64,000 nt of DNA. Source: Mesaphorura yosii (Eukaryota; Arthropoda; Collembola; Poduromorpha; Tullbergiidae). The first letter of the stretch is position 1. Each line of letters begins with the position of its first letter. The stretch spans positions 62,001 to 126,000 of the forward strand of contig WIXG01000225.1 in NCBI GenBank assembly GCA_009869945.1. The letters run 5' to 3'. The position numbers and the translations under genes are program-made. Shown here one piece after another: positions 1 to 64,000 of the stretch. The notes beneath the pieces are model-generated. The model was not told the DNA's origin, ran no database searches, and worked only from the letters and a program-made list of their open reading frames with translations.

Positions 1-3000
1 GATTCGCCCGCTTTGGATCCCAGTGACCGGCATTCTCACGACGACCTTGCCAATGTGCTTGGCCTCCTGCAGGAAGCGGAACGCTTCGTGGACTCTGCTG
101 AGTGGGAAAAGCGTGTACGGCAGCGGGCGATACGCGCCCATCGCCAGGCCATCCAGCAGCATGTTGCTCACGCGGAGAAACTCTTCGCCGTCCCCGAACG
201 CGCCCATCATCTCTGAGCTGCCTTTCTCTTCAGTTTCATTCAACTTCTGGATGAAATATGTCACGTCGGGGCGAAGGTCTGCCACTTCTGCTTCAGTCCA
301 CACATTGAGCTTGGACATTTCCAGGAACCGACCGCCTTCCGCGAGTACGTCGAGCGTCGTCTCCTTGAAACCGGGACCCGTGAGTGCGTTCAGAACGATC
401 GTCACTCCCGCGCCGTTCGTGTCGGCTTTGATCTGGGCACCGTAGTCCGTGCTTCGGGAGTTGTATAAGTGGCGAATGCCGAGCGATGCGAGATACTTGC
501 GCTTTCTTCTGTTGCCAGCCGTCGCGTAAATCTCTGCTCCGATGGCTCGCGCGACTTGAATTGCGGCGAGACCCACGCCGCCCGACGCGACGTGGATCAG
601 AACGCGGTCGGAGGCTCGGAGTTTGCCGACGTGCACGAGAAAGTAGAGGGCGGTCAAGTACACACAGGGAAGTGTGGATCCGTCCTCGAAAGACATTCCC
701 TCCGGCATGACGTGCACGCAATTTTCGGAAACGACGACGTGACTCGCGAGCGCTCCGCCCGGAATGAACCCAAAGACTCGCTCTCCGATCTTGAATTTTG
801 ACTTCGATTTGCCGTCTTCCGCCACGTTTCCAATGTTCGTCACAACCCCAGAAAAGTCTACGCCGAGCTCCGTCGCGAATTTTGGCATTGCCTTCACGTC
901 CTCCACGGAAATGAGCTGGCTGTCTCCACTCGTCGACATTGCGATCAGCACGTCCTTGAAATTCAGGGCGGAGGCAGCAACTTTGACTTCCACTTCGCCT
1001 GGCGCGGGAGTTTTGCGCACAGCAGCGACAATTTGAATATCCGGGATTGTGCCGTTCGCTGGCTTTTCCAGTTTGTACCGTTCCGCGTTGGGGTAGACGA
1101 GTGGAGGTTTGTAAGGCTCAGCATTGATCAGCCGACGGACGTACTTCTTTCGGGCACGGAAAGCGACCTGGTTCTCCGTCTCGTTGAGCCAAAGCTGGTG
1201 GAAGACGTCTTGGCACGCAGCGCTCGCTGTGTCTTCCGGATCCACGTCAATAACGACGGCTGACCGGTCAGCGAATTCATTCAGGAACGTCATCAGAATG
1301 CCCGACAGCGTGGCCGAAACAGGGTTCGTGGGTTCCTGATCCCCGACTCCGATGTACTGAGCTCCGTTTGTGACGACAGCCATCTTCGGTTTGGACTCGA
1401 GCGCATGCAAAGCCTGAATGACGTGCAGGAGGCCTCCGCAGATTTGGCGCAGGTGAGTTTCGTAGTCGACGCCAGAGTCCTCTGAGGGGAAAGTGGCCGG
1501 AATTCCCCACAAGTAAAGAATTCCTTCGACATGCCCTCGCCCTCCTCCTGCTGCGCCGCCGGCGCCGCTGCTGCTGATATCTTCCTTTATTGCTTCAAAG
1601 AGGTCGACGAATTGTGAAGACACGACTGGATTGACGGTGTACATATATTTTGCAGTGTCCGCAGATCTGCTGATCGATTCTGCGTCAGCCGCGGCACGAA
1701 TTCGAACCACATCTTTGCCCACAGAACGTAGCAGCTCCGAAATGCGTGCACTGAACTCGTCCTCGTCTTCGTCTTGCTCATCGTTCCCACCAAAGACAAG
1801 CCACGTTCCGGTGCCTGTGCTTATACCTGTGCCAGCGCCTGATTCTTGTGCCTGTGCCCCCTGCACCTCGTGCGAGCCGTTCACAGCGAGCGTGTGCTCT
1901 TCGGGCCCCGCGAAGGCGACAAAGTTCCTGTAGTCGAGCCCCTCAAAGTCGCCGTACTCCTTCGGGAGCACGAATCCGTTCGCTTCCAGCAGCTGGAACC
2001 ATGTGCGACCGTCCACGGTTGGGTACTTCTTCCTGACTTCGGTGTCACTGAACCGCCACCATGCATCCAACAGCCCGAAGGAAATGTCCACAATGCGGAG
2101 CGGTCCGACGAGTTCGGTAAACACAAACTGACCGCCAGGCACGAGCAGGTGGCGTAAATTGCTGAGGGTTTCACTCAAATTCCGCGTGGCATGCATGACG
2201 TTGTCGGCCACGATGCAGTCGAAGTAGTGCGGCGCGAATCCTTGCATTTTCGGGTCCTGTTCGATGTCCAGCAGCTTGAATTTGAAGTTGGCGCGATCTG
2301 AGAACCGTTTCTTCGCCTCGTTCAGGAGCAGCGGCGAGATGTCGGTGACTGTGTACTCGTACGGTATCCCAAAGTCGTCCAGCTCACGGCGGAGCTCGTC
2401 CGTGGCGGCTCCCGTGCCCGCCCCGACTTCCAGCACCCTGAACGTGTAGTCTTTCTTGGTTCTGGTCCCCTCCTGGCCGTGGCCTCCTTCGACGTTGAAC
2501 ATCGACTCCAGCTGCACAAGCACGAGTTGAGCACCGACTTCATGCAGGAATTTGAACGTGCTGTTTCGGTACATTTCGGCCGCCCCCACGACGCCAGACG
2601 TTTCTGGGAAGAGGACTCCATAAACGCTCGTTTTTCCACACAGCACTTCCGGGAGCTGCTCTCCGCAGTTGACGATGAACTTGTACTCGACCTCGTCGTA
2701 GTTTTTGCTGAACCAAAGCCCGATCTCTGCGATTCTCGTCTCAATCTCGTCGATGGTCGGCAGCGGACGGAGAACAGTGGCCAGATCAGGGTTCTTGGCA
2801 TCTGTCCTCACGTCGCCTTCGTCCTGCAGAATGTCAAACCAGCGGGCAAGCAGCTGCTGGTGTCTTGCGAGTACGTGCGACGTCTTGACGAATTGGGACA
2901 CAGCGACCTCATCGCCGACCGCGTAATTCCAGCCGAGGTGAAGCATCGCCCGCACGATGTACGCGTAGCAGAGAGCGTCGAATTGGGGCTTGACGGGCGA

Positions 3001-6000
3001 CAGCATCTCCGAGTATTTCTGGACCCGATCCATGACTTGCAGGTACTCGTCACGGCTTTCTAGCCCAGGCGGATGCTCCGCACGGAGCGCCAGACGAGAG
3101 CTACGTGGCCCAAGTCGAGGCTGCCAGACTTCCTCGAAGAAACCGGGGTACTCGTCGCCGTCGGACGCGATGAGGCGAAGGAATGACGGCACGGTGGTCT
3201 GCACGAGGTCGATTCCGTCCACGTACGCGAGCTGAGCCCCGTGTGCGTTGTACAGTTTCACGGCGGAGGAGTTGAGAATTGCACCGCCCTCGCCTTCGTC
3301 CGCATCCCTGCAGCTGTGAATGTAAAGCTTCGGCGTCTGCACGCTGCCAGCCAGCACCACGCACTTTTTGATCATCATGGGCAAGTACAGCCCTCTACCA
3401 GCTTTGTCTTTCTCTTGCTTGACGGCGATAGAAGCCACGCAGCTCTGAATCATTGCGTCCAGTACGATTGGATGGCACACGTAACGATCGGAGCCTTCGG
3501 GGAGCGACGTCTCGACGAGAAACTCGGTTTCAGAGTACCAAATGCGTTGGATGCTCTTGAACAGCGGCCCGAACGTGATTCCCATCTCGGCAATTTTCTC
3601 GTAAATGTCGTCCACCGTGTCTCGGAGGCTGAGACTCGACTGGAGCCCTTCGATGTCCACCGTACTAGCGCCATTGCCCAGCCCGTTTTGCATGTCTACC
3701 GTGGCGCAAGGCACGAACGTCGCCGACACAAGTTTCTTCCATTTCCCGCTGTCCGAGCCGGACGGGTCAAATATTGTCTGGCGGTAGACTCGTACGTCGT
3801 ACTGGAGTTGGTCGTCCACGGTGCTGGCTGTGAGTACCGTTTGCAGTTGAGTGCACTGCTCTTCTCTCAGCGGGAGGGCGGACTCCACGGTGAGGTTCTC
3901 GAGTGCCAGTTGAATCTGAGCGTTGTTCGCCCCTCCGCACAGCACATCGCGTCCAGCTGCGAGAACGGCTTCGAGATACCCGGCAGCGGGGAGGATAATC
4001 TTCTCTGCCACTTTGTGGTCTTTAATATAAGGCAGCGACTCGAGTGAGATGGAGTTGTAGTACGTGATAGAGTCGGACAACGGGCTCGGGATCCGCTTCC
4101 CGAGAATCGGGTGGGCCTGCTTGGCGTTGATGATCAGACTGTCGAGCTTCGAACTCTTGCCCTTGTACCAGAATTTTTCGTGCTGCCACGGGTACGTCGG
4201 TAGCGCCACCACGCGACTGCGTACAAAAGGAGCATCGAACCTCACCCAGTCCACGTCCACTCCGAATGTGTACATCTTCGCGAGGCTCGTGAGCAGCGTG
4301 AGCCAGTTGTCCTCCGTCTTTCTTATCGACGGGCACCAGCAGGAGTCTTGGGCCGTGTCAGGCAGGACGGAGCCCATTCCCAGGCCGAGCAGTACAGGCT
4401 GAGCCCCGATTTCCACAAACACGTTCACGGCCGAGTCGTCGGTGAGTCGGCCGAACGCGTCCACAAAATTGACGGGCTCCCGCAGATGAGAGAGCCAATA
4501 ACTCGTATCGAAATCGGCCTGCTCAAGCTTCATTTCACGGGCGAACGTCCCCGACACGTATTTGCAGCGCTGGGCTCGATCTTCTCCGTCGATGTTGATC
4601 CTCCTCACGATCTGCTCGTACTGCTCCATGATATCGTCCATGGCTCGTGAGTGAAAGGCGTGCGATGCGGCCAGTCGCTGGCTGCCGACTCCGTGCGAGT
4701 TCTTTTGAATGAACGACTCGAATTGGGCGATGGCTTCCAGCCCACCGGACACGACAACTTCTGAGCTCGAATTGACCGCTGCGACGTCGATCCAGTGCTC
4801 AGGCGCCTCCCCTTCGTTCTTTCCTTCTCCCTCGCCCTCGAAATCTGCGATGAGCCTCTTGACGACGTCCAGCGAAGATTTGACGACCATCATCGCTCCT
4901 CGCCCCAGTGAATTCACGAGCTTGCTGCGTCCAACGACCAAGCTAAGTCCCTCCTCGAGGCTCAGAACGCCCGCGACGACGGCGGCCGCAAATTCTCCGA
5001 CACTGTGCCCCAGAACGAAGTCTGGCACGATGCCAAAGCTGGCCCAGAGCTCAGCCAGACAGATTTCGATGCAGAAGATTGCTGGCTGACTGTGCACGGA
5101 TTCGTCAAGGCTAGTCATCATCGTTGTCGTCGTCCCTATTGCATCGTAGCATAGAATTTTGGCCAGGTCCACCCCGTAAGTTGTCTTAAGCAGCGTTGCA
5201 CACTTGTCGAAAGTGGACTTGAAGACGGGATGCGTGCCGTAGAGCGTTTTGGCCATCGCGACGTACTGCGAGCCCTGCCCCGTGAAAAGGAAGGCAATGG
5301 TGGGTTTCGTCTTGCCGACTTTGTTGGCGATGTGGTAGCCTTTCTTGAGCCGAGCGGACAGCTGTACGGTGTCTTTGGCGATGATGGCGAGTCGGTGACG
5401 AAAATGCGCCCGACCCGTGTTGGCCGAGTACGCCAAGTCAGCCAGTCGCAGACTCGCACCGCCCTCGGATTCAAGCAAAGAAATATACGAGGCCACAAGC
5501 GCCTGAAGCGCCTGCTCAGACTTTGCACTCAGCGCAATGACGTGATTCGTTCGCTCCATGTCTGACGGCGGGAGATGGATCGCAGGGAGCGGTGGCGGTT
5601 CCTGGACGATGACGTGCACGTTCGTCCCGCTCAGTCCGAAGGAACTCACTCCAGCGACGAGACCGTGCCTGCTCGTGGGCTTCCACTCCGTGTTGGCTTG
5701 CGGGATGATTGCAGGGATCTCGTCCAACTTGATGTACGGGTTGAGCGTGTTCAGATGCAGGTGACGAGGAATTGTGCGGTGTCGCATCGAAAGAAGAACC
5801 TTCACGAGGCCTGCCATCCCGCTGGAGCCTTCCGTGTGACCGATGTTGGTCTTCACCGAGCCAACGTAGAGAGGTTCAGTCCGTCTACGCTCACAATCTG
5901 TGCTGGCGGCCCCAAAAACTTGGTTCAGGGCGTGGAACTCGATCGGGTCACCGATTGGCGTGCCCGTCCCGTGTGCCTCGACGTAGCTCACGTCATTCGG

Positions 6001-8356
6001 GTCGATACCCGCCACTTTGAGCGCTGTCCTCACCACAATTTCTTGAGCCACCGCGTTGGGAGTTCCAAGCGTCGAACCTGCGCCGTCGTTATTCAATGCA
6101 CTGCCTCGAATTAGTCCAAGCACGCGGTCCCCGTCTCGCACAGCGTCCGACATGCGTTTGAGCACGAGCGCCACGCACGCTTCGCCACGAGCGAATCCGT
6201 TCGCTGACTCGTCAAACGTCTTGCATTTCCCATCGTTTGAGAGGAGGAAAGAATCGAGAGCACTGAGTTCCCCAGAAAAACCAAGTGCGATGTTCACGCC
6301 ACAGGCCAGCGCCAAATCCGTCTCTCGCGACTTGAGTGCTTCGCAGGCGTAGTGCACGCCTTCCAGCGCTGAGGCGCAGCCAGCTTCCATCGCCACGCTA
6401 GGGCCGCGCAGACCGAGACAGTGCGAAATCCGCGCTGCCGAGGCACAAAGCGCGTTTCCGAGATACTTATGTTGAAAATCACGACCATTTCTCGACTCAT
6501 TCGTGATGTGCATCGCGTATTCTTGAGCCCACAGTCCCACAAACACGGCCGTGCTCGTCCCGTTCAGTCGCTGCGGGTTGATTCCGGCGTGCTCCAACGC
6601 TTCCCAGCTGACTTCTAGCAGCAGACGCTGTTGTGGGTCCATGTACTCTGCCTCACGCGGGCTGATCTCAAAGAACTTGGCGTCAAAGTCCTCAATCGGA
6701 CACTTCATGTAGCCGACTGGCGTGTCGTGCTCGTTCTCCAAGTCGGGTTTCGTGAAGAAACGTTCTGGAGGCAAGTGCCTCGTCTCGTCACGCCCTTCGA
6801 ACAGAAGCTCCCAGAATTCGTCTTCGTTATTGGCACCGGGGAACCGACAACTAAGCCCGATGATTGAAATAGCATCGCCAAGGTCTTCAGCTTCGTTTGG
6901 CGAGGGGGCAGGGTGACTGGTCCTGCTCGTAGTCGAAGGCGGCAGGATCTCATCAGAAAGCGAAATTGGTATCGGCACAGGCATTTCGGAGTCTTCGAAG
7001 CACAGTTCTTTGAATTTTTGCACTAGTTCATCGTTCAGCAGATGTTTCGGTAAATCCACTGCCACGTTCCGATAGAATGAGCATGAGCTCAGAACCTTCG
7101 GGAAATGAATCAATACGAAGCATAGAAATTAGAATTAGCCTGATTTCGTGTGCGAATTTTCTGCATTACGTCTAGCATTTATATTTTAGCATCTTACATT
7201 ATTGCAGCCTAATTTCCAAGGGGTTTCGGTCGCAAATCGAATTATTTTCGTGTTCGAGTTGAAACTGCGCAAAAATAACATCAAAACAAGACACATACGT
7301 CATCAATCAGCTGGATGGCTGTTGTTTCACAAGTTCATACATGAGACGATGCACGTTCACCGCAGCAGCGAAGTGGTTCGTGGCCTAGCCAGGATCATAA
7401 TCATGATAGGCAAAGAAGTGAGAGCTTACCAGTTTTTGTCAAACTCGCTCCCAACTAACAAGTTGTACTCTTGTCCAAGTCGGGCAATACTGTTGCTGTT
7501 TTTGTTTCCAGTGTCCGTGTCTCCGTTTGTTTTCGTTTTCATGCCCATCCATTGTTTTTTGAAGTAAGAGTTCAGAGCCTCGTGAGCAGAGACGACTGCA
7601 TTCGTGTAATCGTAATTAGCATGAGGATTTAGTAATGCAATTATTGCAAGGTGAAGGCAAGCCAATGATTGGTTGTCTTACGATTGTTGTTATTCAGGTT
7701 TGCGAGATCCTTGACCATGCTCTTGAACGTGGTGAAGCTTGGTCGCAGTACGAAAAAAGTCGTAGAGAATTGTTGCCCTTTGCCACTGCCATTGGGATTG
7801 CCCTTTCCTGCAGCGACTGCTTTTGGTGCAATTGCACACGGGATAGCCGCAAACTCTTCTTTCATGTCAAACAACTCGTCGCAGTTCTTCAAAACCTGAA
7901 ATTTGCATGCAAATTGCAAAATTCAACTCAATTTTGATTTTCGCATGTATGAGCTGACGTACGATTGAGCACGGGTGTAAGAAAACGGCCCGCTTCGTGC
8001 AGCATTTCCACGCCGAGAGTGTGAGGAGCCCCTCCGCCGAAATGTTGGCGCAACCCGGGTCCAGGCCCTGGTCGCCGGTCCGAACCTCCATGATGTAATC
8101 GTAGGACTGGGCAAGGATCGACTTCATGTCGTCGGAAACTCGCTCACCAACGAGAATGCAGAGATCTCGGGTCGTCAGCGTCATTCGGAGGGACTTGGCC
8201 AGGGCGAGCGCGTTCCATCCGTCCAGATCCTTCTCGGCGATTGTCACCCAGCAGCCGGGCTGGTTCCTTACTCCTTCAGCCGTCGCAATACCAAATTAGC
8301 AATAAATTCTTCGGTATGAAGTATGAATATTGATGGCAATAAAACTTACCCAACAT
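1..8356 (-). CDS. Glycogenin-like GT8 domain fused to reducing type I polyketide synthase (3' end outside window)
   Basis: Multidomain enzyme expected to build a reduced, C-methylated polyketide from malonyl units. Exons are 8356-8350, 8273-7963, 7895-7682, 7595-7430, 7264-7198 and 7095 to beyond 1; all have GT-AG borders and the phases agree at every junction. Residues 1-255 resemble glycogenin (GT8): a VTIAEKD start, LFDMKEEFAAIPC, FSTTFFVLRPS, and ETPWK where KPW is usual. Exon 6 is one open frame of 2365 codons. KS spans about 331-747, with Cys495 in EAGCASAL, His630 in VEAHGTGT and His675. AT has GQGSQ, Ser953 in GHSVGEF and HAFHS (malonyl type). DH has His1282 and Asp1468. C-methyltransferase has VLEVGAGTGAATDEL near 1809. 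ER spans about 2281-2610 with NFKDVL and GGVGLAA. KR and ACP would lie past the left edge. The intron-free, GC-rich PKS body beside intron-rich GT8 exons suggests an acquired PKS joined to a host gene. PKS identity is near certain; the fusion is inferred from splicing phase. Confidence 0.85.
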
Positions 8357-8376
8357 TGTCCCCGCACAAGCGTCCT

Positions 8377-8391
8377 ACGTAAAGTTTACGT
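8377..8391. promoter_or_regulatory. Inverted repeat just upstream of the GT8-PKS start
   Basis: Two 7-base arms (ACGTAAA / TTTACGT) surround one spacer base, 21 bases upstream of the proposed ATG. It resembles a pair of CRE/bZIP-type half sites. A regulatory role is inferred from position only, and it may lie in the 5' UTR. Confidence 0.2.
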
Positions 8392-11300
8392 CGTCAAGAT
8401 TAAGTTAAGCTTAATGCAAGTAGTGTATCGTGTTGTGGCTCTATACTGAAATGTACGAGTGATGAAGCGAGATCGAAGTTGCCTGGTTGAAACTGAAGAA
8501 TGAATCGGTTCTGGAGTGGGCGCAGACCATTTGTAGCTTGCTTCTCCGAGAGGCGAGAGGAAGGGCTGAGGCGCTGGGGTCGATTTGCTGCTGGTAATTT
8601 TACCAAACGTTTAATTACGTAGTTAAATGGTGCGCCTAAGCCTACGTGCTGGATTCTCGGGGGCACATACCAGCGAGAAAACATGGCAAGTCCAGGCCAG
8701 GTTAATGCATTCATGTGTACATATAAGAAAAACAAGTTTTCTTCTTCGCGTTCTAGAGAGCATGGGGATTTAACCAATACCAAATATCGTTGTCTTAGTC
8801 CATGACCACACAAGGACAACGTTTCAGCCCCAATGCGCCATGCCAGGAGTGGAGATTCACCGGCGCTTGCGTTCGTTGTTCGTTTGGCGTTGGTGTGGTG
8901 GGTTGTTTACCTGCAGAGCTTTGTCGTAATTGAAGGTTCGAATCTTGTTTGGTCGCTTTTTTGCGGTGCAGCAGCCGCTTGTTTGCGTTTTCAATGTTTT
9001 CGTTTTCAATGTTTGCGTTTTGCGATGCAGCAAGAGAAGGAACCATCACGTGCAATCTCATAGGCGATCTTTTTGGGGCTTGTATCGAATTATTTATAAC
9101 AACAGCGCGATACGCGATATTGGCGATATGCACCTGTTTACGGCAGTCTAAATGACGCAGGCAATAAAGCTGTCACGTAGACAAAGTCTGAATCACGTCC
9201 GCAGTCCTCCAGCAGGACAGCCTCCTTAAACATTGTTACGTCACGAGTTTTGTGGAGGCAGTTTGTAAATTGTATGTGGCCTGCTGAAAATGTACTAGCT
9301 GGAGTATGCATGAGAATTCTGTGAATAATCTAGCGCTAGAATTTCCAGACTTGGATTGAAACAAATGCATGAATTCAGGCAAGAAAATCCCGAGGAATGA
9401 AGCAAGGCGTCCAAGAATTTCTTGGAATCGAATGGAAAGGGAAATCCCCACTTCAGCCGGAGTCATTCACACTTCTACCTTGAAACCTTTAATAATTGCG
9501 TATAAATAATATAAAATACAAATTGTCGGTTTAGAGGCTTCTGCTTTAATTTTGAACGCGTATCTTGGAACATTTTCCGGGAAATAAATGCCTAGAATAT
9601 TTATTTGCTTCGGGAGAATTGCCAGGCATTTCCGAGACAGGGCGAGGGACGATGATGAAATGATTTTTGCATCAGACCGATTTCAATCTTTCCCATCTCA
9701 ATCTGTAGCGAAAAAATTGTTTTCGAGTGCTTAAATCATGTGCTCATTCGCATAAAATAAAAACATGCTGTAGGAAAAACAAAGCCTCATCAGGTAAAGC
9801 ACAGATTAATTTGTTAAAGTTGTTGTTTGTCCGAGGCTCTAGCCTAGACATGGTCATGTCTGCAATATAGCATAATTTTGAGACAGGGATCCCATGATAC
9901 TTGAAGGTAGACAGACAAATTCATGAACCACGTAATTCATTCCTCGAAAGTGCTGGAAGTAAAATATTTTGAATCAAGATCTCATGATTGCTGAAGTCAT
10001 GATGGACCTGAATGCCATATTGTTTTTCCAATTTTGCACACGGTTCTTTTTGTCTGGTCCGACCTCTCGTGCGGGTCTGATTCACGACTGTTTGGCTGGC
10101 GCCCTTGAATTGCAAATCTTGTTTGGCTTTATTCGTCGATGTAATTGTTGAGAGTGGTCATGAGAGGAACGTGGCCTACGTGATCTTCGTGATCAGGCTA
10201 GACACGGTGCGTTGAGCCAAAGTGCGATGATCTGGACAAAACAACCTTACGACTTTGCGAATCTTGCTTTGGATTTTTTTTTGCATAAAGCAATCGCTCA
10301 CATGAGAGTCCATCTGAGATCCGACAATCAAATCAAAGATTAAACAATGAAATTAAAGGCTGTGTGAAGTTCAAGTCACATGACATATGAAATGAAAAAT
10401 TATTTAGTTTGTTGGGCATCATTGACCTGCGCATCGTGCAGGTGTAATCATACCAGAAGAGCACCTCTTTGCTGATCTTGTCAAGAGCGAGAGCTTGTAG
10501 GCCATGCTAAACCTGTTTTAAAGTTTTAATCTTACACTCCAGTGCAACATCCAGGTTCAAAGTACACGATTAATTTCTGCCTGTAATTTGTCTTGTTATT
10601 GGTTGTAAATTGCCATTTGCCAATGCGAAATTGTATACAATATTGTGGTAAGTGAGTACGGTACGCGAATTAGAAACCAGTTTTTGTGCCTACCTCCTCC
10701 TGGAACGCGAAGTCTTACAAGCTGAATACAAAATTAGCCTTAACAAGATCAAAACAAGGTGGCTGGAATTCCGAAACTACTTAAAATGCCGAATGCATGC
10801 AAAAATCACAAGAGTATCAGAGTAGGAATGAAATTATCGTTTCTGGTGGCAATCACCTCCAGAAATCCTCCGTATGTTAATCACCTCGTCTTCCCAGCGA
10901 GGGTATAGCTGCATCGTGCAAATTTTCGTGTCCACGCTTAACCATATCGAAGCAAAACAGGTATTCTGGATGACCAGCTCAGCACTGCACCGCGCCGGTG
11001 ATAAAATGTGTAGTGGAAATTGACAAGAATTTGGATTTTACAAGAATAGTGCAAGAACCGTAGGGCGAGGAACAACAAACAAGAGAGTGGAGGAAGCAAC
11101 TATAATCAACAATCAACACATGAATCACAGTGTCACCAACCCGAGCAGGCACTGGAGATTTATGATCTTGGCTTACTACGCAGAAGGAATCTGAATTGTT
11201 CCCGAAGAGCAAGCAGCGCAGTCGTCAGTCATCTTGCATTTCATTTGGGATTTCCACCTCGTTCATTATGAAATTTTTTCTCCGAATTCGGACCTACAGA

Positions 11301-12212
11301 AGCAATTCCAGCATGAGCATCAGTTTTTTTTGCCCATTTCAGGATATTTTATCCTCGCCAAAATCACAAATGAGCGCAGGCTAATGCAATGATGAGTATT
11401 CCAAAATCTCTGGAATGAATAATAAAAATACCAAAATTTTTATATGTAGAAAGCGATAAAGCGAGGCGAGGCGAGTAATTTCTTTGTAAAGAATTCCAAT
11501 GAAATTACTCAAATTGAAACATAAACATTGGAATACGGAAATTCGATAGCTTCGTTCAAGTTGTCAGCAAGGAATTCCAACTCGAACAATGAAATGCAGT
11601 GAAGGTGATTGTGAGCGTAATTCATCAGATGTGGAGATAAAAAGACCGAAGCCATCTATACACGCTGGCCCAAGTTGGAGCACAAAGCACCGGCTCAGAA
11701 GACGGATGGATACACAAAAGCCTTGCCTTTGCCTTTGTGTATGCTTTTGTAGACTGACTGCAGCAAAACCAAGCCCGCACGGGTTTCAAACCAGCCCAAG
11801 CCTAGCAGGATATCGTAATAAACCATAGCCATTTTCCATTGCACGGTACAGTAATTTATTTTAAAATGTGGGTCCGGTTCTCCGGCTTAAATTAATTTCT
11901 ACTACTGGTTAGGTTTAAAGTTCAAAAGTCACGGTTTTATTAACTGCCGAGGAGGTTTCGCGTGACTTCGGAATCAGTCATTTGACTCTAAATTAATTAA
12001 TTTGAGGGCTTGCGGAGAAAAAGTTACCCCTGCTGGGAGAAAGTTCGAGAATAAGCAGCATTAATTGCTAAAAGTACTAATCAAATTGGTAAAATAAATC
12101 TATTAAACTTTAATATTAATATTATTTTACTGGAAGAAGGAACTGAAATAGTTTTGGGCTTTTACAGATATTTCACTTGCACATTCGAGTTGGAAGATAG
12201 TCAAGTGATAAA
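8392..12212. other. Intergenic stretch, no gene recognised
   Basis: About 3.8 kb of AT-rich sequence between two divergent genes, the GT8-PKS gene (-) and LSM14 (+). Short open frames here have no recognisable domain, no signal peptide and no splice support. Promoters and 5' UTR exons of both neighbours must lie here, but none can be placed with confidence. Confidence 0.6.
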
Positions 12213-13730
12213 ATGGCACAAGCACAGCAGTTTATTGGATCGAAGATTAGTTTAATCTCCAAGTCAGAGATTCGCTACGAAGGGATCTTGTATTCCCTGG
12301 ACCTTCAGGAGGCAACCATCTCTTTATCCAAAGTGAGATCGTTTGGCACAGAAGGTCGACCGACTGAGCGTCCCGTACCTCCGAAGGATGAAATCTACGA
12401 GTTCATTATTTTCCGTGGGTCTGATATCAAAGGAATCGATGTTGTGGAGCCCCCGAGCTCGCTTCAAGAACCGACAAATTCAGGCCCGCCATCTGATCCA
12501 GCGATTCTGGAAGTTTCGCGTCAATATGTGAGTTTACTTCGAAATTTTCCAGTAAAGCAGTATTATTATGATGGCCTAGCTCATGTTGAATTGTTGTATG
12601 ACTTTAGCACGCTCCACCAGGACAAGGAAATGCACCCGGAGGCCCATCGATGAACTCACAACACCAGCAGCAGCAACAACAGCAGCCAATGTCTTCAGCT
12701 TACGCCTCATTCAGTGGCAGCAACAACAGTGGTGCGTCTACGTCAAAGCCTGCAGAAAAGCAACAGCAGCCATTCTCATCAACCACTGCGATTATCTCAC
12801 CGCTGCAGCAGCAACAACAAGGAAATCATCAAGGAGCGGTTGATGGAGTGGAGAACAGAAGACATGAAGGTGAGTCGTTCTCGTCAACCAAGCCAATTCA
12901 ATTTAAGACTCGCTAGGCAAGATAAGATTCCAATTTTTATACTAGAATTCTATTCTGCAGGTACTCGATCAACTAGCCCAAAGCCCTTGATGCAAGGAGC
13001 GGAGAATCGTCAAAGACAAGAAGGTCGTGGTCGAGGACGTGGTGGACAGAATTATCCAAATCAACAGCGCTACAATAACAATTACCAAGGTGGTGGTGGA
13101 TTTCGTGGGGGACGTCCGCCTCACAGAGGAGGTTATGGGCCAGGCAGTGGTCGTGGAGGTTCCTTTGCTCAGACCACGAAGCGTACTACATTTGCTGAAG
13201 AATTTGACTTTGAGAAGTCTAATGAGGAATTATTAAATGCGCTGACCAGTATGAAAATTAAGAGTGCAGAGGAAGAGCCTGAGGAGGACAAGGAGGACGA
13301 AGTGTATTACTCAAAAGACAACTTCTTCGATAACATCAGTTGTGAAGCGCTTGAGAGAAGCAAAGGGTAAGATATTGTGACAGCAGTGTTTGGCCGTTAA
13401 ATCTAGAAGTTCGAATAATGAACTCAATTTTTACTCCACAGAAAGTCAAATCGTCCCGATTGGCGTGCTGAACGAAAATTGAATGCGGAAACTTTTGGAA
13501 TTTCGGAGAATCGTCGGGGTGGATACTACCGTGGTCGTGGATATTATCGTGGCGGTGGAGGATATCGTGGGGGATACAATAATCGTGGAGGAGGAGGATA
13601 TTACCGCGGAGGCGGTGGTGGAGGAGGATACTACAACCGTCGCGGAGGCGGTGGAGTTGGAAACCGAGGAGGTGGCGGGGGTGACCGTGGTGGTCGACAG
13701 GAGGAGCAGGCGCAAGCGGCAACAAACTAA
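12213..13730 (+). CDS. LSM14: LSM14 / Trailer hitch RNA-granule protein
   Basis: Translational repressor and P-body assembly factor that binds DDX6 and decapping factors in the cytoplasm. Exons 12213-12527, 12608-12869, 12961-13366 and 13442-13730 join in frame to 423 residues. The N-terminal LSm14 domain is clear ([19 protein letters not shown], then [15 protein letters not shown]). A Gln-rich stretch encoded by CAG runs and a first RGG region follow. Then come the FDF box ([13 protein letters not shown]), the FFD box ([12 protein letters not shown]) and the TFG box ([12 protein letters not shown]), split by intron 3. The protein ends in a second, strongly Gly/Arg/Tyr-rich RGG tail. Domain order and length match animal LSM14. 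It converges on the LDAH gene. Confidence 0.93.
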
Positions 13731-13806
13731 CTTATGTGGAATGGTTATTGTCATTGTCAATTTTTTAAGTTGAGTAAAACTAATTCTGGACTGTGGATGA
13801 TGTCAT

Positions 13807-13812
13807 AATAAA
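13807..13812 (+). terminator. AATAAA signal of LSM14
   Basis: A canonical AATAAA lies 77 bases after the LSM14 stop codon. Confidence 0.6.
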
Positions 13813-13969
13813 AGGACTTGTCAGAAGATTCCTTAAATTCAGATCGATTTATTCTTTTCACTTTCACGTGTGGATTATGGATTAAATTCGTATGTCGTGT
13901 TAATTGGTAAAATTGTATTCTCAATTCTTGATATATGGAATAAAAGATTACAATTTATTTACTCGGAAT

Positions 13970-15068
13970 TTATATATTTGCTTTCTTGATATCAGTCACG
14001 ATTTTGTCGAATAGAATATCGACCATTTTCTCACTGCTTTCTATCACAAACGCATGCTCAATGCGATGATCACAGACTTGGTGCTGAAGTTGTGGAAACT
14101 TCTTTTGCATATCACGGACGTACTCCATCGGACACCAGTCGTCAATCGTCCCGAAGTAAAAGAAGAGTCTATCAATGTGCTGCTTGATGCATTCTTCATC
14201 GAGGTCGACAACTGTTGCGAATTCATCTTTTCCCATTGCGATGGACCGATCGTAGACTGATTTGTCAAGGAGCTGGACAGCAGCTGTCCGAATGCATTCC
14301 TTCGGAGTAAAGCCCCGAATAGAGAAGTACAGATTGACCAAGAATTTGTGAAACGATGTTGGCAGTAGGGAGATTCCCCATACAATGGAGTCCAGAATGA
14401 ATTGGACGTGTATCAGCCGACTGAGCATTTTGCCATTTGGAGTCATCGCCATTCGCTCAATTGTTGGAAACAACATATAGCATTTAATTATCCGTGAGTC
14501 AGCATGGTCCAATTGCTTGAACACTTCCAGTGTAATTTTGCAGCCAATTGAATGACCAATTATGATCAGTCGAGCATGTTTTGGAATTCGCTCCTGGATA
14601 AACTCTAACTTATGTTGAATCTGACCGGTCAAATTGTAAAGCTCGGGATTATCTGAAAATGCAAACATATGAGGGCTTACTTTGCATGATCCAGCTAATG
14701 ATTATTCCGTAATTATAATAACCATTTAATGAAGGAAAAGGCAGACTTATCCCAGAAACCTGGTGTCCTGCATGTGAAATGCCCCACACTGGTATGTTCA
14801 ACGCATCACCAAACTCCTCCTTCAACTTGGAATGAAGTGTAGAATTAAATTCTCGATAGTATTCGATGGTTCCTGGGTTTCCTGCAAGGCAAATAATGAC
14901 ATTTACTTTTATACCACATCCTTAATCGACTATCAACTTTAGTTTTAGTAGGCCCTTTTTACCTGGGATCACAACAATTGCAACCTTTACATGGTCAGCA
15001 TCTGTAAACGATGGTCCATTGACTAGAAGCGCAGTTGGAACACGGTTGACTAATCTGTGCAGCTCCAT
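13970..15068 (-). CDS. LDAH: Lipid droplet-associated serine hydrolase
   Basis: Alpha/beta-hydrolase of the LDAH (C2orf43) family, which acts on lipid droplets in neutral-lipid and sterol-ester turnover. Exons are 15068-14963, about 14881-14723 and 14652-13970, giving about 315 residues against roughly 325 in vertebrates. The first exon gives a beta strand ending VVIPG. The second starts GNPGTIEYYREF (oxyanion-loop region) and contains ISHAGH. The third has the nucleophile elbow IIIGHSIGCK, LFPTIERMAMTPNGKM, and FYFGTIDDWCP carrying the likely catalytic Asp, then a late His (EHAFVI). The end of exon 2 is uncertain: donors at 14746 or 14722 both keep the frame. A minus-strand AATAAA at 13959-13954 follows the stop almost directly. 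Confidence 0.88.
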
Positions 15069-15936
15069 TTCACGAATTCGGACGGTCCAAGTACTATCAA
15101 TACGGTATAGAGATTGTAATTTATGCTAATTATTACTAATCACAATAATACAGCCAGTCATTTGCTTCCCAGCTTACCTTTGCAATCCCAGACGTGCTCA
15201 CTACACTGCGGCTGACCTAGACCTTGTCCAGCATTTGGGAGGAATGCCACTTAAATTGACACGTACCATTACCATTTCTCAAGAGTTTGTCGAATGGGCC
15301 GCTGTTCGTGCTTTGAACTTCGGTTCGTATAAAGCACTTTGTTGCAGTTTGGCTTCTTTTCCGAGCAGAGCATCTTAATTAAATTGCTTGCTTTAATGAA
15401 GTATCATAAAGATAAAGTATCAGTGATGAAGTATCTTGCTCGCTATTACCACTATGATTCTTCAAAATGCTTTAATTGCAATTAGTCATTCAATATCAGG
15501 CTGTAGCGTGCAGCCAACTTTATTTTGTGCAGAACACTCAAAATCTCACTGCCATGAAATCCAAAAACCCTGAATTGGTGTTTTGTCCATACCATTTGAT
15601 TTTTCATTACATCACCATTACATATCAAACGACATGCACGGAGCACAACGCAAAGCAGTCACAAATAATCCAATTTCCTTATCTCAGGTCACCTTCATCA
15701 AGCTCGCCTGGCCTAAGGGTCCTAAAAGCCTATTTTGAGCCTGGATCTGACCTTTTCAGCCCGGTTTTAGCCCGATCATTATTGATAAGATCACTTCGCT
15801 TGTGTTCGCTTCCCGAGCCGCCGAACTTCCTTATGGCTCCTATTTAAGCATCAGTCGGACTTATCGCACCAACTTATTGCCCTCTCGCATTTTCAATTTA
15901 GCTTTCGCTTTCAGGAGCAATGTCAGAAAAGTCAAA
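15069..15936. other. Intergenic stretch, no gene recognised
   Basis: AT-rich sequence between the LDAH start (-) and the C-type-lectin gene (+). It should hold two divergent promoters. No open frame here has a recognisable motif. Confidence 0.5.
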
Positions 15937-16834
15937 ATGAAGACAATCTTTTTGATTGTCGTGGTTTCACTGGCCCACGCCAGGGCATGAGCTGCGGTCG
16001 CATCCGTTGAACTGGAGAACGGCGAGGTAAGGCTGAAATAATCGGCATTTCGTCACATTCGTGATTGACCAAATTTCGACGACAAAAAGTGAGTGAAAGC
16101 CAAATCTTTCATCGTAGCCGGAGGTACGGCCGATTGACCAGATTCAGTCACGAGGACTGAGTCTCATCATAGATAGCGAAAATAGCGAACCGGACATAGA
16201 CGACATGACGAAGAACATTACTATGAACCCGCACAGAATGTTAGTGAGCCTTGCTAAAACAGAACAGGAGTTTAAGTTCTAGTTGATTCATGCTTGTTAT
16301 CTGATCCAAATTACATTGTTCTTGACCCTGACAGTTTACTTGGTTCGAGGCCAGAACTTATTGCACAAGCTCAACGGATCCTGCCAATCTGAACATTTCA
16401 TCGGTGCGTGATCCTGTGGACTACACCAGCCTGAATCAACGTCTTGTCAGACAGGTCCTTGAAGCTGGAATGAATGAGTCGCGTTGGCAATTCGGCACCA
16501 AGAATGCATGAACATGCAATGCTTCACATTCATGCTTCTCTTCTCTTCAACAGTTTACTGGACATCTGGTCGAGCTCTTCAAGAATGGGATCAATTCCGA
16601 TGGGACGGAGCTGAAAATGAGCATGCAACTTACCGTATTATAAATGACACTGCCCATGAATTCTTCCCCTCCCCACCAAAATACAGGACTTGCGTCGCTT
16701 TTATGGTCATGAAAGACGGCAACAGTATCAGGCTGACAGGGCTTGATTGTCAAAATAAGTATGGGATCCTTTGCCAAAGTGCTCTAATGGAGGCATCACC
16801 GGAAACTCTGAGGAAGGGCAGTGTCTCCGAGTAA
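15937..16834 (+). pseudogene. Secreted C-type-lectin-domain gene with in-frame stop
   Basis: Apparent four-exon gene: 15937-16026, 16118-16243, 16335-16482 and 16554-16834. Exon 1 encodes a good signal peptide (MKTIFLIVVVSLAHARA) followed at once by TGA (15988-15990); the same frame then stays open to a proper GTAAGG donor. Exon 3 carries the lectin-fold start (FTWFEARTYC). Exon 4 carries YWTSGRAL, WDQFRWDG, and the end pattern TCVAF...LDCQNKYGILCQ. The third donor (C followed by GTTGGC) is weak. Phases agree at every junction, so the gene was recently intact. The stop makes it a pseudogene, a null allele, or the site of an assembly error. The region from exon 2 is acidic linker with no known motif. 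Confidence 0.6.
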
Positions 16835-17533
16835 TGCGAGTCTGTCTTCTGTTACGCTATTGTGAAACGTACTCGGTGTTTTAATAAGCTTTGATCCGGT
16901 GGCACGTTCTCTTTGATTTTCGATGGTCATTAATAAAGTTAGTACACTTGTTCACTGGAAATTAATGCCAGCTTCGAATTTACTTTGGCATCAAATGCCG
17001 GACGGACAAAACTCTGTCAGGCGCTACCCGTTCAGCTTTTGCCATGATTATTGAAAATATTTATTGACTAATCATTTGTAAAAAAATTAGTATGTGAAAT
17101 GTGGTAAGAGAAACCTTTCACCGCGATTCATATGACTTCGAAACTGATGTGCTTCCATGAAACGTTGAAAAACAAAAGCAAAAGCAGCAAAACGCTCTGG
17201 TGCGAATTCTGTCACTTCAGTCTGCCTTTGTCATTTTATTGCGGTAGACTTTACTACAATACAATTTTTATTTAACTTGTGTTAACAGTTAACAGTATGT
17301 AATTTTAACTTACACGGGCATCACCTTGTTCTTTGTGCAATCTGACTTCGTCCTGGAAAAACAATTCTGCTCTTTGACTACTGCCACTGTTGCAGCTAAG
17401 TAGTCAACCTCAACGTAAGGTGATAAGAAGCTAAAAAAAGGTAAGATAACCATGGTTTCCCTTAAGCCTTAAGTGTAGTTGTTAATCCAAACACTAATCC
17501 GTGCCCAACGTGTATATCACAGTAAACACGACG
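16835..17533. other. Intergenic stretch, no gene recognised
   Basis: AT-rich sequence between the lectin gene and the GFA gene. It should contain the lectin 3' UTR and the GFA promoter. Nothing else is recognised. Confidence 0.5.
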
Positions 17534-18067
17534 ATGCCGATGAAATTGGAAGGCTCTTGCCGCTGCGGCGCCGTGTCATTTACCATGGACAGCAACACTC
17601 CATACCCGTACCAACTCTGCTACTGTTCAATTTGCCGCAAAACGGCTGGAGGAGGTGGATTTGCTATCAACATAATGGGCATTTACAAGACATTGAAGAT
17701 CAAGGACAAGTCTACCATTGGTGTATATCAGGTGGAGCTTGACGATGACGAGGGGGAAAACAAAGCTAAATCTGGTGCTAAAGACGCAAAGCGCCCCAAG
17801 AAGCTTAGTGAAGGCGAACGCAACTTCTGTACAAAATGTTCCACACCACTCTGGCTCTGGGATAAACGCTGGCCTGAACTTGTTCACCCATTCGCATCGG
17901 TGATCGACACCGACTTGCCCGTGCCACCAGAACGAGTTCACCTCATGCTGGGAAGCAAAGCCTCGTGGGTTGTTCCTGACATCAAGAAGGGCGATAAAGA
18001 GTTTCAAGAATATCCTGAGGAATCCATTGAGGATTGGCATCGCAAGCGTAAGCTGTGGATCGACTAA
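17534..18067 (+). CDS. GFA / CENP-V-like zinc-binding protein
   Basis: Single-exon protein of 177 residues with the Mss4-like fold of the glutathione-dependent formaldehyde-activating (GFA) / CENP-V family. Zinc ligands are visible in order: SCRCGAVSF, then CYCSICRKTAGGG, then FCTKCSTPLW. The reaction cannot be assigned; many members have no proven catalytic role. A charged Lys/Asp/Glu-rich insertion sits between the second and third Cys clusters. I chose the ATG at 17534 because it lies just before the conserved MKLEGSC start; an upstream GTG is not a credible eukaryotic start. It converges on NUBP1 with only about 150 bases between stop codons. The family is mostly bacterial and fungal, so old transfer is possible but unproven. 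Confidence 0.85.
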   Translation: MPMKLEGSCRCGAVSFTMDSNTPYPYQLCYCSICRKTAGGGGFAINIMGIYKTLKIKDKSTIGVYQVELDDDEGENKAKSGAKDAKRPKKLSEGERNFCTKCSTPLWLWDKRWPELVHPFASVIDTDLPVPPERVHLMLGSKASWVVPDIKKGDKEFQEYPEESIEDWHRKRKLWID

Positions 18068-18158
18068 GGAAGGAGGACTTTTAAGATTTCATTGTTACCA
18101 AACTTTGTGCTACTTAAAGTTTAAGGAAGTCATGTGATGTATTGAGTTTGTTCAACGT

Positions 18159-18164
18159 AATAAA
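18159..18164 (+). terminator. AATAAA signal of the GFA-like gene
   Basis: AATAAA lies 91 bases after the stop codon of the GFA-like gene, in the narrow gap before the converging NUBP1 stop. Confidence 0.6.
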
Positions 18165-18218
18165 GGCGGCTTTATTGACAAAATCGACATTTTCCAAGTC
18201 ATTTGGCTCAAATCATAG

Positions 18219-19241
18219 TTATTTTTCACTTTTTATCAGTTTATTCGCCAAGTCAAGTGTGAACTTCGTTGTCGCAGACTCCGGGTATTCGGTAATAAAG
18301 TTGGCTCCTTCGTCGCATGTTGTGGCCAAGTTGACGTCAATTGGAATTCGACCCAGAAACTCAATCCCGTATTCTTTCGCCAATCCCTCACCTCCTCCGC
18401 TTGTCTTTGGAAACAGTTCGTATCCGTGATTACACTTGGGGCACACGAACAGACTCATGTTCTCAATCAACCCCACAATTGGAATATTTGTCCTTCGGCA
18501 GAAATCAATCTCCTTGCGCACGTCGAGGATTGAGACGTCTTGTGGTGTGGTTACAATTATTGCTCCATCAATTGAACTCTGACTGAGGTACGTCGCGATT
18601 GACAGGTGCTCATCGGACGTTCCTGGTGGAGTGTCGATCAGCAATACGTCGAGTCCCGTGCTCCAGTCAACTTCCGTCAAGAATTGTTTGATTAGTCCAT
18701 TCTTACGAGGACCACGCCAAATCACAGCTGATTTCGGACTGTCGAGCAGAAAACCAACCGACATGACACTCAAATTGTCTTCGACGTAGACCGGACTCCA
18801 GCCAGATCCGCTCTGATGCACCTCTTCACCCTCGCAGCCCATAATGCGTGGAATTGACGGACCACAAATGTCAACGTCGAGTAGGCCAATGTTAAGCGAC
18901 TCATTAGCAGCGAATGCACGACTCAGCAAGCTGGATACCGTGGATTTACCAACTCCGCCTTTGCCGGATAGGATCAGGAACTTGTGTTTAACGTTAGAAA
19001 GCTTCGCTCCAATAACTGCGATAGCTGGATCAGGAATATTTGCTTTGCCTGACGAGCACAGCGACTGATTCGGACATCCTTGGCATGCTGACTCCTTCCC
19101 AGCTCGTTCACTTTGAGTTCCGGGGCAATGCTCGGGGACTTCAGTCGAAGGTTGCTGCTTGTCCGTGCACGTGGAACCACAGCTGCCTCCGTCTCCGCCA
19201 CCGCCGCAACATTTCGAATTCTGGCTGCAGGATTCACTCAT
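18219..19241 (-). CDS. NUBP1: Cytosolic Fe-S cluster assembly scaffold NUBP1
   Basis: P-loop ATPase of the Mrp/NBP35 type, the cytosolic scaffold on which 4Fe-4S clusters are built before transfer to apoproteins. It is a single exon of 340 residues, close to the family length. The N-terminal cluster-binding pattern C-x13-C-x2-C-x5-C is intact around residues 39-63. The deviant Walker A is GKGGVGKST, followed by [29 protein letters not shown] and the bridging CPKC motif near residue 267. Ahead of the usual Cys motif is an unusual Gly/Cys-rich leader with six extra Cys. The lack of introns is notable next to intron-bearing neighbours. Confidence 0.96.
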
Positions 19242-20163
19242 GATGTCTTATGTCAAGAGTTGCAGAAGTGAAAGACCTCAAATATTTTAACACCTGCACA
19301 AATCACAATAGCGATGGATCATTAGTAGAATCAAATCAGTGTAAGTGAGCGTTTACTTTTATATCCACTCGCAATCTTACCTGATTTCTGTTATAGTAAG
19401 CTGATAAATTGATATGTAAATCGTCTGAAGTATGCGGCTGACTTAAGTTGCTGGTTATACGTTAGCTCCACACCCCGCTGATAAGAAGAATGACGAATGA
19501 TCTTCAGCTGATCGCGAATCACGATGTCGAATGAATGACGAATTTACGATTCTCGAGATGACTGTCGCGTTTTGAATTGCCTCGTCGTAATCCTTTTTCC
19601 TTTACTCTGTTCTTGGCGACGCACTGTGCGGTATTCACGAGAATGTTGTGCGCCATGCATTTTACCATATAAAAAAGTTCCAACTTTGGAAGCCAATAAC
19701 TGGCTTCAGGATGGACATGGAAGGGTGGTTTTGCTGCATATGAAAGCCCATGTCCTTAGCTTTCCAACGACACCCCTCTTGACATGGGTCATCATAGAAC
19801 CGGAAGTGACAAAATGGCCGATGACCCGACTTTGACCTCCTGTATCTCCCAAGTCCCACAGTTCCGCACTCTGCAAAGAATATCGTAAATAGTACTAATT
19901 AAGTACTACACGATGGTACAGGTGCGGTCTTGTGGGGCGTGGGAGAACGAAGGTTCCAAATTTGTCATAATCCCGGCATTAAAATCCGAAAAAAACTGTC
20001 GAAGAGCAGAAATTATTATTATTATTTAAATTAAATTATTATTTTCAAGGATTTTTATGAGGATACGCCTGACTTTTCATTAAGTAATTCTTAAAGCAAC
20101 GCAGGGAAGAGAAATGACTCTACATCTTTAATCCTACTCTAACAATTAACACGAAAAATACGC
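19242..20163. other. Intergenic stretch with possible dispersed repeat
   Basis: No gene is recognised. The segment at about 19640-19850 has a more even base composition than its surroundings and looks like a non-autonomous dispersed element fragment. I see no terminal repeats and cannot test copy number, so this is only a suspicion. Confidence 0.35.
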
Positions 20164-20417
20164 TTACTTGAACGCAATCAACAGCGTAAATGTGTTATCA
20201 GCAGCAATTTGAAGGCTCGTGACAATAGTTGACCACTCATACACAAAAAAGAACCGACATCTTATTTTGAGGTCTGGGCATAACCGAACGCCGCTCTTGA
20301 AACCTTTTCGAACCTTCTGTGGGTAGATATGAAGACGCCTTTGAACATCTCGCCTGAGGTTCTCCGATGCATCATTCATGCCAGGTCCGTAGTGGAACCC
20401 AATGGAGATAAAGAGCG
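20164..20417 (-). pseudogene. Isolated chemoreceptor-like C-terminal exon
   Basis: A CAG acceptor at 20418 opens an exon of about 84 residues ending in a stop. It starts with a short hydrophobic stretch, has a charged loop (ASENLRRDVQRRL), and ends with FFFVYEWSTIVTSLQIA and NTFTLLIAF. This layout, an inner-loop helix followed by a last membrane span near the stop, resembles the last exon of arthropod gustatory-type receptors. No upstream receptor exons were found on this strand within the next few kilobases. It is therefore a relic, or the last exon of a gene with distant exons. The family call is tentative. Confidence 0.3.
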
Positions 20418-20734
20418 CTGTTAGGACACCCAGATCCCCCAACGGGGATATGCAAGGGGTTGTGGCAGGGGAATTTTGAAGTGCGGGATTGGGGGGATTA
20501 TGTCGTAGATTCGTTCAAAAGTAAGCAGTCTTATAAGGAAAATCTCATGCAAAACTTGCAAGTCTTGCGAACTTTAAAATTCCATTGTGCAACGAAATCG
20601 CAAAACCGGTGGATTTGCCGTATGTCACGAGTCATTACAGACCCGAAAGAGTGTAAAAATTGAGTTCGCGAAAAATTTGCTCAAAAACAGTTCGCGTGGT
20701 TCCCTGGTTAGCTGCAATTTACTCTGTCACGCGT

Positions 20735-20764
20735 CACGCCACGCCACGCGCGTGGCGTGGCGTG
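20735..20764. repeat. 30-bp perfect palindrome (CACGC-rich)
   Basis: Two 15-base arms are exact reverse complements with no spacer, built from repeats of CACGC and centred on GCGC. The surrounding sequence is AT-rich, so this GC-rich block stands out. It could form a cruciform or act as clustered E-box/CACGTG-like or bHLH-type sites. Function is unknown. Confidence 0.9.
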
Positions 20765-23700
20765 CAACGTCATCCAGGCCGCAACTTCAATGTGCAGCGC
20801 TTACACGAAATCAAGGCGATACATATAGAGGTTCATGTACGAATTTATACCCAAATTCAGACTGGAAGCAGAAACAGAAACAATGGAAGAAGGTTTCTCC
20901 AGGCAGGAGTACTTAATCCGTGCAGCGAGATCACTCATGCCACTGCGATTTAGCGGATTCTACTACTACATGGAGAGAAGAGGAAAGGCGACTTCCGTTG
21001 GTTTGCTATTGTATTGGACCGGGAGAGTTCTGATCTTGTGCAAGGAATTGTATTCTCGACTGTTTTGTGATTTTGATTGTATGTTCGTTTTTTCTGTTTC
21101 TGCTTCCTTCACACTTTCGCACAGTAAATCAATGCTTTACGAATTTCCTCGTAGTCAAAGACTGCTGTTTCGAGAAAGCAGGAAGACGCTAAGCACGGTT
21201 AAGTAGAAAAAAGAACTGACGTTTTAAATCGCACGGATTGGATTTGGCGTTTAAATGGACCGAACATCTATGCAATTCAGAGATCAAGCCAAGCCATCCA
21301 GTTTCCAATTGCGTCAATGAAGCAGGAATTTTACAAATTTTGCGTCAATATTTGCATAACTTTTACGCAATGCCGCAAATTGCCTACAAATTCACACTTG
21401 ACTTGTCTCACATCATTCATCAGTGCATTGCCTTACCTCATGTGTCCTGACTTCAGCGCACGCTAATTTGTTAATACTTTATATCGAATTACTCTATTTG
21501 CACAAAAACCTCCGCAGAACACGGCGGTTCCCGATTGAATGGTTGAATCAATCCAGAATTTTCCGAACGCGTAATCCTAAAAATGAAAATCATTCGACCG
21601 AAAATGGCAAATGCGGATGGTCTTTGGGTTGGGGCTGCCATTTACAATTCGGGGTAGTAAGAATTTGCGTAAGGACCCAAAAAAGACAACGATATGGTTA
21701 ACAAGAAAAATTGCTGAATTTCGAATTTATAATTTTTGTGCAAATCAGAGCAAACTGAGGCACGAAATTGCACTCGCAATGCAAACGCAAGCACTTGTGA
21801 CATGTCTAAATTAATAGCTGCTCGTAATAATTGAACCATGCACAAAATGAAATTCTCAAGCTGTAGGTTGCTTCAAACTTCAAATGTGTCCCTTGATAAT
21901 TGTGTGGGTTGCACTCTGTAAGGAAATGCAGGCAAGACTCATTGCGCGCCTGCTTTCACTGATGCTCTTTTCAATGCCATCTTTACGAATTTGTGGTTGT
22001 ACCGCTTGTAAGCTAATAATTCATTATTTTGACCGACGGCAGTAACAATAGAAAATTCAAGTCCAATTTCACTATTGTCTTGTTTCACTTGCAGTGGAAC
22101 TCTATTCTTGCATCGAAATTTCGTAAAGATGCAAGCCGCACAAAATGTACATTAGTAATTACAAAAATAGAAAGTAGAAAATAGACTCTCTCCGTAACTG
22201 ACCGAGAAAGTGGCTGCAAATGGTAAGAAGCGTAATGCGAAACAGAAATGACGCAAACAGCAATACTTTGGGTTCAGATCACATAATCTTTCCTGGTTCC
22301 ATTTCCTAAGCAAAGACATACATTTCATATTTTCACTTTTCTAACGACTGGCGACTCGACGACTCGAGTAATTCGTCAACTCAATTTCGTTTTAATTCTC
22401 CTGGATTGTGTTCCATGGAACAACAGTGAAAACATTCAGGAGATGAAGAGCAGAACAACCGTGATGGTTTAACTATGCTTGAATGGACGCTTGAGCAGAA
22501 ACAGAAAGGTGGCATTAAACGGAAGAAGCCTACGCCTGCCGCCTGAAGATGGATTTAGGCGAGAGAGCTTGGAAACTTGGAAATACGCCGTATGAGTTCG
22601 GAGTTTGAAGATTTTACTTCTGGTCGCGCTGTCGTCACGAATGCCTTTCCTTTTGCTTGGGATTCCGATGAATGAAAGCTGAGCTTGATTGAAGAAGGCT
22701 TGGCTGAAGAATTTCCCAAGAACGAACTTTTGAGAGTCTAAGTGCGGATTACCAAACCCAGCAACACAGCGCAAAGTTGAATGATGAACTCTGATCTTTG
22801 TTAAGTTTCCTTTCTGTCCTAAATCGCCGAATCTAAATAAGAAAAACATCAATTTGGTGTCCAGCGCTAGTAACAGCACTCATTAAAATGAAAAGACTAT
22901 AAATAATGTGTAGATCAAATGATCATTTACACTTGCATGATCTTGTGATCTTTCATCATTTTGATCTGACGCGAAAACGAAAGAATCCTGGAGACTAAAT
23001 TCCACCCACCGCGAATTGCGAAATAACCTGAGGAAATGACGCGCAACACGCTGGCTGAGAAGATGAATTCAGGCCAGAGTACAAGATCAACTCGAGGTCT
23101 GAGATGAGATGATCTTTTTTGTCTTTTGCAAGAAACACGCAAAAAGACAACAGGCTCTCAAAGCCCTCAACTCACAGTTTTGTTTATCTTGTATTTCGGT
23201 ATTGTTTACATCCAATTTACTGGCGTACTTCAATAAAAGTTAAATTAAATAAAGTTGGCTGGTTGATGGTTAACATTTTAAGCCCTGGGAAATTGATTCT
23301 CCGAAACAACGAGCCGGCGGCAGAGGCAACAAGCTGTAATTTCCTCGTGTCCTGGGAATGAATTCATGGAACTGGGCCACACTCGCTTTCACTTCAGCTT
23401 GCGCTTGTGTCGTGATGACTGCGATCGTGACTTTGAATTTCTGACGCATGCGGACATGCTTCTGCTGACATCGTCAACGATGTTGACATTTGATATTGGC
23501 AGTTTGCAGATTGGAGTGATGTGACGAATTATGAATTACCTGCACAAATTGTATTATTTCATGTTTCTCGATTACGTGCATAATTCCACGTTATTGTTGA
23601 TGTTGATATGACAATTGATATGATATGTCAGTCTTAAGCTTAAACCCGTGAATTACCCTTATCTTATCTTGGATGTATCACGTCGAGAGTCGCAGTTTGC

Positions 23701-24219
23701 CCCACGCGATCTGAATCATTCTCTACGTTGTCTTTTGGCTGCTTGTGGACGCGGACGGACGTCGCGGAGGTGGAAACGGGAAACCGGCTCCAGTGCGGTG
23801 AAGAGCAAAAGACAAAAGGTGGGTGTTCGCGTACGCGAGTGCCTTTCTCTGAACTGGGGAAAGTGCAGCGATTCAGCGGTGGCTCTGTGTTGTCTCTATT
23901 CTTCTTTCTCTTCTGCCATGCCAGTCAAAACGACACAGGGAAGGTGAACAATTTAAAAGAGACGTGTGCCGACCCGCTCACAAATCATTTCACCGCTGAC
24001 AAGTCGCCAGCGCACATTACCATACTATGGTTCAGAAGCGGATTGTAATCTTAATTGACGTACCTAAGCACAGCAACAGTATTGCTCTGTGAAGTAATAA
24101 ACTGTGAATTGTGATCGTGTCCGTGTGTCTTCGTCTAAAAATCTGCCGTCTGCCTGTGGCTTGACTGACTTTGGGAAAACTGAGATTCAAATTTTGGGCC
24201 TACACCCACACATCCAAAG
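20765..24219. other. Intergenic stretch upstream of the neuropeptide gene
   Basis: About 3.4 kb, AT-rich, with only short open frames lacking motifs. The largest (22469-22879 minus and 20835-21206 plus) show no domain, signal peptide or splice partners. The promoter and 5' UTR of the neuropeptide F gene are expected near its right end. Confidence 0.5.
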
Positions 24220-27200
24220 ATGCCGAAGCTATTCTTTCTCTGGACCGTCTGGCTCGTTTGCATTTACCATGCCAGCCATTCTGGAGTGACTGCCCTTCCC
24301 ATTGGTGGTATGATTGAATCGTCCAACTACGACAATTTGGGTTCACTCGTACGAGAGTACTTCAAGATCATGGAGAAAGTGCGAAATCAGCCCAGAATCA
24401 TCAGGTGAGTTACTCGAAGCATCGTATCGCTATCGGTCCGACCACGAACCAGGAAATATCACCCTGTTGCTGTTCCTTCATGGTTCACGGTTCGCTACGC
24501 ATAGTCAACACATTACCACGATTGCGACCTTTCTCTTTATTTGTCACGACGGTCGGTCAATACATTACCATAATTGCTGCATTATCACAACATCAAGCAT
24601 TTATCTTGGCACGTGGAAACCAAGTACCCGATCGTCATAAAGCAATCTGTTTCAATGCTCACCAGTTTGGAATTCTTGACTGGTCTTAAATGAATCGTGA
24701 TATTCTTCCAGAGATTGCCTAGCGATGAAGTGCAAAATGAGAATAAGAATAAGAGTGATATACGGCAAAGAATTTAGGTGTCGTATTTCTTTCACCTTTG
24801 CTGCGATAATATGAGTTTTGTCTTAAGGCAAGATATGGCGAATGAGGTTTTCTTCGTCCTATATTTCTGAAATCTAAGAGACAACCTCAAGATGAAAATA
24901 GATCAGAGCGGTTGCAACGATAGTGTGCTGGCTGCATACTGCATACCTGAGCTAAAGGTAAGGTCAAGAGTCATAAGACAGTCACGCTCTTGAACCCACA
25001 AATCCTGCCCGCAGTCCATACGACATGTTTGTGCTTGCCCGACCTGATTAACTAATTAGTATCCCTAAAATAGGAATTCCTGTGTGCTGGTGCTGGTGTT
25101 TATATTCATTCATATCCATTACAAATCTGAGACCACCAACGTAATGCGTAAGGGACCAGAAGGAATTATTTATGTGTCTCATCGCAATCCCGCAATATGT
25201 AAACAATTGATTGAGTGAACCAACAGCATGAACAGAACAGAGCATGGACTCATTATCAGTACGCAGTAGTAGTAGGCAGTAATTTGAGTTACTACATGAT
25301 CTCATCATCAGCAGATTCGCACGTCATTATGTACAAAATTACCATTTCATAATGAAAGTCATGTCTAGTGCAAGATTTACATAATGCATTAATTATCATC
25401 AAGGCTGTTGCGGTGGTCTTTAATTAGACTGAATTTCAAGCGTAGTTCAACTTTTGGCGTTCGAAGCCGGTGTGGCGTGGGGTTGTGACGCCTAAGAACC
25501 GCGTCTCGTGCGTCGTCCACACGCGTTGTTTTTCGACAGAGTTGTCGTCTGTCGTCACTGCTTTCCGCTTCCACAAGGACATTAACCTGCTTGATCCAGT
25601 TCCCATTCGAACTTGGATTTGTTTTGTAGCACAGATATGACCCGGCATTGTGGTGTAGGTGCCCCAGCTGCTCCTTATTTGTTTCACCAGGGATTAGATT
25701 CCGGGGAAATTATAACAATGACAATGACAGTGACCACCCTCTCGGAAATGATAACAAGATTTATCCCAAACAAACAAGATTTGCGTCACGCTGAACCGGA
25801 CAGACGACAGAGTCCTTACACAAAAATACGAATCAGATTCAGATTCTCTGGCATATTTTGTTTTGCGTGAATGAATGATGTTTTTGTCGCCGTTTTTATT
25901 GGGGGAATTCATAGCTCTTAGAATTCTGACTTGGGTCAAGATCCAAGGCCCAGCGAGACCAGCACGTATTGTATCAGGGACGCTTTCTCTCATCAATGCT
26001 TTTAGGATTCAGAGGAGATTTTGTCTAATTAAATGGAATAATTGCTACATTACTTTAGTGCGCGTCAACTTGGAATAGACACTATTATCACATGTCACCG
26101 TGTGTTTGCGTTTGCTTTCGTGTGATTTTTTGAGTGGGCGAAGGAAAATCAGCAATCGCAAAGCAATTACACCACTTTCGATTTAAATCGTGACCCAATT
26201 GAATGGCCTCATTAAATTAGCAGGTGGACAGATCCTGTGATGTCATGTGTCGCTTGTTGGTCTATCTGCTTTTCCAATTTGGAATTATTTCACGCAAAAA
26301 TAATTTCGTCACTTCGGCCTGTTAAATTAATGCTTCTTCTGTTTGTACTCTTTAATTCGTAGTGGACAGGTGAATTTAAGAGCCCCACGCAGCGAGCTGG
26401 GAGACATGGCACACGCTTTCAAACTCTACCAGCTGCAGGAGCTGGACAGGACGCTCGGTTCCAGGAGCAGGCCCAGGTAATTGCGTAATGCCCGGTAGTT
26501 TTGACGCATGAGGTAATTTCACACTGTTTATTACTTGCATTTAAATTCCTACACCGTACCGGGGCGTAACAAACTCGCTTCTAAAATCACAAACGCTGTA
26601 AAAACAGGCGCCACCATAAAATGTGTCCTTTGCCGACACTTTCTGGTTGGAGAGCAAAGATTACGACCTAAGCCTGGGCAGAAATGTTGTAAACAATGTT
26701 ATGATGATTACGCTCCGGCTCCCGGAATCAATTAAGTTTTTATTGCGACGAGCGGACAAGAGCGATTGTAAATTGTTGGTCGAGCTCCCAGAGCAGAGTT
26801 GCACCGGTCCGGACAACGCACGGTTTATGGGGCAATGCTGATTAAACGGGCGCTGTGCTGCTGACCCCATTACATTGCTATTACTATTACTACTTGCCAC
26901 ATTGTCCGTTGTCCCACGTCAGTCAGTGTCAGTAAGAGAGGGAGGATAATAATTAAGAAAGCAGATCGAGGAGACGAGACAGGGCGCTGTGCTCACATTT
27001 CAGACAATACGAGTCTTATTTAGCGAATGGTAAATGGTAAATGGCAATGGTTTATAGTTTTGTTTGTGTTTGTGGTCACACAGGTTTGGGAAGCGGAATG
27101 AAGTCGTTGGAGAAAATGATGTCCCGGGATATGGACAGACGTACGACAACGCCAACGCACAGGTAAAGAAATGAAACGAAGTAATGACTCACTGAGAGCC

Positions 27201-27369
27201 AGCACCAGAACCAGACTACGCTAATGACTAATGACTAATTAGTCATTAAAACCTGCCCATATTTTTAGCGCCAGTGCGTGTTTACATTTTAAAATTTTGA
27301 GCCTGTTTTCCATTCTCATTTCAGCTTGGTGGACCTGACGATCAAGAACAGCCGCGGGAACGAAGATGA
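24220..27369 (+). CDS. NPF: Neuropeptide F precursor with two alternative C-terminal modules
   Basis: Precursor of an amidated NPY-family peptide that signals through a G-protein-coupled receptor, in arthropods mostly in feeding and reproduction. Exons are 24220-24404, 26363-26476, 27084-27162 and 27325-27369, totalling 140 residues. Exon 1 has a signal peptide (LFFLWTVWLVCIYHASHS) and an NPF-like helix (LGSLVREYFKIMEKV) ending PRII plus a split Arg codon. Exon 2 encodes a clearer NPF end (KLYQLQELDRTLGSRSRPR), again split inside the last Arg. Exon 3 begins FGKR, the Phe, the amidation Gly and a dibasic cleavage site. Introns 1 and 2 are both phase 2 and exon 2 is 114 bases, so skipping it keeps the frame and gives an IIRF-amide end; including it gives an RPRF-amide end (102 versus 140 residues). 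The phase-2 intron inside the Arg codon is a hallmark of this family. Confidence 0.88.
24405..26362 (+). other. Large first intron of the NPF gene
   Basis: A 1.96-kb intron with a GTGAGT donor and a pyrimidine-rich TAG acceptor. Short open frames inside it carry no domain. It is large for this window, where most introns are under 200 bases, and may contain regulatory sequence for the cassette exon. Confidence 0.55.
27230..27247. repeat. 18-bp palindrome with AP-1-like half sites in last NPF intron
   Basis: An 18-base perfect palindrome is built from two facing TGACTAA elements sharing TAATTA at the centre. A further TGACTAA lies directly upstream, making three AP-1/CNC-like half sites. A regulatory role is inferred only. 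Confidence 0.7.
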
Positions 27370-27827
27370 ACTCGGATCGCGTTCGCCATTCCTCATAAAT
27401 GGCAATGACACAAGTTGAAATGGAAAATTCGGTAGAACTGGTTAAAATCAACTTGATTTGCGGTCCTATCTCTAACTGTATCTCTGACTCTCATTATCAT
27501 TATCTCATATTGGTTTTAATTACACATAGAGATTAGTCTTTGATAGTTGTAGAAATAAAGAGGGATAAATTACTTAATCACAGTAGCATTTCTTTCATGA
27601 CATGAAATGAAACGCCGGGACGCAATTCGGATGGAAACTTTTTACGGAAGCACAGCATGAGAAAATTCAACTAAATAATATTTATTGAACAAAATAAGGT
27701 TTACCGTACAATTAAAAGTTTGACTTACAACTGAAGTAAGTAAAAATTTTGTGGAAGCAGTACTCTTACAAAGTATTCTATTTCTATTCTCGATTCTGGA
27801 AACTTTTCGCTGAAAACATGTAACCTT
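27370..27827. other. 3' UTRs of converging NPF and F-box genes
   Basis: No coding sequence is recognised. The stretch lies between two convergent stop codons. It holds a plus-strand AATAAA for NPF and, near 27680, a minus-strand AATAAA suited to the F-box gene. Confidence 0.5.
27554..27559 (+). terminator. AATAAA signal of NPF
   Basis: AATAAA lies about 185 bases after the NPF stop codon. Confidence 0.55.
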
Positions 27828-30560
27828 TTAAATCAGTTCAACTTTGAGACCCGGGTGATACCAAGCCAGTATGCGGAGTCTTTCTCTGACTCGATGTTCG
27901 ATGTTATCGCGAAGAAAAGACTCATGCACACAAAGGCGCTTTAGCGCTGGCAAGCGAAGACAGTATTTGTTAATGTCCAGTTTAGTGTACGTGAAGGGTC
28001 TATGAGTAAGCGAAAAAACTTCTGGAAGAGGGTACTCCTTGGCCGCGCGTTCAATTGCTTCCAAAAACAGCTGGTTAAATGAAGGACGCGCGGCAGGAAG
28101 CGGAAGTGGGGCTGGGTTGGGTTCATTTCCCAAATTCAGTTCAGCCACTTGGTCGGCCAAATCGTCCATGTTGCCGTCCCCCAGCATCATGTCGCCCACG
28201 ATGACCACGTCGGCCCCCGGCTGCGGGTTCGCATTCCCCGTCCCCGTCGGTCCTGCTTGTGCATTTCCAGGGTTCATGGGGCCAATATTAAGTTGAAAAA
28301 GTACCGGATCAATAAGATCGAAATCCAACTCGGCAGCTTCTCCTGCCATGAAAACGTGCAGGTGGATCATCGTCGTTGGAACTTGGACCCCTACCCCCAT
28401 CAAAAGGTTTTCAAACTCCTGCTCCCAAGGATGGTGCAACTCGGGTGAAAATTGGGCACGAGCTCGTGTCATCACGAGTTCCACAAAAGCAGCACGATGA
28501 GGCTCGGGTGGACGCAATCCAATCGACGCGCCCATCGTGGCTAAAATGTCCTCGTAGGATTTATCGATTTTGGAGAAGATCAACGTTTTCACTCCTGCAC
28601 AAAGGAAAGGGCAAAAAGTGATGAATATGATAACGAAAATTTATTAGTAAAAAACGTAGTATTTAAATACCTTGTAAGGCTGTCATTACTCGTTGATCCC
28701 CGAAGTTGACGACAGGGTCGTCCATGAATTCATTAAGCCAATCCTGAAAGTAGTTGGAAATTTGAAGTGTCTCAATGCCAGTGACCTCCGTGAGGAAAAT
28801 CCGTATCATTTTCTTGAGTATCGGCACATGCCTCACCAAAGGTGTAACTTTATTGTCGATGAACACAAATTTGACGTTTGGCAGAAGGCAATGAATCTGA
28901 TTGCAGACTTCCGGAAAGTCTATCATTCTTGGCTCCAATCCAGTCAAATCCCTCTCAGGGAAAGTGTCGAAAACGAAATTCAAGCGTGAAACCGTTGGCA
29001 ATGTGAGATTGTTGATTGCAGCCACGTTGTCTCGCCATGCGATATTGCCCATCCCGAACGGACCATTCAGTTCAGGAACTGGAAAGTGTGAGCTCGTGTA
29101 CACAAATGTCCCTGCATGAATCGTGACCTCGTTCAGGTTTGGAAAAGACCAGCAATTGAAATTATCCAGTTTGATCCCAGTCGGACGAGTAACCGTAGCG
29201 AACCTGATCGTTTGATTCGCTGACCAACCAATGTGCTTCACGTGTGGGAGCTCAGGCAAGTGCTTTGGAAATTCAGGAAATCCGGAGCCGTGTGGAAACA
29301 GAAAACCATCTTGGTCATAATCCACTTGGTTCGAGTGAAAGTCAAACTGCAGTGACTGCAAACTTGGACAATTATTCTTCAAGAAATGTGCCAACGTTTG
29401 AGCAGCCTCATCCGTCGCGACTCTTCTTATCATTAGTTTCAGCTTCTCCAACTTCGGAAGGGCCAGCTCCTTCAACATGTCGTATGTGCTGTCCTGATCA
29501 AGTGGAACGGTAAACTCTTTTAAATTTTTCAAATTGTTACGGCCTATTTCATCAAAACCCTTTCGGATTTCGTTACTTCGATTTGCGTAGCTTGTCAGTC
29601 TTCTGACTTCCAGGCGCTTGATCGTTATGACAAGCTTCTCCAGTTTTGGTGCGGCATTAACAATTTCTGCCATGACGAGGCTGTTCTTCAGAATTGCCGA
29701 GTATGTGAAAGTCAAAAGATTCGGCAAGAAATGCTCTGATTCACCTCGCCCCGGAGGTTCGAAAACCACACTCATTTTTGAAAGTGCCACGGCAGTAGTT
29801 TTGTCTTCGATGCTCAAATTTCGGAGACCAGGCCCAAAATATCTAATCACGACGAATATTTCATTCCAATTCGGAGTGACTTCTTGTCTGGTAAACTTGA
29901 TAGCGATTGAATGTACACAATTTGGTTCACGGAGATCAATAAGATGTCGTAGACAGTGCATTGTCATGTTGAGCTCTTCCTGGTCGTATCTGTGTGTGCC
30001 ACCAATTACGACGCTAACATTGAGGAGTGATTCCCTCATCTTAGGCTCCAATTCTTCAACAAGACAGACATAGTCTAAAATATTTGAGCTGTTCAGGACG
30101 ACTGTCCACTCATTTTCGTCTGTGCAATTGCCCAACTTGTTGATTTTGGCAGTCATCAAAGTAAGCCATCTTTTGTCGACTGCACGGCATTTCAGACGCT
30201 CCTGCTTGTTAAGTTTGTCGAAAATCAAGTCGAGTACCTGCAGAGTTTAAAAAAAATTACTTGACTAACTTGCAGTAAACAGTCAACAGTAATTAATTAG
30301 TAATTTATCCACTAATATCCCAAGTCCCCATAATTATGTACCAAATCAATGTTTAGCGGATGGACAGCACGTTCTGCTTCAGCTATTCCAAAAGCATGAG
30401 CAGTTGACGTCGACGGATCAGGTAACGGTAACGGTAACGGAAAGTCTTCAGATTGTTGAGCCTGATTGCCGTGATTGCACACCTTTCTTTTGAAAAGAAG
30501 TTTTATAGCTGCTTTCGCTGAGAGGGCGGTGATTCGTTTTTCTCGCTGGTCTCGTTCCAT
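27828..30560 (-). CDS. F-box / leucine-rich repeat protein
   Basis: Likely substrate adaptor of an SCF ubiquitin ligase. Exons are 30560-30342, 30237-28671 and 28594-27828; phases agree and the product is about 850 residues. The F-box is split by intron 1: HPLNIDL, then VLDLIFDKLNKQERLKCRAVDKRW. The middle holds irregular leucine-rich repeats, for example PKLEKLVITIKRLEVRRL and LPKLEKLKLMIRR, as in lineage-expanded F-box families. The last exon adds a region rich in Asn, Gly and Pro followed by an acidic patch (NMDDLADQVAEL). The N-terminus carries a Pro-Leu stretch from a (GGTAAC)n run. The start is uncertain; an upstream in-frame ATG at about 30611 exists. The substrate is unknown. Confidence 0.72.
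30421..30440. repeat. Short (GGTAAC)n tandem repeat in coding sequence
   Basis: Just over three copies of a 6-base unit encode an alternating Pro-Leu stretch near the N-terminus of the F-box protein. It is likely length-polymorphic. Confidence 0.8.
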
Positions 30561-31716
30561 GATGCTATGATACGTTTTCGATGACCTTTTACATGACAGT
30601 GCACGTATCATATCTCCATACGTGCGCTTTAAATCTAAATGCACTTTTGATGCGATATTTACCCTTGGACTTGGATGTAGAATTAAGAACCACAAATATC
30701 ACCTAAGGAAGTTGAACCTTGAGGAGTCCAAAATTGCAAAAACAGCAGACAATTTTCCCGACACTTGGATAAAATTTTTGTCAGCACAGTTGTACAAGTT
30801 AAGTTGCACTTGTTGCACCCAACAGAAACTCAGCAGCTAGAATTAACCGGTACCAGCGGTCTACATCCAGAAAGAAGGCACAAAGGAGGTGAGTCACCAA
30901 AGTCAGAGTGCTGGTGTCGGTTATCGTCGTCACAAAGAAGTTTCTAACCCCGTAATTCTCTGGCTGGCCTCGTCTTGGACACATGCACGTGGTTCGTGCT
31001 GGTTTCGTTGCACTTGCTACGCGGTCGTGTCGTTCTCTAGTCACAAGTCACACATCACAACTTCATAGTACCGAACCAAACCCGTCACGTCGTAACATAA
31101 ACAACTCAGCAAGTAAGTGTCGCGTTGTCGCTTGCTTATGATGCATATGTCTCGTGTTTAACGACTTGAATGAAAATGATGGCGCGACGTTCAGCCCGAA
31201 TGCCTTGGGTAGAATTACAACACCAAGATAGCCAATAGTTTTGTAATATCAGATCAGGTGTGAATCCGACTATGAAGGAGCCAATTTTCATAACATTTCT
31301 TTTGTGAGTACTATCATCATTCAACATTTAGGTTCAGACAAATAAATCAGACATCGACATCAGGATTCAAGTCCGCAACCCTCTCTAAATGAGTACGGCG
31401 AGTGCTCTGAGGTTCAACTGAAGTTACTGGAGGGCAATCTGGAGTCAAGAAGCTGAATTCAGTAGCTGGGACTGAGGATCGCTCATATGTCCGCATTTGA
31501 CGGAGCTTTGTTTTGGAAATTAATTCGCCTCTTGAACAACGGGTCAGGTGAGTTATAAGAACAGAATAATCATTATACTACTACATTCGCTTAATACCGC
31601 ATTAGATTAGGAATGTAATGGCATTTTTCCAATGCGTGAATTCGACAGATTTAACTTGATTACTTGACATCGATCGAGGAAGGGAAACCACAGGGCACCA
31701 GGATCATCTCAGGACA
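30561..31716. other. Intergenic stretch between divergent F-box and RING genes
   Basis: About 1.15 kb without a recognisable gene. Both neighbouring promoters should lie here. The short open frames have no motif. Confidence 0.5.
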
Positions 31717-32523
31717 ATGACCATTCAGTGTGACGTTTGTTGGGAGCAGCTGGAGAAGCCGCCGACTCCGAAAGCCAAGTCACCAGCTGCATCACTCTTG
31801 TCATGGGCAGGGAAACGAAACGCGGATGCATCCACGTCCAACTCAGGTGGTTGCATTGTCACTCCTTGTGGCCATCTCTATCACAAAAAATGCATCAATG
31901 ATTGGCTTGACGCTCAAACGTAAGATAAACCATTAGCCATGTACTATAGTATTGTTTGAATATTATCAATGTTATGTTCATATTTAAGTTCTTCCATTTG
32001 CGATTTGCCAGTATATTTTAACTTGCGTCTTACTGCCCTGCCTTTCAGAGCCCGAAAGGAAACTAAAAATTGTCCAACATGTCGGGGCCGTCTTCCTCTG
32101 AAAACATCGAAACTGATCGAGGTGTTTCCAAGTACTACTGATGAGCTGGAGCGCGAAATTACCGATCTCCGAAGGGAGGTGCAAGGACTGACAAGCAATT
32201 TCACTGAGGCAACACTCGAGAATAGAAATTTGCGAGTCGAGAACCGGAAGTTGATAAATGAGTTGGCATCGTGCAAGAAAACCAAGAACTCAGGGGTTGA
32301 AGAGGCGAAAAGAAATTCTCCAATTGTACCGATTGTCATCTCACGCTTTCCCTCAACACGCAGTAAGCAGCTGTCCCAAAAATCCAACGAAAAGACAGCT
32401 ACAGCAAAGCGTGGCAAAGCCACAATGGACGTTCAAGTTAAATCAAAGAAAAAGGCATCGGAACTGGAGGCTAATCAGTCCGTCACAACTCGTTCCAGGT
32501 CGAGGAAGGATGGAGCACATTGA
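31717..32523 (+). CDS. Small RING-finger / coiled-coil protein, TRAIP-like
   Basis: Putative E3 ubiquitin ligase of 225 residues from exons 31717-31919 and 32049-32523 (phase 2, consistent). The RING pattern is C-x2-C (CDVC), then C at TPCGHLYHKKCINDW, closing with C-x2-C (NCPTC) across the intron. An insertion of about 30 residues lies between the first and second ligand pairs. A coiled coil follows at about 95-155 (LEREITDLRREVQ, LENRNLRVENRKL), then a basic, Lys/Ser/Arg-rich tail that looks nuclear. RING followed by coiled coil resembles TRAIP, a replisome-linked ligase, but the protein is much shorter, so orthology is open. Confidence 0.75.
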
Positions 32524-32660
32524 ATGTTGCCTGAATGTAAAGAAAGATAAGATGAGATCGTAAACGAATTGAATCCATCAGCTCGTTATAATTAATTAAT
32601 CATGCTCGGTTGTGGTACGTTTGTATCCGTTGTATTGTTACTAAATGAAGTTGGCTCTAC

Positions 32661-32666
32661 AATAAA
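32661..32666 (+). terminator. AATAAA signal of the RING gene
   Basis: AATAAA lies about 140 bases after the stop of the RING gene and before the converging OBP-like gene stop. Confidence 0.55.
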
Positions 32667-32720
32667 TGAAATTAGTTATTCGTACTTGTACGAGTACGAG
32701 GCTGGCCTAAACTTAAGTTC

Positions 32721-34052
32721 TCAATAAAATTTCCGTGTGCTGGTGTTGTTTAGCAGTATTTGAAGACTTTTAGCTAAATTCGTGATGCGATCCATCTGGT
32801 AGACAATTGTGTCCGTGTTATTTGTGTGGTACTCAAGCCTGTTGTCGGCAGTGGCTTTTGTCCAGAGAAAGTCAAGCTTGAAGTTGAAGCTTTGTCGGGA
32901 TTTGTTCACAGCAGTGGTGCTGTTGCTGGAGTCTGCACTCCTCCAACGTTTGGTCGGAGTCCGAGTGATTTTGAAGTTAAACGTTCTTGAAGGTGGTTTC
33001 GTTGACGGAGACGAAGTTAACGAAGGCTCGTCTGGAAGCACAGCCTTCGTCGATGTTGCTGTTGTGAGAGTCGGAAGCGCACTGATACGACGCTGTGCTT
33101 TCGCCTCCGCCTCTGCCTGCTCACGTAATCGAAATTGTTCCCGTCGATCCTTAATCCTAGAAATGAATGAACTGCTGTTCGAGTACGTTCCGTTGATCGC
33201 GTCTTGAATCCTCCTCCGTCGTGCCTGCTCGCCTGGCTCCAGTCGTTCCTGGGGGACAACAAAGCTTAAGATCCCAAACAGTCCTTGAAAAAACGGAATC
33301 CCGACGCACTCGAGGGCGAACGGACCGATTCCGGTGATCATTGTCCCGAAGAGGCACTGAATAAACGGAGAGTAACTCTGGCAGTAGTACTGATCCGGCT
33401 TAAAGTTGGCTGCAATGACAGATGCCAGACTTAGTGTCAGGCAACAGGCAGATCAGGAAGAGAAATTGTGATAAGAAGAATTGCCCAATCGCCAGACTTA
33501 CCTGTGTGACCAAAGCAATGAAAAGACTTTTCGGAAAGAGATATTATCGCGTACTCGGGAAAAGTTTCTTGGAAGAAAAGGACCGCATTTGTCTCGTCGA
33601 GTTGACCATCCGGCTCAAACTGAATCAACAATCTTAGTGAGGTTCTTTAACCTTTAGCGTTTAGTGGCCTTCGTGGAAATAATCTCTAATTTTGGGGACT
33701 TACAAATTCGAGTTCAGTAAAAAGGCATCTTAGAAGGCACTGTGGCGAGAAAAAAAACATGAAAAGGATAGTAGAATTAGGATTAGTAGACTTGGACAGA
33801 GCTTACGTAAATTCGGGGCAGAGCCTGCAATATATTTGTCAGTCTGAAATTCATGGTATTTGGCCCAAACAGGCAGTGTGGTAGAACCCGAACAATTTCC
33901 TTGGTCAAAGTAATGAGAGTCTGTGTGCATGTAATCTCTGGCGGAGTCTCTGGCGGTCCCTCGTCGTCATCTGCACAGCCTCCCAGCTCAAACGATGTTA
34001 TCGCCAAAAGTGAAAAAACGAGTACAAACCTCTTGCAACTAATGCAAAGCAT
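32721..34052 (-). CDS. Secreted OBP-like protein with long C-terminal extension, copy A
   Basis: Exons are 34052-33807, 33739-33704, 33619-33502 and 33409-32721, giving 362 residues. Exon 1 has a signal peptide (FVLVFSLLAITSFELGGC). The Cys pattern resembles insect odorant-binding proteins. A first Cys precedes LFGPN; then C-x3-C (CLLRCLFTEL); then GQLD and a stretch with an early fourth Cys (FHC); then the closing C-x8-C (CQSYSPFIQC). Unlike classic OBPs (about 130 residues), some 200 residues follow: a hydrophobic stretch (GIPFFQGLFGIL), a Glu/Arg-rich helix (RIKDRREQFRLREQ), a Ser/Thr-rich part, and a conserved end (YHTNNTDTIVYQMDRI). Exon structure and exon 2-3 lengths (36 and 118) equal those of copy B, showing tandem duplication. 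Ligand unknown; the OBP relationship is inferred from Cys spacing. Confidence 0.6.
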
Positions 34053-35090
34053 TCTGTTTTACGAGAAATGGAAATTAAAGACCGAACAGCTGGCACCTGC
34101 GACTTGCAGAAATGAAATAGCAGAAATCCAGCCGACACAGTAAACTCAGTCACGACCTTTTGATTAGGATTAAATATGAAGCCGCTGGTCGCTGACCAGC
34201 ATGAATGCATTCCGCTAGATGTCAAATAAATGCTTGACATCGTCGGCCTGTAGTCTGATGATAGGTTTTGATCAAATGAGCCGTGTTACTTGCTTCAAAA
34301 TGGCGAACTTTTGCAACAATTCAGCTTGGTTCTTTGTCTGGCAAAAGTAAGTATAGGTCATGACCCTGGAACTTTACTTCCTTTCTAGATACACGTTCCG
34401 TGGACAAGACAGAATTGCAGGAATTATCTTGTTCGGGTCAGGAAACATCTTGTAACATTCCGGAAAGTTTGAAACGCCATGTTAACTGAGGCCACGGTCA
34501 AAGTCAGCAGAGTGCCTCGCAGACTGAAGTCGGACCGGTGAGATGTGCATGCAGTGGATGTTAATTACATGTGGAACGAGCAATTGTCGACAGCCGCATA
34601 AACGTGACATGGCAAGCACACCTTTTTTGTGTTGGGCTTTGGAGTAGGAATGTATGCGATGAACTTGAATGAAGTGTAATTTTTCCATTTCTATTGAAAG
34701 TGATTGTCAAGGTCAATGCCAGTCAGTCAATGGTCAGTTACTGATGTGATGTAGTGCTTAATTATTAGTTACACTGCACAAAAGGTAAAGTCCTTGGAGC
34801 TTATGAAACCGTATGGATTTGATGTCCAATCATTGTCAGAATACGATAAGATCGGTCTGAATTTCATGTCAAAATGAATTTGTACAGCGTCCATTAAAGA
34901 AGTTGCGAGGACTGATGAACTGATTTCTGAATCTGTGAATCAATTTCGATGTGATGCATTTGAGTTGAAGTAAGACTTCATTTTATTGAACGGATAGAAG
35001 TAGCTGTACAAACAGAAGTTAAATTACGTAATGAACATGTGGCCGAATTGATTGATTAGTTGATTGGTTTCTGTCCATTCCCGCCGACTC
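34053..35090. other. Spacer between the two OBP-like copies
   Basis: About 1 kb between the start of copy A and the stop of copy B. It should contain the copy A promoter and the copy B 3' UTR. No other gene is recognised. Confidence 0.5.
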
Positions 35091-36434
35091 CTAATAATAT
35101 TTCGGATAGTAAGATCTTCCTGTACCATTCAACAGCATTTGCAAGCTTTTGGCCAAGTTGGTCACGCGATCCATTTGATAGACGACCGTATCCGTGTTGT
35201 TTGTGTGATATTGCTGGCTATAAACATCATTATTCCTGCTCCAATCCATACGGAGATCCTGCCGAGCCCGGTTCATGTCATTGCTGTAGCTGTAACCGTA
35301 GGCATTCATATTCGTCCAACGATTGTTACTGTTGCTGTTGCCGTTGTTGTGGTCAGCGCTGTTGCTGAAGGGTGATGGTGGAGGCATAGGCGAAGGCGTT
35401 GTTCTTGAAAATGGCAAAGACGCAGAAGTTGTGGGCTGAACTGTGTCGACCTGTGGCGCGAGTGTCGGAAGCGCATTGAGACGACGCTGAACTTCCTGTT
35501 CTCGCAACCGGACCTGTTCGCGTCGTTCCTTAATTCTGGCAACGAACGAGCCATTGTTCGAGTACGTCCCGTTGATGGCATCTTGTATCCGTCGCCGTCG
35601 TGCCTGCTCGCCCGGCTCTGGCCGTTCTTGAGGAACAACAAAGTTGAGGATCCCGAATAATCCTTGGAAAAATGGAATCCCGAAACACTCGAGGGCGAAC
35701 GGACCGATTCCGGTGACCAAAGTTCTTGCGAGGCACTGAACAAACGGGGCGTAGCTCTGGCAAAAGTATTGCTGCGGCTTCATCGAATCTGTCGTAACAA
35801 ATACGCGGTATTTGAATGATTTACCACAACACACGAGAGGCAACTCGGTCTTTACCTGCCAAAGCTAAACAAGGCTGAGCTTGTTCTATGAGCGGAGGCA
35901 GTGCGTATTCTGGAAATGCTTCTTGGAAGAAGAGCAACGCCGCAACTTCATCCAAATGACCCTCCGGCGTAAACTGATTTAGAGTGAAGTCGTAGTTAGC
36001 AGTTAACATCAATCATGACGGTTAATTCGCTAGCATTCAGAAAAATGCCAGTGTGACAAGAAACTTACGACTGTGAGCTCAGCGAAGACGCATTTGAGGA
36101 CGCACTGTTATAGAAACAAAATATCATATGCCAGTTCCTCATGATTATGATTTTTGCTGTTGTGATGGCTTACGTAAATTCGGGGCAATGCTTGGAATAT
36201 GCTTGTCAGTCTCAAATTAATGACGTTCGGCCCAAACAAGCATTTTGGTATGATAGGGATCGTGTCAACGGTCAGGCCAAAGATCGTCTGAAAGCACGTC
36301 TTCTCAGGCGGAGTCTCTTCGGGTCCTTCGTCTTCATCTTCGTCATCTTCACAGCGGCCAAACTGAAATTGGGTCGCCACCAAAAGTAAAAATAACACCA
36401 CAACTTTTCTGTGTCTGTGAGTATTCCAATGCAT
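35091..36434 (-). CDS. Secreted OBP-like protein with long C-terminal extension, copy B
   Basis: Exons are 36434-36174, 36104-36069, 35973-35856 and 35788-35091, giving 370 residues. The signal peptide (VVVLFLLLVATQFQFGRC) is followed by a run of Asp/Glu. OBP-like Cys pattern: KCLFGPN, then CVLKCVFAEL (C-x3-C), FTPEGHLDEVAAL, QPCLALAD, and CQSYAPFVQC (C-x8-C), with 13 residues between Cys 4 and 5. The extension differs from copy A mainly in the middle, which is Pro/Ser- then Asn/Gly-rich here. Both flanks of it, GPFALEC-GIPFFQG and YHTNNTDTVVYQMDRV, are strongly conserved, so the extension is under selection. Same strand and same exon lengths as copy A. Confidence 0.6.
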
Positions 36435-37902
36435 TTTGGAATTGCCAGATTGTTGATTGTTTATACTGAACTTGAACTTGCTAGCGATCCAACGTTGACT
36501 GAAACTTAGACTAGCCGCGGTTTGCCTTCATGTTAGACATTTAAACATTGAGATCTTCCTGAAATTGTTACATAGTCTGGCCCTACCACAATTAAATGTC
36601 GATTGATGGTTCGGTGTGTTAGCTAATGACAGCTTTTGAAAACTAACACTATGATTACTCAGTCACAACAAAACGTCACGTTCATCGTGTGTGATATGCG
36701 ACCTACCTAATGCAAGAATATTTCCCCTATGCGATTATGCTACATCCATGAGAATAAATTGCATGTTTTTGTCTGGAACTTGCTAAACTACGCGCATCAA
36801 TCCTTTCTCTGATCTGTTCAACCTCTGTTTACGTCGGCAGAAATTATCGCGACCATGAAGGTCCATGAAAATTTTGCAGTAACCAGGAACCATAATTAGA
36901 TCTTCCAGGCAATCGCCAAGTCGTCAAAGTCATGATCACATGGTTAGTTAGATCATGAAATGATGAGCTCATGATGCTATGATCCTCAGCGGGACCTCTG
37001 AACATTCCCAACGCCAGCTCACGTGCTAATTACATATTGCAAGCCCACGCCTCTCATTGTTAGGAAACTCTGTGAATTGTTTTCTCTAGGTACCAAGCAT
37101 GATCCTTGTCCATTCAAAGCCCGCAGCGCTATTTGACTTTTATACGTATCATTTTCAAGGCAATGCACCCATTGAATTGGATCACAAGACTTTGGGTCCA
37201 GTGAGTCCAATCCATTCGCCATTCATGAAGATGGAAATTCACTTCTCAAACTTCTTGTTTACTGCGACTGCAGTTGAATCAGAAATCAGAATCACGCAAT
37301 TCTAAGAATAAGAACTTCCCACTCGACCTTTGCTGTGTAGTGCTTGGCTTGGTTGGCTTGAAGAAAGAAGTGTAAATACTGTTTGCTCAATATATTTATT
37401 TCCGGCATTTCCAAATCCAATTCCAAGTAACTGAATGGCAAATGGAAATTAAAATCTACTGCATTCATAATGCTCTCTGACCATTGGCTATTATTACTTT
37501 CTAGACTGCCACTGCTGCTATTTGCCGTATCATTAATGCAGTGTGTACACGAAAGTAAAAGCCAAAGGATTAAAAGGCCAACACTTATTTGACTGCTTTA
37601 CGCTTTTACGCTTGGGATGAATGCAGATTAGAATATTGCGTGACTCCATCGCTTGGAAGGAAAGCGGAATGGCTCCATGGTCAAGTGTTTTGTATATATT
37701 TGGATGGCAAAGAAAAGAAAGTAAGACGAAGAAGTACAAATCACAATCAAGGAATTTCACTCTGCACGTAATAAATTACATTGACATTCACCGACCGAGA
37801 CCGCGACCAAGACCGAGATTTCTTTTTATGTCAGTGTGAACTTGGACTTGGACTCGAAAGCAAGCAAGCGTCCAGACAGTTCAGGCATTTCTCGAAACCG
37901 AA
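36435..37902. other. Intergenic stretch, no gene recognised
   Basis: About 1.5 kb of AT-rich sequence between the divergent OBP-like copy B (-) and the PHD-endonuclease gene (+). Short open frames have no motif. Confidence 0.5.
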
Positions 37903-39857
37903 ATGGTCACTTTTGAGGAGGAAGGCGACCCCGTCACCCCGGACCCGACCGACGGTAACTTCCAGTTTGACTTCGACGACGATGATGAAGTGCACGAAAA
38001 CAAGGGCCATGGTTGTAAAATCTGTACAAAGCCCCCACGGAAGAATCAGCAGCTTTTGCACTGTCGTAAGTGTCACGATATTTACTTCAAGACGTGTCCA
38101 GTGCTCACGAGTAAAGAAATTAAGGACTACGACAATTTGTTCCGAACCTGGATGAAGAATAAAGAGACTTGGGACTGTCTGGAGTGCCGCAAGAAGCTTA
38201 AAACCACATACTGCACCATGTGCCATTTGGACAAAGACAAGATTCTGCTGGAGTGCGCCTGGTGCAAGCACAAATGTCACTCCGACTGCGCTGGGAATGT
38301 GAAGCTCGGGCTGAGCGTGTCCAGCACGGACTGGCTGTGCAAAGCCTGCAATAAAGGGGACAAGAGAGCGGACTGGTCGGACACTGGAACTAATTACACT
38401 GAAGCAAGTGCGCTTGTGGGAGTGAAAGAACTGGAAAGCATGCTCAAGACGGAATTTTATCCCTACGAAGGAGTGAAGATCCTCCAGCTGAATATCGGTG
38501 CACAACGACTGCACAAAGTGCGGCATTTCCTGGCTCACAACGAGAAGTACGTCGACGTGTTTGCGATTGGAGAGACGAATCTGAACAAGGCTCATTCCAA
38601 CGCAGACTACGAGGTACAGGGATATGAAATGGTGCGGGCTGACAAGAAAATACCACTGGCAGCAGCACACAAACCGAAAGCTCCAGCTACAACAAATGGC
38701 CATGCGGGGCATTCACAAAATCTTCCTGGTGGCCTGCTATTCTATATTCGGAAGGACTGGAAGGTTATTTCAAAGTCCAGTGACTTCTTCGAAACCAGCG
38801 CCAGTTCGACAGGCGGTGGGACCAGTGGACATCGCAAGGACTCACTTGCGCCAGGTGCTGGCGGCGGCGCAGAAAACATCTACGACACAATCGAATACCT
38901 GGAAGTTAAAATCGAGAAGGAGAACAAACGACTGAAGGGTGACAGCTTAATCCTCTTACTTGTACTGATCTACAGCCCAAAACCGGCCAACAAGTTATTC
39001 CTGGAGAAATTGGAAGAATTACTCACAACCCGTATTTCGAAGCTGAAGCACATCAGTCAGATATTTCTGATGGGAGACATCAAGATCAATTTGCTGGCTA
39101 ATCAGACGAATCTATCAGCGCTTGGAGTTTTCTTCAAAACCATTATGAGCGATCAGAACTACAAAATGCTGCTGGACGAAAATGAGCCGACTATCGCCAC
39201 AAAGAAGGCAGCAAAACTGAATCACATTCTGTACGTGTCCGAAGATGTGGAGGAGCTTGGAGTCAGAGGCGGAGTGGTGTACCTGGACTGGTCGTCGCAT
39301 TATTTGCTGTACGGAGTCAAGAAGTACTACTTTAATCAGGCAGGACAAACTTTAATTACTTTCCTGTCACCTAGAATGCCAATAAAATATGTTAATAGAA
39401 TTCTAGAATGCTGATGCTTGGTTTTTTTTAGATGCCAACGCTGGAAGCCAAGACCCTCAAAGCATTCGGCTTCACCAACCTCTCCGAGCACACAACAACG
39501 AAGAAGGAGCGAGTAATTAAAGCCATTCTGGATTATGCCAAGGCGGAAGCTGCACGCAGGGCGGCTGAGGAAGAGGCGAGGAATCCAAAGCCAAAGAAGG
39601 ACGAAAATCAAAATGAAACCACAAATGGCACGAATGGCCAAGACGAGAACCAAGCCGAAAAATCGAACGCTGAGAATGGGAAAAGTGTCAATGGAGAGGA
39701 AAACGCAATTTCCAGCACGGGACCTGGCCTTGGAAATGGTTTGTCAAACGGGAAAGGAAGCGAGAAGGGATCGAAGGCTAGCTTGACTTCCGCGGAAGAG
39801 AACGCTAGAAACAGGCCTGTGAGGCGTAAAAAATTCCGCTTCCTTCCAATTTGGTAA
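37903..39857 (+). CDS. PHD-finger protein with retrotransposon-type endonuclease-fold domain
   Basis: The main exon runs from 37903 and stays open to 39414. A likely 41-base intron (39391-39431, TTTTTTTAG acceptor, phase 0) joins a second exon ending at 39857, for about 637 residues. Domains: acidic N-terminus; two Cys-rich fingers at about 38-150, the second a good PHD (CTMC, CAWCKHKCHSDC, WLCKAC); then an exonuclease-endonuclease-phosphatase (EEP) fold at about 185-460 of the non-LTR retrotransposon kind. EEP landmarks are ILQLNIGAQ, FAIGETNLN (Glu near 224), GGLLFYIRKDW, LILLLVLIYSPKP, LMGDIKINLL and KLNHILYVSE. The usual GDFN is GDIK and the usual IDH is LNH, so catalytic residues are changed. 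No reverse transcriptase follows; the tail starts SAP-like (TLKAFGFTNLSEHTT) and becomes Lys/Glu/Asn-rich. Probably a domesticated, non-catalytic, chromatin-linked protein. Confidence 0.65.
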
Positions 39858-40353
39858 GCTGCAACGACGCGTGTTGAATTGCGTCGTCAAAAAATGTAAT
39901 TGTCCTTATTACGTTTTATGGCAGGTGTGCTTCCGTTCCAGAGTCTCTGGTCATTTCATAAAGACAAAAAATTCAAGTTCCTCTGCTATTTACCATTACA
40001 AGCATTAGCTTAGTAAATCAACCAGTTAGCAGTCAAATTCATTCCACAACAAAAGCTTGGTGGTTACAATGGTCAAGAGATAACAATTCAGCATTTGATA
40101 TAATGACTTGCTATATAGTAATTGAATGACTAAAACGAAAATGAAATTAGCTCCGGTCCAACGACCGCGAATGCAATCTCGCACCGACTGACCTCAGAAT
40201 ATTTGTTATGCTATTTATCAGTGGCAATAACCTCATTTACGTCTGGGCCACTTTGGAGATCATGATTGAATTAGTGCAGATTGGTAATGCTCAAAGCGAA
40301 CAAGTTGCAAAACAACTAAACAAGCCAGAGCACCATTCCTTTCCAAGTTCAAA
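39858..40353. other. Intergenic stretch, no gene recognised
   Basis: About 500 bases of AT-rich sequence between two genes on the same strand. It presumably holds the 3' UTR of the PHD gene and the promoter of the transporter. Nothing else is seen. Confidence 0.5.
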
Positions 40354-42191
40354 ATGGGTGCTCCCGAAGGGCTAGCGAAGGATCCTATGCCCCTGCCGAA
40401 AGAAGAGAAGAAAGCCAACGAGAGCAGCGTTCAGACATGTACGAACAGTGACACAGTGCACATGAAACGACAAATTGGCCTTGTGGGAGCTGTTTCGTTC
40501 ATTCTCGTCTCCCTTTTGGGATCAGGCGTCTTTATCAGTCCGACTCTCGTTCTTCGGAGCACGGAGTCAGTAGCCACCACCTTGATAATATGGGCTAGTT
40601 GTGGCGTTCTCTCCTTTCTCGGTAAGTCAATTCAATTTTGAATTCGACTACTGATATCGTCCGGTTGAATTGAAGGGAGTGTCTTCATACTTTGAAGGTG
40701 CACTTTCCTACTGCGAACTCGGAATGCTCATCCGGAAGTCAGGCGGTGATTACGCGTACATAATGGACGTGTACAAACCCTTGCACCCGTTCTTTGGCGG
40801 AATTCCCGGCTATTTAGTAGGCTTCCTGTTCTGCACGATGCTATATCCAGGGTCTCTTGCTCTCACAACACTGACTTGCTCCACATACGCCGTGCTGCCC
40901 TTGACTCGGGCCTTGGATATCTCCTCCGAATGGGAGTCCACCGAGGACTTTCTCATGCTGAACAAATTGGTCGCGATGGTTTTCATTCTGGGAATTGCGG
41001 CTCTGAACATTTTCAGTGCAAGTCTCACAACGAACATAATCACATTTACAGCTTTCACAAAGCTGTTCGCGGCCGGGGTTGTCATTTCGATCGGTGCGTA
41101 CAATTTATGCACAGGGAGTTTTGGCTCGCTCCCCATCGACGGATACGACACAAGCGCCGCGTCGGCCTCGGACATCGCAATGGGCTTCTACAGCTGCATG
41201 TGGGCATTTGGTGGATGGAACAACCTGAACCTACTCTTTGAGGAGCTCGTGAATCCGGCCAGGAACCTTCTGCTGGGCGTGTGCATCGGGGTTCCCCTTG
41301 GAACCGTGCTGATGGTGTTCATGAATATCAGTTACTTCACAGTCCTGAGCAAAGAAGAGCTCTTGGCGTCGGAGGCAGTCGGAATCGTAAGCTGGTCATA
41401 TCCTAACGCCAGTACATATTGCGAATCGACCCTCTGCTTGCTTACTTGTAGGATGTTGGCGAAAGGAGTCTTGACTCCTTCCAAATTATTATGCCCATCC
41501 TCGTCTTCTTGGCCGTATTTGGCACGGCGCTCAGTGGCGCGTACCGGGCGTCGAGAACCTCGTACGCCGTCGCGCGCGATGGCAACTTGCCGACCATAAT
41601 TTCGTACGTGTCCGCCACGAGACTGACGCCGGTTGTGTCCATCGTCGTCACAGTAAGTCATGCTAATTTAAAGTAACAGTAGCAATGGAGCTCCGATTTA
41701 ATCTTACTTTCTGTGCTCGCTCCTCTCTTCTTTCAGGCGATTCTTGCCATCGTTATCGTCCTCATCCAAGACATCTCCGAAATCATAAATTCACTTGGTC
41801 TGGTCGCTTGGCTCATTCAAGCGCTGACGTTGGGCGCGTTCTTCATCCTCCGCCATCGGTTCCCCGACACACACCGCGTGGTGAAGGTTCCAGCCGCAAT
41901 TCCTGCCGTTGCCCTTACTGTGTCTTTGAGCATGATTCTTGTGCCCCTGATTGACCATCCTGCTCCAGAATTCCTCTTGCCCGTTGCGTATCTGTCGTTC
42001 GCATTCCTGTTCTACTACCCGCTCGTGTACAAGCAAAAGCATTTTGCAATCATGGGTAAGCAATTATTAAACTCAGACCACAAAAAAGGCTGCCGACTAA
42101 CTGACGATCCGATTCTTTTTCAGACAAGATCACACACGTGATTCAGTGCCTGACGCTGGCAGCTCCGTCACCATACAAAGAAGACCAGTAG
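40354..42191 (+). CDS. SLC7-family (LAT / b0,+AT-type) amino-acid transporter
   Basis: Multi-span plasma-membrane amino-acid exchanger light chain of 514 residues. Exons are 40354-40621, 40698-41386, 41452-41652, 41737-42055 and 42124-42191; all phases agree. A hydrophilic N-terminus precedes TM1, with the substrate-binding unwound motif GSGVFISP and, later, CELGMLIRKSGGDYAYI. The TM6 signature is MWAFGGWNNLNLLFEELVNPARNL; then GALSGAYRAS-type TM8 sequence and YAVARDGNLP. Light chains normally carry a Cys in a PxFPTC segment after TM3, used to bond the SLC3 heavy chain; here the matching stretch reads VLPLTRALDISSEW with no Cys, so partnering may be non-covalent or absent. AATAAA follows at 42234. 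Confidence 0.9.
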
Positions 42192-43753
42192 ACTAGCATT
42201 TTTCGTTGAGTCGTTGCTATTGCTTAATTCATGAATAAACATTGTTGGAGAGTCACACGACCGACCGCGACCGTCAATTCCTTCTCCTGCTGGTTTGATG
42301 TCCTCCATTCTTATTCCATTCCAATTCATTACACACTTGACAAAGACATCACTTCCATTTCCATTCTGATTCTGAAGCTCCCTACAGCTACGCCAGCCGC
42401 CAGCTTCCACGCAGTGCAGCGTGCAGCAGTGAGAATGAGAATAAGAATGAATTATGCATGAATAACGGAATTTTTCCAGCATCCATCGCATAATCGAATC
42501 GCATCGCATCGTCGTACAAATCTGAGTCAGCAGGAAAATGAGACTCCATGAAGTGTCACAAATTGAGTTTGTCATCATTTATCCATTTAACATAAACGCA
42601 GAGAGCCTTGGCCCGACTCGGCGTGGCCTCCATGCAAGGCAGATACAAAAACGTCAAAAACCCGACTTTGGCAGACAACAATGCAATGCAATAAGATACT
42701 CACTTTTGTTTATGGCAAGATCAGATCTAATCTCTGCCCTGCTCGGTAGTCGCACGCAGCAAGCAGCAGTAAGATCATCAAAGTGTCAAAAGATGCAGAT
42801 GTAGATGCATTATTTTATTTTACTCACGGCGAAGATGCACTTGAAACTGTAATCGTAACCCTGCCTGCCTGCGTGCCTTTTTAATGGGAATTTTATTCCC
42901 GTCGCTGTGCCGCTCGGCTGAATGAATGGGAATGGGTCAGTCGTAAAACGAAAGAAGAAAGAGCAAGTCAGTAATGAAACTTTAAGATTACATTTTACAA
43001 AGTCACAGTGCTCAGTGCACGTTTTCTTCGTTTCTTCTTGAGGATCCTCGTCCTGAACCCGAAATCCCTGCTTGCTGCTCACCGCATATCGCATTCGACG
43101 TAAGGAGATTCAATTTCATTTTGCTTGACTTGCGTATTGCGTTGCGTATCTGATCACATTCACAAAAATGCTGCTGCTGCTGTTCCTTCTTTTCCTGCGT
43201 TTGCTGGTGATCCTTGTCTCAGATTCTTCGTACGCGTACAAGAAAAGTTGCATGATTACAGGCTGGAGGTGTTTAGTCTTGAGAGTGAGTCGGATGTGTG
43301 AACAACAGCAGAGATTATGGTGCCAGTCGCACGAAGACGAAGACGGTGGCTGTGACGGTGGCGAAGCCACTTGAGACTCTGCGCTCTGAGTCTGTCGGAA
43401 CAATGGCTATGGCTTCGGAACGGCGCGACCTGACCGTGACCTTTTCTACTTCCTATTCCCAGGAATGGCTGAGATTGTTGCTGAAATGTGTGTGTGCGTG
43501 CAATAATACGTGATATTCATACGTCGTCCGTCCAGAACACATGCGTATGCAGCAAAAAGGCAGGCAGGCAGGCAAAGGACAATTGTGTGGACGCAAGCGA
43601 TTAGCGACCAGATCAGCGATGCGATAAGCAGCGAAATAGCGAAAGCAATTGTGTTCATTCAATCTCAATCTCGATTTTGTCACGTCCATCGTCCACTCGT
43701 TAAGTCGTGTCGTGTAGCGTAGCCAAGCTTCTTCCCGCTTGTGACGAGTGACC
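42192..43753. other. Upstream region of the ADAMTS gene
   Basis: About 1.5 kb with no supported gene. It includes a (GGCA)4 run at 43559-43574. Short open frames are repeats of simple composition or shadows. The ADAMTS promoter should lie near the right end. Confidence 0.5.
42234..42239 (+). terminator. AATAAA signal of the SLC7 transporter
   Basis: AATAAA begins 43 bases after the transporter stop codon. Confidence 0.65.
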
Positions 43754-46700
43754 ATGTCAGACAATTATCGACGACGACCCGCCTCCTACAACAATAACAA
43801 CACTTCCAGCAGCAAGAAATCCGCCCGCCAATGGATTCTGATCCTGATTGTGACTTTCTTCCTCGTCCTGCTCACCGTGCTCCTCTTCAGCTGGACGCTG
43901 TACATGTTCGCGACTGGTGTTACACCCGGCACCGGCAGCGTTCGCGGAGGCGGCGGCTCCGGCTTCTTGCCATCAGGTAATAAAAAAATAATCTAATCCA
44001 GATGCTGATGCTGAAGCCGTGTGGAGTGTTGAGTCGGTTGATTTGCTGGTTGAGGCCGCGATTTGCAATTTTGCAAAGAAAACTTACCCACGCCAGGGTT
44101 AACTCGGTCGTAAATAGATCAACGGAGCAGGAAAACACGCGGAGGAATTTGCCAGACGCAGACGGGCATTGTAGTTTATGATCTCTTGATGGCTTTATCT
44201 CCTCTTCGTAAGTATAACATTGACCTTTCAATTATTTATCACTTACACGTATAATCCGCGAGTAATCGCGTCATCACTGCCTGCCTGCGTTTGGCGAGGG
44301 GCATAAATTATGTTGGGGAAGATGCCAAATGCGAGCACAATAAACATCGCAGATCTTCTCTGTAGATCTTCAGCGCAGGCAGCCGAGTCTTCAGTGTCGG
44401 TGTGTCGGTCGGCGGCCCGACACGGATCAGTGAAATTCTAGTCTATAATCAAGAAGGACGTGTACGTGTACGTGTCTGTACTTCATTTTACATCATCGCT
44501 CGTGTACCGAGGCTTGAGAGGATAAGCACTACAAAACGTTGGAATCCAAAATCCGCAATGTCAAAATAACTTGCGTATGTTTTTCCACGAGTAAATGATG
44601 AATTTTCTTATCTCTTCAACCTTTTTGCTCTTTTCTCTGAGATCCGACTTTCAGGGTTTGAAGTTTGGGAATGTGAGTTCTTTATTCTTCGTACGGAACG
44701 CGTAACGCGTTCTTGAGTTAAGTAACTTACACAGTCCTTAAAAGACTGCTGAGTGATTTATGAAGAAAGTTGCCTCTACGTCGAAGTATCGGCACAGGGT
44801 GGCCTAATGATCGGGCACGCCAAATAACTGGGCGGCTGTGGCGCGCAATGTCATTTGAATTCGGCGTAAATCAACGAAAAGCCTTCGTCAGCAAGACGCC
44901 GCGTAATTTCAAATCGTGAAGCCTGGAAAATCCTCCAGAATTTTCACTGATTAATTTATTTTAGTCTGAGCACGTAAAATAATTTAAAAATTTAAAGCAA
45001 GTGTTTATTTTATTTAAAGTAATTTGAAGCAAGTCACAGTCTCAGAGTCAAAGTAAGTCTCAATAAGTTAGGCTAAGAAATCACGCCAGTTCGAATTTCG
45101 AGTTGGAGTTGGAGTTCGTCGGAGACCAGACTCAGGCAAACAAGCAGCAGGCTACTTACGCAATATGCGCAAATAGACTGGCGGTGGTGAGAAGTACGTG
45201 CTTAATGATGTTTGTTTTTATTATTATCAGCTAGTTGAGAGCTGTTTTAGCTTTAGCCATAGCTGGCGAGCACAAATTTACCGGTGCTGCCGTAATAAAT
45301 TATGCGTACATACGCAAAATAAGTAAATGAGCTTAACCTTTTGCCTGACTGGCCTGGCCTGGCACTGGCACCATGGTCCAATTAGTGCCATTTGCCATTG
45401 GTACAAGACAAGAAGAGGCACAGTTCACTGATGCCGTATAATTGCCATCATTATCGAAGCTCTTATCTGATTTGGACAACGCACCAGCATGAGGAAATGG
45501 GACGAAAATTCCTGCGAATCGCTTTGGCATTGGCCAAAACTAAAACTCTTGTGCGCTGTCTTGTCTTTTGCCTTGAAATTAATCCATGTCAGTGCGGAAT
45601 TTTAATCTAGTTCTAGTTCTCTAGCTCCAATTCTCGATTCTTGCTGTGTGGTGCCGTATGAGCATGTATTGGGAGGGAATTGGCGAGGAATTTTAAATGC
45701 GAAAATTCCCAAGATTAGAATCTCGCATTAGTGAACTCATAAACACAGTTTTAACATCAGAAATGTGCGCTGGGCGCTGCCTTTCGTCGTCTGCTGTCTG
45801 CTCGGGAAAAGCCAATAAGATAATTATGCGTATTGGAATAGAATAGGCTGTAAAAGTAAAAAGGCGTGTGCATCGTAAATCATTACAGCCGAGATTTACG
45901 GCTGAAGAGCAACGATATACGATCCAATCAGCAAATCTCATTTACGAGCCTGTGTCACTCACAAAAGCCACAATGTCAATTTATTTCAATTTAATTATTA
46001 TCACAAACTCAAATCCAGGTTCAACCTCCTTACTTTCGTTTCAATTGACAATTCGTCTACGTGCGCCATAAAATTGACAAAATTAGAGTGCGTGCTTTGT
46101 TAAACAATTTAATACCTTTATCAACTCGTTTCTTTTACGCAGTCAAAGCTAAAAGCACGTGTCTCAGGATGTCTCTGACAATTAATGCCCACGTCCGTGT
46201 CTCATAAATCTTGTTTTACGTTTACGCACAGATTCACTCCAAAGTACAAGATCTTCACTGCCAGCAGCGTCAACGCCAACATCAACTGCCTCTGCTTCAA
46301 ATTCGTACACAAAACCAACACTGCCTCATCTTCATCCTTCATCTTCCGCCCCGTCAACAACTCATTCAACTTCAACACGCACTACCAATGCAAATCCTAA
46401 TATTGTAGCGTACGTAACCCCCTACAAGCTGCCACCGGACCCAGACTCCGCGTCAACTTCAACCGATGGCGGCAGTGGATTGGATCCGTCAACGCCGGTT
46501 CCTGTTTGGTTTGAACCCTCACATTTCTATCCGAATCGATTCACATCGAACACGAGCACGAGTCCGAACACGAGTCCAGCCAGTGCCAATGCCAATGCGT
46601 CAAAAGCCTTCGAAGCCCACGACCATGATTCTGGCCAATTCCGTCCTTTCCACGCGTCTGTCTGGGACCCGTGCCCACAGTACAAGTTCAACGCCTTCGG

Positions 46701-49700
46701 AACCACGTGGCATCTCAGCCTGCGGAGCGGAGGCGCGGCGGCCAGCATAATTCCCATCGTCATCCACCACGAAGGCAACACAACTCGCCGGGACCCAGTT
46801 GGGCTGGACACGGGCTGCTTCTACACTGGAACGGTGGCAGGCGACGAGACCAGCCTCGTGAGCGTCAGCCTCTGCCAGGGAATGGTGAGTTGAGTTCTTG
46901 CGCCCAGTCAAACTAATCAATTTCTAGGGTGGGTGCCATACAGCCGTACTCGATGAGACGATTGACATGAGAAGCTAATCAAGATACAATTAAAACAATA
47001 GGAAATTAACTCATTGTTGGTTTGGTCCTGGCCTGGCCTTGTGGCTGTGGCGTGGCAGGCATGTCTTGATTGGATTTGTCCAGGCATATGCGTACGCATT
47101 AGGGAATTGGCATTTCTACGCACAAACGCATGATTGCCATGTCCTTATTTAGAAGTGTGTCTATTGTTGATTGAGATCTGACAGCTCGTACATGAGTTAT
47201 GAATTAAAATGACATAATAACCCATTCAATTGTTACAATGTCAATACTCGACAACTCGACTTCGACTAGACTTGACTTGATTTTACGTTGAGTCCAACGA
47301 GTTTATAATTTGACGACGAGAATTTGCAAATGTGACAAGTTTCGGGCTGGCTAAGCTCCAGGAAGCTTTCACTTTCGCAAGCATATGTAGTTTTGCAGGG
47401 CTTTTTTGTGTTCAAGCAGAATTCTCCAATTCGCAATTCGTATTTCGCACTTCGCAAAAAACTGATATGCATATTCACAGTTCGCATATTCATTCATAGT
47501 CTGTTGTCAATCACGCCTCACCGCACGGAGACTCGAAGGAATTATTCACGAATGTCAATGTCAAAGGCAACTTTGCTTGTAAATAGACGTTTGCATTGTG
47601 TGGTCAACGCACAATTGGGCAATTGTGAATTTTATGGCCGTCAATAAAACTCAGCCCTTCACTTTGTTTGACGACCGTGACCGCGAACGCGAATTTCCAG
47701 TGAAGAGTGGCACAAGCGGTCGCGCTCGTAAAAACTCAGCTTACACACACGGAAACAAAAGGCAGACGCCAAACGCGTATTTCTCAGTCACGAGCTCATA
47801 AGCCACCAAGTTAACAAATGGGAACATTGTATTTGTAGCTGGGTTAATTGAAGTTTCATGCTTTTCGTGGAATTATCGCGCGTCGGCGCGTCCCGTAATT
47901 CCATTGTGTTGTTTTGGTCTTTTGGGCTTGGGCCATCGTAAAAATGTACGCCGGACACGCGAAATGCGAAATGCGTGGTTCGTGGTTCGGCTCGTGCGGC
48001 TGTGCATCTTCCATGTAGGAAGTGAGTCATTTATCCGCGTTCTTTGCATACTCAAAATCGAAAGGATTGATGATTTGCTTCTGCGTAAACCGTAAACATT
48101 CGGCTCGGCGTGGCATCAGCGACCGACCTTCAGCATTCAGCAGCTTGTCTGTTAATTGCTTCGTCGTGGTTGTCTGTAAAACTGCAAATGCAACAGGCAA
48201 CATACGCCGAAGCGGCATGTCGGGGATTTAATTAACCAGTGAATGAAATACAAAGTATTACAAAGTAGAGCCAAAGCCCTGCGCCTGCAACTGCAACAAA
48301 CAGCTCATAAACGCCACGCCGAGTCTCAAATTGTGTGCAATTTTATTACTTCCGTGTTACTGCTGGCTGCCGCCGTGCAGTGATTCAACTTTGGGCCAAT
48401 CTCTTAATTCATCGCCCGCCTGCCGTACGCTGCTGGTGTGTCTGGCCTGCTGCTGATCTGGAATTTGTCATTTCTGAAGCCCAGCCGTCTGTCTGCTGCT
48501 GCTGCTCTTTATGGCACGCACACACGGCTGTTAAGATGCATTAAATCTGAAGCTGAAGCACGCCGAAGTCAGAATTTGACGAGAGACATGATCCGTCGTC
48601 TCGATCGCTGCCCTGCCCTGACTAGCCCCAGAAGTAAACGACTGCAAATGCTATTAAAACTTGCATCTATCGACGGACATTTTCACTTTTTTTCCTGCCT
48701 GCCTGCTCATTAAAAATGTTGCGTTGCATAAAATCGCGTCTTGCCGCATTTTCATGCGTTTCAGGGGTCCAATTTTAATACCGCCTTGTTTTATGGCTGG
48801 TTGGCTGCTGCTCTGCCGCTGGTTTATTGCATTTTTGCATTTGCATCAAACAGCCAGACAAGACTTTGTATTTGTTATTGTTGTGCCTTGCCAGGGATCC
48901 AGATTCATAGCATGCGGGCGCGGGCCACGGGCCAGACGATTAAGACGAGGCAGACGAGGGCGTTGTCCGAATCATTTATTCTTATTCCACTGCGCTTGTT
49001 ACGCTTGTTATTATTAGGATCAGGATTTGAGTTCAGTCGGGCAACAGTTCCATGGTATGTAATGGGTGCACTTCATCTTCTCGCTCATTATTTCCGTATA
49101 ATCATCTCATTTTTCAAAACAAGCATAAAAACAACTCCAACTCAGTCTCGGAACTGCGATCCACTGCTCATCTTTACTACAGCGTACGTTAGTTTACGCT
49201 ATGCTGTTGTAGCTGTTCGCGTTCTCGTACGCGTACGCGTATTTTATTCCCCAAAATAAATCATGCAGCATTCCCGCATTCGCAATGCGATGCAGCCGTG
49301 CAGCGCAGGCCGACAGAGAAGTCGGTCGAGGCGATAGACGATTCTGAAGACTGAGCCACAGACTTGCTTAACCCGCGTTTCGGAGTAGTCGAATGCCATG
49401 CTATGCCGTGCCGTAATTTTTGGCAGTCAGACTGACATCGTCGTGTAATAATAAATACACAAGTCGAAGTCGAGCTCAAGACGCAAAGACGCGTCTTGCT
49501 GGCAAACGCAAATGCTGTGCCAGCATTTCAGCTTGGAGTTAGCGTTTAGCGACCGAAAGTTGTTAATAAACATTTCACATTGAATTACATGTGTAATGTT
49601 TTGAGTGCTCCTGCAATCCCAATACAAATACGTACAATGTGTACATAACACACGGAGCGGTGTTTATGAGAGCGACGAACTCCGACCGCCGCAGCAGCAG

Positions 49701-52700
49701 CCGTCTTGAGACGCTCGACGCGCGATGGGATGCGAGTTACGCGTTAAATGTGCATTTGCATCTTGATCCATTGCCATTCCATTTCACACATGATTAACAG
49801 GCCAATTCGCAGCCGATGACAGACTGACAGACTTCTACTATGCCGAATTACGCAACCACTTTTATGCACACGCGTATTTTGCATACTACAAACTGCAAAT
49901 ACATTGCGCATCTTCTAATGGCTTGTTTATTGCTTTCCAGACTGGACACATTCGTACCCGCACCGGAAGTTATTTCATTGAACCGCTGGACACGATGGGC
50001 ACGGCCACAGCACATGGCCAAGACCAGGACAAGTCTCTGCCGATTCTTCATAAGCTTTACAGACTCGGCGGCAACAGCAATTCTGACAATTCACACAATT
50101 CGTCGTCGTCTGACGAGATTCCAAGTCCAAAATTTCACGACGACGATTTTATTCACGGGGACAACAACAATGACGACGGTAAGCAAATGCTCCACCAACT
50201 TTTGTTCAAACTTAGTACTACTTTTTAGTGTTTTGGTTTATGATGGCCCGGTGCTTAAATCAACATGACGTAACTTGACTTGAAGTTGGAGTCGGACAAA
50301 AACTCCGTACTCATTGCTCGGTCGAGTGAATTCTTTTGTTGTTGAACTCGCTGGAAAGAACATCTTCATTTCTCCGAAGCCACACAGCACGACGCGATGT
50401 GAGAAAAGTTCCCAAGCCTGCCTGCCAAGTGTAAATTAAACTCGTTCTGTATTCTGTCCATCGCTCACAAATTAAATTAGCAAATTGCGTTAACTTTTAC
50501 GATCATCGCTTACAAGTTACATGTATCATGTAACAAATGGGCAGATCACCACCGTAGCCGGCCGAGCAGATGAGATGACAAGGCAACTTTTATGATGATG
50601 TGAGCCGAGTCGAGTCAGGCCGAGCTTCAAGCAGAATTTAATCATCTCTTCGAGAGTTGATTTGATGTTGATGATGATCGTCTTGTCGGTCGGCTAATCA
50701 AGCAAGCATCAAGCAAGCTTGACTCGGAGTGGACCGACGTGGATTCAATAAACATAATCTCAGACATTCATTGATAAACAGACGCGTACGGAGACGAAAC
50801 CACGAAGCAGTTGACGAAGGAGATGCGCTTGGCAGATGAAAGATCTGCTTTTCCGTGGCCGTGCCGTGTCGCGTTTCTTCTCGGGATCCACGTCGAAGTC
50901 TGGTCACGTCTTTTGCCGTGGCCGTCTTAGTCTTCCTGCACTCGAAGTTAATATTCTTGCTTAATCTTTAATCCATCATACACTTAATTCAATTCATGTA
51001 TTCGTATTCGTTCTCGTCGTAGACAGAGACGTGCCTTTCTCGTGTTATTCTTTAGCGTGTGATTAATTCTTTTATTTTTGGGGTTAAAAACTGGTTTTCT
51101 CCGACTACGACGAAGACCATGATGGCTTTTGTCTTGGTGCTGTGCTGGTGCTTGGATTCTTGTTCCTTTGTCTTGTCTTGTTTGTGTTCCTGGTGTTGGT
51201 GCTGAGAGAATTATTTCATCTCGACTCTCAGTCTGGGCCTGAGACCGTCTTGGTGAATAACTGATTGACACTCGGTCGTTGTCGCTGGTCACACAGCGCT
51301 ACTTCGTCGCTCAATTTATGTTGTCACTGCGCTGGGGAACTTGAATAAGAGCCCAGCAAACAGACCAGACAAAACAGTTAGCATGGTTAATAATGTTAAT
51401 GGTTAGCAAGGCAGGCAAGGCAGAGGCAGGCAAGTCCACTTTCAACTTCATTGCTAGACTTCTTATCCTCATAAATTACCTAATCGCTCACTGCTCGCCT
51501 GGTTTGATATCATGCTCGTCTTCATGCGCGCAGTCTGCGGGTGCCAAAAAACTCCTTTCCTCCGTAATCGCGCCCGTCTTCCCTGATTTATGCGTACGTA
51601 ACCCAAAACTTTTCGCAAATACGCTAAAATTTTATGTGAATTTGAATGCTTTCCGGCTTGAATGTCTCGCATAAATCTGCTGATCTGCTCTGCTCTAATG
51701 CAGAATCAGAATTTATGATCTCATTGCCCACTGCTTTCTGTTTAATGCGAATGCTTACCTCATTCATTATTCTTCGGCTATTCGCCGTGATCTTGTAGCA
51801 TTGCGTCGGAATTTGCAAGATCCGTGTTACAATGTTGTTGATGTTGTTAATCTGGTCGTTCACCCACCAGCAGCACCAGCAGATAGTTAAATTTAAGTGG
51901 CTTATCGACGAATGATTCCCTCACTCAAATTCCCGTGGCGTGGCGTGGTGAAGATTTTCTTGGCGCAGGCAAAGATAACCAGTTTCGGTTGTTCCGCAGC
52001 CAGCCAGCAAAATAAACAGCAAATTAGTTGTTAAGTACTACACTACTTGAATGAATGAGTTCCAAGATTATTAATTGCAGAATTGTTGCATAATTTGAGC
52101 TTGGAATCTGCTATCTGCACGGAAAATGAAATATGGAGACAAGTCAGGTTTCCTGGCTGGTACTGGAATAATTACAACGGACGAGCACGCACGCACAGCT
52201 CAAGAGATCAAGTTTTCCGTCCGTGTTTGTGTAAAATCTCGACAGCACTCGGATTGCCAGCATTTCATTCATTTAAGACTTTAGTCGAGTCAGGCAAGGG
52301 ATTAATTACGCTCATAACTTTAAGTTTCCTTTTGTTTTCACTTCAGCTCATCTTTCGCGAAGAAGAAAAATTGCCACGCTAAGCGGGGATGACATTAATC
52401 ACCATCATCAAGCCGAGCATAGAGAGAACGTCGAAATTAATTATGGCAGAGGCCGGAGAAGGACGAAACGGTCCATGTCACGCGAGCGCCACATCGAACT
52501 CATGGTTGTGACCGACTCTACGATGAGCGCCTACCACGGAGAAAACCTTAAGCACTACGTTCTCACGCTCCTCTCCATCGTCGCGCTGATTTACTCCGAT
52601 GCGAGCATCGGAAACCCGATGAACGTGGCGCTCGTCAAATTCCATATACTCAAAGACGTGGATTTCATCTGGAAGGAAAAGACGGCGGCGGCGACGACGG

Positions 52701-55700
52701 CGAGCGGCTATCCGCAAAGTGACATGTACAATCACTACAATTCTATCGAAAGCCACGGCCATGGCCTTGGCCATCAGCATCACAGCAGCAGCAGCGGTTC
52801 AGCATCGGCATCTGCCGTGAATTATGGGATCAGTGCCTCGGAAATGCTGCGCAACTTTTGCAAGTGGCAGAAGGAGCACAACCACGCCGACGACTCGAGC
52901 CCGCTCCACCACGACACTGCGCTCCTCCTAACGCGAGAGACAATCTGCCGGAATCCATGGCTTCAAAAGTGTGATACGCTGGGGCTCGCCGAGCTGGGCA
53001 CGATGTGTGATAACTACGCGAGCTGCGCAATTGTGCAGGACAACGGACTCTCGGCCGCTTTCACGATCGCGCATGAACTCGGACATGTGTAAGCATTAAT
53101 TTGTAATTTCAAATTGCAATGCAATGAATGAAGTGCATTAATTACGGACCGGAGCATGATTTTTGTATTTCTGTGCTGTTCGCATTTCTCATTGTATTAA
53201 ATTACAGGATGAATATGCCACATGATGATGATGTCAAGTGCCTGGGATTTCTTGGGAATTCAGCTGCAGACTCCACGTCGGCATACCGAATGGATTCTGG
53301 TCCCGGTAGCGCCCCAAGCTTGAATATATTCGCCTCATCTGCGTCCGCTTCTTCGTCTGCTCCTTCTCAATCTCAGGACGCATCATCTTCCTCAGGTGCA
53401 GGTGCTGGCGTCGGCATTGGCACTTCTTCGACGTCCACCCGATCAGTCACCGCTCATTATGTAATGTCACGTATGCTGGATCACAACACGTACCCGTGGG
53501 CATGGAGCAAGTGTTCGAGACATTATTTGACGGAGTTTCTTGAGTAAGGCAGGCGAAAGTGCCAATTATTAAGCGCAATCTGTAATTTGCACCTTTGCCT
53601 TCGCAATGCACGGCATGCATCTGTTTTATTTCACAGTGCAGGTCACGGTCTTTGTCTGGAAGATCGCCCGCCCTCAAACCTCCTGCAAGCCGTCCAGGCG
53701 CAGAACCAGCGGCGTCAACCTGGTGAAATCTTCTCGAAAGACAGACAATGCGAACTTGTATTTGGTCCGGACTCGCAACTCTGCTCATATATGGTAATCA
53801 ATTAATTACGTGCAGCATGCTCGTAAATCTGTTTGCCATCTGTACGCGAATAATGCGAAAAGTGCGAATGCGAAATTCAAAATGCGAAATAAACGCACCA
53901 AGTTTTGCGGCTACACGATTTGTGAGATTTATGGTCGACGGGATGGCGAGCTGATGGATTTATGAACGGAACGAGCTTCATCACTCATAAAATCCATTTC
54001 TGGCTGCGTCTGGCGTGGAGTGCGTGGACGGTTTTTAAGCGTACAGACAGGAGGGCAGGCAGACGACGCCTACAACTCGCACTCGCCTGCATTGATTGAA
54101 GCAGTGCCCGTTCCTGCCTGCCCCTTCTTAATTAACTCGCATTGTACGCTACGGCTGCTTAATTATGTTTGTATTCTTCCTTAATGAAAACGAAATGCAA
54201 CTTGACATTAAATTCCATTGTTTAACGAAGGGCGGAACGTGTAAACAGTACACATAAACTTTGCGAGTTTGCGGCGAGATTGTGTGGGATTTTAAGTGCT
54301 AAAATGCTATATACTACGGCTATGCTAAATCTTTTCGGTCGGTGTTTCTGGCATTTCTGTTTCATTGATGAGCAAAGATCAGATCAAGTTTCTCTGTCTT
54401 TTCTGCGTTAAAAAGCAAATGCAAGAGGATCGTCTCGAATTTAATTAGATAAGCACATAAACAAGTTTCCATTGCCATTCATTGCGGCCGCGTAAGCGAT
54501 TACATGAATTATCATAATTATGAATTATAATGCGAGTACGACTACGAATACGCGCTCGCGGTTCTACAAACCAGCTTTTGTTAATGATCTTGTTCTCTAA
54601 ACTCCAAATACTAACTGCAATCGCAGTCGCAAAATGCTAAATCGCCATTAGTCAGCCTACGCTCGTATAATTTGAGCCTAATGGACCGTAATTAAGCGGA
54701 TGAGTGTGGGATGGCGATGGCTCGCTCAAAGCCGCTATAAATCAATTACACGTGCTTGTGCTTGGCTCACATTGGCGCATTGTTCATGGCTGATTGGCTT
54801 TTGTTTGCACTTTGTTTTCTTTATTCCAGCCCGTCTGCCGGCGTCTCTGGTGCACTTCCGACGAGATTGATGGCTGCCGGACCCAGCACATGCCCTGGGC
54901 CGACGGGACTCCGTGCACTCCGTCCGGCCACAAATGGTGTCAGCGCGGGGCGTGCGTGCTCAAGGATCTGGAGCAGTTGCGCGTCGTGGACGGAGATTGG
55001 GGCCACTGGAAACCGTGAGTGCCATGGTGTCAGAGATTATCAGAACTCATCGTTATTTATGTTGCCACATTGAATGAGTTTTTGCGTCTGCGTCTTGCCC
55101 ACAGATTTGGCCCTTGCTCAAGATCGTGTTCTGGTGGTGTGAGAAGGTCAACGCGAGAGTGCGATAATCCACCGCCTTCGAACGGTGGAAAGTAAGTTGC
55201 ACAATTTTTCTTTTGCTTAATGCGTATTGCGTATTCGTATTCACTGTTTACTGTGGTTGTGGTTCAAGTGTTTGACGAAGGTCGTAGGTCAATGTTTCTC
55301 TGCTTGTCTAACACATTTATGTCAATCAACCACCAATTAATCATTTACATACACTGATAACAGAGACTATGCCAGATTAAACCATTCCGTTTTGCATTTG
55401 CAGATACTGCATTGGTCCACGGATCCGTTACGAGTCCTGCAGCACTCACGACTGCCCCGGCGAGCACAGAGACTTCCGAGCCGAGCAGTGTGCCCAGTTC
55501 AACAACGACAACTTTAACATTCAAGGCCTGCCCCGCAATGTGACGTGGGTGCCCAAGTACACTGGAATCATCACGAAAGACCGCTGCAAGCTCTTCTGCC
55601 GTGTCGGCGGGTCCAGCGCTTATTACCTCCTCCGTGAGAAGGTCATTGACGGCACACCTTGCGCCCCCGACACCTTCGACGTCTGTGTAAACGGCGCATG

Positions 55701-58700
55701 CCTCCCTGCAGGCTGTGATCGCAAGCTCCATTCAACCAAAGTGCTGGACGCGTGTGGAATCTGCAATGGCGACTCCAGCACATGTAGAACTCATTCAGGG
55801 TCGTACAACGACACGAAGTACGGCTACAACACAGTCGTCCGAATTCCGGCTGGTGCTTCAAATCTCGATGTGAGACAGCGAGGCGCGAATGACTCGGCGC
55901 GTGATGATAATTACCTGGCCATCATGGATCCGGCGACGAACGAATACCTCCTCAACGGCCACTTTGTGGTGTCCATGTTTCGCAAGACGATTCACGCAAT
56001 GGGGTCCACACTAGAGTATTCGGGCTCGGATTCGGCGACCGAGCGAATCAACGCAACCCTGCCTCTCAAAAACGACTTGATCGTGCAGGTTCTGTCTGTC
56101 GGCAAGCTCTGGCAGCCTGACATCCGATACCAGTACGTGATATCGACGGGAGCTGGTGGAGGAGGCAACGACCAGCCGGAAATCAGCTACAGGTGGGTGC
56201 TGAGCGACGATGAATACACGGAATGCTCCAGAATTTGTCAAGGCACGAGAAGCAGACCGTACATTTGCGTACGGCGGCTCCGCCAAAGTCCTTCGTCTCA
56301 AGTGCAAGTGGAAAGTGCGTACTGCTCGGGAGATCCTCCGTCCCAGGCACGACTTGACGTCGACTGCAATACTGACTGCGTGCTGAAGTGGAGCTGTGCG
56401 ATGGCTGGCAATGGGGACTGCTCCCGAGAAGCCATGACCTGCGTAAAGTTCGTGTCGGTCCAAAATACGAGCATGGTGGTGCCTTCAGAGCATTGCCTCA
56501 GCAGCGGCTTGCCCCGAGAATGTGACGACTGCCCAATCCTGGCGGCTGTGGCGCCTCCTTCCCCGCCTGAATGGTCGGCGTGCAGTCGAGTGTGTGGCGA
56601 AGGAGTGCAGACGTGCAAAAATAACTGCGAGGGTCAATCACAGCAAGTGAGGAGGTGCAACAAAGGGCCGTGTGGTCAATGGCGAATCAGCGAATGGAGT
56701 CCGGTAAGGTCACCATTACTTTCCTGTGCCAAATCCAAGTGACGGGACGCATTCCTTTGTTGAATTCTCCAGTGTTCGACCACGTGCGGCTCGCATGGGG
56801 TGCATCGGGCTCTGTACGCCTGCCACCACTCGGACGGATCTCTCCTCCCTCATGAATACTGCACCGGCACTGACTCACCAAAACCGGTCGTCGAACGCAA
56901 ATGTGAAAACCCGCCTTGCAATCTGCAGTGGATTGTCGGAGAATGGAGTCAGGTATAGTAAAATCCTTTTACTTATTTCTTATTTCATGAATAAATGTAC
57001 ACCGATTTTGAGTTTCCTTTACATCTACACTCGTTTTTATCTCAGTGTTCTGGAACATGCGGCTCTGGTCGAATGCACCGGCAAGTCCAGTGCGTTCGTG
57101 AGTCTGGGACTGTGAACGAGCGTTATTGCGACCAGCTCCTGAAGCCACTGTCGGAGTCGGAGTGTCGACACCGAGAAGAGTGTCCAAGTCCAAGGAGCAT
57201 GACGCATACGCACGCCGTCGGCAGCGTCAGCAAGCTCGCAAGCGCAAACTCAAATTCAAATTCGCGCAACTACGAAATCTCAAATGAAGTTGGGCCCTTT
57301 GACACTGGCCCTGGACGGAGCAGTGTCAGTGTCCTTGCCAGTGGTGGCATTGGAGGAGCGATCATCGACTGGATTGCTGAGGCCTGGTCGGAGTGCGAGA
57401 GCGAGACGAATTTCCGAGTTTACCGCCGACGAAAAGTGTACTGCGCCAGCGGCGAGCTGCAGTGCGCGGCCGTGAAGAGGCCTGCAGCCATCGAGGAGTG
57501 TGTAGGCGCCTGGTGGATCAGCGACTGGGGGATTTGCAACACAACCTGCGGTGAAGGCATCGAAACACGCACCGTCCGATGCCCCATCGGCCAGTTGTGC
57601 GCAGAATCAGCTCGACCGACTCAAACTCGGCGCCCGTGCATCAACAATTCCAAATGCAAGTATCGCCGAGGGTTCACGGATGGCTGGAACATTGGTGCAT
57701 GGGGCAAGTGTTCGAAGCTGTGTGGTGGAGGCGTAAAACTCCGTCAAGTTGTTTGCGTCACGCCGACCGTGGCCGACCACTGTAAGGACAAGCCTGTTGA
57801 AATGATGGCGTGCAACTCAGATCCTTGCCCCGTTTGGTACACCGGCTCCTGGTCGGAGTGCACCGTCGACTGTGGAGGCGGCGGGCATCAAGAACGGAAT
57901 GTGCAGTGCCGAGACACAAACAACGTCGTTCAGCCAGACGATCACTGCGCCCACTTTTCAATCAAGCCCAACTCGACGCAGGAATGCGGGACGAAGGAAT
58001 GCGTGCCGGTTCAGCACAAGAATTTGCATGGAAACTGGGTGACGAGATGGACAGTCGGAGCGTGGAGCAACTGCAGCAAGACTTGTGGGAAGGGAATCAA
58101 ACGGAGACTGGTGCAATGCACGCGTTTAGATCGAGCCAGGCCAAGTAGCTCGTTAACAGTCGTCAACGACACAGAATGCAGCGCTGGTCACGGTCACGCG
58201 GGTCGCCATACACACTCCAACAACAATGTGGCCGGGAAGAAGAAAGCTAAACCACGAGAGCAACGAGGCTGCGCCAGATTTCCATGCCCACACAAATGGG
58301 TGACTTCCGAATGGTCCGAGTGCTCTACAACGTGTGGCTACGGCTTGCAGCAGAGGTCCGTGGGCTGCCATCGTGTGAATAAGTACGGCTGGGTCGATCC
58401 GGATCCTGTGTCCTCAGGTTGTGAGTCTTTGGGGCCCCAACCACAAGCATACCGTTATTGCCGGTACTCCGTTGACTGCTCGCCGCGAACTTTGTACCGA
58501 TGGGTTGTGTCCGACTGGTCAGAATGCCCACCGGCGTCCAGCTCCAAATGCGGGCGTGAGTACAAACAGAAGAGGAAGGTCTACTGCGCCCTGAACTCAA
58601 CTGGGACGCGGGTCGGTGGTAGTTTCTGTGGCAAGGAGCACAAACCCGTCCGGAGACGAGCGTGCCCCAGAAAATCTTGCAAGCTGAGTTCGTGTGCGGA

Positions 58701-59467
58701 CAAACACCGAGACGGGGAGTACATGATGTGGGCCGGAGGTGCCAACATTAGCATTTACTGTAGCAGTGCCCATCACAGCGATAATAGCGTGCACACCCAC
58801 CCGATTCGACGTCGAGAGTATCTGACATTGCCCGAACATGACAATTTCGCGGAGTTTTACGGCAAAAGACTGATACGACCCGACACTTGCCCGGCCAACG
58901 GACAGAGACTGGACAGCTGCGAGTGTGTGGAAGATGTGAACCACCGAATCGGGTACACGAAATGGGAAAAAGTCCGGATTGACATCGATCGCCTGATTGT
59001 TGACGGTAAGTTGAGGAGCTTGAGCTGGCATGGCGTGTCTTTCATGATTAAATGGGTGAAACCGAATTTCATTGACAGTTGACGACATGACCTACACGCG
59101 ACAGATATCCGGCTCGCCAATCCCATTCGGAAGTTCGGGTGACTGCTACAGTAATTTAAATTGCCCACAAGGTCAATTCAGTATAAACCTCCAAGGGACT
59201 GGACTCCAGGTGGATCCGGCTACGACTTGGACCAGCCAAGGGCATAAAGCCGCAATGTGGATCAACAAATCAGAGGTAGTTTAAGAACCAACATGGCCAA
59301 CGGCGAAAATCAACATCAAATCCTTAGCATTAGTTGAAAATTGTGAGTAATAAATTGAAAATGCGTAATTTTTTTAGGACAACGTCCGTGTCACGGGCAA
59401 ATGTGGAGGTTATTGTGGAAGCTGTGCTCCGAATCGGCTCCCGGGTCTCAAGCTGCAGCCGCTATAG
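43754..59467 (+). CDS. ADAMTS metalloprotease of the GON-1 / ADAMTS9/20 class
   Basis: Secreted matrix protease with roles in cell migration and proteoglycan turnover in this class. Thirteen exons: 43754-43976, 46232-46884, 49941-50178, 52347-53088, 53208-53543, 53637-53793, 54830-55014, 55105-55191, 55404-56703, 56773-56952, 57046-59005, 59079-59275, 59378-59467. The sum is 6348 bases (2115 residues) with every phase matched. Order: short basic N-terminus and one hydrophobic span at about 27-52; prodomain (YVTPYKLPPD, CFYTGTVAGDE); furin site RRRTKR at about 413; protease with zinc site HELGHVMNMPHDD at about 614 and Met-turn-like YVMSRML; disintegrin/Cys-rich region (VCRRLWC); first TSP1 repeat; spacer; about a dozen further TSP1-like repeats (WSACSRVCGEG, WSNCSKTCGKG and others); C-terminal GON domain from about 1912 (CECVEDVNHRIGYTKW to PGLKLQPL). 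Exon 1 resembles a signal anchor, not a cleaved signal peptide. Confidence 0.93.
43977..54829 (+). other. Large introns of the ADAMTS gene
   Basis: Introns 1, 2, 3 and 6 are 2.3, 3.1, 2.2 and 1.0 kb, far larger than others in the window. They are AT-rich with scattered Gln-, Ala- or Ser-coding simple repeats. I recognise no nested gene, RNA or transposon in them. Confidence 0.5.
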
Positions 59468-60520
59468 CTCCAGATGTTCAGTCCAATGACTCCAGCGGCC
59501 CAGTTCGTCCAATTGCAATCGCCTGCGTCGTTCTAGAATGGAAGCTGCCAACAGTATTTCTTGCTTTTCAAGTGCAATCACAAATCTCTAGTCCTTAGCC
59601 ATTAATTAAAGTACTTAGCAGCTAGCTAGTTAGTGTAGATTATAGGAAGTAGCTTTCGGTTCCGCGTCTTCGCCTTAGCCTTCGACTTCGTTAATGATAT
59701 AATGGTAATAACTGCGTTTAGTTTCGTTTTAGCGCGTGTTCAGGTTTTCTATTGATTTGTTAATAATACTCAGTAATATGCCGCGCGTTATTTACGTGTT
59801 ACGCGTAAATTACGGATAAATGCGATACGATTACGATAAGTGGTTTTGTTGCGGGTAACAATAATTTGATACTTGTACTTAAATGCCAATGCGATTATAA
59901 TTCATGATTCTTGATTAATTAAGTTTACTATGCAACTGCCATGTTACAGCATTATTATCTTGTTACGAAACTGCATCACTGCCTGCTCCGTGCTTACGCC
60001 AATAATAAAGAGCAAGATTCTCCTCTTTACGCTGCCTATTGTATTAGCGATATCGTTTGTGATATATCGCATCCTTGAAATATTCGTGCGCGAACAGGTT
60101 GAACTTAATGCTATCATTTGCGTATACAGCCTCATTTATTTTTCCTATATCATTTGGAAATCGGAAATCGTTGAGCATTGATATCAGTTATTTGAGGTAA
60201 CAGCTAATTAAGTGATTTCTTGGATCAAAATTATCGAAAAGAAGTGGTACGGCCCGTGAAAAGGAAAATCGTGAGTCTCTGTTCTGGTCATTTTTGATTG
60301 AAGCCTCTGAGAAATTAGCAGTTTCGCTAAAATCTGCATCATCCGGATCCAATACCCGATTGCTGAAATTAGTACTGTAAGCAAATTGGAGTTCTTCGAA
60401 GCCTATTTCAACTAACTTTCAGAATCAACCGGACGAAACTGTAAACTTGTTACTACACATGAAATTCCATTCATCATTGATTTTTACAGTGTCTTCAGTT
60501 CATTTATCGTTATCAGGAAA
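59468..60520. other. ADAMTS 3' region and intergenic stretch
   Basis: No supported gene. An open frame at 59930-60181 encodes a hydrophobic 83-residue peptide, but it is AT-driven, without splice partners or motif, and is not called. Confidence 0.5.
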
Positions 60521-61799
60521 ATGGAGTCGATGCAGGATCTCGAAGTTAATATGCTAGAGCTTGAGCTGGAGGAAGGAGAAGTAATTCCGATGGATGACCA
60601 AGACTCTGAAGACAACATAAATGTGATTATGCATGAGAAGTCCGTACGTAACTTTCAAATTACAAATTCTATCAGTTCCATGATATATCACGACTCGCGA
60701 GTTCCTGCCTCTATTCGCTGTATGTCGAATGCTATTTTAGAGGCAAAGGCCGCCACCAGTTGCTGCCCATTGGACGAACATAAGCAAGAAATGGAGGGTA
60801 GAAGAATCGATAAAAGGTCGCATTGGAGGCGCTCATGCAACTCATGTTTCTGCTACCGCTGCTCAAGATCAACGAGAAATCATCAACTACGAGGAGGTAG
60901 TTGGAGGCAGAGCCCACGACAGGCTCGACTTTCAGCGGAGAAGACCCACAACAGGAGCAAAGCGGGAAGCCCGACGTGAACTCAATGAGATTAGTGATGA
61001 CTCCGACGGCGAAGACGAGGTTGAGTCAGAGATGGTTAACTATACAAAACGATTGTTGGGTCCACGAATGAAAATGTATGCTGACGAAGAAGAAGAGAAT
61101 CGACAACGGGTAGCAAAAATCAAGAGAATGTATGGCGGTAGTGGAAATTCCAAGGAAGAAAAGGGCAGGAGTTTGGTTGTGACAGTAGACGCTGACGATT
61201 ACGAAGAGGAGGAACGACCGCATCCGCGAGGCCGTCAGCACGAACACGAACTTAATTGCCGCCCTGGTTGCCATTGCCGATATGAAGATGAAACGCCGGT
61301 ACGCCGAGTTCAGTTTCCTCGTTCACCGTCGCCGTTTCCAATTAGGAACGTTTACCTTGCACGATGTGACGGTGAACATCATCGCATTCATCGCAGCCCT
61401 CGTTCTTTGTCCCCTGATCATCGTCGGAGTCGGCGCCGGCATCGAACCAGAGACCGAGGCGAGAGATCAGAGAGAACTCAGAGAACTGGAGTCTCTCGAC
61501 ATCAGAGCCTTAGTCGAAGTCACAGACACAGGCCCTCGGCCTATTCTTCGTCGCCGTCTCTGGATCGGCGTCCTGTGTCACGAAGAGTTGGAATGGCTGC
61601 TCGGTTGGACACTCGCCATAGAAGTCGATCGCGCACTCCCAGATCACGAAGAGGACGAGAAGATCACGCCTACGAACGCGAACGAGACCGGGAGGCCACT
61701 TACAGTAGGCAACTACGCCCACAAAATATCGGTTGTGTCTACCGAGGACCAACTAAACGTGACGACCGAAGAACTCCTATCAAAGAAAGACTAGGCTGA
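60521..61799 (+). CDS. Arginine/serine-rich nuclear-type protein
   Basis: Two exons, 60521-60643 and 60741-61799, join in phase 0 to 393 residues. The first exon is acidic (ELELEEGEVIPMDDQDSED). The second holds a mixed-charge region (ARRELNEISDDSDGEDEVESE), then a conserved-looking block RLLGPRMKMYADEEEENRQR, an acidic patch, and a long Arg/Ser/His-rich tail with repeated RS, SP and RSRSRTPRSRR runs, ending IKERLG. The MKMYADE block and the xRLG end recall parts of the cap-binding cofactor NCBP3, but the RNA-recognition part of NCBP3 is not visible, so no name is given. RS content suggests nuclear RNA processing. AATAAA follows at 61907. Confidence 0.7.
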
Positions 61800-62343
61800 T
61801 GGTGAGAAATTTCTAGTATCTTAGAGTAGTGGTTATATAAGAATATCTTGGGAGCATTGTTGTTTTGTTATGAACGTTATGATTACATTGTTTGCCAGCT
61901 AAAAAAAATAAAGTTAACGATTTCGAAGCATCAAAGCCTAAAAAGTTTCGTTCTTGGAAACTCAGCGATTTTCGGGATAGAGCACCAGTTTTCCAACTAG
62001 CAATATCAGTCTTGTTTGATTGCTCGACTTGAAGAATCATTTCGCATTATTCAAATTTTGATGGTTTCTTTACGCTTAAATTCTCTGATGCAGGGAATTG
62101 TGATGTGTGACGCAAGTAAGTGATTTTAATCACTAGCCACATCAAGAATTTATCGAAAGGAGAAAGTTGAAATTGAAATGCGTGTGTCATGTCCACAATT
62201 CTCGTGATTAAATTTACATATTTGATAAGGTCACAATTCGAATCTACAGATTATTATTAATAATTATACTTGAAAAAGTGTATGAAACGTTCCGCAATTG
62301 TACATGTAATACCTCTTGTTGCCGAGTACTTGATCCCTCGCGC
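61800..62343. other. 3' region of the RS-rich gene and spacer
   Basis: AT-rich, with no further coding sequence recognised up to the integrase relic. Confidence 0.5.
61907..61912 (+). terminator. AATAAA signal of the RS-rich gene
   Basis: AATAAA lies 108 bases after the stop of the RS-rich gene. Confidence 0.6.
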
Positions 62344-62640
62344 CTACAGCATTTTCTCGGCCCAGTGATTGTAAAATTTCCGCCCGAAATCATAATGAAT
62401 TCTTGAAGGTTTTGATCCACATTTGGTGAGTATTTTCTCAATCGCCACAGCCACTTTGGGACCCTTTTTCCCAGACTCAATCCACGCTTTGGGAGAGAAC
62501 ATGTCAATCATGAACAGAATGCACTTTTATTTCAAATTCTTCCGTGAGCGCTTCCTCTCCAAATCTGCCAAATCCATTCCGAATTGCTGCCCAGGACCAG
62601 CTACATACAATCTGTGGCAAGGAAAGTGGCGCCGTCTTGG
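62344..62640 (-). mobile_element. Degenerate DDE integrase fragment (Polinton-like or related)
   Basis: One minus-strand frame reads as about 98 codons of integrase core with a TAA near its middle and a TAG at the end. Landmarks in order: VAGPGQQFGMDLADL (first Asp region), KCILFMIDMFSPKAW, VAVAIEKILTKCGSKPSRI, and YDFGRKFYN where related integrases have D.G.EFYN. This matches integrases of Polinton/Maverick elements and related elements. No polymerase, capsid-like gene, terminal repeats or target duplication are seen nearby, so it is a dead remnant. Confidence 0.6.
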
Positions 62641-63301
62641 TTGATGAAGTACATACGTGGGAATTTGATGCAATTTCTACAAAGTACTAGTTGCCTCTTT
62701 TCACCTCTTGCTCGCGAAAAATGGTCAGCGCCAGAAATCTTCCAGCTTTGGGTATACTCGTGTAGCTATCCATAATACACATGATGAATTCTGTGCGGGC
62801 GCACTCGCCATCGCCATCTTGAACGTTAACGCTATCGAGTTTAACTCAGTTGATTCGTTCGTGTTCTCGGCAAGCAATAAAAAGCGTTAATACCTCATAA
62901 TTTTCATCAGTTAATTCTTAAATATGAACGACTTTCAAATCGAAATAGGTCGTCGACATTAAAACGTGCCCTTCATGTGGCACCAAGGAATTGCTATTCA
63001 TTTACTACGACGCAAGAGTTGATTCTGAATCGGAAGTCAAGGTTAAGAAGTCAAACTCTCAAGCAATATTGTAATTCCTTTAGAGTAGCAATTTATTGCG
63101 TGCGTCTGCATATTTCATTACAAATGAAGACCCGTGCCTCAATTTGCAGATTGGTGATAAATAATTAAACCTAGGTTTAAGCATAGTGTATCCGAATCCG
63201 CAATTTCAATTTCTGCTCCTGCTAGGTTATTAGCAAGTAGATAGAACTGTAGAGTACCCATGGCATTCATAGATCCATAAGCCCAGGGATCAAATCAATC
63301 T
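62641..63301. other. Spacer between integrase relic and receptor gene
   Basis: AT-rich, with no supported gene. Part of it may be further decayed transposon sequence. The promoter of the receptor-like gene is expected near the right end. Confidence 0.4.
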
Positions 63302-64000
63302 ATGTCTCAAATTATCGAGCGTTTGGCCGTTGCCCTTGCGAAGACGCTGAACCCTGCCAGGGTCCAGTCCTCAGCTCACCTGAGCTGGACGTTCTGGGCT
63401 TTGGACATCGCTTCTAGTTCGCTGTGGGTAAGTCCGGTTGCTTGGGACCGGACCCGAGAGGTGTTGGTGTCCTTGAAAGGCTGGTCTAAACTGAGTTGGG
63501 TCGTTGTGACCGTGATCGCCTGCTTCTTCAGCGTGGCGACTCTGGCCCAGGGCTGGAAAAATGCCATCTTCATGGGGGACGATGGAGAAGGCGAGCCCAA
63601 AGACACTCTCCGCCTATCCACCGAACTCATGCTTTCTCTTCTTTCCTCGGCTCATCTCTGCTTCGCCTTCCACGCTCTGGCTACCTGCGATACTTTTCCA
63701 ATTCTTCTAAACAGAATTGTCGACCTGTATCGCAAATTTAATGGTACGTCGCGTCATTAAGTTTTAAATTTCAAAGACATGCACTTTTGCACTTGGCGAC
63801 TTGATAATCTTAACTTGGCTTTAGACAAGTACTGCTTTGAGGACATTGAGCCCACGGGAGACGGGCTTTGCTGTGCTCTGATTCTGGCAACGCTCGCCTT
63901 CGTGACTGTCAGTCCTCTTGCCCTGGTCAGCGTGTTCCTCGTTCGCTGTGACATGAGCGTTGCGTCCATGCTGTTTTCGTCAACATGCGAGGATCAGAGC
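63302..64000 (+). CDS. Multi-span chemoreceptor-like protein (3' end outside window)
   Basis: Exon 1 is 63302-63743 and exon 2 starts at 63825 and runs off the window; the junction is phase 1 and consistent. Hydrophobic spans are visible at about 38-50 (weak), 60-80 (LSWVVVTVIACFFSVATLA), 108-125 (LMLSLLSSAHLCFAFHAL) and, in exon 2, LILATLAFVTVSPLALVSVFL. A short soluble linker with IVDLYRKFNDKYC lies between spans. This pattern resembles the N-terminal half of arthropod gustatory/odorant-type seven-span receptors, which are long expanded families with poor conservation. The diagnostic C-terminal motif is outside the window, so the family call is tentative. Confidence 0.5.

Follow-up and report, generated by a model that had tools for sequence, protein, structure and literature searches.

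A predicted family of polyketide synthases headed by a glycogenin-derived, apparently non-catalytic domain in one arthropod genome

The locus analysed here raises the question of whether glycogenin-like exons lying directly upstream of a polyketide synthase (PKS) exon belong to the same gene and, if so, what such a domain might do at the head of a megasynthase. The window, i.e. the whole stretch of 64,000 nucleotides that was analysed, carries these exons on the minus strand of contig C225. Five small glycogenin-like (GT8) exons had been placed upstream of the PKS exon on the same strand by the initial annotation, and this arrangement was borne out by a splice model and by matches to glycogenin. 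The features of the gene are as follows.

8350..8356, minus strand: exon 1, ATGTTGG, with the start codon and a phase-1 donor (hand splice model and paralogs)
7963..8273, minus strand: exon 2, N-terminal half of the GT8 (glycogenin-like) domain (splice model, phmmer and profile match)
7969..7977, minus strand: HPC in place of the DAD (DxD) metal motif of glycogenin, residues 102-104 (sequence and alignment)
7682..7895, minus strand: exon 3, GT8 domain, from VLKNCDELF to FFVLRPSFTTF (splice model and profile match)
7430..7595, minus strand: exon 4, GT8 domain, SAHEA against GGDQG of glycogenin in a loose alignment (splice model and alignment)
7198..7264, minus strand: exon 5, C-terminal GT8 part with KIIRFATETPW (splice model and alignment)
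7096..7197, minus strand: intron 5, the GT8/PKS boundary, phase 0, 102 bp (splice model)
1..7095, minus strand: PKS exon, 5' part with KS, AT, DH, MT and ER (translation and Pfam)
6982..6984, minus strand: in-frame ATG within the PKS exon, a possible alternative start without GT8 (translation)

All five introns of this model are GT-AG and their phases (1, 0, 1, 2, 0) fit at the five junctions, as had been proposed. Splice sites of this and of five paralogous models were placed by hand and by eye, guided by homology, so the GT-AG agreement across the six is partly by construction. Exon 5 ends, as stated initially, after the position of the KPW motif of glycogenin; the motif itself reads TPW, its lysine being lost.

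The frame of the PKS exon leaves the window and ends at C225:59559, giving an exon total of 3178 aa, and the out-of-window remainder holds KR, ACP and a thioester reductase (Pfam NAD_binding_4). One chain with the order KS-AT-DH-MT-ER-KR-ACP-thioester reductase was thus assigned with Pfam, and for KS, AT, DH, MT, ER, KR, ACP and the reductase motif strings were present which we take to be the active-site motifs of these domains. The KR motif reads NHCSAN, with His at the expected Tyr place, presumably that of the catalytic Tyr of most KRs. Adjoining the PKS on the minus strand of C225:52001-62000, a 480-aa open frame resembling a secreted glycoside hydrolase and a further frame with an HMG-box-like stretch were noted by eye; these two frames begin near 3335 and 4680. 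Elsewhere in the window, likewise by eye, two similar adjoining minus-strand frames (32721-33452 and 35091-35864, QYYCQSY..PF.QCL...) appear to be a tandem duplicate pair, and a plus-strand frame of 524 aa (37840-39414) with PHD-finger-like cysteines followed by an endonuclease- or retroelement-like stretch is perhaps part of a retrotransposon.

The identity of the first domain was assessed by several comparisons. Using the joined protein of the window gene (query with one extra W), phmmer against PDB sequences returned glycogenin-2 as best match (E 5.2e-11, residues 10-127), followed by glycogenin-1. A profile built from six paralogous GT8 domains matched glycogenin-1 (E 2.9e-36, profile positions 5-233), and hhalign against the genome's own glycogenin (C264) gave a probability of 99.8 across 164 N-terminal columns. 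Judged from these comparisons, the domain of the six copies is homologous to glycogenin over most of its length. None of the six matched any Pfam family, Glyco_transf_8 included, at E up to 1, so the domain is missed where annotation relies on Pfam alone.

The 93-Mb assembly gave no COX1 match, and 66 matches to arthropod-type cuticle domains mark its source as an arthropod without narrowing it further. Three of the GT8 copies served as queries against this genome at E up to 10. The searches recovered the true glycogenin on C264 and at least six other places (C225, C632, C851, C731, C246 and C135), these counts being lower bounds because only the best candidates were scored. Among the matches listed, each of the six places other than glycogenin is immediately 5' of a PKS KS and on its strand. 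A search with PF00109 gave 36 KS matches on 25 contigs; a search with PF01501 gave eight places, i.e. C264 and seven more distant GT8 genes, none of the eight being on a KS-bearing contig. GT8 identity among the six copies is 23-44% pairwise, with 19 invariant columns. The hand-built models, with GT-AG introns, run as a single open frame into KS in 6/6 copies. The last GT8 exon of C851 runs unbroken into KS, and in C731 a single exon holds both a GPPW segment and KS. C851 is missing the C-terminal portion of the GT8 domain, which makes a complete glycogenin fold or dimer doubtful there.

Two related PKSs, C799 and C627, showed no GT8 in about 5.1 kb of upstream sequence in a full-sensitivity profile search, and the presence of the domain in every clade member is not supported. 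The profile was run over 25 loci (upstream regions of C799 and C627, other KS loci and three bacterial PKS loci) as open-frame pieces of 20 aa or more, most KS loci having only 1.5 kb of flank, and the best E value was 1.4; no GT8 was found ahead of the PKSs in the three bacterial loci. The PKS can probably function without GT8, since C799 and C627 apparently lack it, and the two offer a natural comparison for the role of the domain. At C641:17655-25973, outside the GT8 clade, two PKS KSs lie on one strand about 7 kb apart, with KR- and ACP-like stretches upstream of one of them by eye; this looks like a bimodular PKS, possibly on a contaminating contig.

The initial annotation had argued that the PKS exon has no usable ATG and needs an upstream exon. 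This was wrong, as an in-frame ATG precedes KS at 6984 (residue 38 of the exon), so the PKS exon by itself needs no upstream exon and it is the paralogs that supply the argument. Two separate neighbouring genes, a glycogenin-like one and a PKS starting at this ATG, would be consistent with it, with the stop that the unspliced GT8 frame reaches inside intron 5, and with the in-frame ATGs a short way before KS in the GT8-less C799 and C627. Opposed to this are the adjacency of GT8 and KS in all six copies, the phase-0 intron that immediately precedes the KS exon in C225, C632, C246 and C135 (columns differ in the gappy linker), and the 102-bp intron 5 itself, which holds neither AATAAA nor ATTAAA. 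In C851 and C731 the GT8 frame enters KS without intron or stop. With GT8 and KS on one exon, separate genes are excluded for those two copies; the reading was rejected on this ground and is very improbable overall. At the DNA level, the splice model, the paralogs, the shared introns and the single-exon junctions of C851 and C731 together uphold the predicted in-frame fusion.

Intron positions were compared on the alignment of the six copies, in which intron columns shift in some places at gaps. Each of the following occurs in 5/6 GT8 copies: an intron of phase 0 after residue 106, one of phase 1 close to the GGDQG region, and one of phase 2 ahead of the K-I/V-x-x-F motif. The first intron is in phase 1 in four of the six (C225, C135, C851 and C246), and three copies have a phase-2 intron at residue 48. 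The 7-nt first exon of C225 recurs in C135. Within 3 columns and at equal phase, 12 introns matched those of C225, against 0 of 20,000 random placements under a simple uniform null. An assembly of exons by chance was rejected on the conservation of paralogs and introns: chance is very unlikely to have produced this arrangement, because all six listed places lie directly 5' of KS and because of these 12 matches.

Part of the intron pattern is found in true glycogenins. In the genome's own glycogenin, a phase-1 acceptor lies five codons ahead of W-V-T, as it does in C135 and C246 ahead of W/Y-I/V-T. The own gene also has a phase-2 intron, and the codon which this intron splits lies six codons before the K of K-I-A-H-F. 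This distance is also six codons in C225 and C632, and five in C731, C135 and C246. The remaining introns of the GT8 copies are absent from the own glycogenin, whose gene model lacks the first exon. In human GYG1 an intron follows c.143, known from the splice variant c.143+3G>C (PMC5203857 and PMC7046021). Mapped by codon counting, this intron coincides with the phase-2 intron that C135 and C246 have at residue 48, and with that of C731 if a two-residue gap is allowed. Introns common to the copies, the own glycogenin and human GYG1 point to an origin from an intron-bearing glycogenin gene and not from a processed copy, which is the most likely descent of the domain.

In a KS tree of 15 rows, eight PKSs form one clade (100/99), comprising C225, C632, C851, C246, C731 and C135 with GT8, and C799 and C627 without it. 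The tree was built without C444, C682, two bacterial loci, C155 and partial KS loci, the KS of C135 being 358 residues. The four FAS-like KSs of the genome (100/100) stand apart from this clade. Presence of GT8 requires three changes on the tree, for which one gain and two losses would be the simplest account; three separate gains are formally possible by the count of changes alone, and the shared introns favour a single gain. A GT8 tree of eight rows grouped C225, C632 and C851 (100/99) and separated the two true glycogenins from the six copies (100/100), with long branches and no supported order for C246, C731 and C135. Three bacterial PKS loci found by a pattern scan were 38-39% identical, a comparison covering these bacterial loci only.

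Whether the domain could still transfer sugar was judged from the catalytic residues of glycogenin. DxD (102-104) is kept in 0/6 copies, being replaced by HPC, HPH, HPR, SPN, PPN and DSN; the window gene has HPC, the position of residue 102 is H in three copies (C225, C632 and C851), and C135 retains only the first D. D163, H212 and K218 are likewise kept in none of the six, H212 and K218 being replaced or falling in gaps or unaligned stretches in 6/6; past residue 160 the alignment is less secure. The acceptor Y195 falls in a poorly aligned stretch, where the copies show F, Y, gap, gap, Y and H. N12 is kept in 4/6 copies and K86 in C246 and C135, and different copies show different replacements at catalytic residues. 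In the window gene N12, Y15, K86, D102, D104, N133, D163, H212 and K218 are all changed.

The proposal that a glycosylating domain heads the synthase gained no support from these residues, as the window gene has other residues at D102, D104, D163, H212 and K218 and no copy retains DxD. An active transferase acting on the PKS itself or on its product would follow from GT8 homology. Against it, DxD is lost throughout and H212 and K218 are replaced or unaligned in every copy, and p.Asp102His (D102H) alone abolishes autoglucosylation of human GYG1, as reported in PMC5203857. The lost residues together with this precedent make glycosyl transfer very unlikely; the reading was rejected on the residues lost in 6/6 and is hardly credible. 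A binding function with no transfer, towards a sugar nucleotide, glycogen or glycogenin, which would couple polyketide output to the carbohydrate state or tether the PKS to glycogen, is a doubtful proposition. Descent from glycogenin, K86 in C246 and C135, and N12 in 4/6 copies would be in line with binding. The window gene is changed at all nine positions named above, which argues against it, as does the tail by which glycogenin binds glycogen synthase, since this tail lies outside the GT8 domain.

Constraint on the domain was examined in one pair of copies. Between C225 and C632, the GT8 part with linker (275 codons) differs at 110, 85 and 181 codons in positions 1, 2 and 3, and KS (430 codons) at 83, 50 and 263; identity is 44.4% and 72.3%, respectively. 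Third positions of the GT8 part thus differ 1.6x and 2.1x as often as positions 1 and 2. For this pair, the codon-position bias indicates protein-level selection on the GT8 part, apparently weaker than on KS. A decaying passenger, i.e. an accidental fusion that is translated, of little use and being lost, would fit the two of eight clade members in which GT8 was not found, the truncation in C851, the greater divergence of GT8 than of KS and the differing replacements of catalytic residues. Such decay is difficult to reconcile with the third-position excess, with the open frame into KS in all six hand-built models despite 23-44% identity, and with the 19 invariant columns, and is regarded as unlikely.

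The explanation we favour is that a genomic copy of the host glycogenin gene, introns included, was set in frame before a reducing type I PKS in an ancestor of this arthropod, and that the chimera was then multiplied. The glycogenin-like domain would have lost its metal and donor-sugar chemistry and would now sit, without catalytic function, N-terminally on the dimeric KS as a cap or docking surface that may help dimer assembly or position a partner or starter unit. Taken as a whole, this course of events is considered slightly better than an even prospect. We infer that the GT8 fold is retained and has an assembly, cap or docking role on KS, because the GT8 domain of glycogenin and type I PKSs are both homodimers. 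Points against such a role are the apparent absence of GT8 in C799 and C627, the partial domain of C851 and the greater divergence of GT8 than of KS. At the ends of type I megasynthases, domains for loading, docking and release are known. In broader terms, a PKS family whose captured pseudoenzyme glycogenin N-terminus constitutes a new dimer-cap, docking or sugar-state-sensing domain, overlooked by Pfam, is reasonably probable.

If true, the placement of a glycogenin-derived domain before KS would be a new architecture that a single arthropod lineage has retained and amplified, and an ancient sugar enzyme seems to survive in it as a component of a machine for chemical synthesis. With six diverged copies and two apparent losses, this one genome lends itself to following, as in a natural experiment, the conversion of a metabolic enzyme into a non-catalytic component. 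As the domain is invisible to Pfam, other arthropod PKSs may bear GT8 unnoticed. The family also gives a means of testing where the non-FAS polyketides of arthropods come from. In open literature on PKSs, fusions, arthropods and glycogenin pseudoenzymes, no title or opening of an abstract described a fusion of glycogenin or GT8 with a PKS; one source mentions a springtail PKS acquired horizontally.

Among known systems, the family resembles the animal FAS-like PKSs (AFPKs) in being animal megasynthases, which in the AFPK case make polyketide-like lipids (PMC10764717); unlike AFPKs, its KS clade stands apart from the FAS-like KSs of the same genome. That survey states that it analysed KS domains only, so that an N-terminal GT8 would have escaped it (PMC10764717). 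In general kind the family is like the arthropod HGT-chimeras, in which metazoan sequence stands in frame with a gene of non-metazoan origin, with loss of old catalytic residues described for oskar (PMC13389597); here the metazoan part is identified, whereas a non-metazoan origin of the PKS is only putative. The main text of that survey, as far as available, mentions neither polyketide, ketoacyl, glycogenin nor glycosyl, and its supplement may hold an entry (PMC13389597). Likeness to glycogenin (GYG1/GYG2, CAZy GT8) extends to a homologous domain, to the residue-48 phase-2 intron of human GYG1, as mapped by codon counting, and to the phase-2 intron before K-I/V-x-x-F of the own glycogenin; the domain differs in lacking DxD, D163, H212 and K218, in its fusion to a PKS and in matching no Pfam family. 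The synthase itself is like reducing type I PKSs with a terminal thioester reductase, sharing the order KS-AT-DH-MT-ER-KR-ACP-R and the active-site motif strings, with mycocerosic acid synthase as its best solved sequence by phmmer, and it is unlike them in the GT8 domain before KS and in having, within one animal genome, eight related paralogs of which six bear GT8.
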